DNA from: Saccharothrix algeriensis
GTDB taxonomy: Bacteria; Actinomycetota; Actinomycetes; Mycobacteriales; Pseudonocardiaceae
Reading direction: 5' to 3'
DNA: 64,000 nt
Assembly: GCF_016907655.1 (NCBI RefSeq)
Contig: NZ_JAFBCL010000001.1
Location: 4,746,001 to 4,810,000, forward strand
The notes under the pieces were generated by a model. The model was not told where the DNA came from. It worked only from the letters and a program-made list of their open reading frames with translations, and ran no database searches. The translations under genes and the position numbers were made by a program. Shown piece by piece: positions 1 through 64,000 of the stretch. How positions within the stretch are numbered: position 1 is the first letter of the stretch; each line of letters begins with the position of its first letter.

Positions 1-24
1 GGCTGAGTCGGTTCTCAGGCTTGG
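1..24. repeat. Putative insertion-sequence end, outer copy
   Basis: The first 24 bases are nearly the same as 200-222 (GGCTGAG, CGGT and CTCAGGCTTGG are shared, with one indel and one mismatch). The second copy lies just beyond the 3' side of the broken transposase, so both may be termini of the same IS type. The element, if real, continues left of the window and cannot be checked here. Confidence 0.4.
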
Positions 25-104
25 CGGCCGGAATTGTCGTACTCGCGTGGCAGAGTGAAAAACAGGGATCCCCTGGGAGGGGACGGCTGCGTTCGCCTGC
101 CCGC
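23..104. repeat. 82-bp direct repeat, left copy
   Basis: This stretch matches 2311-2392 in the same orientation with four substitutions over 82 bases. The shared core includes ATTGTCGTACTCGCGTGGCA and the block CAGGGATCCCCTGGGAGGGG. On the reverse strand the block can form a short stem (CCCC/GGGG around a 5-base loop) followed by a run of five T, weakly like an intrinsic terminator. No coding function is apparent. The two copies bracket about 2.2 kb of decayed accessory DNA, so they may be a repeat family member, a recombination footprint or an old duplication boundary. Confidence 0.75.
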
Positions 105-199
105 TGCGGTTGCGTGTCCGGTGGTGGTTGGGCGCGTGCGGTTCGGCGGTCGGTGGGGTCCGGGCGCGCGTGCTTGGAGCGCGCGTGCTTGGAGCACGT

Positions 200-600
200 G
201 GCTGAGCGGTCCTCAGGCTTGGTTGTCGCTTCTCGTTGAACCTGGCGGGGCTGATGGGGGTTGACCTGCGGTCCGCCACTTGCGGCCTTTGCGCAGGCGG
301 TTGGCCTGCCGGCCCCGGCGTTCCGGGATCGTGGCCGGGATGCCTCGTTCGCGCAGGTGGGCGCGGACGGCCCTGGTCGAGCAGTCCTTGTCCGCCGGAA
401 CGCGTGCGGGCCCGGTCACCGGGCGGCCCGGACCCGGCCGCCGGAACTCGACACCGGCCATGACTTGGACGAACCGTGTGCAGTCGTTGACGTTGCCGCC
501 GGTCGGCACGACCGACAGGGGCCGGCCGTGGCCGTCGCAGGCGAGGTGGGTCCGCCGCGGGAGCGGCCGACGGCATGATCACCTGCTCGCTGTGGGTGGT
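200..600 (-). pseudogene. IS5-family transposase remnant
   Basis: Read on the reverse strand, two frames together recover the middle of an IS5-type (IS427-like) DDE transposase: HAVGRSRGG in one frame, then HLACDGHGRPLSVV, GNVNDCTRFVQVMAGV, a diverged ADKDCSTRAVRAHLRERGI and ATIPERR in the next. A loss of about 13-14 bases between GRSRGG and HLACDG breaks the frame. The N-terminal third and the C-terminal region with the catalytic glutamate are missing; the sequence runs instead into an IS-end-like stretch at 200-222. It cannot encode an active transposase. The family assignment rests on recognised motifs, not on a search. Confidence 0.75.
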
Positions 601-663
601 TGTTCCGCCTGGGACCGTCCACAACCACTCACGACGACTTCGGCAGGTCCTAGGCTGCGTGCG

Positions 664-1791
664 GTGACCGATCAGATCCAGGGAATTGTGGCGAAGCTGC
701 CGGACCTGGCGAACGTCACGGGTGTGTGGGCGGTGGCCGACGACCGTCTCGCGCAGGGCGACGCCGCCTTCGCCGCGGACCTCGGTATCGCCCTCGCCGA
801 GGCGTACGGCGACAACGCCGGGCAGATGTGGCAGTACAGGAGTGTCTACAACCACCTGCTCCGGTTGCTGGCCACCACCGCCGGTCAGCAGAACATCACC
901 CAGGCGCTGCGACTGGTTTCCTCCGTACGGGCCGACGGCAAGAAGCTGGACCGCTACACGGCCTCGTTGCTGGCCGCCAGCCACCCGGTGGACGATCTGG
1001 CTGTCGCATTCACCGGGGAGGCGGTAGAGGAATTGCGCGCCTGCCTGGTCCACGAGCTGGTGCTCAGGGGCATCGTCGTCACGGAAACGCCCGGGATCGC
1101 GGAGTGGGCGACGTCGCCACACTGGCGGTACCACCCGCTGGGCTGGTTGCCGCTGACACTGGCTGATGTAGAGGACAGCCCGGACATGCCGAGTTACAGC
1201 ATTCACGGCGGCTCACACCCGCTGCCCCACGGCCCGGCCGGAAGCCGCGACACGACGATCGTGGCCGGGACCGGCGGGCCGCCGGCGCAGGAGACGACAA
1301 CAGAGACCACAGCCACCGCCATGGCCCTGGCCGTGGCGAACTGGGCCGAAGAGTCGAACGGACGCATCGAAGCGCGCGTCTTCGACTTCGCCGAGCCCCT
1401 GGATGCCGGGTCCGTCCCGAACGCGCTGCTGACCTTGGGGCTGGAATGCCTGAACGGGGCGGGCGACAAGACCGCGCTCTCGGCGTCAGCCTGTGCGCCG
1501 ACCCGGGTCTGGCAGCTGCTCTACGCCGCCGCGTCCACGGGAGGGGCCCACAACTCCGGCGTCCGGGGCGCCTACGGCCGCCTCGCGGCGTGGCAGTCCC
1601 TGGCTGGCCTCTCCTGCACTCCGCAAGGGGCCTCCTTCCGCGAGGTCGAAGCGCGCGTGGGGGAGTGCACCTGGCACGTCTTCGACGCCGACACGCAGTG
1701 GTTCCGCCGGGTGGCCTGGGACATCGGTGTGGCAGGCGTTGCTCCCGACCGGAGACGGCTGGCCGTGCTGGCCGCGACGGACACCGACTGA
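664..1791 (+). CDS. DUF6183-like protein
   Basis: A 375-residue soluble protein read from a GTG at 664; the open frame extends further upstream but through transposase debris, so this start is preferred. The opening resembles what I recall of the DUF6183 family in Streptomyces and relatives, as do the central ANWAEESNGRIEAR segment and the end RRRLAVLAATDTD. No function is known for that family and I see no catalytic motif, signal peptide or membrane segment. The frame is intact although both flanks are decayed, so it may be a cargo gene of the patch bracketed by the 82-bp repeats. Family assignment is from memory. Confidence 0.65.
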   Translation: MTDQIQGIVAKLPDLANVTGVWAVADDRLAQGDAAFAADLGIALAEAYGDNAGQMWQYRSVYNHLLRLLATTAGQQNITQALRLVSSVRADGKKLDRYTASLLAASHPVDDLAVAFTGEAVEELRACLVHELVLRGIVVTETPGIAEWATSPHWRYHPLGWLPLTLADVEDSPDMPSYSIHGGSHPLPHGPAGSRDTTIVAGTGGPPAQETTTETTATAMALAVANWAEESNGRIEARVFDFAEPLDAGSVPNALLTLGLECLNGAGDKTALSASACAPTRVWQLLYAAASTGGAHNSGVRGAYGRLAAWQSLAGLSCTPQGASFREVEARVGECTWHVFDADTQWFRRVAWDIGVAGVAPDRRRLAVLAATDTD

Positions 1792-1798
1792 GCCCGTC

Positions 1799-1885
1799 AT
1801 GGGCCGAATCCGCGAAGCAAGCCCGGACGACTTTGCCCCCGTGCGGGCGGCTGCCCTCGTCAGCGACATACCGCTCACGATCTGA
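1799..1885 (+). pseudogene. GNAT N-terminal fragment
   Basis: A 28-codon frame begins MGRIREASPDDFAPVRAA, which looks like the first strand and helix of a GNAT acetyltransferase, then stops. It begins eight bases after the DUF6183-like gene. It is too short to fold as an enzyme, so I read it as the stump of a deleted downstream gene. Confidence 0.35.
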
Positions 1886-1889
1886 CCAG

Positions 1890-2270
1890 CGCGAACAGCC
1901 GCCCTACCCGCTACGACGCCGACGGTGACCCGCTCCAGCCCGAGTTCCGCGGCCAGGCGCAGGATTGCTTCGATCAGCAGGCCGCCGAGTCCACGCGGTC
2001 CTCCGGCACTGCACACAGGCACTGCACGTCACCGGATGTCCGTGAGAACGTCAGCGGCGTCGGCACACGCGCGGTGATCGCGACGAATCCCATCCCGATC
2101 ACCTGGTCCTCGCGCGCCGGCACCAGGCACCTGTGCGTGGCCGCGTTCTCCCGCGCCCATGCGGCGAACCTACGTACGAACTCGCCGCGGTCGGCGCCGA
2201 AGTTCGAGCGGACAGCCGGCAGTCCCTCGGCCCGCCACTTCACCTGCGAACCCACCACGTGCACCGCCAC
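1890..2270 (-). pseudogene. Frameshifted GNAT acetyltransferase remnant
   Basis: On the reverse strand one frame gives FVRRFAAWARENAATHRCLV, GMGFVAI and TSGDVQCLCAVPEDR, which is the middle of a GNAT domain. The acetyl-CoA-binding part continues only in another frame as RGLGGLLIEAILRLAAELGL, so a frameshift lies near 1995-2005. The normal ending is absent, as the sequence loses similarity near 1900. Its neighbours are another GNAT stump and the right 82-bp repeat, which fits general decay of this patch. Confidence 0.65.
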
Positions 2271-2310
2271 TTCACGTGCGAAACCGCCAGTTCACCGGCG
2301 AATCGACATA

Positions 2311-2392
2311 GGCGGCCGGGATTGTCGTACTCGCGTGGCAGAGTGAAAAACAGGGATCCCCTGGGAGGGGACCGCTGCGTACGCCTGTCCGC
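2311..2392. repeat. 82-bp direct repeat, right copy
   Basis: Same orientation as 23-104 and identical at 78 of 82 positions by eye. It lies between the broken acetyltransferase and the degenerate palindromic element at 2440-2690. The high identity against strongly decayed surroundings suggests either recent duplication or constraint on the repeat. Confidence 0.75.
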
Positions 2393-2439
2393 GGGTGCGC
2401 AGGAGAGGCGGGCGCAGAAGAGGAGCGCTCGGGGCGGAA

Positions 2440-2690
2440 GGGCTGAAAGCGTCCTCGCCGAACCGGCGGGCACACAAGGGCGACGCAGAAGCCGAGAGCG
2501 GGGCGGCGTGCCATCCCGTACGGCTTGGCCGTGGACAACCGCCTGTGTCAAGGGAGATCGTCGCGGTGTCCTGCGTCCTGTGAACGCTCCGCAGGCTCCG
2601 TGTTCCCGGGACTCCGACGAGAATGCCGATCTCCCCTGGGCACAGGCGGTTCGCCGGCGCGCAGGCCGTACGGGGATGACACGACACCCA
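2440..2690. repeat. Degenerate composite palindromic element
   Basis: The outer arms ATCCCGTACGGCTTG (about 2513-2527) and the complement of CAGGCCGTACGGGGAT (2662-2677) pair with one indel. Inside, 2537-2560 and 2627-2651 are complementary over about 24 bases with two mismatches and one indel. An inner stem CCTGCG/CGCAGG lies at about 2570-2595. The outer signature CCGTACGGC-TG is shared with the elements at 56763-56893 and 57075-57199. The upstream stretch near 2448-2480 (AAAGCGTCCTCGCCG) resembles 57025-57040 (AAAAGAGTCCTCGCCG). I infer a third, worn member of that family. No gene is supported here. Confidence 0.6.
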
Positions 2691-2751
2691 GGGGCGGGCG
2701 CGTGCGGCGACGAGGCCAGGGCTGGTTCGCCGCGCGGCGGGCGCGGGGGCG

Positions 2752-3681
2752 CTACTGGTGCGGGCGGGCCGGTTCGGTGGTGGGCAGGGGGTCCGCCACG
2801 GAGACGGGGCGGGCGCTGGCCGCCTGCACGACGGTGGCCCCGGCCAGCAGCACCGCCGCGCCGGCCACCTGCACGGCGTTGAGGGCCTCGCCGAGCAGCC
2901 ACCACGCCAGCACGGTCGCCACGACGGGCTCCAGCAGGCCGATGACGCTCGCCGCCGACGACGGCAGGTGGCGCAGCGACAGGATGCCCGCCAGGTAGGG
3001 CACGGCCGTGGCCGCGACGGCCACCACCAGCACCAGGAGCCACGCCGGGCCGAGTTCGGTCCCCCGGCCCAGCGGGGCGTGCCACGGCGGGCTCAGCGCG
3101 GTCAGGACGGCCGCCCCCGCGAGCATCCCCACCGCCAGCACGCCGATCGGGTCGTGCCTGGCCGCCGCCCGCTCGCCCAGCAGGAAGTACGCCGCGGTGC
3201 ACACCGCCGACCCCAGGCCGGCCAGCACGCCGAGCGCGTCGAGCTGCAGCGACCGCCACACCTCGCCGACGACCGCGAGCCCGAGCAGCGCCACCGCCAT
3301 GCCCCACCAGACGGCGCCGGCCAGCCGCGTGCCGCGCACGAACCGCACCCACAGCGCCACCAGGACCGGCGCGGTGAACTCCAGCAGCATCGCGATGCCG
3401 ACCGGGATGCGCGACGCGGACACGAGGAACAGCAGCGGCGCCCCGATCACGCCGAACAGGCCGTAGCCGACCAGCAGCGGCCAGTCGCCGCGGGTGAAGC
3501 GCAGCGCCCGCGGCCGGACCAGGGCGGCGAACGCCAGCAGCAGCACCGCCGAGACGCCGATGCGCGCGCTGGTGACCTGGAAGGGCGTCGCGCCCCCGGT
3601 CATCACCGGCTTGGCCAGCACGCCCGACATGCCGAACGCCAGCGACGACAGCACCGCCAGGAACAGCCCCCGAGCCTTCAC
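2752..3681 (-). CDS. EamA-family (DMT) transporter
   Basis: A 309-residue membrane protein with about ten hydrophobic segments in two EamA halves. It begins [20 protein letters not shown] and includes the second-half PSSAASVIGLLEPVVATVLAWW, typical of drug/metabolite exporters of the RhtA/YdcZ kind. The GTG start at 3681 overlaps the TGA of the upstream acyltransferase by four bases, so the two are probably co-translated. The substrate cannot be told from sequence; amino acids or small metabolites are usual for the family. The C-terminal tail is short and rich in Pro and Glu. Confidence 0.85.
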   Translation of the reverse strand: MKARGLFLAVLSSLAFGMSGVLAKPVMTGGATPFQVTSARIGVSAVLLLAFAALVRPRALRFTRGDWPLLVGYGLFGVIGAPLLFLVSASRIPVGIAMLLEFTAPVLVALWVRFVRGTRLAGAVWWGMAVALLGLAVVGEVWRSLQLDALGVLAGLGSAVCTAAYFLLGERAAARHDPIGVLAVGMLAGAAVLTALSPPWHAPLGRGTELGPAWLLVLVVAVAATAVPYLAGILSLRHLPSSAASVIGLLEPVVATVLAWWLLGEALNAVQVAGAAVLLAGATVVQAASARPVSVADPLPTTEPARPHQ

Positions 3682-4457
3682 GCGGCTTCCGGGCGCCACG
3701 GGCTGCTGCCGGTGGTGGGCCGCGTCGGGTCGTGGAACCTCGGTGCGTCCGGCTCGTCGGCGCGCAGCGGCACCAGGCCCGCGGTGATGGCCCGCATGAT
3801 CCGCTCGTGCGCCCGCCGCGCGTCGCCGGCCCGCCCGTCGCGCAGGTCCGACAGGTCGACCGGCTCGCCGAAGTGGACCCGGAACGTCGGCCGCCGCCGC
3901 AGCCCGCGCAGGTACGAGGTCAGGTACGGCTTGAGGTCGTCCCACCCGGTGACCCGCGGGTTGCCCCAGCAGACGGCCTCGTGCGCGCCCCACTGGCTGA
4001 CCGGGACCACCGGCACCCGGCCGCCGAGCGCCAGCCGGGCGGCGCCGGTCTTGCCGCGTTCCGGCCACAGCCCGGGGTCCTTGCTGATCCCGCCCTCCGG
4101 GTACACGGCGAGCGGGTCGCCGCTGTGCCGCAGCGCCTCCACCGCGCGGTGGTAAGCCTCGCCGACCGACGCCGACGCGCGGTCCACCCGCAGGTGGCCG
4201 CAGGCCCGCAGCACCGGGCCCATGACCGGCGCGTCGAGCAGCCCGCCCGCGAGCAGGAAGCGCGGCGCGACGCCGATCCGGTGGCAGGCCGCGATCAGGA
4301 CGAACGGGTCGAGGTTGCCGATGTGGTTGGACGCGAGCAGCAGGGGACGGCCTTCGAGGTGCGCCGGGATGCCTCCGGTGACCCGGAGCCGTCCGCTGAG
4401 ACCGACGAACCCTCGGTCGACGGTGGTCAGCACGCGCCACAGCAGTGGTGTGGACAC
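3678..4457 (-). CDS. PlsC-like lysophospholipid acyltransferase
   Basis: A 259-residue protein with the glycerolipid acyltransferase signature. NHIGNLDPF (block I, the H-x4-D charge relay) lies at about residues 44-52. The block III-like YPEGG lies near residue 119, and [11 protein letters not shown] is the following hydrophobic block. The family transfers an acyl chain to 1-acyl-glycerol-3-phosphate at the inner membrane face; some actinobacterial members act on other lipids. It is the first gene of a two-gene reverse-strand unit with the EamA transporter and is divergent from ftsK across about 130 bases. Confidence 0.85.
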
Positions 4458-4587
4458 AGCGGGGAAGGCTACGGCGTGTCGAGGTGTGGGCGCAGCCGGT
4501 TCCGGGCAACTATGGGCGGCAAGCGCCGCACGTCACGTCCCCTGTGACCGCTGTGGCTGGTGTGGATCAAGGGACTACCGTAGAAGC

Positions 4588-7047
4588 ATGGCTGGCCGAA
4601 CCGGTACCTCGCGCGGCAAGGGCACGACCCGGGGCTCCAAGGCCGGGTCGAAGCCGCGGGCCGCCGCGCCCAGAGCCAGGTCGCGGGCCACGCCGCGCAA
4701 GCCGCCGCCGCGCCGCCCCTCGGGCTCGGTCCGCCGGGTCTGGGGGCTGTTCGGCCGCGGTGTCGGCGGTGTCGTGCGCGCCGTCGGCCGGGGCAAGGAG
4801 TTGGACCCGGAGCACCGCCGGGACGGCCTGGGGCTGGTGCTGATCGCGCTCGCGGTGATCACCGCCGCGGGCGTGTGGTGGCAGGCGGGCGGCCCGGTGG
4901 GGCAGTGGGTCGACGTCGCGGTGCGCAGCTCGGTCGGCGCGCCCGCGATGATCGTGCCGCTGGTGCTGCTGGCCGTCGGCGTCACGCTGATGCGCACCGA
5001 CCCCACGCCGGAGGCCCGCCCCCGCCTGGTGATCGGCGGTGCGCTGGTCGCGGTCGGCTTCCTGGGCATGTTCCACCTCGTCGGCGGGCTGCCCGCGGAC
5101 CCGGTGGAGCGGCGCGGCGCGGGCGGCGCGCTCGGCTACCTGGCGGGCGGGTTCCTCGCGCAGGGCCTGACGCCGTGGGTCGCGGGCCCGCTGCTGGTGC
5201 TGGTCTTCGGCTACGGCCTGCTGGTGCTGGCGCACCTGCCGGTCCGCGAGCTGCCCGCCCGGCTGGCCGCGTTCGCGCACGGCCGCCGCACCGGTGACGA
5301 GCTGGCGGGCTTCGGCCCCGAGGAGGAGGTCTTCGCCGAGCAGGAGCCCGAGCCGGCCAAGCCGCGGCGGTCGCCCCGGCGCAAGCAGCCCGCCGCGCCG
5401 CCCGACGAGCAGCAGCCCGAGCTGCCGCTGGACGCCGAGGAGGAGCCGCCGCCCCCGCCCCCGCCGCCGGCGCGGCCGAGGGTCAAGCCGAAGGCCGCGG
5501 AGCCGGCCGAGGGCCCCCGGTCCGGCATGGTGGTGGTCCGCGCGGTGGAGGGCGACTACAAGCTGCCGCCGCCGACCGTCCTGAAGGACGGCGACGCCCC
5601 GAAGGCCCGCAGCAAGGCCAACGACCAGATGATCGAGGCCATCACCGGGGTGCTCGACCAGTTCTCGATCGACGCCCAGGTCACCGGGTTCACCCGCGGC
5701 CCGACGGTGACCCGGTACGAGGTGGAGCTGGGGCCGGGCGTGAAGGTCGAGAAGATCACCGCCCTGACCAAGAACATCGCCTACGCGGTGGCGACGGACA
5801 ACGTGCGGCTGCTCGCGCCCATCCCCGGCAAGTCGGCGGTGGGCATCGAGGTGCCCAACAGCGACCGCGAGATGGTGCGGCTGGGCGACGTGCTGCGCGC
5901 GCCGTCCACGGTGCGGGACAACCACCCGATGGTTATCGGGCTGGGCAAGGACATCGAGGGCCACTTCGTCACCGCGAACCTGACCAAGATGCCGCACCTG
6001 CTGGTCGCGGGCTCCACCGGCTCGGGCAAGTCGAGCTTCGTCAACTCGATGCTGGTGTCCCTGCTGGCGCGGGCCACGCCGGACGAGGTCCGGATGATCC
6101 TGATCGACCCCAAGATGGTCGAGCTGACGCCGTACGAGGGCATCCCGCACCTGATCACGCCCATCATCACCCAGCCGAAGAAGGCCGCCGCCGCGCTGGC
6201 GTGGCTGGTGGAGGAGATGGAGCAGCGCTACCAGGACATGCAGGTCAACCGGGTGCGCCACATCGACGACTTCAACCGCAAGGTCCGCTCGGGCGAGATC
6301 GCCGCGCCGCCGGGCAGCGAGCGGGAGTACCGGCCCTACCCGTACATCATGGCGATCGTGGACGAGCTGGCCGACCTGATGATGACCGCGCCGCGCGACG
6401 TGGAGGACGCGATCGTGCGCATCACGCAGAAGGCGCGCGCGGCGGGCATCCACCTGGTGCTGGCCACGCAGCGGCCGTCGGTGGACGTGGTGACCGGCCT
6501 GATCAAGACGAACGTGCCGTCGCGGCTGGCGTTCGCCACGTCCTCGCTGACCGACTCGCGGGTCATCCTGGACCAGCCGGGCGCGGAGAAGCTGATCGGC
6601 ATGGGCGACGGCCTGTACCTGCCGATGGGCGCGTCGAAGCCGGTGCGCATCCAGGGCGCGTTCGTCGGCGACGAGGAGATCGCCCAGATCGTCGAGTTCA
6701 CCAAGGACCAGGCGCAGCCGGAGTACACCGACGGCGTCACGGCGGCGAAGGCGGGCGAGAAGAAGGAGGTCGACGCCGACATCGGCGACGACCTGGAGCT
6801 GCTGCTCCAGGCGGCGGAGCTGATCGTCACCTCGCAGTTCGGGTCGACGTCGATGCTCCAGCGCAAGCTGCGGGTCGGCTTCGCGAAGGCCGGGCGGCTG
6901 ATGGACCTGCTGGAGACGCGCGGCGTGGTGGGCCCGTCGGAGGGCTCCAAGGCGCGCGAGGTGCTGATCAAGCCGGACGAGCTGGACTCGGTGGTGCACC
7001 TGATCCGGGGCGGCTCGGCCCCCGCGGAGCCGGTCGACGCCGACTGA
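4588..7047 (+). CDS. ftsK: DNA translocase FtsK/SpoIIIE
   Basis: An 819-residue septal DNA pump. A basic leader (residues 1-70) is followed by four membrane segments (about 81-99, 118-135, 146-166 and 200-217), a Pro/Glu-rich linker with a polyproline run, and the RecA-like motor. Walker A GSTGSGKS starts at about residue 475 and Walker B is [10 protein letters not shown]. The C-terminal gamma winged helix ([20 protein letters not shown]) is the part that reads polarity sequences in this family. The protein clears chromosomes trapped in closing septa. The ATG at 4588 was chosen because it begins the conserved basic leader; the open frame upstream runs antisense to the acyltransferase. The linker is short compared with E. 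coli FtsK. Confidence 0.96.
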
Positions 7048-7068
7048 GCGGCGGCCCTGGGCGCGCGG

Positions 7069-7494
7069 TCAGTTGGCCCCGAACTCGCGCACGGCCGCGT
7101 AGTACAGGTCGGCGGTGCGGTCGCACGCCCAGTTGCCGCCGCACTGGTGGTACAGGTCGGCCTTGAACAGGTCGTCGATGGCGAGCCGGGCGCCCTCGGT
7201 GAACCGGCTCTGCCGCTTGTAGTTGCGGTAGCCGAAGTCGTGGCGGTGGCAGGCGGGCCGGAACCGGAAGCCGAACGGGTTGTCCGGCGACCACGTGCAG
7301 CCGTCGGAGGACCAGTCGAGCTGGTCGGCGTGGGGCTGCCGGGCCCGGATCGCGCCGAAGTCGGCCAGGGGCGTGGCGAACAGGTACTCGTCGGTCACGG
7401 CCGGCGCGTCGACGGCGGCCTGCGCGGTGGTCGTGCCGGCGAGCAGGGCCAGCGAGGTCAGCAGGGCGGCGAGCGCGGTGCGCAGCGTGGTCAC
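7069..7494 (-). CDS. Secreted phospholipase A2
   Basis: A 141-residue precursor. The GTG at 7494 is preferred over the ATG at 7533 because AGAGGGG sits seven bases upstream and the signal peptide then starts normally (TTLRTALAALLTSLALLAG, cleavage probably after AQA). The mature part has the PLA2 active site CHRHDFGYRNY with the His-Asp pair, and four cysteines as in the small Streptomyces violaceoruber type enzyme. It would hydrolyse the sn-2 ester of extracellular phospholipids with calcium. It stands alone, convergent with ftsK. Confidence 0.9.
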   Translation of the reverse strand: MTTLRTALAALLTSLALLAGTTTAQAAVDAPAVTDEYLFATPLADFGAIRARQPHADQLDWSSDGCTWSPDNPFGFRFRPACHRHDFGYRNYKRQSRFTEGARLAIDDLFKADLYHQCGGNWACDRTADLYYAAVREFGAN

Positions 7495-7754
7495 GGCGGA
7501 ACCCCTCTGTGAAATGTCTGTGAAGAGGTTCATACCGGCTGGTCAGCGCGGTGCGACAGCCCCGATGGGCTCACGGCGGCGTAACACGGGGTGAACGTTC
7601 GACTACTCGGCGGGTGCGCGTGCCCGGCGGGCCGCGAACCCGCCGGGCACGGGCGTCCCGCCGCCGTCGCGGGCCGGGCGGGCGAGTCGAACCCCTCCGC
7701 ACCGGCTCGGACCGCCCGGTCGCGGGCGGCGCCGGGCACAGCCGGCCAGGGCGC

Positions 7755-8597
7755 TCAGGAGTCGTCGCCCTGGTCGAGGAACCGCCGGATCGCGGGCTCG
7801 TCCGGGATCTCGGTCTCGTCGTCTATGAGACGTTCGGCGATCGGCAGGGGTTCCTCGGCCCACGCGGGGCGGAAGTCGCCGCCGGGCAGCAGGCCGTGCC
7901 GGCGGGCGAACTCCTCGGCGGCGTCGCGGATCGACTCGCGCAGCGTGCCCACGACGACGGTCTCGGCGGTGTAGGTCAGCTCGACCAGCAGCGCGCGGAT
8001 CCGGTCGAGCTGGTCGTCCTGCTCGGACTCCTCGGCCAGCTGCGGCCACAGCCGGCGCTCGAAGACCTCGACGAAGTCGGCGGCGATGGCGTCGGTCGAG
8101 GTGCGCAGGTTCGCGAACTTGTCCAGCACGTCGTCGGCGGGCACGGACAGCAGCGCCAGCCGGTTGCCCGCCTCCAGCGCCCAGCGGCGGGTGTGCGGCC
8201 AGCCGCGCCGCCACCGCACCAGCCCGAGCTGGATGGCCCGGCGCAGCACCGCGGGGCGCACGTCACCGGTCGGCACCAGGCGGCTGATGTCGCGGACGCG
8301 CACCCGGACCCAGTCGTCGGGGCCCTCGGTGTCGCCGACGCCGAGCACGGCGGCGACGCTCGCGCCCTCCTCGCGGGCCTTCACCAGCTCCGCGATCGCC
8401 GGCAGCGAGAAGCCGCGGGCCTGCAGCCGCTGCACCAGCGTGAGCCGCTCGATGTGGGAGTCGTCGTAGAACGCCTGCCGGCCCTGCCGCTTGGGCGGGT
8501 GCAGCACGCCCTTGGTCTGGTACATGCGGATCGTGCTGCCGGGCAGCCCGACCCGGACCGCCAGCTCGTCGACCGTCAACTGCTCCACGCCGCCCAT
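7755..8597 (-). CDS. MerR-family transcriptional regulator
   Basis: A 280-residue regulator. The N-terminal winged helix-turn-helix (about 6-75) contains the MerR signature TIRMYQTKGVLHPPKRQGRQ and YDDSHIERLTLVQRLQ. The remaining 200 residues are helical, acidic and lack the cysteines of metal-sensing MerR proteins, so a small organic ligand or a protein signal is more likely. It lies next to argA in the same direction with 54 bases between. The target is unknown. Confidence 0.85.
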   Translation of the reverse strand: MGGVEQLTVDELAVRVGLPGSTIRMYQTKGVLHPPKRQGRQAFYDDSHIERLTLVQRLQARGFSLPAIAELVKAREEGASVAAVLGVGDTEGPDDWVRVRVRDISRLVPTGDVRPAVLRRAIQLGLVRWRRGWPHTRRWALEAGNRLALLSVPADDVLDKFANLRTSTDAIAADFVEVFERRLWPQLAEESEQDDQLDRIRALLVELTYTAETVVVGTLRESIRDAAEEFARRHGLLPGGDFRPAWAEEPLPIAERLIDDETEIPDEPAIRRFLDQGDDS

Positions 8598-8651
8598 CCT
8601 CCCGGGGCGCGGCTAGTGGAGTCAACGTTGTGCGAGTCGTGGTTAGAAGAG

Positions 8652-9152
8652 TCAGAGGTGGAGCAGCATCCGGGAGTTGCCCAGGGTGTTCGGTTTCACG
8701 TAGGACAGGTCGAGGAACTCCGCCACGCCCTCGTCGGCCGACCGCATGATCTCCTCGTAGACCTCGGGCGAGACCGGTGTGCCGTCGATCTCCACGAACC
8801 CGTGGCGGCCGAAGAACTTCGTCTCGAAGGTCAGCACGAACACCCGCGACAGCTGCAGCTCCCGGGCGGTCTCCACCAGCCGCTGGACGAGCCGGTGCCC
8901 GATCCCGCGCCCCAGCGCGTGCGGCGCCACGGCGACGGTGCGGATCTCCGCCAGGTCCTCCCACAGGACGTGGAGGGCCCCGCACCCCAGCAGCGCGCCG
9001 CCCTCCTCGGCCACCCAGAACTCCTGGATGTCCTCGAACAGCGTGACCAGCGGCTTGGCCAGCAGCACCTGGCCCGCGTACTGGTCGATGAGGGCCTTCA
9101 TGGCGCGCACGTCGCCGGCCCGGGCCCGCCGGACGTTGATCGGGTCGTTCAC
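8652..9152 (-). CDS. argA: Amino-acid N-acetyltransferase (N-acetylglutamate synthase)
   Basis: A 166-residue GNAT enzyme read from the GTG at 9152. The order of motifs (YAGQVLLAKPLVTL, EFWVAEE, CGALHVLWEDLAEIRTVAV, GRGIGHRLV, FVLTFETKFFGRHGF, SYVKPNTLGNSRMLL) matches the short actinobacterial ArgA type (Rv2747 of M. tuberculosis), as I recall it. That enzyme makes N-acetylglutamate, the first step of arginine synthesis, without the kinase-like domain of E. coli ArgA. It sits close to ftsK, pgsA and clgR, as in mycobacteria. Confidence 0.9.
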   Translation of the reverse strand: MNDPINVRRARAGDVRAMKALIDQYAGQVLLAKPLVTLFEDIQEFWVAEEGGALLGCGALHVLWEDLAEIRTVAVAPHALGRGIGHRLVQRLVETARELQLSRVFVLTFETKFFGRHGFVEIDGTPVSPEVYEEIMRSADEGVAEFLDLSYVKPNTLGNSRMLLHL

Positions 9153-9296
9153 CGTGCCAACGTAACCCTCCGGAGCGGGCGGGGGGTCCTCGGCGCGGCG
9201 CTCGCCACCGGCCGAAGGCCCCTCCGGCCGGCGGCCGAAGCGGTCCCGACCCGCTGACGTCGGGTGGCGCCCCGTCCGCCGGTTACCCTGAGCCCC

Positions 9297-10700
9297 GTGT
9301 CTTCCCCCACCACGTCCAAGCGCGTCGCCATGCTGACCCTCGGGTGCGCCCGCAACGAAGTCGACTCCGAGGAGCTGGCCGGCCGGCTCACCGCGGGCGG
9401 CTGGGAGCTGGTGGACGACGAGGCCGACGTGATCGTGGTCAACACCTGCGGTTTCGTCGAGTCGGCCAAGAAGGACTCCGTCGACACCCTGCTCGCCGCC
9501 GCCGACAGCGGCGCGAAGGTCGTCGCCGTCGGGTGCATGGCCGAGCGGTACGGCGCGGAGCTGGCCGACAGCCTGCCCGAGGCGGACGCGGTGCTCGGGT
9601 TCGACCACTACGAGAACCTCGCCGACCGCCTGTCCGAGGTGGTCGCCGGCCGCAGCATCGAGTCGCACAAGCCGGTCGACCGCCGCACCCTGCTCCCGCT
9701 CACGCCCGTGCAGCGGCCCAAGGCCGCCGAAGAGGTCCAGGTGCCCGGCCACGGCTGGGGGCCGCGCGTGCTGCGCACCCGCCTGGCGGACGCGCCCGTC
9801 GCCCCCCTGAAGATCGCCTCCGGCTGCGACCGGCGGTGCTCGTTCTGCGCCATCCCGAGCTTCCGCGGCGCGTTCGTGTCCCGCCACCCGGACGAGGTGG
9901 TGGCCGAGGCGGTGTGGCTGGCCGAGCAGGGCGTCCGGGAGGTGTTCCTGGTCAGCGAGAACTCCACCTCCTACGCCAAGGACCTGCCGCGCGAGCTGGG
10001 CGGCCTGGAGAACCTGCTGGAGCGCCTGGCGCGGGTCGTCGACCGGGTCCGCGTCTCCTACCTCCAGCCCGCCGAGACCAAGCCCTCGCTGGTCCGGGCG
10101 ATCGCGACCACGCCCAACGTCGCCCAGTACTTCGACATGTCCTTCCAGCACTCCAGCGAGCCCGTGCTGCGCCGGATGCGCCGGTTCGGGTCCACCGAGT
10201 CGTTCCTCGACCTGATCCGGCGGATCCGCGAGCTGGCGCCGCGGGCCGGCATCCGCAGCAACGTGATCGTCGGCTTCCCCGGCGAGACCGAGGAGGACGT
10301 GGCCGAGCTGGAGCGCTTCCTCACCGAGGCGCGCCTGGACGCGGTGGGCGTGTTCGGCTACTCCGACGAGGACGGCACCGAGGCCGAGGCGCTGTCGGGC
10401 AAGCTCGACGCCGACACCGTCGCCGAGCGCGTCGCGCGGATCTCGGGCCTGGTGGAGCAGCTGACCGCCCAGCGCGCCGAGGACCGCGTCGGCGAGGAGG
10501 TCGTCGTCCTGGTCGAGACCGAGGAGGACGACGAGAACGACTGCGTCGGCCGCGCCGCCCACCAGGCGCCCGAGGTCGACGGCGAGTGCGTGGTCGCCAA
10601 CGCCGACGGCCTGCGCGCCGGCGACCTGGTGCGCTGCCGGGTCGACGCCGCGGAGGGCGTGGACCTGGTGGTCACCGCGATCGAGGTGCTCCCGAGGTGA
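9297..10700 (+). CDS. rimO: Ribosomal protein S12 methylthiotransferase RimO
   Basis: A 467-residue radical-SAM enzyme. The N-terminal UPF0004 domain holds its three cluster cysteines in [17 protein letters not shown] and VGCMAERY. The radical-SAM motif CDRRCSFC lies at about residues 177-184, and a C-terminal TRAM domain includes the [13 protein letters not shown] region. RimO adds a methylthio group to an aspartate of ribosomal protein S12. The GTG at 9297 is the first sensible start before [11 protein letters not shown]. An inserted [20 protein letters not shown] segment before the radical-SAM core is usual for actinobacterial members. The stop overlaps pgsA by four bases. Confidence 0.95.
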
Positions 10701-11281
10701 CCGAACCCGCGCGCGTGCCGGTGCTGAACATCGCCAACGTGCTGACGATGTCCCGGCTGGCGCTCGTGCCGGTGTTCCTCTACCTGCTGTTCGCCGAGGA
10801 CGGTCGCGACCACCTGTGGCGGCTGGCGGCGTTCGCGGTGTTCGCCGTCGCGTCGGTGACCGACCACGTGGACGGCAACCTCGCCCGCAAGCTCGGCCTG
10901 ATCACCGACTTCGGCAAGATCGCCGACCCGATCGCCGACAAGGCGCTCACCGGGGCGGCGCTGGTCGGGCTGAGCGCGCTGGGCGAGCTGCCGTGGTGGA
11001 TCACCGTCGTCATCGCGGCGCGCGAGCTGGGCGTCACGCTGCTGCGGTTCTGGGTGATCCGGCACGGGGTGATCCCGGCCAGCCGGGGCGGCAAGGCGAA
11101 GACCCTCGTGCAGGTCCTGGCCATCGGGCTCTACCTGCTGCCGCTGCCGGCGGGCCTGGAGGTGGTGGCGGTGGTCTCGATGTACGCGGCGGTCGCGCTG
11201 ACCGTCGTGACGGGCGTCGACTACGTGGTCCGCGCGCTGCGGCTGCGGGCGCGCGGCAGGCGGGCGGTGGCGGGGGCGTGA
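10697..11281 (+). CDS. pgsA: CDP-diacylglycerol-glycerol-3-phosphate phosphatidyltransferase
   Basis: A 194-residue membrane enzyme making phosphatidylglycerol phosphate, precursor of phosphatidylglycerol and cardiolipin. The CDP-alcohol phosphatidyltransferase motif is complete: D56-x2-D59-G60-x2-A63-R64-x8-G73-x3-D77-x3-D81. Several membrane helices follow. The GTG overlaps the rimO stop, and its own TGA overlaps the next GTG, giving a tightly coupled rimO-pgsA-cinA unit. Confidence 0.93.
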
Positions 11282-11787
11282 GCCGGTCGGAGCGGGCCGC
11301 CGACGCGGCGGACGAGCGGGCCGCCCGGGTCGTCGCCGCGCTGGCCGGGCGCGGGGAGACCGTCGCCGCGGCCGAGTCGCTGACCGCCGGCCTCGTCACC
11401 GCCGCGATCACGCGGATCGCCGGCTCCAGCGCCGTGCTGCGCGGCGGCCTCGTGGTCTACGCGACGGACCTGAAGGCGTCCCTCGCGGGCGTGGACGCCG
11501 CCCTGCTGGCCGAGCACGGCGCGGTGCACCCCGAGGTGGCCCGGCAGCTCGCCGAGGGCGCGCGGGCGCGCTGCGGGGCGACCTGGGGCCTGGGCCTGAC
11601 CGGGGTGGCCGGGCCGGACCCGCAGGACGGCGCGGCGCCGGGCACCGTCCACCTCGGGTTGGCCGGTCCGACCGGCCCGGTGGTCCGGACGGTCACCCTC
11701 GGTGGTGGTCGTCACGAAGTCCGCGCGGGTTCCGTCGCCGCCGCCCTCGACCTGCTGCTGGAGCACCTCGGCGGGCGCGCCCCGTGA
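11278..11787 (+). CDS. cinA: CinA C-terminal domain protein (NMN amidase PncC-like)
   Basis: A 169-residue stand-alone CinA_C domain. AAAESLTAGLVTAAIT, GGLVVYATDLKASLAGV and the glycine-rich GLGLTGVAGPDPQDG are the family blocks. Members deamidate nicotinamide mononucleotide in pyridine-nucleotide salvage; the old competence label is historical. The N-terminal MoCF-like domain of long CinA is absent, as is common here. It is coupled to pgsA by a GTGA overlap and lies just upstream of clgR, the order seen in mycobacteria. Confidence 0.88.
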   Translation: MSRSERAADAADERAARVVAALAGRGETVAAAESLTAGLVTAAITRIAGSSAVLRGGLVVYATDLKASLAGVDAALLAEHGAVHPEVARQLAEGARARCGATWGLGLTGVAGPDPQDGAAPGTVHLGLAGPTGPVVRTVTLGGGRHEVRAGSVAAALDLLLEHLGGRAP

Positions 11788-11851
11788 GCTGATCAGGGGT
11801 ATTCCGGGCGACGCCGCCACGGAGCGCGGGAACTTACCGGCGAGTTCACTC

Positions 11852-11868
11852 GTTCGCCCTGGGCGGAC
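11852..11868. promoter_or_regulatory. Putative ClgR operator
   Basis: The near-palindrome GTTCGCCCTGGGCGGAC lies 75 bases upstream of the clgR start. Its core CGCCCAGGGCG on the reverse strand fits the ClgR box recalled from corynebacteria and mycobacteria (CGCYNANRGCG). ClgR is known to activate its own gene in relatives, so autoregulation is likely. Confidence 0.55.
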
Positions 11869-11943
11869 GTGTCGGGAAGTCACTGCCCGTCGACGGGACG
11901 GGTCGGTAACGTGGTGGCACGGCCGGCCGGAAGGAGGCGCGCG

Positions 11944-12366
11944 ATGACCGTGCTGCTACGCGAGGCGATCGGCGATCGGCTCCGCCATGCCCGCACCACC
12001 CAACGCCGCACGCTGCGCGAGGTCTCCAGGACCGCCCGCGTCAGCCTGGGGTACCTCTCCGAGGTGGAGCGTGGCCGCAAGGAGGCGTCCAGCGAGCTGC
12101 TGGCCGCAATCTGCGAGGCGTTGGACCTGCCCCTGTCGGAACTGCTCCACCTGGTCGCCTCCGACATCGGCGCCGTGACGCAGCCGGTGCCCAGCCCGGC
12201 CGAGCTGGCCGAGCGGGCGCAGCCCGCCGCGCCGAGCCTGGAAGGCGGCAGCCTGCTGCCCGCGGTGATCGGCAACGACCTGTCCGACCTGCGGCTCCAG
12301 CCGGTGCTGGCGCACCGGCTCACCTCGTCGATCGGCGAGCCGCGCGGCGCCGTGGTGGCGGCATAA
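11944..12366 (+). CDS. clgR: Transcriptional activator ClgR
   Basis: A 140-residue XRE-type regulator with a strong ribosome site (AAGGAGG eight bases before the ATG). The helix-turn-helix at about residues 10-65 (RDLRxxR-like start, [30 protein letters not shown]) matches ClgR, which controls Clp protease and envelope-stress genes. The protein ends in two alanines after a valine-rich stretch, which in ClgR homologues makes it a Clp protease substrate. It is followed by pspA and pspM, the order of the mycobacterial envelope-stress module. Confidence 0.92.
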
Positions 12367-12383
12367 CCCCAGCAGTGCCACAC

Positions 12384-12415
12384 CGAAGCCGAGCCGGGCC
12401 ACCGGCTCGGCTTCG
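12384..12415 (+). terminator. Intrinsic-type hairpin after clgR
   Basis: A 14-bp perfect stem (CGAAGCCGAGCCGG with its complement) around the four-base loop GCCA begins 18 bases after the clgR stop. There is no T run, as is common in GC-rich actinobacteria. It should separate clgR from pspA. The rest of 12416-12681 has no gene and presumably holds the pspA promoter. Confidence 0.7.
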
Positions 12416-12681
12416 CTGGCGTGGGCGGGCGGGACGTGTCCGCCGGCACATCGCAACGAGTTGGCAACCGCCCGCGGGGTCGCCGCGTCCACCCCTGCGC
12501 GGAGCAGGCAGGATGAGCCGCGACACCGAAGTTTCAGGGGTGACTCAGGGTGAACCCCGATATCTCCCCAGGTCGGTGGAAGCAGCACCGGACAACTGAC
12601 ACGATGGAACCAACACCGGCACCGGGTCGTTGCCGATCACGAGCGCGAGCCAGGGAAGTGCGGAGAAGGCAGGCGTAGGAG

Positions 12682-13533
12682 ATGGCCAACCCTTTCGTGA
12701 AGGCATGGAAGTACTTCATGGCGGCTTTTTCGTCCAAGATCGACGAGCACGCCGACCCGAAGGTGCAGATCCAGCAGGCCATCGAGGAGGCGCAGCGGCA
12801 GCACCAGGCGCTGTCGCAGCAGGCCGCCGCGGTGATCGGCAACCAGCGGCAGCTGGAGATGAAGCTCAACCGCCAGCTCGGTGAGGTCGAGAAGCTCCAG
12901 GCGTCCGCACGCCAGGCGCTCGTGCTCGCCGACGAGGCGCGGGCCAAGGGCGACGAGCAGCGCGCCGCCGAGTTCGAGAACGCCGCCACCTCGTTCGCGA
13001 CCCAGCTGGTGACCGCCGAGCAGGGCATCGAGGACCTCAAGACCCTGCACGACCAGTCGCTGCAGGCGGCGTCGCAGGCCAAGCAGGCCGTCGAGCGCAA
13101 CGCGATGGTGCTGCAGCAGAAGCTCGCCGAGCGGACCAAGCTGCTCAGCCAGCTGGAGCAGGCGAAGATGCAGGAGCAGGTCTCCGCCTCGCTGCGCCAG
13201 ATGACCGAGCTGGCCGCGCCCAGCAACACGCCGTCGCTGGAGGAGGTCCGCGACAAGATCGAGAAGCGGTACACCACCGCCCTCGGGTCGGCGGAGCTGG
13301 CGCAGAACTCCGTGCAGGGCCGGATGCTGGAGGTCCAGCAGTCGACCACCCAGATGGCCGGCTCGTCGCGGCTGGAGCAGATCCGCGCGTCCATGCAGGG
13401 CGGCAAGGTCGCCGGCGAGGTGACCACCGGCAAGCCCGGCAGCGCGTCGGCGAGCATCCAGCAGGAGATCCAGCAGCGCGTGCAGCAGGCCCAGGGCACC
13501 CCCCAGCAGAACCCGCCCGCGAGCCAGGGCTGA
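12682..13533 (+). CDS. pspA: Phage shock protein A homologue
   Basis: A 283-residue PspA/IM30 protein, almost entirely coiled coil from about residue 25 to 220. It starts with the amphipathic helix [20 protein letters not shown] that binds stressed membranes. PspA forms ESCRT-III-like scaffolds that protect the membrane, and in mycobacteria it is induced through ClgR and held by PspM. The tail from residue 240 is Gln/Ser-rich and probably disordered. An AGGAG-like ribosome site (GTAGGAG) precedes the ATG closely. Confidence 0.93.
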
Positions 13534-13538
13534 GAGCG

Positions 13539-14348
13539 GTGTCCGCGATGGATCATCCGAGGATGGATCCCCGGCGGAAGGCGGCCGGCGAGATCGCGCA
13601 GTTCGTCGGCGGCCAGCTCCAAGGGCAACTCGCGGACCAGGTCAAGCGGCGGCTCGCCGCCTGGAACGACCCGCGCGCGAAACTCGACCGGCGCTACCGC
13701 CGGTCGAGCCGCGTGCTGACGTTCTGGCTGATCGTGCTGGCGATCCTGGCCGTGGTCGGTGCGCTGACCCTGGTCGGGGCGCTGCCGGTGGCGGCGGGCG
13801 TCGCGGCGGCGGCGGGTCTGGCCGGCACGGGCGTGCTGGCGGTGCGCACGAAGGGCCGGATGCGCGAGATCGACGCGGCCCGGCAGGGCCTCGCCCCGGC
13901 CCCCGTCCACGTCCCGCTCCCGCCGCGCGCCTCGGCGGCCCGGCAGCCGATGGAGCGCCTGGCGGACGCGGAGGACACCCTGCGCGAGCTGCTGCGCCAG
14001 CTCGACTCGGCGGCGCTGACGTCGGTGCCGGCGGAGTCGGTCGCGCAGGCGCGGGCCACCGGGGCGGAGGCGGTGTCAGCGATCCGCGCCGTGTCCCACC
14101 AGCTGCAGGCCGTGGAGCGCGCCCGCGACACCGCGCCGCCCCTGGACCGGGGCCCGCTGGTCGAGGGCGTCCGCCGGTTGCGGGTCCAGCTGGAGGAAGG
14201 CGTGGACGGCTACTGCGCCCTGGTCGCGGCGGCCGGGCGGGTGCTGGCCGAGAGCACGGCGTCCAACCCGCGCCAGGTGCTGGGCGAGGCGACGGACCAC
14301 CTGGCCGGCCTGGCGTCGGCGCTGCGCGACCTGTCGCCGTGGACCTGA
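13539..14348 (+). CDS. pspM: Envelope stress membrane protein PspM
   Basis: A 269-residue protein five bases after pspA. Two adjacent hydrophobic segments (about residues 60-100, TFWLIVLAILAVVGALTLVG and the alanine-rich helix after it) form a membrane hairpin. They follow an N-terminal KAAGEIAQFVGGQLQGQLAD region, and a helical cytoplasmic part follows. Position and layout match Rv2743c/PspM, the membrane partner of PspA. The start could also be the ATG at 13548. No pspN-like gene follows. Confidence 0.8.
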   Translation: MSAMDHPRMDPRRKAAGEIAQFVGGQLQGQLADQVKRRLAAWNDPRAKLDRRYRRSSRVLTFWLIVLAILAVVGALTLVGALPVAAGVAAAAGLAGTGVLAVRTKGRMREIDAARQGLAPAPVHVPLPPRASAARQPMERLADAEDTLRELLRQLDSAALTSVPAESVAQARATGAEAVSAIRAVSHQLQAVERARDTAPPLDRGPLVEGVRRLRVQLEEGVDGYCALVAAAGRVLAESTASNPRQVLGEATDHLAGLASALRDLSPWT

Positions 14349-14661
14349 CCGGCGCGGTCGGGTAGGCGAGCCCGCGCGCTCCCCTCCGCCCCCGCCCGGC
14401 GGGTGAGCGGGGCTTAGCCGCGCGGGCGCGTCGGGGTGGTCGTCGCGGTCCGCGGGCGGCGCCGGCCCCCAGGGCCATCCGCAGGAATACACAATGGATC
14501 ACGTTGGGTAGCGGCGCTGCCCTGCAGTGCTCTCCGGTCTGGTAATTATTGCTGCGATCGTGTGATTATCAGACCGTTATCTGGCCTTGGCCACTACATG
14601 GCGTGGCAGGATCCCGTCGTCGGACAGGGGCGTTCGGCCAGGTCGCCGGGGAGGGCATTGA
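14349..14661. other. Intergenic region before the permease
   Basis: No gene is visible. The first part has a GC-rich inverted repeat (CCCGCGCG at 14371-14378 with its complement at 14419-14426) that may end pspM transcription. The part from about 14480 to 14600 is much richer in A and T than its surroundings and holds the operator-like repeat listed next. Confidence 0.6.
14537..14574. promoter_or_regulatory. Operator-like inverted repeat upstream of the permease
   Basis: GTCTGGTAAT (14537-14546) and ATTATCAGAC (14565-14574) are complementary at nine of ten positions around an 18-base spacer containing GCGATCG. It sits in an A/T-rich island about 90 bases before the permease start. This is a plausible regulator site; the regulator is unknown. 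Confidence 0.45.
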
Positions 14662-15903
14662 GTGGCGTTGTGGACCGTGCACGGCGATGGGCGCACCACC
14701 GACGGTGACGCCGTCAGTCCGCAGGAGCGGCTGAGCTGGCCGCTCACGGTCGGCTTCGGCGCCCAGCACCTGGTGGCCATGGTCGGCGCCACGATCCTCG
14801 TGCCCGCCACCACCGGCCTGCCGGTCGGCACCACGCTGCTGTTCTCCGGCGTCGGCACCCTGCTGTTCCTGGTCATCACCCGCAACCGCGTGCCCGGCTA
14901 CCTGGGCGCGTCGTTCGCCTTCGTCGCCCCGCTCGAAGCCGCCCGCGGCGAGGGCGTCGCCGCCCAGCTCGGCGGCGTGGTGGCCGCCGGCCTGCTGGTG
15001 ATCATCATCGGCGTCGCGGTGAAGGCCCTGGGCGTCCGGCTGCTGGAGGCCGTCATGCCACCGGTGGTCACCGGGGCGGTCGTGATCCTGATCGGGCTCA
15101 ACCTGTCGCACCGGGCCGCCACGTCGTTCTCCGCGCAGCCGCTGCTCGCCGTCGTCACGATGGGGATCATCCTGCTGTGCGGCGTCCTGGGGCGCCGGCT
15201 GTTCTTCCGGCTCTCCGTGCTGCTCGGCGTCGTGGTGGGGTGGGCGCTGGGGTTCGCCCTCGGCGTCGTGGACACCGGGGCCGTCGCGGGCGCCGCCTGG
15301 CTCGGCCTGCCCGACTTCCACGCCCCCGAGCTGCGCCCCGCGGTCACGCTCCTGGTCCTGCCGGTCGTCATCGTGCTGGTCGCCGAGAACGTCGGCCACG
15401 TCAAGGCCGTCGCCGGCCTCACCGGGCGCAACCTCGACGGCAGCGTGGGCGACTCGATCATCGCCAACGGCCTGTCCACGGCCCTGGCCGGGTTCGGCGG
15501 CGGGTCGGGCACCTCCACCTACTCCGAGAACATCGGCGTGATGGGGGTGACCAGGGTGTACTCCACCGCCGCCTACGCGGTGACCGGCGCGCTGGCGGTG
15601 CTGCTGGCGTTCTCGCCGAAGGCCACGGCCGCGCTGGGCTCGGTCCCGCCCGGTGTGGTCGGCGGCGCGACGCTGGTCCTGCTGGGGCTGATCACCCTGG
15701 TCGGCGTGCGGATCTGGATGGACAACCGGGTCGACCTCGCCAACCCCGGCAACGCCCTGGTCGGCGGCGCGGCGCTGGTGGCGGGCGTCGGCGACCTGAC
15801 GCTGCGGCTCGGCGAGCTGGAGCTGGGCGGCCTGGTCTGGGGCTCGCTGCTGGTCGTGATCCTGCACCCGGTGATGCGCTGGCTGCGCGCCGCGCGCCGG
15901 TGA
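14662..15903 (+). CDS. Uracil/xanthine permease (NCS2 family)
   Basis: A 413-residue membrane protein with the NCS2 pattern. GFGAQHLVAMVGATILVPATTG at the start has the conserved QH. The later blocks are VAENVGHVKAVAGLTGRNLDG, GLSTALAGFGGGSGTSTYSENIGV and TRVYSTAAYAVTGALAVLLAFSPK. About 12-14 helices are expected, importing a nucleobase with a proton. GGGGAGG lies seven bases before the GTG. Uracil is the likeliest substrate from the sequence type, and the convergent neighbour is pyrD (pyrimidine synthesis), but xanthine cannot be excluded. Confidence 0.88.
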   Translation: MALWTVHGDGRTTDGDAVSPQERLSWPLTVGFGAQHLVAMVGATILVPATTGLPVGTTLLFSGVGTLLFLVITRNRVPGYLGASFAFVAPLEAARGEGVAAQLGGVVAAGLLVIIIGVAVKALGVRLLEAVMPPVVTGAVVILIGLNLSHRAATSFSAQPLLAVVTMGIILLCGVLGRRLFFRLSVLLGVVVGWALGFALGVVDTGAVAGAAWLGLPDFHAPELRPAVTLLVLPVVIVLVAENVGHVKAVAGLTGRNLDGSVGDSIIANGLSTALAGFGGGSGTSTYSENIGVMGVTRVYSTAAYAVTGALAVLLAFSPKATAALGSVPPGVVGGATLVLLGLITLVGVRIWMDNRVDLANPGNALVGGAALVAGVGDLTLRLGELELGGLVWGSLLVVILHPVMRWLRAARR

Positions 15904-15925
15904 GCGGCGCCGCGCGGGTCGGCGG

Positions 15926-16948
15926 CTAGCCCAAGGCGCGGGTGATCCGGCGCACCAGCCCCGGGCCCTCGTAGATGAACCCGGTGTAGAGCTGCAGCAG
16001 GCTCGCCCCGGCGTCCAGCATCCGCCGGGCGTCGTCCACGCCCGCGATACCCCCGACGCCGATGATCGGCAGCTTCCCGTCGGTCTCCCGGCTGACGAAC
16101 CGCACCACCTCGAGGGCCCGCGCCGCCAGCGGCCGGCCGCTCAGCCCGCCCGCCTCGCCCGCCAGCGCCCGGTCGGCCGGGGCCAGCCCGTCGCGCGACA
16201 GCGTGGTGTTGGTCGCGATCAGGCCGGCGACCCCGTGCGCCGCGCAGACCTCCAGCAGCTCGCCGATCGCCTCGTCGGTCAGGTCGGGCGCGATCTTGAC
16301 CAGCAGCGGCTTGCGCGCCCCGGTCCCGGCCAGCTCGCGCGCGGTCCCGTCCAGCGCCGACAGCAGCCCGGTCAGCGCGGCGCGGTCCTGGAGGCTGCGC
16401 AGGCCGGGCGTGTTGGGCGAGCTGATGTTGACCGCGAAGTAGTCGCCGTGCCGGTACAGGGCCCGCAGCGACGCCCGGTAGTCCTCCACGGCCTCGTCCA
16501 CCGGCGTGACCTTGGACTTGCCCAGGCTGATCCCCAGCGGCACCGGCAGCGGCCCCAGCCGGTCCAGCCGGTTGGCCAGCGCGAGCGCGCCGTCGTTGTT
16601 GAAGCCCATCCGGTTGATGATCGCCTCGCTGTCCCGCAGCCGGAACAGGCGCGGTCGCGGGTTGCCCGGCTGGGCGTGCCGGGTGACCGTGCCGACCTCC
16701 ACGAAGCCGAAGCCCAGCGCGCCCCACGCGGGCAGCGCCCGGCCGTTCTTGTCCAGCCCCGCCGCCAGGCCCACCGGGTTGGGGAAGCGGACGCCGAACA
16801 CCGTGCGCGCGCCGACCGGCCCGCGCCGCACGAACCGCGCCAGCGGGCTCACCGCGGCCAGCGCGCCGAGGGTGGTCTCGTGGACCCGCTCAGCGTCCCC
16901 GCCGTGCATCCGGAACAACGCCTTGCGCACCACGCTCTTGTAGACCAC
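15926..16948 (-). CDS. pyrD: Dihydroorotate dehydrogenase (quinone), class 2
   Basis: A 340-residue flavoenzyme oxidising dihydroorotate to orotate in pyrimidine synthesis. It shows [28 protein letters not shown], the catalytic-serine loop [31 protein letters not shown] and the C-terminal FMN-phosphate site [20 protein letters not shown]. The N-terminal helix is that of membrane-bound class 2 enzymes. The GTG at 16948 has AGGG eight bases before it; the GTG at 16957 is an alternative adding three residues. It starts next to the nei stop. Confidence 0.93.
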
Positions 16949-16958
16949 GGCGGCCACC

Positions 16959-17753
16959 CTAAGCGATCGGTCCGGGCTGGCAGCGCGGGCACCAGTAGGA
17001 CGTCCGCTCCTGCACGCCCGGCCCCTGCCCCGCGACGCGGACGCGCGTGCCGCACCGCCGGCAGGGCCGCCCGGCCCGCTCGTAGACCCACAGCTCCCGG
17101 CCGCGCCCCGAGTCCCCCGTGGTGGTGCGGTGGGGCCGGTGGGCATTGGCCAGCAGCAGCTTGCGGGACAGCCGCACGGCCGCCGCCGCGTCCACCCCGG
17201 CCACCGGCGCCCACGGCGAGACGCCCAGCAGGAAGCACACCTCGGACTTGTAGACGTTGCCCACGCCCGCCAGCACGCGCTGGTCGAGCAGCGCGAGGCC
17301 GATCTCGCGCTCCGGGTCGGCGGCCAGCCGCGCGATCGCCTCCGCCTCGTCCTCGGCGGTCCAGCCGCCCAGCAGGTCCGGTCCCAGGTGCCCGACCAGG
17401 CGGGGCTCCTCGGCGGTCGGCGCCAGCTCCAGGTCGTGCAGGGCGAAGCCCACGGCCAGCCGGTCGGGCACCTCCAGCACCGCCCGCACCTGGTGGCCGG
17501 GCCGCCGCCAGCGCTCGCCCGGCCGGTAGAGGTGCCAGGAGCCGTCCATCCGCAGGTGGCTGCGCAGGGTCAGGTCGCCGGAGAACCGGGTGAGGATGTG
17601 CTTGCCGACCGTCGCCACGCCGAGCACGTCGCGCCCGGCGAGGTCCGCCGTCGCCAGCCGGGGGTGCCGCAGGTCGGCGCGCACCAGCCGCCGGCCGGCC
17701 AGCGCCTCGTCCAGCCGCCGCCCGGTCAGGAAGACCGTGTCACCCTCGGGCAC
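16959..17753 (-). CDS. nei: Fpg/Nei-family DNA glycosylase, Nei type
   Basis: A 264-residue base-excision repair enzyme. It starts with PEGDTV, where the first proline (after Met) is the catalytic residue and the PEGDTV form marks the endonuclease VIII side of the family. The H2TH region contains [20 protein letters not shown]. The C-terminal zinc finger [14 protein letters not shown]...CPRC has all four cysteines. It removes oxidised pyrimidines and cuts by beta,delta elimination. It overlaps the upstream lysE-like gene by 14 bases. Confidence 0.9.
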
Positions 17754-18375
17754 CGCTGTCGACCGCCATCCTCAGGCCGAAGCCCACCAGCACGGACGCG
17801 GTCAGCCGCTCGGTCCAGCGCCGCACGCGCGGCCTGGTCAGCACCACCGCCGCCCGGCCCGCCAGCCACACCACGGCGATCTGCCACACCTGCCCGAAGG
17901 CCACGTGGATGCCCACCAGCAGCGCCGCCCAGCCGGCCGAGCCGCCCGTCGTGGGCAGGAACTGCGGCAGCAGGCTCAGGTAGAACACACCGATCTTGGG
18001 GTTGAGCAGGTTCGTGGTGAACCCGACCCGCAGCGCCTGCGCGGGCGTGGTGCGGGGCGCCTCGGTGGGCTCGTCCACCCGCTCGCCGCGCCACGACCTC
18101 CACAGCGCCGACCCGCCCAGCCACAGCAGGTAGCAGGCTCCCGCGTACCGGACGACGTCGTAGGCCAGCTCGGAGGCCACCAGCAGGGCGGTCAGCCCGG
18201 CGATGCTCGCCGCACCCCACACCAGCAGCCCCAGCGTCGTGCCGAGGCCGCCGACCAGGCCGGCCTTGCGGCCACCGCCGAGCACCATGCGCAGCAGCAT
18301 CATGGTGTCCAGGCCGGGCGTGATGGTCATCAGCAGCGCGGCCACCGTGAAGGCCAGGAGTGCGGTCGTGCTCAC
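17740..18375 (-). CDS. LysE/RhtB-family amino-acid exporter
   Basis: A 211-residue membrane protein with the family start TVAALLMTITPGLDTMMLLR, the GLVGGLGTTLGLLVWGAAS block and GFTTNLLNPKIGVFYLSLLPQF. Six helices are expected, exporting an amino acid or related compound. The GTG start overlaps the stop of the ParA-like gene by four bases, and the end overlaps nei by 14 bases, making one reverse-strand unit with pyrD. Confidence 0.88.
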   Translation of the reverse strand: MSTTALLAFTVAALLMTITPGLDTMMLLRMVLGGGRKAGLVGGLGTTLGLLVWGAASIAGLTALLVASELAYDVVRYAGACYLLWLGGSALWRSWRGERVDEPTEAPRTTPAQALRVGFTTNLLNPKIGVFYLSLLPQFLPTTGGSAGWAALLVGIHVAFGQVWQIAVVWLAGRAAVVLTRPRVRRWTERLTASVLVGFGLRMAVDSGARG

Positions 18376-19211
18376 GCCTCCACCGCCTCCTGGATCTCCT
18401 CGTCGTCGAAGTCCGCGTGCACCGGGCGGCGGCGACTGCGGCTGATGCGCAGTATCCGGGCCAACAGCAGGTTGAACGCCAACGCGACCTCACGCGCGCC
18501 CGGGGTGCCCCACTCGTGGATCGGCATGCACGCGCCCTGCGCCTGTTGGACAGCCAACCGGTCCGGCAACGCCACGGGCATCACCAGGGGCCCGAAGATG
18601 TCCCGCAGCTCCTCGATGCGGAACTGGTGCTCGTGCGAGCGTGGCCGCACGCGGTTCACCACGACGCCCAGCGGTTGCAGGGTCGCGTTGTGCTCGCGTT
18701 CCGCCTGCACCGCCTCGAACGCGCGCTGCACGCCCGCCACCGCGAACATGGTGGGCTCGGTCACCAATAACGCGCGGTCCGCCGCCACCAGCGCCGACCG
18801 GGTCAGCTGGCCCAGTGACGGCGGGCAGTCCAGCAGGACCAGCTGGTAGGGCTCCTCGTCGGTCTCGGCCAGCACCCGCAGGGCCTCGCGCAGCCTGCCC
18901 AACCGCGACTCGCCCGGGTCCGGGTGGTTGAGCAGCTCGGCGTCCTCGGAACCCGCCAGGACGTCCACGCCCTCGCCCCACGTGCTGTGCGCGATCGCCG
19001 ACCGCACCTTGTCCGCCGTCGGCTCCTGGAGCACGTCGTAGATGGTGGCGTCGGTCTCGTCGGGCTCCAGCGTGGAGGTGGCGTTGCACTGCGGATCCAG
19101 GTCGATGACGAGCGTCCGCACCCCGCGCCGCAGCGCGGCCGACGCGAGACCCAACGCGACCGTCGTCTTGCCCACGCCACCCTTAAGGCTGAGCACCGCC
19201 ACCGTATGCAC
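18372..19211 (-). CDS. Orphan ParA/Soj-family ATPase
   Basis: A 279-residue deviant-Walker ATPase: KGGVGKTT at about residues 10-17, the switch region VIDLDPQCNAT and VLLDCPPSLGQLTRSALVAADR. No parB-like gene or parS site is adjacent, so it is not the main chromosome-partition ParA; it may position another complex. The last 45 residues, with the basic RISRSRRRPVH stretch followed by an acidic FDDEEIQEAVEA end, go beyond the usual domain. The GTG start at 19211 is taken from the conserved opening. Confidence 0.85.
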   Translation of the reverse strand: MHTVAVLSLKGGVGKTTVALGLASAALRRGVRTLVIDLDPQCNATSTLEPDETDATIYDVLQEPTADKVRSAIAHSTWGEGVDVLAGSEDAELLNHPDPGESRLGRLREALRVLAETDEEPYQLVLLDCPPSLGQLTRSALVAADRALLVTEPTMFAVAGVQRAFEAVQAEREHNATLQPLGVVVNRVRPRSHEHQFRIEELRDIFGPLVMPVALPDRLAVQQAQGACMPIHEWGTPGAREVALAFNLLLARILRISRSRRRPVHADFDDEEIQEAVEA

Positions 19212-19245
19212 GAGGTGCAGCCTACGGTCTCTAGGCTCTAGTGCC

Positions 19246-19968
19246 ATGCGACCGGACGCCGTACACAGGGTGCTCGACGCCGAGCTGGCCGCCGCGCGGG
19301 AGCGCCGGGACGGGGAACCGCCCAGGGTGCTGGACGTGGGCGGGGGCAGCGGCGTCTGGGCCGTGCCGCTGGCCGTGGCCGGGTGCGCGGTCACGGTCGT
19401 GGAGCCCAGCCCGAACGCCCTCGCGACGCTGCACCGCCGCGCCACCGAAGCCGGTGTTGTGGATCGCATCACGGCGGTCCAGGGCGACACGGACGCCCTG
19501 GGCGCCGACGCGTCCGCCGACCTGGTGCTCGGGCACGGCCTGCTGGAGGTCGTGGACGACGCGTCGGTCGCGCTGGCCGCCCTGGCGCACGCCGCCGCGC
19601 CCGGTGGCGCGGTGTCGGTGCTGGTGGCGAACCGGTACGCGGCCGTGCTGCACCGGGCGATCGCGGGCCGGCTGGTCGACGCGCGGCGGCTGCTGGACGA
19701 CGACTCGGGGCAGCTCGACGGGACGCGGGAGCCGCTGCTGCGCCGGTTCGACGTGGCCGGCCTGGAAGCGCTCGTGCAGGACTCGGGCCTGAAGGTCGAG
19801 CTGCTGCAGGGCCACGGCGTGGTGTCCGACCTGGTGCCCGGGGCGGTGCTGGAGGGCAACCCGGGCGCGGCGGAGTCGCTGGCGGAGCTGGAGCTGGCCG
19901 CCGCCACCCGCTCCCCGCTGCGGGACGTGGCCGCGCGGCTGCACGTGCTGGCCCGTCGCCCGGCGTGA
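19246..19968 (+). CDS. Class I SAM-dependent methyltransferase
   Basis: A 240-residue methyltransferase. Motif I VLDVGGGSGVWAVPLA lies at about residues 27-42 and motif II is VTVVEPSPNALATLHRR. The segment GLLEVVDDASVALAALAHAAAPGG, with motif III-like VSVLVANRYA, follows. The domain order is like CmoM/SmtA-type enzymes, but the substrate cannot be inferred. It is divergent from the ParA-like gene with only 34 bases between, so promoters overlap. Confidence 0.8.
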   Translation: MRPDAVHRVLDAELAAARERRDGEPPRVLDVGGGSGVWAVPLAVAGCAVTVVEPSPNALATLHRRATEAGVVDRITAVQGDTDALGADASADLVLGHGLLEVVDDASVALAALAHAAAPGGAVSVLVANRYAAVLHRAIAGRLVDARRLLDDDSGQLDGTREPLLRRFDVAGLEALVQDSGLKVELLQGHGVVSDLVPGAVLEGNPGAAESLAELELAAATRSPLRDVAARLHVLARRPA

Positions 19969-20021
19969 GTTTCCGGTAGAAACGGGAGCGGCAACCCGCT
20001 GCCGACCGCCAGGAGCCCCGC

Positions 20022-20054
20022 ATGGGAGAGCCGCACTTACCCGAGGCACGTTGA
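20022..20054 (+). CDS. Possible 10-residue leader peptide with a TTA codon
   Basis: An ATG with AGGAG seven bases upstream opens the frame MGEPHLPEAR, and its TGA shares one base with the ATG of the sigma factor. The leucine is a TTA codon, very rare in such GC-rich genomes and the codon read by the developmental bldA tRNA in Streptomyces. This would couple sigma-factor translation to the leader. It is only 10 codons, so chance is possible. Confidence 0.4.
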   Translation: MGEPHLPEAR

Positions 20055-20641
20055 TGGCCGGGGACCCGCCACCGGAGCTGCTGGAGAGCGAGGTGCGCCG
20101 GGCCGTCGCGGGCGACCGGCTCGCCACGGCCTGGCTGCTGGCCTCGATCCGGCCGCTGGTCGTGCGCTACTGCCGGGCCAGGGTGGGCCGCCACGAGCGC
20201 TCGTTCGCCTCGGCGGACGACGTGGCGCAGGAGGTCTGCCTCGCCGTGCTGATGTCGTTGCCGACCTACCAGGACCACGGGCGGCCGTTCCTCGCGTTCG
20301 TCTACGGCATCGCGGCGCACAAGGTGGCCGACGCGCACCGCGCGGCGTTGCGCAACCGGGCCGAACCCGTGCCCGAAGTGCCCGACGCGCCCAGCGAGGA
20401 GGACGGGCCCGAGCAGAGCGCGCTGCGCGCCGAGCTGTCGCGCCACGTGGCGGCGCTGGTGGACGTCCTGCCCGACAAGCAGCGGGAGGTCCTGCTGCTG
20501 CGCGTGGTGGTGGGGATGACCGCCGAGCAGACCGCCGCCGTCGTCGGGTCCTCGCCGGGCGCGGTGCGGGTGGCCCAGCACCGGGCGCTGTCGCGGTTGC
20601 GCAAGGAGGTCGGCGCCGCCCGGTCCACCGCGAGGGCCTAG
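20054..20641 (+). CDS. sigD: ECF sigma factor, SigD-like
   Basis: A 195-residue sigma-70-type factor. Region 2 holds IRPLVVRYCRARVG, SADDVAQEVCLAVL and GRPFLAFVYGIAAHKVADAHRAA. Region 4 holds LPDKQREVLLLRVVVGMTAEQTAAVVGSSPGAVRVAQHRALSRLRKE. The run of blocks closely resembles mycobacterial SigD as I remember it. No own ribosome site is clear; its ATG overlaps the stop of the tiny leader frame. No anti-sigma (RsdA-like) gene follows, unlike in mycobacteria. The gap 20642-20873 holds no convincing gene. Confidence 0.87.
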   Translation: MAGDPPPELLESEVRRAVAGDRLATAWLLASIRPLVVRYCRARVGRHERSFASADDVAQEVCLAVLMSLPTYQDHGRPFLAFVYGIAAHKVADAHRAALRNRAEPVPEVPDAPSEEDGPEQSALRAELSRHVAALVDVLPDKQREVLLLRVVVGMTAEQTAAVVGSSPGAVRVAQHRALSRLRKEVGAARSTARA

Positions 20642-20873
20642 TGGCCGCGCCGAGTGCCGCCGGCAGGTCGCGGGCGACCTCGGGGGCGCCGGCGAACCCG
20701 CCGCGGCGCACGTCGACGGCGGTGGCGGCGAACCCCGCGGTCGGCGCCTCGTCGCCCGGTCGCCTTCCCCCCGGCGACGCGGGCCGCCCGCCAGGCGCGC
20801 AGGTGGTCCCGTTCGGCGGTGTGGGCGTGGTTCACGAGGTGCGCGGCCACACCAGGTCTCTACTCTGCGACAA

Positions 20874-21974
20874 GTGGACCCGCTGCTGCCTTACGTCGCC
20901 GAGCTGAACCTCGTCGACCACCACTGCCACGGGGTGTTGCGGGAGGACCCGGACCGGATCGGCTTCGAGGAGATGCTGACCGGGGCGGACGTCGTGAGCC
21001 CGTGGGGCACGTCGCTGTTCGACTCGGCGGTGGGGCTCGCGGTGCGGCGCTGGTGCGCGCCCCTGCTCGACCTCTCGCCGCACGCGCCCGCCGACGAGTA
21101 CGTGGAGCGGCGGCGGTCCCTGGGCGCGGCCGAGGTCAACCGGGCGTTCCTGGTGGCGTCGGGCATCTCGACGTTCCTGGTGGACGGCGGGCTGTGGCCG
21201 GAGCGGCTCGTCGGACCGGCGGTCTTCACCGGTTCGCGTGAACTCGCGGTGCTCCGCTTGGAACGGCTCGCCGAAGAGGCGATCATCGAGGGCGCGGCGG
21301 GGTTCCCGGATCGGGTGCGGACTGCTCTGGAGACCACGCCGGCCGTGGCGGTGAAGTCGATCGCGGCGCACCGGGTGGGGCTGGCGCTGTCCGGTGAGCG
21401 CCCGTCCGACGCGGCCGTGGTGGCGGCGTGCGAGCGGTGGCTGGCGGGCGGCGGCGGTCGGTGCGCCGACGAGGTGCTGTCGCGGTTCCTGGTGTGGGAG
21501 GCGCTGGAGCGGGCGCTGCCGGTGCAGTTCCACGTCGGGTGCGGCGACCGGGACCTGGCGCCGCACCGGGCGGACCCGTCGCTGCTGGCGGACCTGCTGC
21601 GGGCGACCGAGCGGCTGGGCGTGCCGGTCCTGCTGCTGCACAACTACCCGTTCCACCGCACCGCGGGGCACCTGGCGCAGGTGTTCCCGCACGTGTTCGT
21701 GGACCTCGGGCCGGCCGCGCACGCCGTGGCGCACCAGGCGAGCCGGGTGCTGGCCGAGGCGCTGGAGGTCGTGCCCTACGGGAAGTTCCTGTTCTCGACC
21801 GACGCCCGCGGCCTGGCCGAGCTGTACCACCTGGGCGCGCTGTTCTTCCGGCGCGCGCTGTCGGACTTCCTGCTGGCCGGGTTGCGCCGGCACGCCTTCG
21901 CGGAGGCGGACGCGGTGCGCATCGCTCGCCTGATCGGGTCGGAGAACGCGCGCCGGGCCTACCGGTTGGACTAG
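20874..21974 (+). CDS. Amidohydrolase-2-type metal hydrolase
   Basis: A 366-residue TIM-barrel amidohydrolase. The metal-binding NLVDHHCHG has the H-x-H pair near residues 16-18. Later ligands are likely in VQFHVGCGDRD, LLLHNYPFHRTAGHL and FSTDARGLAELYH. Proteins of this shape resemble the N-terminal half of FluG-like enzymes, but here there is no glutamine-synthetase half. The substrate is unknown. It starts at a GTG with no strong ribosome site. Confidence 0.78.
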   Translation: MDPLLPYVAELNLVDHHCHGVLREDPDRIGFEEMLTGADVVSPWGTSLFDSAVGLAVRRWCAPLLDLSPHAPADEYVERRRSLGAAEVNRAFLVASGISTFLVDGGLWPERLVGPAVFTGSRELAVLRLERLAEEAIIEGAAGFPDRVRTALETTPAVAVKSIAAHRVGLALSGERPSDAAVVAACERWLAGGGGRCADEVLSRFLVWEALERALPVQFHVGCGDRDLAPHRADPSLLADLLRATERLGVPVLLLHNYPFHRTAGHLAQVFPHVFVDLGPAAHAVAHQASRVLAEALEVVPYGKFLFSTDARGLAELYHLGALFFRRALSDFLLAGLRRHAFAEADAVRIARLIGSENARRAYRLD

Positions 21975-22031
21975 ACTCCTCGAACGCGCGTTCGACCCCG
22001 CTCGGTGTCGGGCGGGAGCCGAGGAGGGGTC

Positions 22032-23309
22032 ATGGGCCGCAGCGCCAACCTGCCGCGCGGCCTGGTCGACCGCTTCCGCGCGCGAGGCGGCACGTGGCCG
22101 GACGACACCGGCTGCGCGGTGCTGCACGTCGACATGGACGCCTTCTACGCGTCCGTGGAGATCCGCGACGACCCGGCCCTGGCCGGCAAGCCGGTGGTCG
22201 TGGGCGGCACGGCGCACCGGGGCGTGGTCGCGTCGGCGAACTACCTGGCCCGCGAGTACGGCGTGCGCTCGGCCATGCCGACGTCGCACGCCCGCAGGCT
22301 GGCCCCGCACGCGGTGTTCGTCCCGCCGGACTTCACCAAGTACCGGGAGGTCTCGCGCGGGGTCATGGCGATCTTCCGCGACATCACGCCGCTGGTCGAG
22401 CCGCTGAGCCTGGACGAGGCGTTCCTGGACGTCGGCGGGGCGCTGCGGCGGCTGCGGTCGACCCCGGGAGCGGTGGCGCAGCTCGTCCGGAGCCAGGTCG
22501 AGCAGGCGCACGGCATCACCTGCTCGGTGGGCGTGGCGCCGACGAAGTTCCTGGCGAAGCTCGCGTCGGGCCTGTGCAAGCCGGACGGCATGATGGTGGT
22601 GCCGAAGTCCGCGGTGCTGGAGTTCCTGCACCCGCTGCCCGTCACGGCGCTGTGGGGCGTGGGCAAGCGCACCGCCGAGCAGCTCGACCGCATCGGCCTG
22701 GAGACGATCGCCGACGTGGCCGCCACCCCGCTGCCCCGGCTGCGGCGCGTGGTGGGCGCGGCGCTGGCGGAGCACCTGCACGCCCTGGCCCAGGGCCTGG
22801 ACGACCGCCCGGTGGTGCCCGCGAGCAGGGAGAAGTCGATCGGGGCCGAGGAGACCTTCGAGGTCGACCACTTCGACCGCGAGCTGCTCAAGCGGGAGCT
22901 GCTGAGGCTGTCCGAGCGCTCCGCGGGCGCGCTGCGGGCGCGCGGCCTGCGCGGCCGGACGGTGTCGATCAAGGTGCGGTTCGCCGACTTCACGACGATC
23001 ACCCGGTCGAAGACGCTGCGGGTGGCGACCGACGTGGCGCAGGAGGTCTACCGGACGGCGGCGGCGCTGCTGGCGGAGCAGGTGCCGCCGGGCGCGGTGC
23101 GGCTGATCGGCGTGCGGATCGAGCAGCTGGTCGAGGGCGGGGGCGGCGAGCAGCTGCTGCTCGACGCGCCCGAGCGCGGCCGGCGGGAGGCCGAGCAGGC
23201 CGCCGACCTGGCCCGGACGCGGTTCGGCGCGGCGGCGGTGAAGCCCGCCTCGCTGCTGTCCGCCGCCCCGGTCCAGCCCAACGAGCCGCAGCCCGGACCC
23301 GACCGCTGA
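22032..23309 (+). CDS. dinB: DNA polymerase IV (Y family)
   Basis: A 425-residue translesion polymerase. The catalytic acidic motif VLHVDMDAFYASVE lies at about residues 33-47 and PLSLDEAFLDV at about 127-137. The helix-hairpin-helix LWGVGKRTAEQLDRIGLETI follows, then the little finger with GRTVSIKVRFADFTT. GAGGAGG precedes the ATG. Residues 1-30 are a short basic leader. It would bypass damaged bases with low fidelity. No LexA box is obvious in the 57 bases upstream. Confidence 0.94.
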   Translation: MGRSANLPRGLVDRFRARGGTWPDDTGCAVLHVDMDAFYASVEIRDDPALAGKPVVVGGTAHRGVVASANYLAREYGVRSAMPTSHARRLAPHAVFVPPDFTKYREVSRGVMAIFRDITPLVEPLSLDEAFLDVGGALRRLRSTPGAVAQLVRSQVEQAHGITCSVGVAPTKFLAKLASGLCKPDGMMVVPKSAVLEFLHPLPVTALWGVGKRTAEQLDRIGLETIADVAATPLPRLRRVVGAALAEHLHALAQGLDDRPVVPASREKSIGAEETFEVDHFDRELLKRELLRLSERSAGALRARGLRGRTVSIKVRFADFTTITRSKTLRVATDVAQEVYRTAAALLAEQVPPGAVRLIGVRIEQLVEGGGGEQLLLDAPERGRREAEQAADLARTRFGAAAVKPASLLSAAPVQPNEPQPGPDR

Positions 23310-23346
23310 CCGGGGTCCGGGCGGGCCGTTCGGGTGGTCGGCGCGC

Positions 23347-24030
23347 GTGGACCGGCCGGCCGGGCCGATCACCGGGCACCCTGTGGGGGTGGACCGGTTC
23401 TGGGGCCTGCTCGGCCCGGCCGAGCAGGCCGTGCTCGGCGCGACGGGGACGGAGCGCGACTACGCCTCCGGCGCGGTGGTCTGCCACGAGGGCGAGGTCA
23501 CCCGCCACGTCCTGGTGATCCGCCGGGGCCTGCTGCGCGTCACCGCCACGAAGGCGGGCGGGGGCGAGAAGGTGCTGGCGGTCCGGGGCGCCGGGGACAT
23601 CGTCGGCGAGCGCTCGGCGATCGACGGGCTGCCCCGGTCGGCGACCGTGCGCGCCCTGGGCGCGGTGCGCGCGCTGATCATCTCGGCGGCCGGCTTCGCG
23701 TCGCTGTGCCGGGAGCACCCGCGCATCGCGTGGGCCGTGCTGACCGTCGTGGTGGCCCGCCAGCGCGACACCGACCGGCAGCGCGTGCAGATCAGCGGCA
23801 CGGCGACCCAGCGGGTGGCGGCGGTGCTGATCGACGTGGCGCTGGAGCGCGGCATCGCCGACCAGGGCGCCGTGTCGCTCAGCCAGGAGGAGTTGGCGGG
23901 CATCGCCGGGACGTCCCGGGAATCGCTCGTGCGGGTGCTGCGGTCGCTGCGCGAGGAAGGCATCATCAGCACCGGCCGGCGCAAGGTCGAGATACTTCGG
24001 GTGGACCGCCTCTACGACCTCACCACGTGA
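23347..24030 (+). CDS. Crp/Fnr-family transcriptional regulator
   Basis: A 227-residue regulator. The cyclic-nucleotide-type beta-barrel (about 20-130) includes CHEGEVTRHVLVIRRGLLRVTA and GDIVGERSAIDGLPRSATVRAL. A dimer helix and a winged helix-turn-helix follow (SLSQEELAGIAGTSRESLVRVLRSLREEGII). The arginine in RSATVRAL fits a phosphate-binding cassette, so cAMP is possible. The start may be the GTG at 23383 instead. No cysteines for an iron-sulfur cluster are present. Confidence 0.85.
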   Translation: MDRPAGPITGHPVGVDRFWGLLGPAEQAVLGATGTERDYASGAVVCHEGEVTRHVLVIRRGLLRVTATKAGGGEKVLAVRGAGDIVGERSAIDGLPRSATVRALGAVRALIISAAGFASLCREHPRIAWAVLTVVVARQRDTDRQRVQISGTATQRVAAVLIDVALERGIADQGAVSLSQEELAGIAGTSRESLVRVLRSLREEGIISTGRRKVEILRVDRLYDLTT

Positions 24031-24147
24031 CGGGCGCGCGTCCCTGACCTGCGCGGGGAACAATTCCGCCCCAGTGCGTCACCTGACGCAGAACACCGGC
24101 GCGAACCCCTCTACAAATGAGCTACGCCCAGTCCAGAGGGGGAGCAG

Positions 24148-24417
24148 ATGAAGCACCAGGAGCACTCCGCCAAGGCCCGTCGCCGGCTCACCGAGCGCCT
24201 CGCCTGCACGCTCGTCTTCACCGCCGTCCAGCTGTGGGCGGCTGCCGTGATCGTCACCCAGCTGAAGACCAGCGGCGTCGTCGCCCTGGCCGTGGCGCTG
24301 GTCGTGTCCGGTGGCCTGCTGGCCGTGCACGACGCCTGGCAGGAGGTGCGCTCCGAGCGGCGCGGGCCCGAGGCCGGGGCCGAGGCCGGGATCGGGGAGG
24401 ACCTGGCCCGGCTCTGA
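24148..24417 (+). CDS. Small two-helix membrane protein
   Basis: An 89-residue protein with a basic start (KHQEHSAKARRRLTERLA) and two hydrophobic segments (about 20-42 and 46-62). A charged tail rich in Glu, Ala and Gly follows. GGGGGAG lies upstream of the ATG. I do not recognise the family. A strong hairpin follows at 24461-24498. Confidence 0.65.
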   Translation: MKHQEHSAKARRRLTERLACTLVFTAVQLWAAAVIVTQLKTSGVVALAVALVVSGGLLAVHDAWQEVRSERRGPEAGAEAGIGEDLARL

Positions 24418-24460
24418 AATGACCACGCGGTGGCCGACGAGGGGCGGTCGCCGTGTCCCT

Positions 24461-24498
24461 GAGACCTTCCGCGGGCGGTCGGGCCCGCGGAAGGTCTC
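24461..24498 (+). terminator. 15-bp hairpin terminator
   Basis: GAGACCTTCCGCGGG and its exact complement flank an eight-base loop (CGGTCGGG), then TT. It lies 44 bases after the small membrane protein and before the AbiEi-like gene, so it should end forward transcription. Confidence 0.8.
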
Positions 24499-24556
24499 TT
24501 CACGTGTGTCGCCCGGTGTGCTGCCTGGTGTGCTGTCCGGCGTGTCGCCCGGCGAG

Positions 24557-24584
24557 TTGTCCACAGGTCCCGGAGTTGTCCACA
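24557..24584 (+). promoter_or_regulatory. Two DnaA-box-like TTGTCCACA sites
   Basis: TTGTCCACA occurs at 24557-24565 and again at 24576-24584 in the same orientation, 19 bases apart. Each is an exact match to the high-GC actinobacterial DnaA box. They lie 52-79 bases upstream of the AbiEi-like start. Two boxes alone do not make an origin. They could titrate DnaA or be a gene-family promoter feature. Confidence 0.5.
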
Positions 24585-24635
24585 ATCCGCGAATCCACCG
24601 TCGACCGGCCGCCGCGAACCGCCGATCGTGGACCC

Positions 24636-26102
24636 ATGCACACCGCGAACCGAGCCACCATCAGCCTCGACGCCCTGGCCGCCCTGTTCCCGCACCGCGT
24701 CTGCACCGCCGCGGAGCTGCTGGGCCTGGGCCTGCCCGACGCCGCGCTGGCCGCCCGCTGCCGGCCCGGCGGCCCGTGGCAGCACGTCCTGCCCGGGGTC
24801 CTGCTGCTGAGCCGAAGACCACCGAGCCGCCCGCAGCTGGCGCAGGCGGCCCTCCGCCACGCCGGGCCGGGGGCCCAGCTGACGGGGCTGGACGCCCTGC
24901 ACCTGCACGGGATGCGCGCGGTGCCCGCCGCGGGTCCGGTGCGGGTGCTGTCCGCCAGGCCGGCGGGCTCGACGGAGCGGGTCCGGGTGACGAGGGTCCG
25001 CGAGCTCCCGCCGCCGGTCCTGCGGAAGGGATTCCTGACCGCGCCGCTGCCGCGGGCCGCGGTCGACGCGGCCAAGACCCTCCTGCCGGACCGGGAGGCG
25101 GTGCGGGCGGTGCTGACGGAGGTCGTGCGGCGGGGCGGCGTGCGGGTGGCGGAGCTGGCCGCGGGCCTGTCGCGCGGGGCCGAGCCGATGAGGCAGGTCC
25201 TGCGCGACCTGTCCGACGGCATCCGGACGGTCCCGCAGGCGTGGGCGAGGCAGGTGCTGGCCGACCTGCCGCTGCCGCCGCCGAGGTGGAACGCGCAGGT
25301 GGCCACGCCGGAGGGCGTCCTGCTGGGGCGGGCGGACGTCTGGTGGGAGGGCCTCGGCCTGGCCTGGCAGCTGTCCCCGCACCCGGCCGACCTGCTCCGG
25401 GCGGTCGGCGTGGTCGTCCTGCGCACCACGCCGCAGGAGCTGCGCCAGGCGCCGAGCGCGGTGGCCCGCGCACTCGACCGGGCCGCCGCCCAGGCCCGCG
25501 CCCGCCCGTGCCCCCAGGCCGTGGCGATCACCCCCGCCCCGCATCCCGCCCCGCACCTCATGGCGGAACCCGTTCCGCACTCCGCCCGGCACCCCGCTCC
25601 GCACCCCGCCCGGCCCCTCACGGCGGAACCCGCTCCGCACTCCGTTCCGCATCCGGCACCCCACGCCGCTCGATATCCCGCCCGGCACCCCACAGGGGAG
25701 CCCGCCCCGCGCTCCGCTCTGCATCCCGCCCGGCGCCCCGGCCCGCACCTCACGGCGGAGCCGACCGCCGGTAGCGGTTCACGCTCGTGGAAGAGCGTTA
25801 GCGAGAGCGCGATCGCGAGTGCTGCCGGTGCGGGGGCCGGCCTGGGTGCGAGTGCGGGTGCGCAGTCCGTGGTGGAGGCGAACGCGGCTACCGGTTCGCG
25901 GTCCGTGGTGAGGGCGGGTACGGGTTCGCGGTCCGTGGCGGGGGCGGGTGCCGGTTCGCGGCTGGGTGCGGGTGTCGGCTCACCGTGTGCCGGGAAAGCG
26001 GCTCGCGGTACCGGCTCGCGGCCCTCGGCAGCACCGAGCGCCGCACCACCTCGCGAGGTGATCCCTCCACCCGATCTGCCGGCGCAGCTCGCGCCCTCGT
26101 GA
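24636..26102 (+). CDS. AbiEi-like protein with a long repetitive tail
   Basis: A 488-residue protein. Residues 1-95 resemble the N-terminal winged domain of actinobacterial AbiEi-type proteins (RVCTAAELLGLGLPDAALAAR, PWQHVLPGVLLL, LTGLDALHLHGM). Residues 95-285 resemble the linker and a shortened nuclease-like core: the EGVLLGRADVWW start is present, but it runs directly into LAWQLSPHPADLLRAVGVVVL, dropping the acidic/lysine core expected of VSR/DUF559 folds. From about residue 288 the tail is unlike any fold: four rough repeats around AEP-PHS-HPAPH, then Gly/Ser/Ala repeats around GSRSV. The enzyme part is therefore doubtful and the tail looks repeat-expanded. Confidence 0.6.
   Translation: MHTANRATISLDALAALFPHRVCTAAELLGLGLPDAALAARCRPGGPWQHVLPGVLLLSRRPPSRPQLAQAALRHAGPGAQLTGLDALHLHGMRAVPAAGPVRVLSARPAGSTERVRVTRVRELPPPVLRKGFLTAPLPRAAVDAAKTLLPDREAVRAVLTEVVRRGGVRVAELAAGLSRGAEPMRQVLRDLSDGIRTVPQAWARQVLADLPLPPPRWNAQVATPEGVLLGRADVWWEGLGLAWQLSPHPADLLRAVGVVVLRTTPQELRQAPSAVARALDRAAAQARARPCPQAVAITPAPHPAPHLMAEPVPHSARHPAPHPARPLTAEPAPHSVPHPAPHAARYPARHPTGEPAPRSALHPARRPGPHLTAEPTAGSGSRSWKSVSESAIASAAGAGAGLGASAGAQSVVEANAATGSRSVVRAGTGSRSVAGAGAGSRLGAGVGSPCAGKAARGTGSRPSAAPSAAPPREVIPPPDLPAQLAPS
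25540..25990. repeat. In-frame degenerate tandem repeats in the AbiEi-like gene
   Basis: From 25540 to about 25765 a unit of roughly 60-75 bases recurs, containing CTCA-GGCGGAACCCG and TCCGCAC pieces. From 25865 to 25960 units of 36, 30 and 30 bases begin GTCCGTGG and end GGTTCGCG. Both keep the reading frame and create the low-complexity tail. Confidence 0.7.
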
Positions 26103-26258
26103 CGCCCCTTCCACATCCGGCAGGCCCTGCTCCGCGCCAAGCAGGTCCGCTCCCGCCCATCAAGCCCGACCCCACGCCCGAGAGCCCGCTCGACCCCCAG
26201 GAGGTCTATGCACTCATGAAGTCCGTCATCACGCTCCACGCAACCGGTTCATCGGCTT

Positions 26259-26310
26259 CGACACGGGCTGACACGGGCACCGACACGGGCTGACACGGGC
26301 ACCGACACGA
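26259..26310. repeat. 22-bp tandem repeat, about 2.3 copies
   Basis: The unit GACACGGGCTGACACGGGCA plus CC occurs twice in a row and begins a third time with GACACGAG. It is itself built of two similar 11-mers. It lies just after the AbiEi-like gene in non-coding DNA. Confidence 0.7.
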
Positions 26311-26437
26311 GGGCGACACCCGCTGCCGGTCTTCGGCGCACTGCCGGCGGCGGAACGGCCTGTGGGCGGTCTGCGGGGCGGCTGGTGGGCGGGGCAGCAC
26401 ACCGGGCGTTGCGGGGCGCGGCCGGGTGCCGTCATCG

Positions 26438-26502
26438 GATGCTGTCGTGAGGTGCTGTCGTGAGGTGCTGTCGTGAGGTGCTGTCGTCGGGTGCTGTCGA
26501 CG
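26438..26502. repeat. 13-bp tandem repeat, five copies
   Basis: Five successive units of GGTGCTGTCGTGA occupy exactly 65 bases. Units 2 and 3 are identical, and units 1, 4 and 5 differ by one or two bases. The region is non-coding, and copy number may vary between strains. Confidence 0.85.
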
Positions 26503-26796
26503 CGGGGGGCGGAGGGGGGAGTGGGCTCCCGGAGGTGTTCCGGTGAGTGCTTCGTGATCGCCTTCGTGGTCCCGAACCACGGGGACGGGTGGCGGTGAAG
26601 GTCTCGTACGAGTGTCATTTTCCTCACACCGCTGCCTGTCGGCGGTGGGGTGGGGCTTGACGAATGGCCCGCAGGGTGGTTTTTCCGACCTCACGAAGGT
26701 CTGACCGTTGACCCGTGAGGATGATGGTGACCGAAGGAACCGCTCAGGGGCGAGGACTGGGTAGTCGCCGGGCCTCGCGAATCGTATCCTGGTTGT

Positions 26797-26817
26797 GACG
26801 CCCCCAAGTGGGGCGTC
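26797..26817 (+). other. Hairpin in the DUF3040 leader
   Basis: GACGCCCC and GGGGCGTC form a perfect 8-bp stem around CAAGT, seven bases after a possible -10 (TATCCT). If transcription starts nearby, the hairpin would sit at the 5' end of the messenger and could stabilise it. An alternative is an operator. Confidence 0.45.
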
Positions 26818-26880
26818 CGCCGGGACCGGCGGCAACCGTGAACACCCGGCGCCCGCGACCGCTGTGCCGGAGGAGGAGCC

Positions 26881-27264
26881 ATGCCACTCTCCGAGCACGA
26901 GCAGCGACTGCTCGACCAGATCGAGCGCGCGCTCTACGCCGAGGACCCGAAGTTCGCATCCACCGTGCGCGGCGCCAAGCTGCGCAAGCCGTCCCGACGG
27001 CGTCGCATCCAGGGCATCGTGCTGTTCGCCGTTGGTGTGGCCCTGCTGGTGACGGGTGTGATGTTGCCGAAGCTCGCTGGTATCCCGGTGGTGAGCGTGG
27101 TCGGCTTCCTGGTGATGTTCTTCGGCGTGCTGCTCACCGTGACGACGTTGCGTCGTGGTGAGCAGGGTGCCGAGGAACCCGCCGAAGAGGGAAGTCGGCC
27201 GAGCCGCAGCTCGTTCTCCCAGAAGATGGAAGAACGTTTCCGTCGTCGCCTAGAGGACGAGTAG
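26881..27264 (+). CDS. DUF3040 membrane protein
   Basis: A 127-residue protein of the actinobacterial DUF3040 family. The conserved start MPLSEHEQRLLDQIERALYAEDPKFAST precedes two hydrophobic segments (about 44-61 and 66-86) and a charged tail (RSSFSQKMEERFRRRLEDE). Its function is unknown, but it is usually found near mraZ and the division cluster. AGGAGGAG precedes the ATG. Here a transglutaminase/DUF58/MoxR operon and repeats separate it from mraZ. Confidence 0.9.
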   Translation: MPLSEHEQRLLDQIERALYAEDPKFASTVRGAKLRKPSRRRRIQGIVLFAVGVALLVTGVMLPKLAGIPVVSVVGFLVMFFGVLLTVTTLRRGEQGAEEPAEEGSRPSRSSFSQKMEERFRRRLEDE

Positions 27265-27282
27265 CCGAACCACCCGCGTCCA

Positions 27283-27314
27283 CGGCCCGCCCCCCGTTCC
27301 GGGGGAGCGGGCCG
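27283..27314 (+). terminator. Hairpin terminator after the DUF3040 gene
   Basis: CGGCCCGC (27283-27290) pairs with GCGGGCCG (27307-27314), with inner C/G pairs around GTTCC. It begins 18 bases after the stop. No T run follows. Confidence 0.7.
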
Positions 27315-27334
27315 CGCAGTATGCCCGGAACAGG

Positions 27335-27500
27335 CCACGCCCGCAGGTTGGCGTGGCTGCGGGCCTTCACGCCGGCCTGGCGTGCCTGCGGGCTTTCACA
27401 CCGGTCGGGTGTGGCTGCCGGCTTCACGCCGGCCTGGCGTGGCTGCGAGCTTCCACACCGGCCTGGCGTGGCTGCGAGCTTCCACGCGGGTCGGGCGTGG
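27335..27500. repeat. Array of six small hairpins, about 29-bp period
   Basis: Stem-loops recur at 27335-27356, 27368-27384, 27397-27413, 27425-27441, 27453-27471 and 27482-27500. Stems read CACGCC/GGCGTG in units 1 and 3 but CACACC/GGTGTG in unit 2, a paired change that keeps the stem. Loops are mostly GGCCT or GGTCG, and the linkers all resemble GCTGCGGGCTT. One unit (27453) carries a mismatch. No credible gene runs through it. Confidence 0.8.
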
Positions 27501-27667
27501 TTGCGGGCACTCCACTGTGGGGCCTCGGCCCTGAGGACGGTCGCCGGCTCATCCGGCGACGGTCGCTTGTGGGTGGTCGGCCCTTGCGGCGGGTGGGCGA
27601 TCGGTCCGATGACGGGTCGATCCTGGAGTGGCGGCCGAGCCGTGGGTGAGTGGCCGGTGCCCGCCGC

Positions 27668-27782
27668 GCTGCTGCCCGGGGTTGCCGCCCCCTGGGATTG
27701 CTGCCCTTGGGGTTGCCGCCCCAGGGGCACTGCTCCAGAGGTTGTTGTCCGGGCTTGCCGCCCCAGGGTTGCTGCTCTGGGG
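27668..27782. repeat. Degenerate 15-bp tandem array, about eight units
   Basis: Units of 13-16 bases follow each other, for example TTGCCGCCCCAGGGG, TTGCTGCCCTTGGGG and TTGCTGCTCTGGGG. Each has the plan TTGC-GC-CCC-GGGG and can form a tiny stem. It lies in the 3' flank of the reverse-strand transglutaminase gene. A similar 15-base plan recurs at 50365-50454. Confidence 0.75.
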
Positions 27783-27792
27783 TCGTCCGGTA

Positions 27793-27834
27793 CCGGGCCC
27801 GAGCACCGGTACCGGTACCGGTGCTCGGGCCCGG
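27793..27834 (-). terminator. 42-bp perfect palindrome at the end of the transglutaminase operon
   Basis: Bases 27793-27813 are the exact reverse complement of 27814-27834, with no spacer, and include GGGCCCGAGCACCGGTACC. It begins one base after the stop codon of the reverse-strand gene. As RNA it gives a very stable stem, so a terminator or 3'-end stabiliser is likely; as DNA it could extrude as a cruciform. Confidence 0.75.
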
Positions 27835-27835
27835 G

Positions 27836-30268
27836 TCAGTCGTCGGACTCCGGCGGGGTGTCCGGCTGGAGCACGGACCTCGGCAGGACCTTCGCCCGGA
27901 GCGCGAGGGGCGCGTTGCGGTGCAGGCTGCGGCGCACCTCCGCGAACGCTTGCGGCAGCGCCGGGTCGGTTTCGGTCCGGGTGCTGTACCAGGAGCGCTC
28001 CACCGCGCCCACCACGGCGCGCAGGCCGTCGCGGCCCTGGTCGTCCAGGTTGTGCTCCCGGACCAGGCGCCGCGCCGCCACCCGCACGGTCTCCGTGCGC
28101 GGCACGCGCGTGCCGCGGTCCAGGGACTCGGCGACCAGTTCCTCCCACGCCGCGCCCGCCGCGTCCGGGCCCAGCCCGGCCACCGCCCGCAGGCGCGCCC
28201 GCCGCCGCCCGGCGCGCAGCGCCGCCGGGATCGCCGCGACCAGCACCACCAGCAGCGGCACCGCCAGCCACCACGACAGCAGCGCCACGGCCAGCGTCGT
28301 CGCCACCAGCCACGCCACCACGGCCGCGCCCGCCAGCACCGGCAGCAGCCGGGGCGCCCGGGGTCGCCGGCCGCCGCCCCGCCCGCGCCGCAGCAGGAGC
28401 AGCAGCGCCGTCAGCAGCACGCCCAAGCCGGCCGAGGCGCCCAGCGCCACCAGGTGCCACGCCGGGGTCGGCTCGTCGACCTGGACCTGGCCGTCCTGGC
28501 CTGCGGCGTCCGGCGCGGCGGAGGTCGGGCCCGCGGTGGTCGTGGTCGTCGTCGTGGTGGTGGTCGTGGTCGTGCCGGTGCTGTCGGTCTCCTCGCCGTC
28601 CGGGTTCCGGCCCGCGATGTACGGCGGGACGACGCCGCGCCCGTCCGACAGCGGCGTCGGGTCGAAGACCATCCAGCCGTGGCCGGGGAAGAAGATCTCC
28701 ACCCAGGCGTGCGCGTCCTGCGTCGTGATGGTCTGGTGGTCGCCGGTCGGGAAGCCCGCCGTGAAGCCCATCGCCACGCGGGACGGCAGGCCGACCGAGC
28801 GCGCCATGATGGCCATCGCCGACGCGTACTGCTCGCAGAAGCCCTTCTTGCCCGTGAACAGGAAGTCGCGCAGGGCGTCGCTGGTCTGCGGGCCGCTGGT
28901 CTCCGTCGTGTACTTGAAGCCCTGCGTGCCGTCGGTGAAGAACCGGTGCAGCGCGGAAGCCTTGTCGAACGCGTTGCCCTGACCGCTGGTGATCGACCGC
29001 GCCAGGTTCGTGACCTCGATGCCGACGCCGGGCGCCTCCAGGTACGCGCCCTCGACGTCCACCACGCCCGACGCCCGGCGCAGCGCGTCCGCCCCCGGCG
29101 TCTTGAGCACCGTCCGGAGCTTGTACGCGCCGGCCTGCCGGGCCCGGACGCTGTAGACCATGCCCCGCACCGGGTCGTAGCGCCAGTTCTCGTCGACGTC
29201 CTCGATCCGGCGCGGCCTGCCGTACACCGGCAGCCAGTTGTCCATCCAGCTCACCGGCTCGACGGTCACCTCGACGGCGTCGCCGTCGCCCGGGTCGCCG
29301 GGCTGCGCGGGCAGGTCGCCGTTCGCGCTCACGCCCGGCGGCAGGTCCTCGCCGATGCGCCACCCCTGGTCCGGCACGTACTCGCGCAGCGTCATCGCCC
29401 GCAGGTACGCCGACTCGGGCAGGCCGCGCACCCGGAACAGCTCGCGGGTCGAGCCCTGGTCGAGCATCCCGCGCAGCTCGGTCATCGGGTCCAGGCCCAG
29501 CCGGTCCGCGCCGCCGCCCACCGCGTCACCGGTGCCGGGCAGCCGCCCGACGGTGCCCACGAGGGTCAGGCTCGCGCCCGCGAGCAGCGCGACGACCACC
29601 GCCAGGCTCGCGACGGCCGTCGCCGCCGGGCCCGAGCCGCCGCCACCGCGGCGCGGCAGCCGGCCGCGCCAGGACTGCTGCCGGTGCTGCCCGTCGATCG
29701 CCAGCAGCAGCGCGAACGCGCCCGCGCCGAGCACGAACGTCCACAGCGGCAGCATCTCGTCGGCCAGCGACGCGGGCACCGCGAACACGCACAGCAGCAC
29801 CAGCCCGGACGCGGCGGGCGCCGCCGCGCCGACCGCGAGCAGGTCGACCAGGACCGCGACCAGGCCGATCGCCAGCATCACCAGGCACCGCATGGCGTCG
29901 CTGTCCGCGACCGGCGGCACACCGACCTGGATCTCGGCGATCGCGTCGCCCAGGACCGCCAGCAGGTCGCCCAGCGACTCCGGGCCGGGCAGGACCAGCA
30001 GCACCCCGCTGCGGGTGAAGATCGTCACCAGCAGGCACAGCAGCGCGAACACCTGCACGAGCGCCACCAGCGGCGTGGGCAGCCGGGTCGCGCGCAGCAG
30101 CACGCCCGTGCCCGTCACCACGATGATCGCCACGGCCAGGTTCACCAGCCACGCCGCGCCGTCGATGACGCTGGACAGCGCCGTCGACGCGCACAGCGTC
30201 GCCAGGCCCGCCACGGCCGGCGTCGCGCCGACCACCCAGTTGCCGCCGCCGGCGGACCGGTCGCTCAT
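27836..30268 (-). CDS. TgpA-type transglutaminase-like membrane protein
   Basis: An 810-residue protein. About six or seven helices fill residues 1-215. A large extracytoplasmic part with a transglutaminase core follows: the cysteine is in KKGFCEQYASAMAIMARSVGLPSRV, the histidine in DAHAWVEIFFPGHGW, then VFDPTPLSDGRG. A Thr-rich linker (TGTTTTTTTTTTTT type), two more helices and a cytoplasmic DUF4129-like tail follow. The family is bacterial TgpA; its substrate is unknown, possibly an envelope protein. It forms a three-gene unit with DUF58 and MoxR proteins, an arrangement widely conserved in bacteria. Confidence 0.88.
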   Translation of the reverse strand: MSDRSAGGGNWVVGATPAVAGLATLCASTALSSVIDGAAWLVNLAVAIIVVTGTGVLLRATRLPTPLVALVQVFALLCLLVTIFTRSGVLLVLPGPESLGDLLAVLGDAIAEIQVGVPPVADSDAMRCLVMLAIGLVAVLVDLLAVGAAAPAASGLVLLCVFAVPASLADEMLPLWTFVLGAGAFALLLAIDGQHRQQSWRGRLPRRGGGGSGPAATAVASLAVVVALLAGASLTLVGTVGRLPGTGDAVGGGADRLGLDPMTELRGMLDQGSTRELFRVRGLPESAYLRAMTLREYVPDQGWRIGEDLPPGVSANGDLPAQPGDPGDGDAVEVTVEPVSWMDNWLPVYGRPRRIEDVDENWRYDPVRGMVYSVRARQAGAYKLRTVLKTPGADALRRASGVVDVEGAYLEAPGVGIEVTNLARSITSGQGNAFDKASALHRFFTDGTQGFKYTTETSGPQTSDALRDFLFTGKKGFCEQYASAMAIMARSVGLPSRVAMGFTAGFPTGDHQTITTQDAHAWVEIFFPGHGWMVFDPTPLSDGRGVVPPYIAGRNPDGEETDSTGTTTTTTTTTTTTTAGPTSAAPDAAGQDGQVQVDEPTPAWHLVALGASAGLGVLLTALLLLLRRGRGGGRRPRAPRLLPVLAGAAVVAWLVATTLAVALLSWWLAVPLLVVLVAAIPAALRAGRRRARLRAVAGLGPDAAGAAWEELVAESLDRGTRVPRTETVRVAARRLVREHNLDDQGRDGLRAVVGAVERSWYSTRTETDPALPQAFAEVRRSLHRNAPLALRAKVLPRSVLQPDTPPESDD

Positions 30269-30324
30269 GCCGCCACCTCCGCGCGGGGCGCGCGCCCGTC
30301 ACCGGGAGCGGTCGTGCCGGTCAC

Positions 30325-31590
30325 CTAGCCCACCTCCGTGCGCACCACGGGACCGCGGTTGCCCGCGCTGTGGCACAGCTCCTGCCAGACCTGGCCCATC
30401 GGGGTCGCCGGCCGGGCCACCACGGCGCCCCAGCCGGCCGCGTTGAGCAGGCGGCGCGCCTCCTCCGGGTCGGGGGCGGGGTCCTCGGTGGTCGCCGCCC
30501 ACGCCCGCACGTCCACCACCACGGCCAGGCTGCGCATCCCGCGCGGTCGGTTGCGCACCAGCGCGTCGACCGCGGCGGGCGTGCAGGCGCCGAGGATCGC
30601 GATGACCTCCTGGCCCGCACCGGGGTCCAGGCCGACCGCCGGCTCGCGGCGGTGCGAGGGCTGCAGCGCCGCCAGCGCGTCGAGCACCACGCCGTCGCCG
30701 TGCCCGCCGTCGCCCGAACCGCCCGCCAGCACCCGGCCGTCGTCGCCGACCAGCCGCACCTGGTGCCCGAACCGGTGCAGGTGCAGGCACACCGACGCCG
30801 CCAGCGACACCGCCCACTCCAGCGACGAGCCGGGCCCGGCGCCGCGGTGCGCGGTCTGCCGGTGGTCCAGCAGCACGGTCGTGCCGCCGCGCCACGGGCG
30901 CTCCTCGACGCGCACCATCAGCTCGTCGCGCCGGGCCGTCGACCGCCAGTGCACCTTCCGCAGGTCGTCGCCGTGCCGGTACGGCCGCACCACGGCGTCG
31001 TCCTCGCCCTGCCCGGCCCGCAGCCGGATCGAGCCGTCGTCGCCCGCGCCCATGCCCGAGCCGCCGGGCAGGCCCACGAGGCCCACCACGCGCGGCACCA
31101 CCACGAGCCGGGAGCGGCCCGCCAGCTCGCGGTCGAACTCGGCCAGCCCGAACGGGTCGGTGACCCGCGCCAGCAGCGGACCCACCTGCTGGACGCCGCG
31201 CATCACCGGCTTGAGCGGGTAGCGCAGGGCGGTGACCGCGTTGCGCGGCAGCCGCTCCACCACGAACCGGGGCCGCGAGCCGAGCGCGTAGGGCACGGCG
31301 TCCTCCAGCAGCAGGCCGCCGGTGGGCAGCCGGCCGGTGGACCGCAGCTCCACCCGCACTTCGGCCGCCGAGCCCACCTGGACGCGGCCGGGGAACAGGA
31401 ACCGAGCCGCGTGCAGGCCCACCCGCGCCCGCTGCGCCAGCCAGGCCGCCAGCAGCGGCAGCGCCACCACGAACGCCGCCACGCGCAGCAGGTCGCGCTC
31501 GTTGAGCACGACCGCGCACAGCCCGGCGGCGAACCCCGCGGCGAGGAGGCATCGGCCCCGGGTGGTCAGCCCGGACAGCGCCGCCCGCAC
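30325..31590 (-). CDS. DUF58 protein
   Basis: A 421-residue protein with two N-terminal membrane helices (about 12-55), a beta-rich segment, and the DUF58 core VRPYRHGDDLRKVHWRSTARRDELMVRVEERPW near residues 205-240. A von Willebrand A-like region follows (TVLLDHRQT). DUF58 proteins accompany MoxR ATPases and transglutaminases and are thought to take part in MoxR-assisted assembly at the membrane. The GTG start is one base from the moxR stop. Confidence 0.88.
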   Translation of the reverse strand: MRAALSGLTTRGRCLLAAGFAAGLCAVVLNERDLLRVAAFVVALPLLAAWLAQRARVGLHAARFLFPGRVQVGSAAEVRVELRSTGRLPTGGLLLEDAVPYALGSRPRFVVERLPRNAVTALRYPLKPVMRGVQQVGPLLARVTDPFGLAEFDRELAGRSRLVVVPRVVGLVGLPGGSGMGAGDDGSIRLRAGQGEDDAVVRPYRHGDDLRKVHWRSTARRDELMVRVEERPWRGGTTVLLDHRQTAHRGAGPGSSLEWAVSLAASVCLHLHRFGHQVRLVGDDGRVLAGGSGDGGHGDGVVLDALAALQPSHRREPAVGLDPGAGQEVIAILGACTPAAVDALVRNRPRGMRSLAVVVDVRAWAATTEDPAPDPEEARRLLNAAGWGAVVARPATPMGQVWQELCHSAGNRGPVVRTEVG

Positions 31591-31591
31591 G

Positions 31592-32686
31592 TCAGCGGTG
31601 GGGGTTGGCGTTGTGCAGGAACTGGCCGGTCGGGTCGAGCGCGGCCTGCGGCACGGGCACCCGCTGGAGCAGGTTGCGCACCAGGTCCGCGGACGACCGG
31701 CGGGCGGCCTGCGCCTCGGCGGTCAGCACCAGCCGGTGCGCCAGCACGGGCACGGCCACCGCGTGGATGTCGTCGGGCACCACGAAGTCGCGCCCGGCCA
31801 GCGCCGCCTGCGCCCGCGCCGACCGCACCAGCTGCAGGGTCGACCGCGGCGACGCGCCCAGCCGCAGCTCCGGCAGCCGCCGCGTGGCGCCCACCAGCTC
31901 GACCGCGTACCGGCGGATCTCCGGCGACAGGTGCACCCGCCGCACCGCGTGCACCAGCTTGAGCACCTGGTCGGCGTCGGACACCGGGCGCAGCTGGGAC
32001 AGCGGGTCGTTGCCCGCGTGCTCGTCCACCATGGCCAGCTCGGCCTGCGGGTCGGGGTAGCCGATGGAGACGCGCGCGGTGAACCGGTCCCGCTGCGCCT
32101 CGGGCAGGGCGTAGGTGCCCTCCATCTCGATCGGGTTCTGGGTGGCGATCACCATGAACGGCGCGGCCAGCGGGTAGGTGTTCCCGTCGACCGTGACCTG
32201 GTGCTCCTCCATGCACTCCAGCAGCGCCGACTGCGTCTTGGGCGACGCGCGGTTGATCTCGTCGCCCACCACGATGTTCGCGAACACCGGGCCGGGGCGG
32301 AACTCGAAGTCGTTGTCCTGCCGGTTGTAGATCGACACACCGGTGATGTCGCTGGGCAGCAGGTCGGGGGTGAACTGGATGCGGCTGACCGGGCAGTCGA
32401 TGGACCGGGCCAGCGCCTTGGCCAGCGAGGTCTTGCCGACGCCCGGCACGTCCTCCACCAGCAGGTGCCCCTCGGCCAGCAGCGTCACCAGGGCGATGCG
32501 CACCACGTCGGGCTTGCCGACGATGACCTTCTCCACGTTGGCCGCGATGCGCCCCACGACGGCGTGCAGCTCGGCGAGCACCTCGTCGGTCCGGCCGTGC
32601 GCGTGGGCCGCGTTGGCGGCGTGGTTGAGCCCACCGCCCCCGTAGGCGTGCTCGGGCGGCGCGGCTGGCTGGGTACTCGGAGTCAC
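31592..32686 (-). CDS. MoxR-family AAA+ ATPase
   Basis: A 364-residue ATPase with Walker A EDVPGVGKTSLAKALA, Walker B IVVGDEINRASPKTQSALLECMEE, sensor MVIATQNPIEMEGTYALPEAQRDRF and a C-terminal lid. The GTG at 32686 is chosen because AGGAGG lies four bases upstream; the frame also opens at 32710. MoxR proteins act as chaperones that activate partner proteins. This is the first gene of the reverse-strand operon and is divergent from mraZ. Confidence 0.92.
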   Translation of the reverse strand: MTPSTQPAAPPEHAYGGGGLNHAANAAHAHGRTDEVLAELHAVVGRIAANVEKVIVGKPDVVRIALVTLLAEGHLLVEDVPGVGKTSLAKALARSIDCPVSRIQFTPDLLPSDITGVSIYNRQDNDFEFRPGPVFANIVVGDEINRASPKTQSALLECMEEHQVTVDGNTYPLAAPFMVIATQNPIEMEGTYALPEAQRDRFTARVSIGYPDPQAELAMVDEHAGNDPLSQLRPVSDADQVLKLVHAVRRVHLSPEIRRYAVELVGATRRLPELRLGASPRSTLQLVRSARAQAALAGRDFVVPDDIHAVAVPVLAHRLVLTAEAQAARRSSADLVRNLLQRVPVPQAALDPTGQFLHNANPHR

Positions 32687-33043
32687 TCGACCTCCTGAAG
32701 AGGGACCCACCCGCGACCGGTTCGCGGAGGCGGTGAGCGTTTCACGCAGTGTGTCAAACCACGGCTAAGCGCCCTACACCGATCGGGAGGTTTCCCGGTG
32801 GCGGAACTCCCGGGGCCCGTCCGCGGGGGCCGGTCCACCCGGCCCTGCCACGATCCCCCACCTGTGCCGCCGGTGGGCCGGTTTTGTCCGTTTTCGTTGG
32901 TCCGTTCGAGTGGCTTTCGGGCCCGGATCGCTCACCCGCGGAGGTGGAGCCGGCGCGCGTCCCCCACCTCCCCGTACCTCGACGATCTTCGCTCTACCTG
33001 GGCAAACGTCCGGCGGGGCAGGGCGCGAGCGCCGGTTTCCGCG
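32687..33043. other. Divergent intergenic region between moxR and mraZ
   Basis: No gene is supported in about 360 bases. It should contain the promoter of the reverse-strand moxR operon and distal upstream sequence of the mraZ promoter. I see no strong hairpin or repeat. Confidence 0.6.
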
Positions 33044-33095
33044 TTGACTGTGGTGAAAAGTGGGGTACTGTGGCGGCCGGTGGGGCAGACGGGGG
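33044..33095 (+). promoter_or_regulatory. mraZ promoter overlapped by MraZ boxes
   Basis: TTGACT (33044-33049) and TACTGT (33066-33071) are 16 bases apart and look like a housekeeping promoter. Over the -10 and the start site lie 10-base-spaced repeats: TGGGG at 33061, TGGCG at 33071, TGGGG at 33081 and GGGGG at 33091. Such TGGGN repeats with 10-base spacing are the known MraZ operator, so the cluster is probably repressed by its own first product. Confidence 0.8.
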
Positions 33096-33137
33096 CCCCA
33101 CTGCCGGTTCCGCTCCGGCGGCGGGAGGTGGGTTGCC

Positions 33138-33569
33138 GTGTTCCTGGGCACGCACCACCCGAAGCTGGACGACAAGGGCCGGCTGACGCTGCCTGCGAAG
33201 TTCCGGGACGCGCTAGCGGGGGGTCTCATGGTCACCAAGGGCCAGGACCACTGCCTCTACGTGTTCCCCCGGGGCGAGTTCGAGCAGATGGCGCGCAAGG
33301 TCGCGGAGGCGCCGTTCACCAACGAAGCGGTCCGCGCCTACCAGCGCTACCTGTTCGCGGGAACCGACGAGCAGCGGCCGGACGGCCAGGGCCGGGTGTC
33401 CATCGCACCGGAGCTGCGCCGGTACGCGGGGTTGACCAAGGAGTGCGTGGTCATCGGCGCGATCAACCGGTTGGAGATCTGGGACGCGCAGGCGTGGCAG
33501 CGCTACCTGGAAGAGCACGAGGACAGCTACGCCGAGGCTCGCGAGGAGGTGCTTCCGGGCGTCTTCTGA
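33138..33569 (+). CDS. mraZ: Division/cell-wall cluster regulator MraZ
   Basis: A 143-residue protein with two tandem SpoVT/AbrB-like halves: [23 protein letters not shown] near the start and [20 protein letters not shown] near residue 80. MraZ rings bind the boxes upstream of mraZ. GGGAGG lies 11-12 bases before the GTG start at 33138. First gene of the dcw cluster. Confidence 0.95.
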
Positions 33570-33735
33570 CAGGGGGCTTCGCAGATCGTTCGAGGTTTCG
33601 GGTGCCGTGAGGCCTCGGTCCGCTCGGCTTTCGGCCCTGGCGCACCTTCCCCGGCGCCAGGTCCGACGGGCGGGCGGGGACCTGACGACACCCGAATCGC
33701 TGTTCCGGCCGGGGGGTTGCTTGGGAGGGGACGTC

Positions 33736-34677
33736 GTGGAGCAGGCGCGGCACGTGCCGGTGATGCTCGACCGCGTCCTCGAACTGCTCGCCCCCGCGCT
33801 GGCCGACCGGGACGCGGTGTTCGTGGACTGCACGCTGGGCCTGGGCGGTCACTCGGAGGCGGTGCTGCGGGCGTTCCCGCGGGTGCGGCTGATCGGGCTG
33901 GACCGCGACCCGCAGGCCATCGAGCTGTCCCGGCGGCGGCTCGCGCCGTTCGAGGGCCGCGTGCGGTTCGTGCAGACCACCTACGACCGGATCGCGGACG
34001 CGGTCGACGGCCCGGTGGACGGCGTCCTGATGGACCTGGGCGTCTCCTCGCTGCAGCTGGACGCCCGGGAGCGCGGCTTCGCCTACTCCCGCGACTCGCC
34101 GCTGGACATGCGGATGAGCGCGGGCGCGGGCAGCACGGCCGCGGACGTGCTCAACGGCTACCCGGTGGACGACCTGGCCCGCGTCCTGCGCGACTACGGC
34201 GAGGAGCGGTTCGCCCGCAAGATCGCCGCGGCGGTGGCGCGGGAGCGCGACCGCGAGCCGTTCACCACCAGCGGGCGGCTCGTGGAGCTGCTCTACGACG
34301 TGGTGCCCGCCGCGACCAGGCGGACCGGCGGCCACCCGGCGAAGCGGACGTTCCAGGCGCTGCGGATCGAGGTCAACGGCGAGCTGGAGTCGCTGCGGCT
34401 GGCGCTGCCCGCCGCGCTGTCCGCGCTGGCGGTCGGCGGCCGGATCGTCGTGGAGTCCTACCAGTCCCTGGAGGACCGGTTGGTCAAGCGGGCGCTGGCC
34501 GACGGCGCCGCCTCGCGCACGCCGCAGGACCTGCCGGTGGAGCTGCCCGGCCACGGCCCCGAGCTGCGGCTCGTGACGCGGGGCGCCGAGGTGGCCGACG
34601 AGCGCGAGGTCGAGGACAACCCCAGGGCCGCGTCGGTGCGGCTGCGGGCGGCGGAACGCATCCGGGAGGCCACGTGA
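33736..34677 (+). CDS. rsmH: 16S rRNA (cytosine-1402-N4) methyltransferase
   Basis: A 313-residue methyltransferase (MraW) with [13 protein letters not shown], the SAM motif [34 protein letters not shown] and the C-terminal [18 protein letters not shown] and [17 protein letters not shown]. It methylates the decoding centre of 16S rRNA. The GTG at 33736 is preferred: GGGAGGGG sits five bases upstream and the conserved start EQARHVPVM follows, although the frame is open from 33607. Its stop overlaps ftsL. Confidence 0.95.
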
Positions 34678-35357
34678 GCGCACCGGCACGGGCGAACGGC
34701 GCGCCGTCGTCCGCGGCGAAGCCCCGCGAGCGAGCGTTGAAGTCGGTGCCGCCGCGGGCCCGTTCGGCGGCGGCGGACCGGGCCTACGCGCGCCGGGCGC
34801 AGCGCACCCGCGCGTCGCGCGGCCCGGCGGTGACCCGGCGGCAGGCGGTCGCGCCGCGCGCGCCGTTCGTGGTCATGGTGATGGTCGTGCTCGGCGTGGG
34901 CATCGCCGCGATCATGTGGCTGTCGACGCAGGCGACCGCCGACTCCTACCGGCTCAAGGACGCGCAGGCCGAGCAGACGCGGCTGGCGCGGCAGGTGGAG
35001 CAGCTGCACCAGGAGGTGGCGCTGGCCGAGTCGCCGCTGGAGCTCGCGGAGGCGGCGGCCAGGCTCGGCATGGTGCCGGCGGGCGACCCGGCGCGGCTGC
35101 GGCAGCTGCCCGACGGGTCGGTGGAGCTGCACGGCAAGCCCACCGAGGCCAAGGCGCCGGAACCGCCGCCGACGCCCCAGACCCAGACGCAGACCCAGAC
35201 CCCGCCGCCCGACGCGAACGCGCAGCAGCAGGCCGGCCAGAGCGGTCAGCAGGCCGGTCAGGAGGGCCGGCCGGCCGGGCAGAGCGGTCAGCAGGCGGGT
35301 GGGCAGCAGGCCGGCGGCACGCCGCCCGCGCAGGGCGAGCAGCCGCCCGGGCCGTGA
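34674..35357 (+). CDS. ftsL: Cell division protein FtsL
   Basis: A 227-residue bitopic protein. A basic cytoplasmic part (1-62) is followed by one membrane segment (about 63-83, [20 protein letters not shown]) and a coiled coil with heptad leucines ([31 protein letters not shown]). The short [12 protein letters not shown] motif is common in actinobacterial FtsL. The tail beyond residue 160 is a Pro/Gln/Gly-rich string with QTQT and GQSGQQAG repeats, clearly longer than usual. FtsL links FtsI/FtsW to the FtsQ side of the divisome. GTGA overlap with rsmH. Confidence 0.87.
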
Positions 35358-35406
35358 CCGGGCGTCCGGTGGTGGATCGTGGCGAAGCGGTGACTGGAGG
35401 TTGGTG

Positions 35407-37311
35407 ATGGCAGGGCCCAGTCGGGGCAGGCCCCCGCGGCGGCCGTTGTCGGTGCGCGGCGCGGCGCCGGCCAAGCGGCGGCGCGGCGGCAACAGCCGGG
35501 TCCGCCTCGCGGTCGGGCGGGTGCTGCTGGTCGGCGCGCTGGTGCTGGCCGGGGCGAAGCTGGTGCAGGTGCAGGGCTTCCAGGCGGAGGCGCTGTCCGA
35601 GCAGGCGGAGAAGCAGCGGGCCACGTTCATCGACATCCCGGCCGCCCGCGGCTCCATCACCGACCGCAACGGCAAGCAGCTCGCGTTCAGCGTCGAGGCG
35701 CGCGCCCTGTACGCCGTGCCGCAGATGAGCCGCGAGAAGTGGGACGAGGCGAAGACGACCAAGCCCGGGATGGGCAGCTACGAGGACTGGGCCCGGGAGG
35801 TCGCCCGGTTCATCCAGGACACCCTGGGTCCGGGCTTCGGCGGGCAGAAGACCGACGAGCGGACCCTGTACGAGCTGCTGACCAAGGACACCACCTACGT
35901 CGAGCTGGTCGACAACGTCGACCCGGGCAAGGCCGCGACGATCACCGACAAGTACTCCGACATCGGCTCGGAGTACCGCGCGGTGCGCGTCTACCCCAAC
36001 GGCGACCTCGCGTCGAACATCGTCGGCGCGGCCAACTGGCGCAAGGACCAGGACCCGCCCGCCACGCACGGGCTGCTGGGCCTGGAGAACTCCCAGGACA
36101 ACCTGCTCGCCGGCCGCAACGGCCGCCGCGTCGTGGACACCATGCAGGGCAGCAACGTGGCGATCCCCGGCCCCGACCGGTCGCGGGAGCTGGCCGCCGC
36201 GACACCCGGCCGCAGCCTGGAGCTGACGCTGGACGTGGACACCCAGTTCGCGGTGCAGCGGCTGGTCACCGAGTACACCGCCAAGTCGGGCGCGAAGAAC
36301 GGCTCGGCGGTGGTGATGGACGTCCGCAACGGCGACGTGCTGGCCATGGCCAACGACAAGACCTTCGACCCGGCCGACTTCGGCCGGGCCACCGAGGAGC
36401 AGACCCGCAACACGGCGGTCACGGCGGTGTTCGAGCCCGGCTCGGTGAACAAGGTCGTCACCGCGGCCACCGCCCTGGAGGACGGGATCTACCAGCCCGA
36501 CAGCGTGCTGACGGTGGACGACGAGATCAAGGTCGCCGACCGGGTCATCCGGGACGCCTCGCCGCACCCGGTGCAGGACATGAGCTTCGCCGGGGTGTTC
36601 GCGATGTCCTCCAACGTCGGCACGCTGATGACGGCGCAGAAGATCGGCGAGGACCGCTACGCGGAGATGCTGCGCAAGTTCGGGCTCGGCAAGCGCACCG
36701 GCTCGGGCCTGCCCGGCGAGGAGGCGGGCACGGTGCCGCCGCGCAACCAGTGGTCCGGCTCGACGTTCGGCAACCTGCCCATCGGCCAGGGCCTGAGCAT
36801 GACCCTGCTGCAGATGACCGGGATGTACCAGGCGATCGCGAACGACGGCGTCCGCGTCCAGCCCCGCGTCATCCGGGCCGAGGTGGACCAGGACGGCGTC
36901 CGCGAGGAGGCCCCGCGCGGCGAGGAGAGCCGCGTGGTGAGCCCGCAGACCGCCAAGTCGGTCCGCGACATGTTCCGCGCGGTGGTGCAGAAGGCGCCCG
37001 GCCAGACCGGCACGGGCGCGTCCGCGGCGCTGCCGGGCTACCAGGTCTCCGGCAAGACCGGCACCGCGCAGCAGGTCGACCGCAGCTGCGGCTGCTACAG
37101 CGTCACCACGCACTGGATCACGTTCGCCGGCATCTTCCCGGCCGACAACCCCCGGTACGTGGTGGGGATCATGCTCGACGCGCCGACCGGCGGCGGCCGG
37201 TACAGCGAGTCCGCCGCGCCGCTGTTCCACGACATCGCCTCCTACCTGGCGCAGCGCTACCAGGTCCCCATGTCGGCCGAGCAGAGCCCGATCGTGCCGC
37301 TGATCCTCTGA
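35407..37311 (+). CDS. ftsI: Septal peptidoglycan transpeptidase FtsI (PBP3)
   Basis: A 634-residue class B penicillin-binding protein. The basic cytoplasmic start and one membrane anchor (about 36-55) precede the PBP dimer domain (RGSITDRNGKQLAFSVEARAL). The transpeptidase motifs are S346-V-N-K, S401-S-N and K550-T-G. An odd CGC pair lies just after KTG (DRSCGCYSV) and might form a disulfide outside. It cross-links septal glycan with FtsW. GGAGG lies six bases before the ATG; the GTG one codon earlier is an alternative. Confidence 0.95.
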   Translation: MAGPSRGRPPRRPLSVRGAAPAKRRRGGNSRVRLAVGRVLLVGALVLAGAKLVQVQGFQAEALSEQAEKQRATFIDIPAARGSITDRNGKQLAFSVEARALYAVPQMSREKWDEAKTTKPGMGSYEDWAREVARFIQDTLGPGFGGQKTDERTLYELLTKDTTYVELVDNVDPGKAATITDKYSDIGSEYRAVRVYPNGDLASNIVGAANWRKDQDPPATHGLLGLENSQDNLLAGRNGRRVVDTMQGSNVAIPGPDRSRELAAATPGRSLELTLDVDTQFAVQRLVTEYTAKSGAKNGSAVVMDVRNGDVLAMANDKTFDPADFGRATEEQTRNTAVTAVFEPGSVNKVVTAATALEDGIYQPDSVLTVDDEIKVADRVIRDASPHPVQDMSFAGVFAMSSNVGTLMTAQKIGEDRYAEMLRKFGLGKRTGSGLPGEEAGTVPPRNQWSGSTFGNLPIGQGLSMTLLQMTGMYQAIANDGVRVQPRVIRAEVDQDGVREEAPRGEESRVVSPQTAKSVRDMFRAVVQKAPGQTGTGASAALPGYQVSGKTGTAQQVDRSCGCYSVTTHWITFAGIFPADNPRYVVGIMLDAPTGGGRYSESAAPLFHDIASYLAQRYQVPMSAEQSPIVPLIL

Positions 37312-37492
37312 CCGCGGGGTCGGCGGACGCCACCGGCGGTGGGCGCGCGGAGCGCCCCCGCCGCCGCGGCGTGCGCCGATCCCCCGCGCCGCCGGGGGAA
37401 TCGGGCGACCGGAGCAGGCTCCGCGGCGCGTTCGGGCGTCGCGAGTGGACGTGGTGGGTGGGCACTCTGCGTGCGCCGGTAGCCTTCCGCGC

Positions 37493-39034
37493 GTGCCTGC
37501 CAAGCTTGAGGGCAAGGTCGCGACCGCCCCGCCTCGCCCTTCCCGCGTCCAGCCCGTCGCCGTGTCCGAGCTCGCCTCCACCGTCGACGCGCACCTCACC
37601 GCGCCCGACCGCGCCCACGTGCTCGTCAGCGGGGTGACGCTGCGGGCCCAGCACGTCCGGTCCGGCGACCTGTTCGCCGCGCTGCCGGGCGCGCGGGCGC
37701 ACGGCGCGGACTTCGCCGAGCAGGCCGTCGCGCAGGGCGCGGTGGCCGTGCTGACCGACGAGGCGGGCGCGGCCCGGGTCCGCGACGCCCGCCGGGACGT
37801 CCCGGTGCTCGTGCACCCCGAGCCCCGCGAGGTGCTGGGGGTGCTGGCCGCCCGCGTGTACGGCAACCCGTCGGCGCGGCTCGCGGTCTTCGGCATCACC
37901 GGGACCTCCGGCAAGACCACCACCAGCTACCTCGTCGAGGCCGTGCTCAAGGCCGCCGGCCGGGAGACCGGGCTGATCGGGACCGTCGAGACCCGCATCG
38001 CGGGCGAGCGGCTCGACAGCGCCCTCACCACGCCCGAGGCGCCCGACCTGCACGCCCTGCTGGCGGTGATGGAGGAGCGCGGCGTCACGGACGTGACCAT
38101 GGAGGTCTCCAGCCACGCCCTGCGCCTGGGCCGGGTCGGCGGCGTCGGGTTCGCGGTGGGCGCGTTCACCAACCTCTCGCAGGACCACCTGGACTTCCAC
38201 CCGGACATGGAGGACTACTTCCGGACCAAGGCGCTGCTGTTCGACGGGCGGGCCGCGACGGAGGTCGTCTGCGTGGACGGCGAGTGGGGCAGGCGGCTGG
38301 TCACGCCCGACACGATCACCGTGGCGACGGCGGCCGGCGACGCCACCTGGACCGCGACCGACGTGCGGGTCTCGACCACCGGCGAGCAGGCGTTCACCGC
38401 CCGCGGCCCCGGCCTGGAGATCCCGGTGGACCTGCGGCTGCCCGGCGCGTTCAACGTCGCCAACGCCCTGCTCGCCATCGCCTGCCTGCACGCGCGCGGC
38501 ATCGGCGCCGACGCGATCCGGCGCGGCCTCGCGCAGGTGCGGGTGCCCGGCCGGATGCAGCGGGTCGACGAGGGCCAGGACTTCGCGGCCGTCGTGGACT
38601 ACTCGCACAAGCCGCAGGCGGTCGCCCTGGCGCTGGACGCGGTCCGCGCCCGCTCCACCGGCCGCATCATCACCGTGCTGGGCTGCGGCGGCGACCGGGA
38701 CACCGCCAAGCGCCCGCTCATGGGGCAGGAGGCGGCCCGGCGCAGCGACGTCCTCATCGTCACCGACGACAACCCGCGCACCGAGGACCCCGCCGCCATC
38801 CGCGCCGCGATGCTGGGCGGCGCCCTGGAGCTGCCGGAGGCCGAGCGGGGCGAGGTGCTGGAGATCGGCGACCGCGGCCGGGCGATCCGGCACGCGGTGT
38901 CGCTGGCCCGCGCCGGGGACGTGGTCGTGGTCGCGGGCAAGGGCCACGAGACCGGGCAGGAGGTGGCCGGGGTCGTGCACCCGTTCTCCGACGTGGAGAC
39001 CCTGTCCGCGGCCATCGGGGAGGCGCGCCGGTGA
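37493..39034 (+). CDS. murE: UDP-MurNAc-tripeptide synthetase MurE (meso-DAP adding)
   Basis: A 513-residue Mur ligase. ATP site GTSGKTTTS starts at about residue 137. TTPEAPDL and EVSSHALRLGRV are substrate-site blocks. DNPR at about 426-429 is the signature of enzymes that add meso-diaminopimelate, as expected for an actinobacterium of this type. The GTG at 37493 is the closest start before the conserved region. About 180 bases of Pro/Arg-biased sequence separate it from ftsI, so it may have its own promoter. Confidence 0.93.
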   Translation: MPAKLEGKVATAPPRPSRVQPVAVSELASTVDAHLTAPDRAHVLVSGVTLRAQHVRSGDLFAALPGARAHGADFAEQAVAQGAVAVLTDEAGAARVRDARRDVPVLVHPEPREVLGVLAARVYGNPSARLAVFGITGTSGKTTTSYLVEAVLKAAGRETGLIGTVETRIAGERLDSALTTPEAPDLHALLAVMEERGVTDVTMEVSSHALRLGRVGGVGFAVGAFTNLSQDHLDFHPDMEDYFRTKALLFDGRAATEVVCVDGEWGRRLVTPDTITVATAAGDATWTATDVRVSTTGEQAFTARGPGLEIPVDLRLPGAFNVANALLAIACLHARGIGADAIRRGLAQVRVPGRMQRVDEGQDFAAVVDYSHKPQAVALALDAVRARSTGRIITVLGCGGDRDTAKRPLMGQEAARRSDVLIVTDDNPRTEDPAAIRAAMLGGALELPEAERGEVLEIGDRGRAIRHAVSLARAGDVVVVAGKGHETGQEVAGVVHPFSDVETLSAAIGEARR

Positions 39035-40491
39035 TCCCCCTCACGCTCGCCGAGATCGCCGAGGTCGTCGGCGGCACCCTGCACGGCACGGACGGCTCGC
39101 CGGTCGTCACCGGCTCCGTCGAGTTCGACACGCGCCGGCTCGGCGAGGGCGGCCTGTTCCTCGCGCTGCCCGGTGAGCGGGTCGACGGCCACGACTTCGC
39201 CGCCCGGGCGGTCGCGGCGGGCGCGGCCGGCGTCCTGGCCGGGCGCCCGGTGGACGCCCCGGCCGTGATCGCGCCGCCGGTCGACGCCGGGCCCGGCAGG
39301 GCCTACGTGCTCTCCGGCGACCGGGACGGCGCGGGCGCGGCGGTGCTCGCGGCGCTGGCCAAGCTCGCCCGGCACGTCGTCGACCGGCTCGCGGACCTGA
39401 CCGTCGTCGGGGTCACCGGGTCCTCCGGCAAGACCTCCACCAAGGACCTGATCGCCGCGGTGCTCGCGCCGCTGGGCCCGACCATCGCGCCGCCCGGGTC
39501 GTTCAACAACGAGCTGGGCCACCCGTGGACGGTCCTGCGCGCCGACGCCGACACCCGGTTCCTGGTGCTGGAGCTGTCCGCCCGCGGGCCCGGCCACATC
39601 GCCGGGCTGTGCCGGGTCGCCCCGCCCCGGGTCGGCGCGGTGCTCAACGTCGGCAGCGCCCACCTGGGCGAGTTCGGCTCCCGCGAGGGCATCGCGCAGG
39701 CCAAGGGCGAGCTGGTGGAGGCCCTGCCGGCCGACGGCGTGGCGGTCCTCAACGCCGACGACCCGCTGGTGGCCGGCATGGCGCCGCGGACGCGGGCCGA
39801 GGTCGTGCTGGTCGGCGAGCACCCGGCCGCGCAGGTCCGGGCCGTCGACGTGGCGCTGGACGCGCAGGCCCGCGCCGGGTTCCGGCTGGTCGCGCCGCAG
39901 GGCGAGGCGGACGTGCGGCTGGCCGTGCACGGGTCGCACCAGGTCGGCAACGCCCTGACCGCCGCCGCGATCGCCCTGGCGCTGGGCGCCACGCCGCAGC
40001 AGGTGGCCGACGCGCTGGGCAGGTCCGAGCGGGTCTCGGCGCACCGCATGGCGGTCACCGAACGCCCCGACGGCGTGACCGTCGTCAACGACGCCTACAA
40101 CGCGAACCCGGAGTCCGTGCGCGCCGCGCTCAAGTCGCTGGCCACGATCTCCCGCGCCACCACGCCCGCCCGGCGCAGCTGGGCCGTGCTGGGCCCGATG
40201 GCGGAGCTGGGCGCGGACCACGTCCGCGCGCACGACGAGATCGGCCGGCTCGCGGTCCGCCTGGACATCAACAAGCTGGTGGTGGTCGGTCCGGAAGCCC
40301 GCCCGATGCACCAGGGCGCGCACCTGGAAGGATCATGGGGCGAAGAAGCGGTACTGGTGCCCGATGCCGCGGCGGCCGTGGAGCTGCTGCGCGACCAGGT
40401 TCGGCCGGGTGACGTCGTGCTGGTGAAGGCATCCAACTCATACGGCCTGTGGCGGGTTGCCGAGGCTCTCCTGGAGGCGGTCAGCAAGTGA
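39031..40491 (+). CDS. murF: UDP-MurNAc-tripeptide:D-Ala-D-Ala ligase MurF
   Basis: A 486-residue Mur ligase adding D-Ala-D-Ala. ATP site [10 protein letters not shown] begins at about residue 130, followed by [41 protein letters not shown] and VLGPMAELG. The GTG overlaps the murE stop by four bases, and the end overlaps mraY in the same way. Confidence 0.94.
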
Positions 40492-41576
40492 AGAGCATCC
40501 TCATCGCGGCGGCCATCGCGCTGATCGCGTCGATCATGCTGACGCCGTACCTGATCAAGATATTCTCGCGGCAGGGCTTCGGCCAGGAGATCCGCGAAGA
40601 GGGGCCGCAGAGCCACAAGACCAAGCGCGGCACGCCCACCATGGGCGGCGTCGCGATCCTGGTCGCGATGTGGGCGGGCTACCTCGGCGCGCACCTGGTG
40701 AACTCCATGTCGGCGTCCGCGGCGGACCAGACGCCCAGCGCGTCCGGCCTGCTGGTGCTGATGCTGACCACGTCGCTGGGCGTCGTCGGCTTCCTGGACG
40801 ACTTCATCAAGATCCGCAAGCAGCGCAACCTGGGCCTGAACAAGACCGCGAAGCTGGTCGGCCAGTTCGTCGCCACGATCATCTTCGCCATCCTGGTGAT
40901 GCAGTTCCCGAACCGGGACGGCCTGACGCCCGCGTCGGTCAACCTCTCGTTCGTCCGCGACATCGCCGTGGTGTCGTTCGGCGTGGTCGGGTTCGTGGTG
41001 TTCTGCTACGCGGCGATCAGCGCGTGGTCCAACGCGGTGAACCTCACCGACGGCGCGGACGGCCTGGCGGGCGGCACGTCGGCGATGGTGCTGGGCACCT
41101 ACGTGGTGATCACCTTCTGGCAGTTCCGCTACAACTGCTCGAACCTGCTGGTGGCCGGCTGCTACGAGGTGCGCGACCCGCTGGACCTGGCGCTGGTGGC
41201 CGCCGCCGCGATGGCGGGCTGCATCGGCTTCCTGTGGTGGAACGCCGCGCCGGCCAAGATCTTCATGGGCGACACGGGCTCGCTGGCGCTGGGCGGCCTG
41301 GTGGCGGGCCTGTCGATCGCGACCCGCACCGAGCTGCTGATGGTCGTCATCGGCGGCCTGTTCGTGGTCGAGGCGCTGTCGGTGGTGCTGCAGGTGGCGG
41401 TGTTCCGCACATCCCGGCGAAGGCTGTTCCGGATGGCGCCGTTCCACCACCACTTCGAGCTGGCCGGCTGGGCGGAGACCACGGTCATCATCCGGTTCTG
41501 GCTGCTGGCGGGCATCTGCTGCATGTTGGGCCTGGGCCTGTTCTACAGCGAGTGGCTGACGGCGGCGGGGAGCTGA
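40488..41576 (+). CDS. mraY: Phospho-MurNAc-pentapeptide transferase MraY
   Basis: A 362-residue membrane enzyme with about ten helices making lipid I. It has the conserved [35 protein letters not shown], the catalytic region [27 protein letters not shown] and the HHH-containing [11 protein letters not shown]. Its substrate is the MurF product and its lipid carrier is undecaprenyl (or decaprenyl) phosphate. Confidence 0.95.
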
Positions 41577-41579
41577 CCC

Positions 41580-42950
41580 ATGGGACTGCTGGCCGGTCGC
41601 AACGTCCTGGTCGCCGGAGCGGGGGTCACCGGCCGGTCCGCCGCCGAGGCGCTGCTCGCGGCGGGCGCGGCGGTGACCGTCACCGACGGCAGCGCCGACC
41701 GGCTGGCGGCCCTGGAGCCGCTGCTGCCCGGCGTCGCCCTGGTGCCGGGCCTGGCCGCGCCGCCGCCGGAGGTGGAGCTGGTGGTCACCAGCCCCGGCTG
41801 GCGGCCGGACAGCCCGCTGCTGAGCGCTGCCGCCGCCGCGGGCGTCGAGGTGGTCGGCGAGGTCGAGCTGGCCTGGCGGATGGGCCTGGAGCTGGCCGAC
41901 CCGCCCGCGTGGCTGGCCGTGACCGGCACCAACGGCAAGACCACGACCGTCGGGATGCTGGAGTCGATCCTGCGGGCGGCCGGCATCGACGCGGTGGCGT
42001 GCGGGAACGTCGGCCTGCCGGTGGTGGACGCCCTGCTGGCCGGGCGCCGGGTGCTGGCGGTGGAGCTGTCGAGCTTCCAGCTGCACTGGTCGCCCTCGGT
42101 GCGGCCGGCGGCGGGGGTGCTGCTGAACCTGGCGGAGGACCACCTGGACTGGCACGGCTCGTTCGAGGGGTACGCCGCCGCGAAGGCCGGCGTGCTGACG
42201 GGCGAGGTGGCCGTCGCGGGGGTGGACGACCCGTACGTGGCGGACCTGCTGCACCGCTCGCCGGCCGCCGTGCACGTCGGGTTCACCGCGGGCGCCCCCG
42301 AGGAGGGGCAGCTGGGCGTGCTGGACGGCCACCTGGTGGACCGGGCGTTCGGCCCGGACACCGTGCTGGCCCCCGTGGCCGACGTGCGCCCCGGCGGGCC
42401 GCCCGGCATCGCCGACGCCCTGGCCGCCGCCGCCCTGGCCCGCGCGCACGGCGTGTCGGCGGAGGCGGTGCGCCGGGGCCTGCGCGACTTCCGCCCTGGG
42501 GCGCACCGGGCGGAGTTCGTCACCGAGTCCGGCGGCGTGTCCTACGTCGACGACTCGAAGGCGACCAACCCGCACGCGGCCGAGGCGTCGCTGCGGTCGC
42601 ACGAGAGCGTGGTGTGGGTGGCCGGCGGGCTGCTGAAGGGCGCGTCGGTCGACGACCTGGTGCGGACCGAGGCCCACCGGCTGCGCGGCGCCGTGCTGAT
42701 CGGCGCGGACCGCGGGGTGATCGCCGCGGCCCTGTCCCGCCACGCGCCGTCCGTGCCCGTGGCCGTGCTGGACGACGCGACCATGGAGGACGCGGTGCGC
42801 GCCGCCCGGTCCATGGCGCGGCCGGGGGACGCCGTGGTGCTCGCCCCGGCGGCGGCGTCGATGGACATGTTCAACGACTACGCGCACCGGGGGCGGGCCT
42901 TCGCCGACGCCGTGCTGGCCGTGGTGGGGACCGGTCACCGCCGTTCGTAG
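41580..42950 (+). CDS. murD: UDP-MurNAc-L-Ala:D-Glu ligase MurD
   Basis: A 456-residue Mur ligase. The N-terminal nucleotide fold VLVAGAGVTGRSAAEALL is followed by ATP site TGTNGKTTT (about 115-123), CGNVGLPVVDALL, ELSSFQLHW, DDSKATNPHAAEASL and the C-terminal LAPAAASMDMFNDYAHRG. It adds D-glutamate. It starts three bases after mraY. Downstream, the cluster is interrupted: its end overlaps by 16 bases the end of an opposite-strand gene. Confidence 0.94.
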   Translation: MGLLAGRNVLVAGAGVTGRSAAEALLAAGAAVTVTDGSADRLAALEPLLPGVALVPGLAAPPPEVELVVTSPGWRPDSPLLSAAAAAGVEVVGEVELAWRMGLELADPPAWLAVTGTNGKTTTVGMLESILRAAGIDAVACGNVGLPVVDALLAGRRVLAVELSSFQLHWSPSVRPAAGVLLNLAEDHLDWHGSFEGYAAAKAGVLTGEVAVAGVDDPYVADLLHRSPAAVHVGFTAGAPEEGQLGVLDGHLVDRAFGPDTVLAPVADVRPGGPPGIADALAAAALARAHGVSAEAVRRGLRDFRPGAHRAEFVTESGGVSYVDDSKATNPHAAEASLRSHESVVWVAGGLLKGASVDDLVRTEAHRLRGAVLIGADRGVIAAALSRHAPSVPVAVLDDATMEDAVRAARSMARPGDAVVLAPAAASMDMFNDYAHRGRAFADAVLAVVGTGHRRS

Positions 42951-43279
42951 GGGACGGTGTCATAGATGCTGTCGGGATCGTTGAGGAATCCCTGCGCGCG
43001 GTCGACCACCGGGCACGGCCAGGTTTCGCGGCCGAGCCGCCCGTCGACCCAAGTGGGCGGACATCCGAGGCACAGGCCGTGGTGGTCGGCCCGGTGGTCG
43101 CAGACGGTCGCCCGGAGCGCTGCGATCAGGCGGGGGACCTCGGTGCGCGCGACGGTCAGGACCGTGTCGTCCTCGACCTCGTATTCGCTGGTCAATCGCT
43201 CGACGGCGTCGAGGTACCCGAGCATGTCCTGACGGAGCAGGTGGTGGGCGCGAGCCAGAGCGGCGGTGATGGCTGTCAT
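42935..43279 (-). CDS. Small cysteine-rich protein, partner of the XRE regulator
   Basis: A 114-residue protein, mostly helical in its first 70 residues. A metal-binding-looking end follows: VCDHRADHHGLCLGC and, farther on, TWPCPVV. The pattern of a C-x-C pair followed by WPCP recurs in many small actinomycete proteins as I recall, but its role is unknown. It is divergent from the XRE regulator across about 100 bases. A GTG at 43294 (adding five residues) is an alternative start. It converges on murD with a 16-base overlap. Confidence 0.65.
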   Translation of the reverse strand: MTAITAALARAHHLLRQDMLGYLDAVERLTSEYEVEDDTVLTVARTEVPRLIAALRATVCDHRADHHGLCLGCPPTWVDGRLGRETWPCPVVDRAQGFLNDPDSIYDTVPYERR

Positions 43280-43369
43280 GGCGTCAACATCCACCTGAGC
43301 GCCCTTTCCTGCAATGAGGCATTTGGCCGTGTTGCAGAACTTCACCCGTTCGGTGGTCACTTGTGCCGC

Positions 43370-43375
43370 TAATGT
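43370..43375 (+). promoter_or_regulatory. Possible -10 element for the XRE regulator
   Basis: TAATGT ends seven bases before the ATG at 43383, and no ribosome site is visible. A transcript starting at or next to the ATG would be leaderless, which is common in actinobacteria. No good -35 is seen. Confidence 0.45.
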
Positions 43376-43382
43376 CGCAGTC

Positions 43383-44225
43383 ATGCCACAGAGCCGAGGT
43401 CCGGGAGTCCGTCGGCGCGTCCTGGCCGGCGCGCTGGTCCGGCTGCGAGAGGAGGCGGGCCTGACGTTCGATGACGTGGTCCGCGAGCTGGGCTTCTCCA
43501 AGTCGAAGATCAGCCGCATCGAATCGGCGGTCACCGGGGTGTCCATCGCGGACACCAAAGCGCTGGCCGAGACCTATCGAGCCGGACCCGAGAAGGCGCA
43601 GTGGCTCCTGCGCCTGGCGAAGGTGGCCAAGAAGCGCGGCTGGTGGCACGTCTACGGCGACGTGGTGTTCGACTGGTTCTCGGAGTACGTGGCCCTGGAG
43701 TCGGAGGCGGTCGCGATCGACACCTTCGAGATCGACCTCGTCCCGGGCTTGTTCCAGACCCCCGAGTACGCCCGGTGGGTCATGCGGACACGGACGCCCG
43801 ACGCGGCGGACGAGGTCATCCACAAGCGCGTCGAGCTGCGGCAGGCTCGGCAACAACGGGTCGAGGACGGATCGCTCTCGGTCTGGGCCATCCTCGACGA
43901 GGCCGCCCTGCGCCGGGCGGTCGGCGGCGGCAGCCACGCGGCCCAACTGCGTCACCTGCTGGAGATCGACACGCTGCCGAACGTGACCTTGCAGGTGCTG
44001 CCCTTCGGCAAGGGGGCGCACATGGCGATGGGCACCGCGTTCACGCTGCTGAAGTTCACCGACTTCCCGAGCGTCGTCTACATCGACAACCTGACCGGCG
44101 GGCTCTACTTGGACGACGACACCGAAACCGAGCGGTATAGCGTGGTGATGAATCACCTGCGCGCTGCGGCCTGGGACCCGGAGGAGTCCGCCGCGTTCAT
44201 CGAGCGGGTGATCGCGGACCTCTGA
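43383..44225 (+). CDS. XRE-family regulator with DUF5753 domain
   Basis: A 280-residue regulator. The N-terminal helix-turn-helix (about 14-72: ALVRLREEAGLTFDDVVRELGFSKSKISRIESAVTG) is followed by a DUF5753 domain with DLVPGLFQTPEYARWVMR, ILDEAALRRAVGG, LPFGKGAHMAMGTAFTLL and the VVYIDNLTGGLYLDD strand. In Streptomyces such Scr1-type proteins pair with a DUF397 protein and influence development. A DUF397 gene follows here after ten bases. The ordinary pairing placed inside the dcw cluster is unusual. Confidence 0.9.
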   Translation: MPQSRGPGVRRRVLAGALVRLREEAGLTFDDVVRELGFSKSKISRIESAVTGVSIADTKALAETYRAGPEKAQWLLRLAKVAKKRGWWHVYGDVVFDWFSEYVALESEAVAIDTFEIDLVPGLFQTPEYARWVMRTRTPDAADEVIHKRVELRQARQQRVEDGSLSVWAILDEAALRRAVGGGSHAAQLRHLLEIDTLPNVTLQVLPFGKGAHMAMGTAFTLLKFTDFPSVVYIDNLTGGLYLDDDTETERYSVVMNHLRAAAWDPEESAAFIERVIADL

Positions 44226-44235
44226 GGAGCGCATC

Positions 44236-44406
44236 ATGTGGTCGACGTGGCGCAAGAGCGGGCGCAGCAACGGCACGGGGAACTGCGTCGAGGTGGCGCG
44301 ATCGGCCACCGCCGTCCGGGTGCGGGACAGCAAGAACTCCGGTGGGCCGGTGCTGGGGTTCTCCGATCGCGCCATGGCGGCGTTCCTGGCCCGGCTCAGG
44401 GGTTAG
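44236..44406 (+). CDS. DUF397 protein
   Basis: A 56-residue protein with the DUF397 pattern: WRKSGRSNGTGNCVEVA, then VRVRDSKNSGGPVLGFSDRAMAAFL. GAGGAG precedes the ATG. DUF397 proteins are small partners (Scr2-like) that antagonise the adjacent DUF5753 regulator in Streptomyces. The end overlaps the convergent phosphotransferase gene by 11 bases. Confidence 0.9.
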   Translation: MWSTWRKSGRSNGTGNCVEVARSATAVRVRDSKNSGGPVLGFSDRAMAAFLARLRG

Positions 44407-45256
44407 CCAGCACCTGCTCGATGACGTGGCGGGAGTTGGCGGCCAGGGCCGGGTTGGTGTCCCGGTAGTACGGCAGCTGGATCAGCGCGATGGACAGGGC
44501 CAGGCCCCGGCCGCGCCGCCAGGTCGCCTCGTCGTCGCCCAGCGCGGCGCGGAAGTCCGCGCGCTCGGGCGGCGTCAGCAGGTTCCACGCCACCGGCAGG
44601 TCCGCGGCCGGGTCACCGACGCCGGCGGTCGAGAAGTCGATGACGGCGCCGAGCTTCCCGTCGCGCAGCAGGACGTTCCCGGGGGACAGGTCGGCGTGGG
44701 TCCACACCGCCGCCCCGCGCCACCGCGGGGCGGACAGGGCCGCCTCCCAGGCGGCGGTCACCGCCGGCGCGTCGATCCGGTCGCCCAGCGCCCCGATCGC
44801 CTCGCGGGTCGCCTCGTCCCTGGCCGCCAGGGGCCGGCCGCGGCTCGCGGCCGGGGCGCCGGAGGGGTCGACGCGGCGCAGCGCGGCCACGAAACCCGCC
44901 AGGTCCCGGCCCAGGCCGGGCGGGGCGGTGGTCGGGTTCGCGCCGTCGAGCCAGCGGTGCACCGCCCACGGCCACGGGTAGCCGGCGGCGGGCCGGCCCA
45001 GGCCCAGGGGTTCGGGGACGGGGACGGGCAGGTGCGGCGCGAGGACGGGCAGCCAGGCGCGCTCGTGCTCGATGCCGGGGGCGGCCCACCCCACGCGCGG
45101 CAGCCGGACCACCCGGTCCTCGCCGAGGCGGAACAGGGCGTTGTCGGTGCCCGTGGAGGACACGCGGCGCAGCGGCAGGTCGGCCCAGGCCGGGAAGCAC
45201 TCGCCCAGCAGGCGGCGGACCAGCGGCGCGTCGATGACGGGTTCTCCGGGGTGCAT
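44396..45256 (-). CDS. Aminoglycoside phosphotransferase-family kinase
   Basis: A 286-residue kinase-like protein. LRRVSSTGTDNALFRLGEDRVVRLPR is the N-lobe. The catalytic THADLSPGNVLL (H-x-D-x4-N) and the metal-binding VIDFSTAGVGDPAADL follow. The family phosphorylates aminoglycosides, macrolides or small metabolites; this one is not close to a known resistance class by eye. The ATG at 45256 has only a weak GGTGGG upstream, in a tandem repeat. It lies between murD and ftsW on the opposite strand. Confidence 0.83.
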   Translation of the reverse strand: MHPGEPVIDAPLVRRLLGECFPAWADLPLRRVSSTGTDNALFRLGEDRVVRLPRVGWAAPGIEHERAWLPVLAPHLPVPVPEPLGLGRPAAGYPWPWAVHRWLDGANPTTAPPGLGRDLAGFVAALRRVDPSGAPAASRGRPLAARDEATREAIGALGDRIDAPAVTAAWEAALSAPRWRGAAVWTHADLSPGNVLLRDGKLGAVIDFSTAGVGDPAADLPVAWNLLTPPERADFRAALGDDEATWRRGRGLALSIALIQLPYYRDTNPALAANSRHVIEQVLANP

Positions 45257-45277
45257 CCCACCGGAGCGCGTCCCACC

Positions 45278-45321
45278 GGGATGCGGTTGCTCGGGATGCG
45301 GTTGCTCGGGGTGCGGTTCTC
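45278..45321. repeat. 15-bp tandem repeat, three copies
   Basis: GGGATGCGGTTGCTC occurs twice exactly (45278-45292 and 45293-45307), then as GGGGTGCGGTTCTC. It lies just upstream of the kinase start and before ftsW, in a non-coding stretch. Confidence 0.8.
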
Positions 45322-45476
45322 GGGGGTGCACGGGGTGATCCGATCGTGCCCGGCGCGCAACCGCCAGCGGGTTTCGGGCGTCCACCGGTCGGGGCACAGA
45401 AGTGATCGGGGTCGCGTCTGGGCGACACGCGGCGGATTTTCGCCTTCCACCGCACGGAGCGGGAGACGATGAGCGC

Positions 45477-46928
45477 ATGACAGCGGCGGACAGAGCGATC
45501 GCGGAACGGCCGCCCAAGGCCGCCCGCACCCGGCGCGGCGGCGGCCGGGCGGTCGTCGTCCGCAGCGCCCTCACCGCGTGGCTGGGCCGGCCACTGGCCG
45601 ACTTCCACCTGCTGCTGGCGGTCTTCGGGATGCTGACCGCCATCGGCCTGATCATGGTGCTCTCGGCGTCCGCGCCCGGCGAGGTCGCCGTCGGCGCGTC
45701 GGCCTACAGCGTGTTCCAGAAGCAGTTGCTGTACGTGGGCGTGGGCGCGGTGCTGTTCCTGATCGTGCTGCGCATACCGCTGCGCGCGATCCGGCACGCC
45801 AGCACGATGGCGATGCTGGTGTGCGTCATCATGCTCGTGCTCGTCCTGACCCCGCTGGGGACGACGCACTACGGCGCGCAGTCCTGGTTCATGGTCGGCT
45901 CGGCGTCGTTCCAGCCGATCGAGGCGGCGAAGCTCGCGCTGGCCCTGTGGGGCGCGCACGTGCTGGTCACCAAGCGGGCGCTGCTCAACCAGTACCGGCA
46001 CCTGCTGGTGCCGGTCGTGCCGGTGGCGCTCGTGGTGTTCGCGCTGGTCATGCTCCAGCCCGACCTGGGCGGCACGATCACGCTCGGCGTCGTGCTGATC
46101 AGCCTGCTGTGGTTCGTGGGCGCGCCGCTGCGGCTGTTCGGCGCGGTCGCGGTCGGGGCGGTGGCCGGCGCGGTCGTGCTGGCGATCGGCGCGCCGTACC
46201 GGCTGCTGCGGGTGGCGACCTTCCTGGACCCGGACAAGGACCCGCTGGGCGCGGGGCTGCAACCGCGGCAGGCGCTGCTCGCGCTGGCCGAGGGCGGGTT
46301 CTTCGGCAAGGGGCTCACCAACGGCAGCTCCAAGTGGCGCTACCTGCCCAACGTGCACAGCGACTTCATCTTCGCCGTCATCGGCGAGGAGCTGGGCTTC
46401 ATCGGGTGCCTGCTGGTGCTCGGGCTGTTCGCGCTGCTGGCGGTGGTGGGGCTGCGGATCGCCGCGCGCAACACCGACCCGTGGATCCGGATGGTGGCCT
46501 CGACGCTGACCGTGTGGCTGGTCGCGCAGGCCGCCATCAACATCGGCTACGTCGTGACGCTGCTGCCGGTCACCGGCATCACGCTGCCGATGATCTCCTC
46601 CGGCGGCACGTCGATCGTCACCACGATGGTCGTCTTCGGCATCCTGGCCAACTGCGCCCGGCACGAGCCGGAGGCCGTCTCCGCGCTGCGCTCGCTCGGC
46701 CCCGGCCGGGTCGGAGGGGTGCTGCGGCTGCCGCCGCCCGAGGCGTACAAGCCGCCGCCCCGGCGCAAACCCGTGCGGCCCTCGACGCCGCCGCGCAGCC
46801 GCAAGGCCGCGCCGCCCCCCGTGGACGAGCGGAGGATGGCCGGCCGGCACGCTCCGCCGTCGGAGTACCGTCGGCGCGATTCCCGCAAGGCGACCCAGGA
46901 CCGGTCCCGGCGTCGCGACGGGCGCTAG
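45477..46928 (+). CDS. ftsW: Septal peptidoglycan polymerase FtsW
   Basis: A 483-residue SEDS protein with about ten helices. It includes [59 protein letters not shown] with [20 protein letters not shown], and the end [16 protein letters not shown]. The last 80 residues are basic and Pro/Arg-rich. FtsW polymerises lipid II with FtsI. The frame opens farther upstream; ATG 45477 is chosen after GGGAGA. A three-codon frame (45469-45480) overlaps the start and is probably chance. It should have its own promoter, as the genes just before it run the other way. Confidence 0.93.
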
Positions 46929-46963
46929 CCCCTGCCGGGACCGGCCGGCGGTCGACCGCCGTC

Positions 46964-46987
46964 GCAGTACCGAACGCAGTACCGAAC
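46964..46987. repeat. 12-bp direct repeat before murG
   Basis: GCAGTACCGAAC occurs twice back to back, immediately before AAGGAGG of murG. It may be a duplication or a tandem regulator site. Confidence 0.6.
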
Positions 46988-47000
46988 AAGGAGGAAGTGC

Positions 47001-48104
47001 GTGACCGGGGTTCCCCAGCAGGCCGGACCGTGCGTGGTGGTCGCCGGAGGCGGCACCGCCGGGCACATCGAGCCCGCCCTGGCCCTGGCCGACGCCGTCA
47101 TGCGGCTGCGGCCCGACGCGCGCGTGGTCGCGCTCGGCACCGAGCGCGGGCTGGAGGGCAAGCTCGTGCCCGCGCGCGGCTACCCGCTGGAACTCGTCCC
47201 GCCGGTGCCGATGCCCCGCAAGCCGTCGCCGGACCTGCTCAAGCTCCCGCTGCGGGTCCGCGAGGCGGTCCGGCGCACCCGCGAGGTGCTCGAACGGGTC
47301 CGCGCGGACGTGGTGGTCGGCTTCGGCGGCTACGTGGCGCTGCCCGCCTACCTGGCGGCGCGCGGCCGGCTGCCGATCGTCGTGCACGAGGCCAACGCCA
47401 AGGCCGGCCTGGCGAACAAGGTCGGCGCGAAGTTCGCCGAGCGGGTCGCCGCCGCCGTGCCCGACTCGGGCCTGGGCGACGCCGAGGTGATCGGCATCCC
47501 GCTGCGCCACTCGATCACGACCCTGGACCGCGCGGCGCTGCGCGCCCAGGCCCGCGCGTACTTCGGGCTGCACCCGGACGCGCCGACGCTGCTGGTGTTC
47601 GGCGGCTCGCAGGGCGCGCGGACGATCAACAACGCGGTGTCCGGCGCGGCGTCGGCGTTCGCGCGGGCGGGCGTCGGCGTGCTGCACGCGCACGGGCCCA
47701 AGCACACCGTCGCGGTGCAGGCGGTGCCGGGCGCGCCGGCCTACGTGCCGGTGCCCTACCTGGAGCGGATGGACCTGGCCTACGCGGCGGCCGACGCGGT
47801 GCTGTGCCGGTCCGGCGCGATGACCGTCGCCGAGGTGTCGGCGGTGGGCCTGCCGGCGGTGTTCGTGCCGCTGCCGCACGGCAACGGCGAGCAGGCGCTC
47901 AACGCGGGCCCGGTGGTCACCGCGGGCGGCGGCCTGCTGGTGCCCGACGAGCAGCTGACGCCGCAGTGGGTCGCGCAGAACGCGGTGCCGCTGGTCGCCG
48001 ACCGGGCGCGGCTGGCCGCGATGACCGCCGCGACGCTGAGCACCGGTCACCGCGAGGCCGACGAGGTGCTGGCCCGCATCGTCCTGGAAGTGATCCGGAA
48101 GTGA
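47001..48104 (+). CDS. murG: Lipid II-forming GlcNAc transferase MurG
   Basis: A 367-residue GT28 enzyme. It has the N-terminal glycine loop [61 protein letters not shown] and the donor site [25 protein letters not shown] with NGEQALNA. It adds GlcNAc to lipid I. Strong AAGGAGG precedes the GTG. Its end overlaps murC by four bases. Confidence 0.95.
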
Positions 48105-49495
48105 ACTTGCTCGATCGGGTGCACTTGGTCGGTATCGGCGGCGCGGGCATGAGCGGCATCGCCCGCATCCTGCTGGCGCGCGGCGCGCAGGTGTCCGGTT
48201 CGGACGCCAAGGACTCGCGCACCGTCCTGGCGCTGCGCGCGCAGGGCGCGGCGGTCGCGGTGGGCCACGACGGCGCGCACCTGGACCAGCTCGACGGCGG
48301 TCCGACGGCGGTCGTGGTGTCGACGGCGATCCGCGAGGACAACCCCGAGCTGGTCGCGGCGCGCGACCGGGGCGTCGTGGTGCTGCGGCGGGCCGAGGCG
48401 CTGGCCGCGCTGATGCTCGACCACCGCGTGGCCTGCGTGGCCGGCACGCACGGCAAGACGTCCACGACCTCCATGCTCACCGTGGCGCTGCAGCACTGCC
48501 GGATGGACCCGTCCTTCGCGATCGGCGGCGACCTCAACGAGTCCGGTGCGAACGCCCACCAGGGCACCGGCGGCGTGTTCGTGGCCGAGGCCGACGAGAG
48601 CGACGGGTCGTTCCTGTACTTCGCCCCGTCGGTGGCGGTGGTGACCAACGTCGAGGCCGACCACCTGGACCACCACGGCACGGTCGAGGCTTACACCGCG
48701 GTGTTCGACTCGTTCCTGGAGCGCATCGACCCCGACGGCGTGCTGGTGGTGTGCGCGGACGACCCGGGCGCGGCGGCGCTGGCGCGGCGGGCGGCGGCCC
48801 GCGGCCTGCGGGTGCGGCCCTACGGCCGCACGGCGAGCGGTCCGGGCGCGGCGCGGCTGGTCGACTACCGGCCCCACGAGGGCGGCGGGCTCGCGGTCGT
48901 GGAGGTCGACGGCGAGGCGGTGCCGGTGCGGGTCGCGGTGCCGGGCGAGCACATGGCGGCCAACGCGGTCGCGACCCTGGTCGCGGCGCTGGAGCTGGGC
49001 GCGCGGCGGGACTGCGTGCTGGAGGGCCTGGCCGCGTTCGGCGGGGTGCGCCGGCGGTTCGAGTTCAAGGGCCGCGCCGCGGGCGTGCGGGTCTACGACG
49101 ACTACGCCCACCACCCGACGGAGGTCTCCGCCCAGCTCGCCGCCGCCCGGCCGGTCGCCGACGGCGGCAGGCTGGTCGTGGTGTTCCAGCCCCACCTGTA
49201 CTCGCGCACCCGGCTGTTCGCCGACGAGTTCGGCGCGGCGCTCGGCCTGGCCGACGAGGTCGTGGTGCTCGACGTGTACGGCGCGCGGGAGGACCCGGAG
49301 CCCGGGGTGACCGGCGCGCTGGTGGCGGGCCGGGTGCCGCTGGAGGAGGGCCGGGTGCACTACGAGCCGTCGTTCGACCGGGTGCCCGCGCTGGTGGCGG
49401 GCCTGGTCGGCGACGGCGACGTGGTGGTGACCATGGGCGCGGGCGACGTGACCATGCTCGGCCCCGAGATCATCGGGGAGCTGGACCGGGGATGA
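48101..49495 (+). CDS. murC: UDP-MurNAc:L-Ala ligase MurC
   Basis: A 464-residue Mur ligase with [22 protein letters not shown] at the start, ATP site [12 protein letters not shown] (about 114-125), [38 protein letters not shown] and [10 protein letters not shown]. It adds the first residue of the stem peptide. The GTG overlaps the murG stop. Confidence 0.95.
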
Positions 49496-50220
49496 GCACG
49501 CAGACGGCGCGCCACCGACCCGCCACCGCGCAGCGGCGGCGCCCGTCGGGGCGCGGCGGCCCGTCCCGGCGCACGGTGCTGCGCCGCCGGGCCGTCGCGG
49601 TCCTGGTCCTGGTGGCGGTGACCGCCGTCGTGGTGGCGGTCTGGTTCACGCCGCTGCTGGGCGTGCGGGAGGTCGAGGTGCTGGGCACCGCGGACCTGAC
49701 CGCCGACCAGGTGCGCGCGGCGGCGGCGGTCGAGCCGGGCACGCCGCTGGTCCGGCTGGACGTCGAGCGGGTCGCGGAGCGGGTGCGCGCCCTGCCGCGG
49801 GTCGCGGCCGTGGCCGTGGAGCGGTCGCTGCCCGGCACCGTGCGGCTGACCGTGCAGGAGCGCAAGCCCGTCGCCGTGGTCGTGCGGGGCGACGGCGCGC
49901 ACCTGGTGGACGCCACCGGCCTGGACTACGCGGTGGTGCCGCAGGCTCCGGGGAGCCTGCCGGAGCTCAAGGCCGAGCCCGCCGGGACGCCGGCCGCGGT
50001 CGCGGTGGTCACCGGGCTGCCCGAGGAGCTGCGGCGGGAGGTGCTGACCGTGTCGGCCACCACCGGCGCGGACGTGAAGCTGGCGCTGACCGGCGGTCGC
50101 GAGGTCCGCTGGGGCTCGGCGGCCGACACGCCCCGCAAGGCGGCGGTGGTGCAGGTGCTGATGACCCGCGAGGGAACGGTGTTCGACGTGTCGAGCCCGG
50201 AGCTGCCCGCGGTGTCCTGA
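49492..50220 (+). CDS. ftsQ: Cell division protein FtsQ
   Basis: A 242-residue bitopic protein. A basic cytoplasmic start (1-35) is followed by one membrane segment (about 36-54), the POTRA domain ([61 protein letters not shown]) and the beta domain ending SSPELPAVS. FtsQ holds FtsL/FtsB in the divisome. ATGA overlap with murC. Confidence 0.93.
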
Positions 50221-50613
50221 GGCGGACCCGGTGCGCGGCGGGGGAGTCGGCGCCGGCGCGCCGCTCCTGACCGTGCCGCGCCGCGGCGTGCTCGGGCGGC
50301 GTGCTCGGGCGCCGGGCTCGGGCGCGCCGCTCCTGGCCGTGCCGCGCCGCGGCGCGGCACGGGCTTGCCGCTCCCGGGCTTGCCGCTTCCATTTGCGCCG
50401 CTTCCGTTTGCGTAGCTTTCGGTTGTGCCGCTTCCGGCCGGCACCGCTCCCGGGACCGGCGTCGCCCGACCCTCCCGTCCGGTGGCCGGGCGGCGGTGTC
50501 CGGGTGGGGCGTGATGCTCACCACGCCGCGCCGGCCCGGACGTCCCCGCGACCGGGCCGGGTCGCGGCGAAATCCGGTTCTGCGGCCCGCCGCCGGCGGC
50601 GATACTGCGCGCC
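50221..50613. other. Repeat-rich gap between ftsQ and the DinB-like gene
   Basis: No real gene. A block CGCCGCTCCTG-CCGTGCCGCG occurs twice (about 50258-50285 and 50327-50355), followed by the 15-base array listed next. A forward frame here would give a Cys/Arg/Phe repeat peptide and is rejected. Confidence 0.65.
50365..50454. repeat. 15-bp tandem array, six units
   Basis: Six consecutive 15-base units: TTGCCGCTCCCGGGC, TTGCCGCTTCCATTT, GCGCCGCTTCCGTTT, GCGTAGCTTTCGGTT, GTGCCGCTTCCGGCC and GGCACCGCTCCCGGG. The units share CCGCTTCCG. Plan and length resemble the array at 27668-27782. Confidence 0.75.
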
Positions 50614-51138
50614 ATGACCGAGCCGAAGATCGTGACCAGGCCCGAGGACCGGGTGGACGTGCCCTGGACCGGCGACGAGCGCACCCTGCTGGGCGCGTTC
50701 CTGGACTACCTGCGGGGCACCGTCGAGCTGAAGCTCGCCGGGCTGTCCGAGGAGGACGGCCGGCGCGCGGTGCTCCCCTCGCCGCTCACCACGGCCGCCG
50801 GGGTGGTCAAGCACCTCCGCTGGGTGGAGCACTACTGGTTCCGGGTGGTGCTCGGCGGGCACCCCGACACCGCCCCGTACTCGGCGGAGGACCCCGACGC
50901 CGACTGGCGCGTCGAGCCGGGGGAGACGATCTCCGGATTGCTGGCCGACTACGCTGGGCAGTGCGCGGTGAGCCGGGAGGTCGTCGCGGGGCTCGACCTC
51001 GACCACGAGGTGGTGTTCCGCGGGGACAAGCGGCTTTCCGTGCGCTGGGTGCTGATCCACCTCGTCGAGGAGACGGGTCGGCACGCGGGGCACCTGGACG
51101 CGGTGCGCGAGCTGCTCGACGGCGCGACCGGCGAGTAG
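50614..51138 (+). CDS. DinB/DUF664-family protein
   Basis: A 174-residue four-helix protein of the DinB-like (DUF664) superfamily. FLDYLRGTVELKLAGLSEED is helix 1, HLRWVEHYWFRVVLG carries likely metal histidines, and VRWVLIHLVEETGRHAGHLDAVREL carries the third. Many actinobacterial members are mycothiol-dependent transferases, so that is possible. It sits between ftsQ and ftsZ, which are neighbours in most relatives, so it is an insertion. Confidence 0.83.
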   Translation: MTEPKIVTRPEDRVDVPWTGDERTLLGAFLDYLRGTVELKLAGLSEEDGRRAVLPSPLTTAAGVVKHLRWVEHYWFRVVLGGHPDTAPYSAEDPDADWRVEPGETISGLLADYAGQCAVSREVVAGLDLDHEVVFRGDKRLSVRWVLIHLVEETGRHAGHLDAVRELLDGATGE

Positions 51139-51205
51139 ACCTGGCTCACCCGGTCGGGACAAGACACGGCGTGGCAACTGGACCGAGGCATTTTTCGTGC
51201 ATAAC

Positions 51206-51257
51206 GTCCTGAAGGACATACGGGGTTGACATAACCTTCAACCTCTGGTTGAGGGTT
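51206..51257 (+). promoter_or_regulatory. ftsZ upstream promoter and operator-like repeats
   Basis: TTGACA (51226-51231) is a good -35. Just after it AACCTTCAACC (51233-51243) and GGTTGAGGGTT (51247-51257) form an 11-base inverted repeat with one mismatch around TCT. Upstream, GTCCT-GA-AGGAC (51206-51217) is a second dyad. A regulator bound at 51233-51257 would cover the promoter. No clear -10 is seen at the usual spacing. Confidence 0.55.
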
Positions 51258-51346
51258 TCAATCCGGGTGGAGCTCCGTCCGGGTGGGACGCCGGTGGTCA
51301 TCCACTCCAGCACATGAGCACGGACACGATCAGGAAGGCGGATCCG

Positions 51347-52669
51347 ATGACGCCCCCGCACAACTACCTCGCGGTGATAAAGGTCGTCGGCATCGGCGGC
51401 GGCGGTGTCAACGCCGTGAACCGGATGATCGAGGTCGGGCTCAAGGGCGTCGAGTTCATCGCGGTGAACACCGACGCGCAGGCGCTGCTGATGTCCGACG
51501 CCGACGTCAAGCTCGACATCGGCCGGGAGCTGACCCGCGGGCTCGGCGCGGGCGCGAACCCCGAGGTGGGCCACAAGGCCGCCGAGGACCACCGCGAGGA
51601 GATCGAAGAGGTCCTCAAGGGCGCGGACATGGTCTTCGTGACCGCGGGCGAGGGCGGCGGCACGGGCACCGGCGGCGCGCCGGTCGTGGCGTCCATCGCC
51701 CGCAAGCTCGGCGCGCTCACCATCGGCGTCGTGACGCGGCCGTTCTCGTTCGAGGGCAAGCGCCGCGCCAAGCAGGCCGAGGAGGGCATCCAGGCCCTGC
51801 GCAACGAGTGCGACACGCTGATCGTGATCCCCAACGACCGGCTGCTCCAGCTCGGCGACATCGGCGTCAGCCTGATGGACGCCTTCCGCTCCGCGGACGA
51901 GGTGCTGCTCTCCGGTGTCCAGGGCATCACGGACCTGATCACCACCCCCGGCCTGATCAACCTGGACTTCGCCGACGTGAAGTCGGTCATGTCCGGGGCC
52001 GGGTCGGCGCTGATGGGCATCGGCTCGGCCCGCGGCGAGGGGCGCGCGGTGCAGGCCGCGCAGAAGGCCATCAACTCGCCGCTGCTGGAAGCGTCCATGG
52101 AGGGCGCCCACGGCGTGCTGCTGTCCATCGCGGGCGGTTCGGACCTCGGGCTGTTCGAGATCAACGAGTCGGCTTCGCTGGTGCAGGAGGCCGCCCACCC
52201 GGACGCCAACATCATCTTCGGCACGGTGATCGACGACTCGCTCGGCGACGAGGTCCGGGTCACGGTCATCGCCGCCGGGTTCGACAGCGGCGGCCCGACG
52301 CACAAGAAGCTCGAACCGCAGGCGCTGTCCGGCGCGACGCGCAACGGGGCGGGCGCGCCGGGGCAGCCCGGCGTGGTCAACGCGCCGCCGCCGGTGGTGG
52401 TGGAGCAGCAGCAGTCCCCGCCGGAGCAGTTGCCGAGCAGGCCCGCCGTGCCGCCGCAGCCGGTGCAGGGCGGCGCCCTGTCCCAGCCGGTCTACCAGGC
52501 GCCGCCGCCGGTCCAGCACACCGCGCCGCCCCCGCCGCCGGTCAGCCCGGTCCAGCCGCCGCCGACGATCTCCCGGCCGCTGTCGCAGGGTTCGCTGCCC
52601 GGCCGCGCGGTGCCGGTGACCGACGACCCGGACGACGAGGTCGACGTGCCGCCGTTCATGCGCCGCTAG
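51347..52669 (+). CDS. ftsZ: Cell division GTPase FtsZ
   Basis: A 440-residue tubulin homologue. It starts [29 protein letters not shown], has the tubulin signature [16 protein letters not shown] and the NDRLLQLGD loop. The linker (about 340-425) is long and rich in Pro, Gln and Val. It ends with [12 protein letters not shown], the conserved tail that binds SepF and FtsW. The ATG at 51347 is chosen because AGGAAGG lies eight bases upstream; an in-frame ATG at 51314 would add eleven residues. Confidence 0.96.
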
Positions 52670-52769
52670 CGGTTAGGCGCCGAGCGGTCCGGCGAGCGGG
52701 AGGGGGGATCGGCCGAGCGGGTTCGGCTGGTCTCCCCTCCGCCGTGCCGGCCCCCGTGCATGGCAGGCT

Positions 52770-53480
52770 GTGAGGGTGCGCATCCGTCGTGTCGTGACCA
52801 CCCGCAGGGGCGGGGTCTCCCGGCCGCCCTACGAGTCGTTCAACCTCGGTGACCATGTCGGCGACGACCCCTCGGCGGTGGCGGCCAACCGCCGCAGGCT
52901 GGCCGAGGGCATCGGGCTGGGGCCCGATCGCCTGGTGTGGATGGAACAGGTCCACGGCCGCGCCGTCGGCGTGGTCGACGGCCCGCGGGACACCCCGCTG
53001 GAGGCCACCGACGCGGTCGTCACCAAGGTCCCCGGCCTCGCGCTGGCGGTGCTGACCGCCGACTGCGTGCCCGTGCTGCTCGGCGACCCGGAGGCGGGGG
53101 TGGTCGCCGCCGTCCACGCCGGGCGGGTCGGCGCCCGCGTCGGCGTCGTGCCGGCCGCCCTCGCGGCGATGCGGGAGCTGGGCGCCGAGCCGGGGCGGGT
53201 CGAGGCCCTGCTCGGGCCCGCCGTCTGCGGCCGGTGCTACGAGGTGCCCGAGCAGATGCGGGCCGACGTCGAGCGGCACCTGCCCGGCAGCGCCACCGAG
53301 ACCCGGGCCGGCAAGCCGGCGCTGGACCTGCGCGCCGGGCTGTGGCAGCAGCTCGCGGACGCCGGGGTCGGCCGGATCGGCGTCGACCCCCGCTGCACGG
53401 TGGAGGAGCGCGACCTGTTCAGCCACCGCCGCGACCCCGGCACGGGGCGCATCGCCGGCGTGATCTGGGCCGAGTCGTGA
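52770..53480 (+). CDS. pgeF: Laccase-domain purine/peptidoglycan editing factor PgeF
   Basis: A 236-residue YfiH/DUF152 protein. The metal-site blocks are present: VWMEQVHGRAV, VLTADCVPVLL and AAVHAGRVGARVGV. The end VEERDLFSHRRDPGTGRIAGVIW is typical. Family members act as purine nucleoside enzymes or remove misplaced serine from peptidoglycan precursors. The GTG at 52776 is an alternative start. Coupled to yggS by a GTGA overlap. Confidence 0.9.
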   Translation: MRVRIRRVVTTRRGGVSRPPYESFNLGDHVGDDPSAVAANRRRLAEGIGLGPDRLVWMEQVHGRAVGVVDGPRDTPLEATDAVVTKVPGLALAVLTADCVPVLLGDPEAGVVAAVHAGRVGARVGVVPAALAAMRELGAEPGRVEALLGPAVCGRCYEVPEQMRADVERHLPGSATETRAGKPALDLRAGLWQQLADAGVGRIGVDPRCTVEERDLFSHRRDPGTGRIAGVIWAES

Positions 53481-54175
53481 ACCGCCGCGACGAGCTGGCC
53501 GCGAACCTGGCCGAGGTCCGCGCGCGGGTCGACCGGGCGTGCGCCGCCGCCGGGCGGGACAGCGCCGAGGTGGCGCTGCTCGCGGTCACCAAGACGTTCC
53601 CGGCGCAGGACGTGGCGCTGCTGTCCGAGCTGGGGCTGACCGAGTTCGCCGAGAACCGGGACCAGGAGGCGGGGCCGAAGGTCGCGGAGTTCGCCGCGCT
53701 GCGGCCGGGCGCGCCGGCCCGCTGGCACATGGTCGGCGGCCTCCAGCGCAACAAGGCCAGGACCGTCGTGCGGTGGGCCGACCAGGTCGACTCGGTGGAC
53801 TCCGAGCGGCTGGCGGACGCCCTGGCGAAGGCGGCGACCGCGCCGCTGGACGTCCTGGTGCAGGTCAGCATCGACGGCGACCCGAAGCGGGGCGGGCACC
53901 CGCTGCCGGACCTGCCCCGGCTGGCCGAGTACGTCACCCGGAAGGACGAACTTGTCCTGCGCGGTGTGATGACTGTCGCACCCCTCGGGATGTCTCCACG
54001 CCAGGCGTTTGACGCTCTTCACAGTGCGGTAACCCGCTTGCGCGCCGATCACCCCACTGCGACCGTGATCTCGGCGGGGATGTCCGGTGACCTGGAAGAT
54101 GCGATTGCGTGCGGATCCACGTGCGTGCGTGTCGGAACAGCGTTGCTGGGCGGCCGGAGACTAGCCTCGCCGTAA
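53477..54175 (+). CDS. yggS: PLP homeostasis protein YggS/PROSC
   Basis: A 232-residue single-domain PLP-binding barrel. The PLP lysine is in LLAVTKTFPAQDV, followed by EFAENRDQEAGPKV, WHMVGGLQRNKART, DSVDSERLADAL and the phosphate site SAGMSGDLEDAIACGSTCVRVGTALLG. It buffers pyridoxal phosphate and has no known catalysis. It lies in the usual pgeF-yggS-sepF order. Confidence 0.93.
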   Translation: MNRRDELAANLAEVRARVDRACAAAGRDSAEVALLAVTKTFPAQDVALLSELGLTEFAENRDQEAGPKVAEFAALRPGAPARWHMVGGLQRNKARTVVRWADQVDSVDSERLADALAKAATAPLDVLVQVSIDGDPKRGGHPLPDLPRLAEYVTRKDELVLRGVMTVAPLGMSPRQAFDALHSAVTRLRADHPTATVISAGMSGDLEDAIACGSTCVRVGTALLGGRRLASP

Positions 54176-54244
54176 CTGTCGGGGAACCTCTGGGACGGCC
54201 GCGACGTCCTTGCGGGTAGGGATCGGCGGAGGAAGGGCTCGACC

Positions 54245-54865
54245 ATGAGCGGGTTTCACAAGCTGAAGGCCTACTTCGGGATGGTTCCCGCCGAGTACGC
54301 CGACGACCCGGACTACGAGGCCGACCGAGCGGGGCGGTACGACTACCGCGCCGAGTACGCCGACCACGAGGACTACGAGCCCTACCCCGAGCAGCGCAAC
54401 GGCCGCCGGCCGGCGACCCGCTACCGCGGCGAGCCGGAGGAGGCGGAGGACTTCGAGGCCGACCTGCGGGCCCGGGCGGCTCGGCGGTCCTGGACCGCCG
54501 AGCCGACGCACGGCGCGCTGGCCGTGGAGCCGCAGCGGGAGCCGGTCAGCCGGGCCCGCCCGGCGCCCGAGCCCGCCCGAAAGCCGCTGGGCCGCATCAC
54601 CACGCTCAACCCGCGCAGCTACAGCGAGGCGCGGACCATCGGCGAGCACTACCGCGACGGCACCCCGGTGATCATCAACCTCACCGACATGAACGACGCG
54701 GACGCCAAGCGGCTGGTCGACTTCGCGGCGGGGCTGGCGTTCGCGCTGCGCGGCTCGATCGACAAGGTCACCAACAAGGTGTTCCTGCTCTCACCGCCCA
54801 ACATCGACGTCACGGCGGAGGACCGCCGGCGGCTCGCCGAGGGCGGGTTCCTCAACCACGGGTGA
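54245..54865 (+). CDS. sepF: Z-ring anchor SepF
   Basis: A 206-residue protein. The N-terminal amphipathic helix MSGFHKLKAYFGMV binds membrane. A variable acidic linker with DYE/DYR runs follows to about residue 110. The SepF core is TTLNPRSYSEARTIGEHYRDG, VIINLTDMNDADAKRLVDFAAGL and KVFLLSPPNIDV. In actinobacteria SepF replaces FtsA as the FtsZ anchor, and none of the window's genes is ftsA. Confidence 0.94.
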   Translation: MSGFHKLKAYFGMVPAEYADDPDYEADRAGRYDYRAEYADHEDYEPYPEQRNGRRPATRYRGEPEEAEDFEADLRARAARRSWTAEPTHGALAVEPQREPVSRARPAPEPARKPLGRITTLNPRSYSEARTIGEHYRDGTPVIINLTDMNDADAKRLVDFAAGLAFALRGSIDKVTNKVFLLSPPNIDVTAEDRRRLAEGGFLNHG

Positions 54866-55170
54866 GTGATGGCACAGTTGGTGGTGTGTTCGCACTCGCG
54901 CTCGTCGTCTACTACGTGCTGTTCGCGTTCTGGCTGCTCCTCACGGCCCGGGTCGTCGTGGAGCTGGTCAGGTCTTTTGCCAGGGAGTGGCGGCCCGCAG
55001 GCGGCGTCGCGGTGGCCCTGGAGACCGTCTACACCGTGACCGATCCCCCGGTCCGGCTGCTCCGTCGGCTCATCCCGACGGTGCGGATCGGGGGCATCGG
55101 TCTGGACTTGTCCATTATTGTGCTGTTGCTGGTCGTTATCATTCTGATGCGAGTAGCCGATCCCAGGTGA
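54862..55170 (+). CDS. yggT: YggT-family membrane protein
   Basis: A 102-residue protein with two hydrophobic segments (ALALVVYYVLFAFWLLLTA and IGLDLSIIVLLLVVIILM) and the family motif TDPPVRLLRRLIPTVRIGGIGLDLS between them. It is usually encoded between sepF and divIVA. The GTG at 54862 overlaps the sepF stop; a GTG at 54886 is possible. Function unknown, perhaps in osmotic or cell-shape control. Confidence 0.88.
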   Translation: MSDGTVGGVFALALVVYYVLFAFWLLLTARVVVELVRSFAREWRPAGGVAVALETVYTVTDPPVRLLRRLIPTVRIGGIGLDLSIIVLLLVVIILMRVADPR

Positions 55171-55215
55171 GGGGACCAGGGATGTCCACAGCCCAGGAGT
55201 GCGTGAGGTGATCTG

Positions 55216-56028
55216 ATGCCGTTGACCCCCGCGGACGTGCACAACGTCGCGTTCAGCAAGCCGCCGATTGGCAAGCGGGGCTACAACGAGGACGAGGTGG
55301 ACGCGTTCCTCGACCTGGTTGAGGGCGAGCTCGCCCGCCTGATCGAGGAGAACAACGACCTGCGCCAGCAGGTCGAGCAGCTCGACCAGCAGGTCGAGAC
55401 CGCACGAGCCGACCTCGAGGACGCCCGCGCCAAGGTAGCCGCCGGCGTCGGTCCCGGCCGCGTCGTCGACGAGCCGCGCCGGCTCGCGCCGGTGCCGCCC
55501 CCCTCGGCCATGGAGCAGACCTCGCCCGGCGGTGGTGGCGACCACCACGTGCAGGCGGCCAAGGTGCTCGGCCTGGCCCAGGAGATGGCCGACCGGCTCA
55601 CCGGCGAGGCCAAGGCCGAGGCCGACGGGATGCTGTCCGAGGCGCGGACCAAGTCCGAGCAGCTGCTCTCGGAGGCGCGCGCCAAGGCGGACACCATGGT
55701 GAACGAGGCGCGCACCCGCGCCGAGACCATGCTGAACGACGCGCGCACGCGCGCCGAGACGCTGGAGCGGCAGGCCCGCGAGAAGGCCAGCGCGCTCGAC
55801 CGCGACGCGCAGCGCAAGCACGCCGAGGTGATGGGCAACATCACCCAGGAGAAGAACACGCTGGAGAAGCAGATCGACAAGCTCCAGACGTTCGAGCGCG
55901 AGTACCGGACCCGGCTCAAGACCATGCTGGAGTCCTCGCTGCGCGACCTGCAGGACCGCGGCCCCGCCGCGCCGTCCGACGGCCGCCAGCAGGGCTACTC
56001 GTTCGGGGCGCGCGCCGAGGCCGGCTGA
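55216..56028 (+). CDS. wag31: Polar growth protein Wag31/DivIVA
   Basis: A 270-residue DivIVA protein. The membrane-binding start [33 protein letters not shown] is conserved. A coiled coil (about 35-75), a proline-rich gap and a second long coiled coil (about 110-245) follow, built of repeats like [20 protein letters not shown] and [10 protein letters not shown]. It marks cell poles and recruits the elongation machinery. ATG preceded by GAGGTG. Confidence 0.95.
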
Positions 56029-56058
56029 CCGATCGGTCGGTGATCCGGGTCCGCGCGC

Positions 56059-56634
56059 GTGCTGTACGTCGTCCTGCTGCTGGTGCTGGCGGCCCTCGGG
56101 CTGCTGGTCCCCGCGCTGACCACCTCCCAGTCCCACTGGGCGTGGTCCTCCGTGGGTGCGAGCGCGGCTGCCGCCCTGGTCCTGCTCTGGGACTGGTGGC
56201 GGCACCGCCGCCGCACAGGGCGAGCCCCGGCGGCTGCCGGCGCCGCGGCGGGACGGTCCGACCACGCGCTCGGTGACGGACCCGTTCCCGCTCCGGACGA
56301 CGCGGCCGGCGCCGGGGCTGCCGGCGGAGCCGGCCGTCCTGCCGGTCGGGTCGGTTCGTCCGGCTCGCCCGCCCGGAACGAGGGCGCCGGGGCCGCCGAG
56401 CCGGCCGAGGAGGGCACGGACGCGGCGGACGCGCTCATCGTCGCGGACCTGCCCGATGAGGTCCGGGTGCTGGACGAGCGACCGCGCTACCACCTGGCGG
56501 CGTGCGAGTGGCTCGGCGGCCGGGCCTCGCTGGGCCTGCCGGTCTCCGAGGCGCGTCGGCTGGGCTTCACGCCGTGCGCGGTGTGCGGCCCCGACTCGGC
56601 GCTGGCCGCGAAGAAGCGCTCGTCGGGCCTCTGA
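56059..56634 (+). CDS. Membrane protein with a cysteine/histidine C-terminal motif
   Basis: A 191-residue protein. Two N-terminal hydrophobic segments (about 1-19 and 30-46) are followed by a long Ala/Gly/Pro-rich linker. A compact end follows: RYHLAACEWLGGR, then LGLPVSEARRLGFTPCAVCGPDS. The pattern H-x3-C with a later C-x2-C is like the zinc motif of Ada-type and related small domains. I recall similar genes next to divIVA in Pseudonocardiales but know no function. It is the last gene of the dcw run before the hairpin region. Confidence 0.75.
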   Translation: MLYVVLLLVLAALGLLVPALTTSQSHWAWSSVGASAAAALVLLWDWWRHRRRTGRAPAAAGAAAGRSDHALGDGPVPAPDDAAGAGAAGGAGRPAGRVGSSGSPARNEGAGAAEPAEEGTDAADALIVADLPDEVRVLDERPRYHLAACEWLGGRASLGLPVSEARRLGFTPCAVCGPDSALAAKKRSSGL

Positions 56635-56762
56635 GCACCTCTGCCGGCCCTCACTCGCAGTCGCTCCCCGCCGGCTGCACCCCTGTTCGCTTCACCCCCG
56701 TCTGCGAACCTTTTCCGCAATGCGCGGAGCAGTGCCGCACCTCGTGCGCACACCGGTGCCTT

Positions 56763-56893
56763 CGTGTTCTCCTCCCCGTACGGCCTGGGCGCAGCCCGAT
56801 CGCATTTGTCGGGGGGTGTCAAGCACGCTCTTCGCTTGACACCCCCCGACAAATGCGATTGCCTTCGGCAGGCCGTGCGGGGAGGAGAACACG
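56763..56893 (+). repeat. Palindromic element, copy 1
   Basis: Outer arms at 56763-56787 and 56869-56893 match over 25 bases with one mismatch that could pair G-U in RNA. Inner arms at 56799-56824 and 56834-56859 match perfectly over 26 bases around the nine-base loop ACGCTCTTC. The inner arm contains GGGGGGTGTCAAGC. Spacers between outer and inner arms are 11 and 9 bases. Copy 2 has the same dimensions on the opposite strand. Confidence 0.85.
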
Positions 56894-57074
56894 ACCGCTC
56901 TTTCTTTTCCTCCTCCTTGGGGGCCTCTCGGCCGCTCTTCATACCTCTGACCTGCACTGATCCGGGTTGGAACAGGTGCGGTGCGGATCTGATCAGTGCT
57001 GTGCCGCCCGAGGCTGAAGGGATTAAAAGAGTCCTCGCCGGACAGGCAGGCCGCCAAGGAGGAGGAAGAGCGGT

Positions 57075-57199
57075 CGTGTTCTCCCCGCATGGCCTGTCAA
57101 AGACGACCATGCTTTCTTGGGGGGTGCAAGCGAAAAGCGTGCTTGCACCCCCCAAGAAAGCATGGTAGCCCTCCGGGCAGGCCATACGGGGAGAACACG
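57075..57199 (-). repeat. Palindromic element, copy 2 (inverted)
   Basis: Outer arms at 57075-57096 and 57178-57199 match over 22 bases with one mismatch. Inner arms at 57106-57131 and 57141-57166 match perfectly over 26 bases around GAAAAGCGT. Read on the reverse strand the loop is ACGCTTTTC, one base from copy 1, and the spacers are again 11 and 9 bases. The distal half of the inner arm differs from copy 1 on both sides together. Confidence 0.85.
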
Positions 57200-57422
57200 A
57201 AGACACCGGTCTGCACGGGGCGTGCGGAGCCACGAGCGCAGGGGTGGCGGTTCAAGGGGGGTTCTGCTCCCGCGCGGTCTTGCCGTGGTCCTGAGTGCCG
57301 GCGGTCGGAGGTGCCGGGGTCGGGGCGGTCCGGTCAGGGGCGGTCCCGTCAGGAGCGGTCCGGCCCGGTCGTCGGCCTGGGGGTGGGGCCGACCGCGAAG
57401 GGATCGCGTTTGCGCGGGCGGT

Positions 57423-57428
57423 TACGCT
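57423..57428 (+). promoter_or_regulatory. Possible -10 of the ileS leader
   Basis: TACGCT fits the actinobacterial TA-n3-T pattern and lies a few bases before the start of the T-box leader. No convincing -35 is visible. Confidence 0.45.
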
Positions 57429-57432
57429 TGAC

Positions 57433-57637
57433 TTAGAACGGCGTTGATCCGGACATCACCGGGGAGTCTCCGGAAGAACGGGCGCGAGCCTCAGTAGAAC
57501 CGGACGGGTTCGGCCCGTTACAGCCGGTAACGAGTGGCCGTCGTGCGCGTCGCGTCGGCAAGCGGGGTGGTACCGCGGTGCGCCTGAGCGCGTCGTCCCC
57601 GTGTTGCCGATGACTGGAGCACGCGAGGAGCTGCGCG
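57433..57637 (+). ncRNA. T-box riboswitch of ileS (actinobacterial short type)
   Basis: The leader carries GAACGGCG at the base of a short stem I and an isoleucine specifier ATC at about 57455-57457 inside GGACATCACCGGGG. A middle stem CCTCAGTAGAACCGGACGGG follows, and then the T-box core GGGGTGGTACCGCGGTGC at about 57564-57581, where the bulge pairs with the tRNA end. CGTCGTCCCCG follows. The closest match I recall is the ultrashort translational ileS T-box of mycobacteria and Nocardia. There, uncharged tRNA-Ile frees the ribosome site, here GAGGAG at about 57625-57630. There is no T-rich terminator, which agrees with translational control. Confidence 0.9.
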
Positions 57638-60600
57638 ATGGCCTACCCGAAGGCAGGCGAGGGTTCGGTGCCCTCCCAGCCGTCTTTTCCCGCACTGGAA
57701 CAGGACGTCCTCGACTTCTGGAAGTCCGACCGGACGTTCCGGGCCTCGATCGACGCCCGGCCCGCGGGGGACCGGGGCGCCAACGAGTTCGTCTTCTACG
57801 ACGGCCCCCCGTTCGCCAACGGCCTGCCGCACTACGGCCACCTGCTGACCGGCTACGTCAAGGACGTGGTCCCGCGCTACCGGACGATGCGCGGCCGGCA
57901 CGTCGAGCGCCGGTTCGGCTGGGACACCCACGGGCTGCCCGCCGAGGTGGAGGCCGAGAAGCAGCTCGGGTTCTCGTCGAAGTCCGAGATCGAGGCGTTC
58001 GGCATCGAGAAGTTCAACGAGGTCTGCCGCACGTCGGTGCTCCGGTACACCGACCAGTGGCGCGACTACGTGACCCGGCAGGCGCGCTGGGTGGACTTCG
58101 ACGACGACTACAAGACCCTCGACCTGGACTACATGGAAAGCGTCATGTGGGCCTTCAAGACCCTGTGGGACAAGGGCCTGGTCTACGAGGGCTTCCGGGT
58201 GCTCTGGTACTGCTGGCGCTGCGAGACGCCGCTGTCCAACACCGAGACCAAGATGGACGACACCTACCGGGACCGGCAGGACCCGGCGGTGACGGTCGGG
58301 CTGCGGTTGGAGACCGGTGAGCTGGCCCTGGTGTGGACGACCACGCCGTGGACGCTGCCGTCCAACCTCGCCGCCGCCGTGCACCCGGACGTGGACTACG
58401 TGACCGTCGAGGCGAACGGCGAGCGCTACCTGCTGGCCGAGGCCCGCGTGCCCGCCTACGCCCGCGAGCTGGGCGAGGAGCCGCCCGTGGTCGCGCGCTG
58501 CAAGGGCGCGGACCTGGTGGGCCGCCGCTACGCGCCGCCGTTCGGCTTCTTCGTCGGCCGGGAGAACGCCCACCAGGTGCTGGCCGCCGACTACGTCACC
58601 ACCGAGGACGGCACGGGCATCGTGCACATCGCGCCCGCGTTCGGTGAGGAGGACAAGGTCGTCACGGACGCGGCGGGCATCGAGGTCGTCGTGCCCGTGG
58701 ACGCGCACGGCCGGTTCACCGCCGAGGTGCCGCCGTACGAGGGCCAGCACGTCTTCGACGCGAACAAGGCGATCATCCGCGACCTCCGCGACGCGGGCCT
58801 GCTGCTGCGCCACGAGACCTACGACCACCCGTACCCGCACTGCTGGCGGTGCGACAACCCGCTGATCCAGCGCGCCGTGTCGTCGTGGTTCGTCGCGGTG
58901 AGCAGGTTCAAGGACCGGATGGTCGAGCTGAACCAGCAGATCAACTGGGTGCCCGAGCACATCCGGGACGGCCAGTTCGGCAAGTGGCTGGAGAACGCGC
59001 GGGACTGGAACATCTCCCGCAACCGGTTCTGGGGCTCGCCGATCCCGGTGTGGGTGTCCGACGACCCGGAGCACCCGCGGGTGGACGTCTACGGCTCGCT
59101 GGACGAGCTGGAGCGCGACTTCGGCGTGCGCCCGACCGACCTGCACCGGCCCGGCATCGACGAGCTGACCAGGCCGAACCCGGACGACCCGACCGGGCGG
59201 GCCACGATGCGCCGGGTGCCCGAGGTGCTGGACTGCTGGTTCGAGTCGGGCTCGATGTCCTTCGCCCAGGTGCACTACCCGTTCGAGAACGCCGAGTGGT
59301 TCGACGACCACTACCCCGGTGACTTCATCGTGGAGTACAACGGCCAGACGCGCGGCTGGTTCTACACGATGCACGTGCTGGCGACGGCCCTGTTCGACCG
59401 CCCGGCGTTCAGGAACTGCGTGGCGCACGGGATCGTGCTGGGCGACGACGGCCAGAAGATGTCCAAGTCGCGCAAGAACTACCCGGACGTGAACGAGGTC
59501 TTCGAGCGCGACGGCTCGGACGCCATGCGGTGGTTCCTCATGGCGTCGCCGATCCTGCGCGGCGGCGACCTGGTCGTCACCGAGCGCGGCATCCGGGACG
59601 CGGTGCGCCAGGCCGTGCTGCCGCTGTGGAACTCCTGGTACTTCCTCGCCCTGTACGCGAACGCGGAGGGCGTCGAGGGCCGGTGGCGGACGGACTCGCG
59701 GCACGTGCTCGACCGGTACGCGCTGGCGAAGACGCACGACCTGGTGGCCGACGTGACGGCCCGGATGGACGCCTACGACATCTCGGGCGCGTGCGCGTCG
59801 ATCCGGGAGTTCCTGGAGGTGCTGACCAACTGGTACGTCCGCCGCTCCCGCACCCGGTTCTGGGCGGGCGACCAGGACGCGGTGGACACCCTGCACACCG
59901 TGCTGGAGGTGGTGAGCCGGGTGGCCGCGCCGCTGCTGCCGCTGACCGCCGAGGTCGTGTGGCGGGGCCTGACCGGTGGCCGCTCGGTGCACCTGGCGGA
60001 CTACCCGTCGGCGGCCGACCTGCCCGCCGACGACGCGCTGGTGGTCGCGATGGACCAGGTGCGGCAGGTGGCGTCGACCGCGCTGTCGCTGCGCAAGGCC
60101 AACAAGCTGCGGGTGCGGCTGCCGCTGGCGAAGCTGGTCATCGCGGCGCGCGACGCGCGGCGGCTGGAGCCGTTCACCGAGATCGTGCGGGACGAGGTGA
60201 ACGTCAAGGAGGTCGAGCTGACCACCGACGTGGACGCGCACGGGCACTTCCAGCTCGCGGTCAACGCGCGGGTGGCCGGCCCGCGGCTGGGGCCGGACGT
60301 GCAGAAGGTGATCAAGGCCGTGAAGTCCGGCGACTGGGCCGAGGTGGACGGGAAGGTGGTGGCCGCGGGCATCGAGCTGTTCCCGGAGGAGTACGACCAG
60401 CGGCTGGTCGCCACCGACCGCGGCGCGACGGCGGCCCTGCCGGACAGCGGCGGCCTGGTCGTGCTGGACACCGCGGTGACCGAGGAGCTGGCGGCCGAGG
60501 GCATCGCCCGCGACCTGGTGCGGGTGGTGCAGCAGGCGCGCAAGGACGCGGGCCTGGAGGTCTCCGACCGGATCTCGCTGACCCTGGAGCCGGCCGAGGG

Positions 60601-60748
60601 CGAGGTCGCCGAGGCGGTGCGCCGGTTCGAGCGGTTCGTGGCCGAGGAGACGCTGGCCGACGAGGTGGTCCACGGGCCGGTCGACGGTGGCGCGGAGGGC
60701 GTCGTCGGCGACGGGACCAAGGTGCGGGTCGCGGTCCGGCGGCTCTGA
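57638..60748 (+). CDS. ileS: Isoleucyl-tRNA synthetase
   Basis: A 1036-residue class I synthetase. The HIGH motif appears as HYGH at 65-68 in [11 protein letters not shown], and KMSKS at 607-611. The editing domain has [15 protein letters not shown] and [16 protein letters not shown]. Anticodon-binding helices and a C-terminal extension follow, without the zinc ribbon of the E. coli type. HYGH and WDTHGLPAE place it with the eukaryote-like IleS group that includes the mycobacterial enzyme, often naturally less sensitive to mupirocin. Controlled by the T-box upstream. Confidence 0.96.
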
Positions 60749-60752
60749 CGGC

Positions 60753-60790
60753 CCACCGAGGGGGCGCCGGGTCCGGCGCCCCCTCGGTGG
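60753..60790 (+). terminator. 18-bp hairpin terminator of ileS
   Basis: CCACCGAGGGGGCGCCGG and its exact complement flank GT, starting five bases after the stop. Very stable; no T run follows. Confidence 0.85.
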
Positions 60791-60870
60791 TCGGGCCAGG
60801 TCGGGCCAGGTCGGGCCAGGTCGGGCCAGGTCGGGCCGGGTCGGGTCGGGCCGGGTCGGGTCGGGCCGCG
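60791..60870. repeat. 10-bp tandem repeat TCGGGCCAGG
   Basis: Four exact units (60791-60830), then TCGGGCCGGG and a run of 5-base TCGGG/CCGGG units to about 60870. It directly follows the ileS terminator. Confidence 0.85.
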
Positions 60871-60914
60871 CCCGGCTCCGCGCCGGCCGCCGGCGGCGCC
60901 CCCGGATGGCCGGG

Positions 60915-61037
60915 TCAGGCCGCCGGGAACGCGCCGGCGAGCAGCAGGAGCACGTGGACCTGCTCCACCAGGCGCGGGGGCGGCGGGTCGAGGGTGTCGA
61001 CCAGGTCGTCCAGCCACGCGGTGAGGTCTTCGGGCAC
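60915..61037 (-). CDS. Tiny ORF after the sigma-factor pair
   Basis: A 40-residue frame beginning VPEDLTAWLDDLVDTLDPPP and ending in the hydrophobic LVEQVHVLLLLAGAFPAA. GGGAGG lies eight bases before the GTG at 61037, and the GTG is two bases from the stop of the sigma gene. It looks like a small amphipathic protein; a GTG at 61046 would overlap the sigma gene. Function unknown. Confidence 0.5.
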   Translation of the reverse strand: MPEDLTAWLDDLVDTLDPPPPRLVEQVHVLLLLAGAFPAA

Positions 61038-61038
61038 G

Positions 61039-61758
61039 TCAGGCACCTCCCTCGCGCTCCAGGCGGGTGCGCAGCGCGGTCAGGCAGCGGCCCCGGGTGG
61101 GTCCGATGCTGCCGCGCGGCATGGACAGGGCCTCGGCGACGGCCCGGTACTCCGCCCGGCCGGCCAGGACGGTCAGCCGCAGCAGTTCCTGGCAGCGGCG
61201 GGGCAGGGCCGCGAACGCCCGCCACAGGCGGCGGTCGCGGTCGTCGCGGAGGGCTTCGGTCTCCGGCAGCCACCGGGTGTCCGGGACGTCGGCGGCCGAG
61301 TCGGTCGACAGCGCGGCCCGGCCGTTGGCCTCGCGCCAGGCCCGGTGCGCCTCGCGGCGCGTGGTGACGATGAGCCAGCCCGCCAGCGCCCGCGGCTCGG
61401 CGATCCGGTCCAGGTGGCGCAGCAGGCTCAGCCACACCGTCTGCACCACGTCCTCGGCCGTGCTCCGGTCCAGGCCGTTGCCCCGCGCCACGTGCCACAC
61501 CAGCGGCGTCAGCTCGGCGACCAGCCGGTCCAGCGCGCCGCGGTCGCCCGTGCGCGCGGCGGTGAGCAGGGCGGCGTGGCGCTCCGGCCCGGAGGCGGCG
61601 GGCGCGCCCTGCGCGATGATCGCCGCCACGCCCAGGTCGTCGGAGCCGGGGTCGTCGGGGATGGCCTCGGTCAGCTCGGCGCGCAGGTGGTCCAGCCGGG
61701 GGTCCAGGTCCGCCGGCGGGCCCGCGACCGAGCGGCGGTCCAGGTGGTCGTCGGTCAT
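61039..61758 (-). CDS. Sigma-70 family (ECF-like) factor, second of a pair
   Basis: A 239-residue factor. After an acidic N-terminal 60 residues comes region 2 (LVAELTPLVWHVARGNGLDRSTAEDVVQTVWLSLLRHL, RALAGWLIVTTRREAHRAWRE). Region 4 follows (LPRRCQELLRLTVLAGRAEYRAVAEALSMPRGSIGPTRGRCLTALRTRLE). The GPTRGRCLTALR end is typical of one large actinobacterial ECF group. The ATG overlaps the TGA of the upstream sigma gene. Confidence 0.87.
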   Translation of the reverse strand: MTDDHLDRRSVAGPPADLDPRLDHLRAELTEAIPDDPGSDDLGVAAIIAQGAPAASGPERHAALLTAARTGDRGALDRLVAELTPLVWHVARGNGLDRSTAEDVVQTVWLSLLRHLDRIAEPRALAGWLIVTTRREAHRAWREANGRAALSTDSAADVPDTRWLPETEALRDDRDRRLWRAFAALPRRCQELLRLTVLAGRAEYRAVAEALSMPRGSIGPTRGRCLTALRTRLEREGGA

Positions 61759-62303
61759 CGTGTCCCCTTCCCGCGCCGCGAACCCCGCGCCCGCCGCTCG
61801 GGGTTGCCGACCTCCTCGGCGATCAGCGCCCGCGCCTCGGTCACGTACCGGCGCACGGTGTCGCGCCCGCATCCCAGCACGTCGGCGATCTCGTCGTCGG
61901 TGAAGTCCCAGAACCGCAGCACCAGCGCGGTGCGCAACCGGTCGGGCAGCCGGGCGATGGCGGCCAGCGTGCTGGTCAGCTCGTGCCACGCCTCGGCGTC
62001 GCGGTGCCGCTGCACGAGCAGCCGGGACCGCGCGATCACCTCGTCGGTCACCTCGCCGGGCCGCTCCCGCCGCCGGGCCTGGTCGACCAGCAGGTTGCGG
62101 GTGGCCTTGACCAGCCACGCCCGGCGCGCGGGCGGGCTGATCGAGGGCCAGTGGCGCCAGGCCCGCACGAACGCCTCCTGCACGGCGGACTCGTGGTCCA
62201 GGTGCGGGGACATCACGGCGGCGAACCGGAAGAGCCGGGTGCGCTCCCGGTGGTAGAAGTCGGCGAAGGTGGCCGCGTGGTCATCGGAGTCCTCCGGTGT
62301 CAC
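61755..62303 (-). CDS. Sigma-70 family (SigE/ECF-like) factor, first of a pair
   Basis: A 182-residue factor. Region 2 has FADFYHRERTRLFRFAAVM, ESAVQEAFVRAWRHWPSI and RAWLVKATRNLLVDQARRR. Region 4 has LPDRLRTALVLRFWDFTDDEIADVLGCGRDTVRRYVTEARALI. It starts at a GTG (62303) and ends in an ATGA overlap with a second sigma gene. No anti-sigma gene is adjacent. Confidence 0.87.
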   Translation of the reverse strand: MTPEDSDDHAATFADFYHRERTRLFRFAAVMSPHLDHESAVQEAFVRAWRHWPSISPPARRAWLVKATRNLLVDQARRRERPGEVTDEVIARSRLLVQRHRDAEAWHELTSTLAAIARLPDRLRTALVLRFWDFTDDEIADVLGCGRDTVRRYVTEARALIAEEVGNPERRARGSRRGKGTR

Positions 62304-62417
62304 GAACCCTCCCTCTGGTCAGCGCCCGGTAACCGGAAGACGGGCGCCCGCGGGAGTTGTGGACGCCGCGCGTTCGCGCCCGCCCCGGGACGAGGACCCT
62401 TCGGTAGCGTACGGAGC

Positions 62418-62969
62418 GTGAAGCGGCGCCGGACCAAGGACGACTGGACCGAGGTGGCCCTGCTGGCCCTGGCCGAGGGCGGCGTGGCGGCGGTGGCGGT
62501 GGAACCCCTGGCGGCCCGGCTCGGCGCCACCAAGGGCAGCGCGTACTGGCACTTCCCCAACCGCGAGGCGCTGCTCAAGGCCACCCTCGAGCGCTGGGAG
62601 CGCGAGCGCACCGAGGAGGTGATCGCGCGCGCCGAGGCCGGCGCCACCCCGCCGGCCCGGCTGCGGCTGCTGTACCGGGTGGTGCTGGAGGACGCGTGGG
62701 ACAGCGCCGTGGAGCTGGCCCTGCTGGCGGCCAAGGACGACCCGGCGGTGGCGCCGGTGCTGCGCCGGGTCACCGACCGCCGCATCGCCTACCTGGAGGA
62801 GCTGTTCCGCGCCCTGGGGTTCCCCGCGGGGACGGCCCGGCGGCGCGCCGTCCTGGCGTACTCGGTCTACCTGGGCCAGGCCCAGCTCCTGACCGCCGCG
62901 CCGCACGTCCTCACCGGCTGGGCGGAGCTGCTGGAGGACACCCTGGCCGTGGTGACCGCCCGTGGCTGA
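62418..62969 (+). CDS. TetR-family regulator
   Basis: A 183-residue repressor. The helix-turn-helix (about 9-55: [52 protein letters not shown]) is standard. The ligand domain has a C-terminal helix bundle (LAYSVYLGQAQLLTAAPHVL). Its target is unknown; it is divergent from the sigma-factor operon across about 115 bases and could control it. Its end overlaps the DUF167 gene. Confidence 0.88.
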   Translation: MKRRRTKDDWTEVALLALAEGGVAAVAVEPLAARLGATKGSAYWHFPNREALLKATLERWERERTEEVIARAEAGATPPARLRLLYRVVLEDAWDSAVELALLAAKDDPAVAPVLRRVTDRRIAYLEELFRALGFPAGTARRRAVLAYSVYLGQAQLLTAAPHVLTGWAELLEDTLAVVTARG

Positions 62970-63249
62970 GCCGTTCCGCCTGGCCGTCCGCGTCAAGCCG
63001 GGGGCGAAGCGGGACGCCGTGGGCGGCCGTTGGGGCGGCACGGCGCTGGTGGTGGCGGTGGCGGCCCCGGCCGTGGGTGGCAAGGCGAACGAGGCCGTGC
63101 GCAAGGCCCTGGCGAAGGCGTTCGGGGTGCGCGGGCGGGACGTGCTCATCACCAGCGGTGAGCGGGGCCGTGACAAGGTCGTGCGGCTCGACCCCGCCCC
63201 GGCCGACGCCGCCGAGCGCCTCGAAGCCCTCCTCGGCCCGGTCGGCTGA
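62962..63249 (+). CDS. DUF167 (YggU) family protein
   Basis: A 95-residue protein with the family blocks RVKPGAKRDAVGGRW, VAAPAVGGKANEAVRKALAKAFGVRGRDVLITSGERGRDKVVRL. The function is unknown. The GTG overlaps the TetR gene by eight bases. Confidence 0.9.
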   Translation: MAEPFRLAVRVKPGAKRDAVGGRWGGTALVVAVAAPAVGGKANEAVRKALAKAFGVRGRDVLITSGERGRDKVVRLDPAPADAAERLEALLGPVG

Positions 63250-63410
63250 GCGGCCGGGGAGCGGCGGGGGAGCGGCCGGGGAGCCGCACCGCCGCGGGCC
63301 GCTTTCCGGTACGGGTGTCCGGTTGGTGACGCTGAGGTGATTGCCGGATTAGTCCAAATCGGCGTCACCGGGGAGAATGACTTCCACCGAGTGAACAACC
63401 AGGAGGTCGA

Positions 63411-64000
63411 GTGGGTGGCGTGACGGCCGTTCTCGGGATCGCCGCCGCGGTCCTGCTGCTCTCCGTCATCGCGGTGCGGGTGTCCATCAGGCTGGGCCTG
63501 CCCTCGCTCCTGCTGTACCTCGGCATCGGGGTGCTGCTGGGCGAAGCGGTGCTCGGGATCCAGTTCGAGGACGCCGACCTGACCCGCTCGCTGGGCACGG
63601 TGGCGCTGGTGCTGATCCTCACCGAGGGCGGGCTGACCACCCGCTGGGAGTCGGTGCGGCCGGCGCTGGGCCTGGGCATCGCGCTGTCCACGGTGTCCGT
63701 GGCGGTGAGCATCGGCCTCACCGGGCTGGCGCTGCACCACCTGCTGGGCCTGGACTGGCGCACGGCGCTGCTGTGGGGCGCGGTGCTGTCGTCCACGGAC
63801 GCGGCGGCGGTGTTCAGCGTGCTGCGCGGGGTCGGGGTGGGCAAGCGGCTGATCGGGCCGCTGGAGCTGGAGTCCGGCATCAACGACGCCCCGGTCTACA
63901 TCGCGGTCGTCCTGCTGGCCTCGCCCGACCCGGTGACCTGGACCGCCCCGCTGCTGATGCTCTACGAGCTGCTCGCGGGCGCGGCGATCGGCGTCGTGCT
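63411..64000 (+). CDS. Cation/proton antiporter (CPA family), partial
   Basis: The window ends inside this membrane protein; about 196 residues are visible, with six hydrophobic segments. LGLPSLLLYLGIGVLLGE, LVLILTEGGLTTRWE and LSSTDAAAVFSVLRG, plus ELESGINDAPVYIAVVLL, carry the paired acidic ion-binding residues of NhaP2/CPA1-type potassium or sodium/proton antiporters. AGGAGG lies four bases before the GTG at 63411; a GTG at 63420 is an alternative. Upstream, GACGC and GCGTC flank an imperfect hairpin near 63328-63366. Confidence 0.85.
   Translation, partial: MGGVTAVLGIAAAVLLLSVIAVRVSIRLGLPSLLLYLGIGVLLGEAVLGIQFEDADLTRSLGTVALVLILTEGGLTTRWESVRPALGLGIALSTVSVAVSIGLTGLALHHLLGLDWRTALLWGAVLSSTDAAAVFSVLRGVGVGKRLIGPLELESGINDAPVYIAVVLLASPDPVTWTAPLLMLYELLAGAAIGVV

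Follow-up and report, generated by a model that had tools for sequence, protein, structure and literature searches.

A mirror pair of hairpin units upstream of ileS in Saccharothrix algeriensis and an apparently undescribed family of strand-specific folds shared with rolling-circle replicons

The described systems closest to the repeat analysed here are the sso/sti of pIJ101, the palindromic REP, BIME and REPIN repeats, MITEs and the replication modules of AICEs (pSAM2/RepSA type). REP palindromes are tagged GTAG or CGTC and, like the units presented below, REP-type repeats are intergenic, occur singly or as inverted pairs and reach high copy numbers. MITEs resemble our element in their inverted termini, non-coding nature, intergenic placement and polymorphic presence. 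For the AICE replication modules, no account of a fold like the unit of our family was found in the open-licence literature searched. An sso is judged by an extragenic position with one copy in each rolling-circle replicon, by a fixed orientation to rep, by a secondary structure in one strand and by the conversion of single-stranded intermediates into double strands. PMC4170104 describes the sso of pIJ101 as working through host factors, the priming of pSN22 as needing no RNA polymerase and the vector pIJ702, of pIJ101 type and devoid of an sso, as accumulating single strands; PMC3733652 gives the size of REPs as 20–40 bp.

The window (i.e. the whole stretch of 64,000 nt of the S. algeriensis chromosome that was analysed) contains two opposite-facing hairpin units, with a dcw-cluster membrane-protein gene that ends at 56634 on one side and the T-box leader and gene of ileS on the other (Table 1). 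A sequence-only reading had described this pair, together with 26-bp perfect inner arms and 9-nt loops, and recomputed coordinates and complementarity agree with it in both units; the 38-nt termini are also complementary, which extends the mirror layout. The units share one plan: P1, the outer stem, surrounds small side hairpins and the long inner stem P3, and is followed by a repeated P1 strand (P1*) and a GGCGAG tail. The P1/P3 fold alone takes up ∼130–143 nt, and the unit with its tail ∼200 nt.

Table 1. Coordinates of the paired element, its parts and neighbouring features in the window
Feature	Position	Strand	Basis or remark
Whole element, two mirror units tail-to-tail	56735..57227	none	493 bp; genomic copies ∼83–93% identical over most of the length
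Left terminal inverted repeat: mini-hairpin GCACCTCGTGC + ACCGGT	56735..56772	+	alike in most copies inspected
Left unit (P1 to P4)	56762..56894	+	complementarity, DNA fold, covariation, model matches
Left outer stem P1	56762-56787/56869-56894	+	96% complementary
Left side hairpin P2	56787-56797	+	
Left inner stem P3	56799-56824/56834-56859	+	26 bp, 100% complementary
Left P3 loop ACGCTCTTC	56825-56833	+	9 nt
Left side hairpin P4	56861-56869	+	
Left P1* (second P1 5' strand) and tail hairpin GGCC-TCTC-GGCC, T-rich end	56904..56940	+	read from sequence
Variable centre separating the two tails	56941..57019	none	differs between copies; IS630-type element or gene interrupts some
Right tail: T-rich end, hairpin GTCC-GGCGA-GGAC, P1* (CCTCCTCCTTGGCGGCC)	57022..57066	-	sequence; arrangement recurs in other species
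Right unit	57074..57200	-	complementarity, covariation, model matches
Right outer stem P1	57074-57096/57178-57200	-	96% complementary
Right inner stem P3	57106-57131/57141-57166	-	26 bp, 100% complementary
Right P3 loop ACGCTTTTC (minus-strand reading)	57132-57140	-	9 nt
Right terminal inverted repeat with mini-hairpin	57190..57227	-	82% complementary to left terminus
Third, degenerate family unit	2496..2690	-	R1 57.5 bits, E 3e-13; R2 38.2 bits
ileS T-box leader	57435-57603	+	48.3 bits, under Rfam gathering score 93
ileS gene	57638 onward		

When folded as RNA, a 506-nt stretch is far more stable than expected (z = -22.3; none of 100 shuffles equally good), and folding of units as single-stranded DNA gives z = -13.2 and -15.0, the latter for the left unit of the window. 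R1, a covariance model trained on 36 units from five genomes within the genus, scores the left unit at 150 bits (E 7.7e-38) and the right unit at 154.9 bits (E 3.8e-39, minus strand), both units being among its training sequences. The third, degenerate unit has an internal extension in its inner stem and a DNA fold that is only moderately special (z -2.8); a tail-like GGCGAGGACGCTTTC lies beside it on the minus strand, near 2447–2461.

The S. algeriensis genome (6,878,582 bp, one contig) contains many near-full-length matches to the element. The core of the right unit, GCAAGCACGCTTYTCGCTTGC, occurs 45 + 56 = 101 times and its reversed control 0 times, and what is repeated is mostly the entire 493-bp pair. 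The sequence-only reading had staked its proposal of a repeat family on further copies and on compensated changes in the arms; the genome search and the covariation analysis found both. Our alignment A2 (36 sequences) supports 52 pairs (P1 23, P2 3 and P3 26), with 98.1% of cells paired versus 82.3% in shuffles and double changes at 31 of the 52 pairs. The covariation score is 0.441, compared to 0.141 for shuffled alignments and 0.06–0.10 for partner-slid controls, so that the paired changes first noticed between the two inner stems of the window recur as compensated changes across copies. The side hairpin P4 (GTC-TTT-GAC, GCC-TTC-GGC) is visible in A2 but lies outside the pair count. The loops in A2 are 9 or 10 nt long and start with ACGC (i.e. 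ACGCTTTTC, ACGCTTCACC and variants), this being the loop through which A2 and host-type units were located; elsewhere in the family the loop is longer or of another kind.

We then analysed the residues that do not pair. In the inner stems of the host's own units these are TG (9), GT (3), CA (3) and TC (1), and the CA and TC cells are confined to two units with arms of different types. In other species, a shared inner-stem defect, G.G beside G.U, is frequent (12 of the 36 A2 rows). In the outer stems, G.T exceeds A.C in every group, e.g. 191:10 in the host's right units (where about eight units with an IS end replacing the 5' arm inflate the non-pairs), 45:4 in its left units and 41:2 in S. tamanrassetensis. 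A wider set, in which the strand was assigned from the tail motif and thus independently of pairing, shows 57 G.T versus 2 A.C on the tail-bearing strand (23 rows) and, for the other strand (26 rows), 3 G.T versus 62 A.C. Of the 108 rows in this set, 57 had been set aside because a tail was absent or stood on both sides, and two more dropped as duplicate or not placed. This asymmetry indicates that the fold is kept in one particular single strand, as is expected of an sso, and is the same for RNA as for DNA.

The order of parts downstream of the fold is a second P1 5' strand, a hairpin centred on GGCGAG and a T-rich stretch. P1 resembles the downstream region of its own unit (mean 7.57) more closely than in any of 2000 permutations (mean 6.58, sd 0.17), in a test of 42 hand-picked diverse units that did not include the left unit of the window.

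Related units are also present on rolling-circle replicons. Four regions of Saccharomonospora that were picked by their units all contain RepSA (PF20199, E 8.7e-157 in the one scanned), and three of them also encode an FtsK-like and a small conserved protein. Within the genus of the host, RepSA has 27 matches in 18 of 25 genomes. Eight of 20 RepSA regions drawn from these matches by a non-random choice (L418, L422–L427 and L430) carry one unit each at E < 1e-6, most of them with an FtsK-like Tra; this is the likeness to AICE replication modules. The host's own RepSA region is among the 12 without a unit. A further 20 regions picked by units (14 genomes) include five with RepSA and two with FtsK and a small AICE gene; the other 13 show no AICE gene by the queries used, or a GntR match only.

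The replicon-borne units sit outside annotated or called genes and are oriented alike. In all 19 regions with a replicon gene, the unit runs parallel to Rep (17) or FtsK (2), with the tail 47–63 nt downstream. Three plasmids carry a single unit in each monomer, on the strand of Rep (i.e. NZ_CP109466, with two 8.1-kb halves, R1 E 7e-13; NZ_LT559119, E 2.5e-17; and NZ_CP059998, E 7.1e-16), which brings the replicon cases with a unit parallel to Rep or FtsK to 22 of 22. These plasmids were reached from a short tail match of a Saccharomonospora unit to a Streptosporangium plasmid, and from there to two more via relatives of its Rep. Sequence searches of plasmids with the window element and with a unit of G002, and of phages with a Saccharomonospora unit, gave no match. 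A significant model match is absent in six of nine fetched plasmids, including pIJ101 with its known sso. The Rep of unit-bearing replicons is either RepSA or a REP_ORF2-G2P protein without a RepSA match; the RepSA proteins also match REP_ORF2-G2P, which shows that the two Rep types are related.

A second model, R2, was built from replicon-borne units only (16, previously found by R1). It detects both units of the window (left, E 6e-14; right, E 1.9e-10) as well as other chromosomal units. For the right unit of the window, which it reports on the plus strand, and for L101, L117, L224, L281 and L287, the R2 strand is opposite to the tail-based strand; R2 therefore supports homology and not strand. 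On the 12 RepSA regions without a unit it gives one weak hit (L414, E 0.006).

Judged from sequence, there is roughly an even chance (about 0.5) that the units are minus-strand-origin-like (sso) elements of rolling-circle replicons that were amplified on the chromosome. Such a unit would fold on the displaced strand of the replicon and so let host factors prime second-strand synthesis. The replicon form would then be the ancestral one. The same element has multiplied on the Saccharothrix chromosome, possibly via single-stranded DNA, in the host mostly as 493-bp tail-to-tail intergenic pairs. Since related folds occur on rolling-circle replicons in a fixed Rep orientation, a replication element is a better fit than either a terminator or an ordinary transposon. 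A unit common to replicons of different Rep type suits an sso more than a Rep-specific dso, and the combination of a strand-specific extragenic fold, fixed Rep orientation and occurrence with both Rep types favours an sso over a dso, a transfer site or a terminator. The orientation expected of an sso is found in 17 of 17 RepSA cases, two of two cases with FtsK only and three of three plasmids. The family thus resembles the sso/sti of pIJ101 in its strand-specific fold, extragenic position and orientation parallel to rep, and, in the three unit-bearing plasmids, in the single copy per monomer. It differs in having no significant model match to pIJ101, in being scattered over the chromosome about a hundred times and in its tail-to-tail pairing, the latter two of which were not found for any sso in the open-licence papers searched. 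Against an sso also stand the 12 of 20 RepSA regions and six of nine plasmids that show no model-detectable unit, the 13 of 20 unit-picked regions with no AICE gene or a GntR match only, the relatedness of the two Rep types, the strand preference of R2 and the shared inner-stem defect in other species. The G.U asymmetry would equally be expected of an RNA, and the tail resembles a terminator.

Grouping the RepSA regions L412–L431 by the number of matches in their genomes gives a graded picture, in a post hoc comparison uncorrected for kinship. A unit is present in 7/8 regions from genomes of 0–6 matches (G002, G012 ×2, G018 ×3, G022 and G040), 1/6 from genomes of 19–60 matches (G003, G004 ×2, G005, G011 and G013) and 0/6 from genomes of at least 78 matches (the host, G008 ×3, G010 and G016). 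This is consistent with chromosomal units that act against incoming unit-bearing integrative elements by competing for priming factors or a recognition protein, i.e. with an incompatibility, of which the 'strong incompatibility' of pIJ101 would be a relative; we consider such an effect quite unlikely. Another bold reading would make the units chromosomal priming or replication-restart sites. The strand split of the host's right-type cores between the two replication halves is 26/21 versus 19/34 (p 0.07, with the origin assumed at position 1), and this split was set aside as evidence.

If the unit were a structured non-coding RNA that ends in a terminator-like tail of its own, travels on integrative elements and has spread over chromosomes, the folding strand would instead be the transcript. 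Such an RNA would be a rival to the origin. It accounts for one strand having G.U and hardly any A.C mismatches, for the hairpin followed by a T-rich tail and for the recurring ACGC-starting loop of host-type units (which also served to locate them). The Rfam results do not favour it: a scan of 54000–58000 of the window gave the T-box and a 22.6-bit mir-6012 match only, both below the gathering score, and four replicon regions gave tRNAs only, so that membership of a known RNA family found no support in these regions. Moreover, a GntR gene beside replicon units often points the opposite way, and the orientation of the unit tracks Rep rather than this neighbour, while units on chromosomes are not oriented in any constant way to genes. 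We regard such an RNA as doubtful.

A rather unlikely explanation is a transposable repeat of MITE or REP/BIME-like kind that is not autonomous, would be moved by some transposase and entered the integrative elements by chance. Its inverted termini and patchy high copy number are as expected, and so is its intergenic placement: an ORF call overlaps one of 37 intact copies, as against 77.5% coding sequence in the flanks with the same crude caller. The ileS site is likewise filled in the host and empty elsewhere. In none of 24 relatives of the genus did a model search detect a unit in the 1.5 kb upstream of ileS, the best other match there being 21.8 bits (E 0.0015, in L145), and the spacing between the membrane-gene match and ileS is 257–554 nt in 18 relatives, 886–920 in four and 998 in the host (two further relatives have no value). 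The absence of a unit in the relatives and the longer spacing in the host indicate that the host pair is an insertion. Of the roles suggested by the sequence-only reading, insertion is thus supported, while a terminator or an ordinary transposon is disfavoured by the Rep-oriented units of the replicons.

The searches for a mobiliser covered two profiles. Y1 transposase (PF01797) has no match in the host, G008, G010, G015 and G016 and one in G023, and reverse transcriptase (PF00078) has none in the host genome, on which ground retrons and retrotransposition were rejected. Strict REP/BIME (i.e. RAYT-mobilised) membership is unsupported, since the host has no Y1 match and the unit is far above REP size; the likeness to enlarged REP/BIME pairs noted earlier holds for the tail-to-tail layout. 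From MITEs the family differs in its nested covarying fold and its link to rolling-circle replicons, and neither a partner by the Y1 and reverse-transcriptase profiles nor a clear target duplication was found. By eye, no constant target duplication is seen beside 42 copies, whose flanks are decayed short repeats. Random insertion would also not be expected to leave 22 of 22 replicon units parallel to Rep or FtsK, and transposition by double-stranded ends needs no compensated arms.

The flanks and centres of the host's copies have features of their own. The left flank of many copies (e.g. L061, L062, L083 and L096) is a decaying ∼30-bp satellite array of the CACGCAGCGGTGCCGCACCTCGTGCGCTTTG type, and the right flank is often purine-rich GAAAACCCGAAAGCC. 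An IS630-type element lies inside the repeat copies L067, L081, L089, L093, L253 and L303, and a gene occupies the centre of one copy (L078:3524–4250), whose product (145 aa as typed) has no match in a Pfam scan. These look like later insertions. IS630 was rejected as the mobiliser of the repeat: it is a visitor, since in L067 it sits in the variable centre bounded by its own TGATCTTCAATTG ends and in L081, L089 and L093 it is inserted at CATAC|TGATC. The junction CATAC|TGATCTTCAATTG of these three copies is a possible insertion hot spot.

Bidirectional transcription terminators, or protectors of mRNA 3' ends, are very improbable. Many of the host's copies do lie shortly downstream of a stop codon, their hairpins are stable and followed by a T-rich tail, and 12 of 42 copies are between convergent genes. 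However, by the crude, GC-based ORF caller that defines these contexts, nine copies lie between two forward genes, 15 between two reverse genes and six between divergent ones, and the single units of other species occur in every gene context among the loci examined. Furthermore, 26 perfect pairs and a downstream copy of P1 would be superfluous for termination.

A functionless palindrome-correcting mutation by template switching alone, a mechanism that PMC8794818 describes, could make the inner stems perfect over 26 pairs in 160 of 171 host hairpins across 40 arm sequences, but is hardly credible, as it predicts neither the one-strand G.T residues, nor the downstream copy that tracks P1, nor the Rep-linked orientation, and stems with defects are frequent outside this species. 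These 171 hairpins came from the regions at 100 listed places of the right core and from the left-unit places, by a lenient loop match (at most two substitutions in the loop-flanking bases) and the outer-arm signature on one side or both. The perfect arms may instead reflect selection on the fold, aided by hairpin template switching.

Set against the open-licence literature searched, the hairpin repeats are apparently a hitherto undescribed family of DNA elements with a strand-specific fold, which occurs on some integrative elements and rolling-circle plasmids of actinobacteria from soil. The family joins palindromic repeats dispersed on chromosomes with strand-specific parts of such replicons, two subjects that are mostly treated separately. 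If the origin-like reading is right, the family would provide (i) a model with which candidate minus origins of some actinobacterial conjugative elements can be sought, (ii) a concrete source for one large chromosomal repeat family and (iii) some hundred natural copies in one genome in which to study how changing hairpin arms remain paired.

The distribution of the family in the relatives of the host is patchy. A degenerate core pattern is present in six of 390 genomes of the taxonomic family, including the host, and its control in none. R1 has matches in 23 of the 25 genomes of the genus (E <= 0.001), with at least 128 in each of three genomes, the host included; at E <= 1e-6 and with stricter filters, it matches 40 of 150 sampled genomes of the taxonomic family, in 15 of 44 genera including that of the host. 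All these R1 counts take in both strands of one palindrome. Single units predominate at the loci examined in S. obliqua, S. espanaensis and Lentzea, and pairs at those in S. algeriensis and S. tamanrassetensis.

Some of these loci show further peculiarities. The gene between two S. obliqua units at L224, putatively creatininase-like, is treated as an ordinary neighbour. In Lentzea (L182–L243), the intergenic surroundings of the units are a mosaic of short repeat modules, and several contigs stop at a unit. A unit is found at the same site between thiolase-like and Bax1-like genes (named by eye) in the host (L287), S. espanaensis (L165) and Lentzea (L204), and each of the three is of its own species' type, which fits either concerted evolution or repeated insertion.
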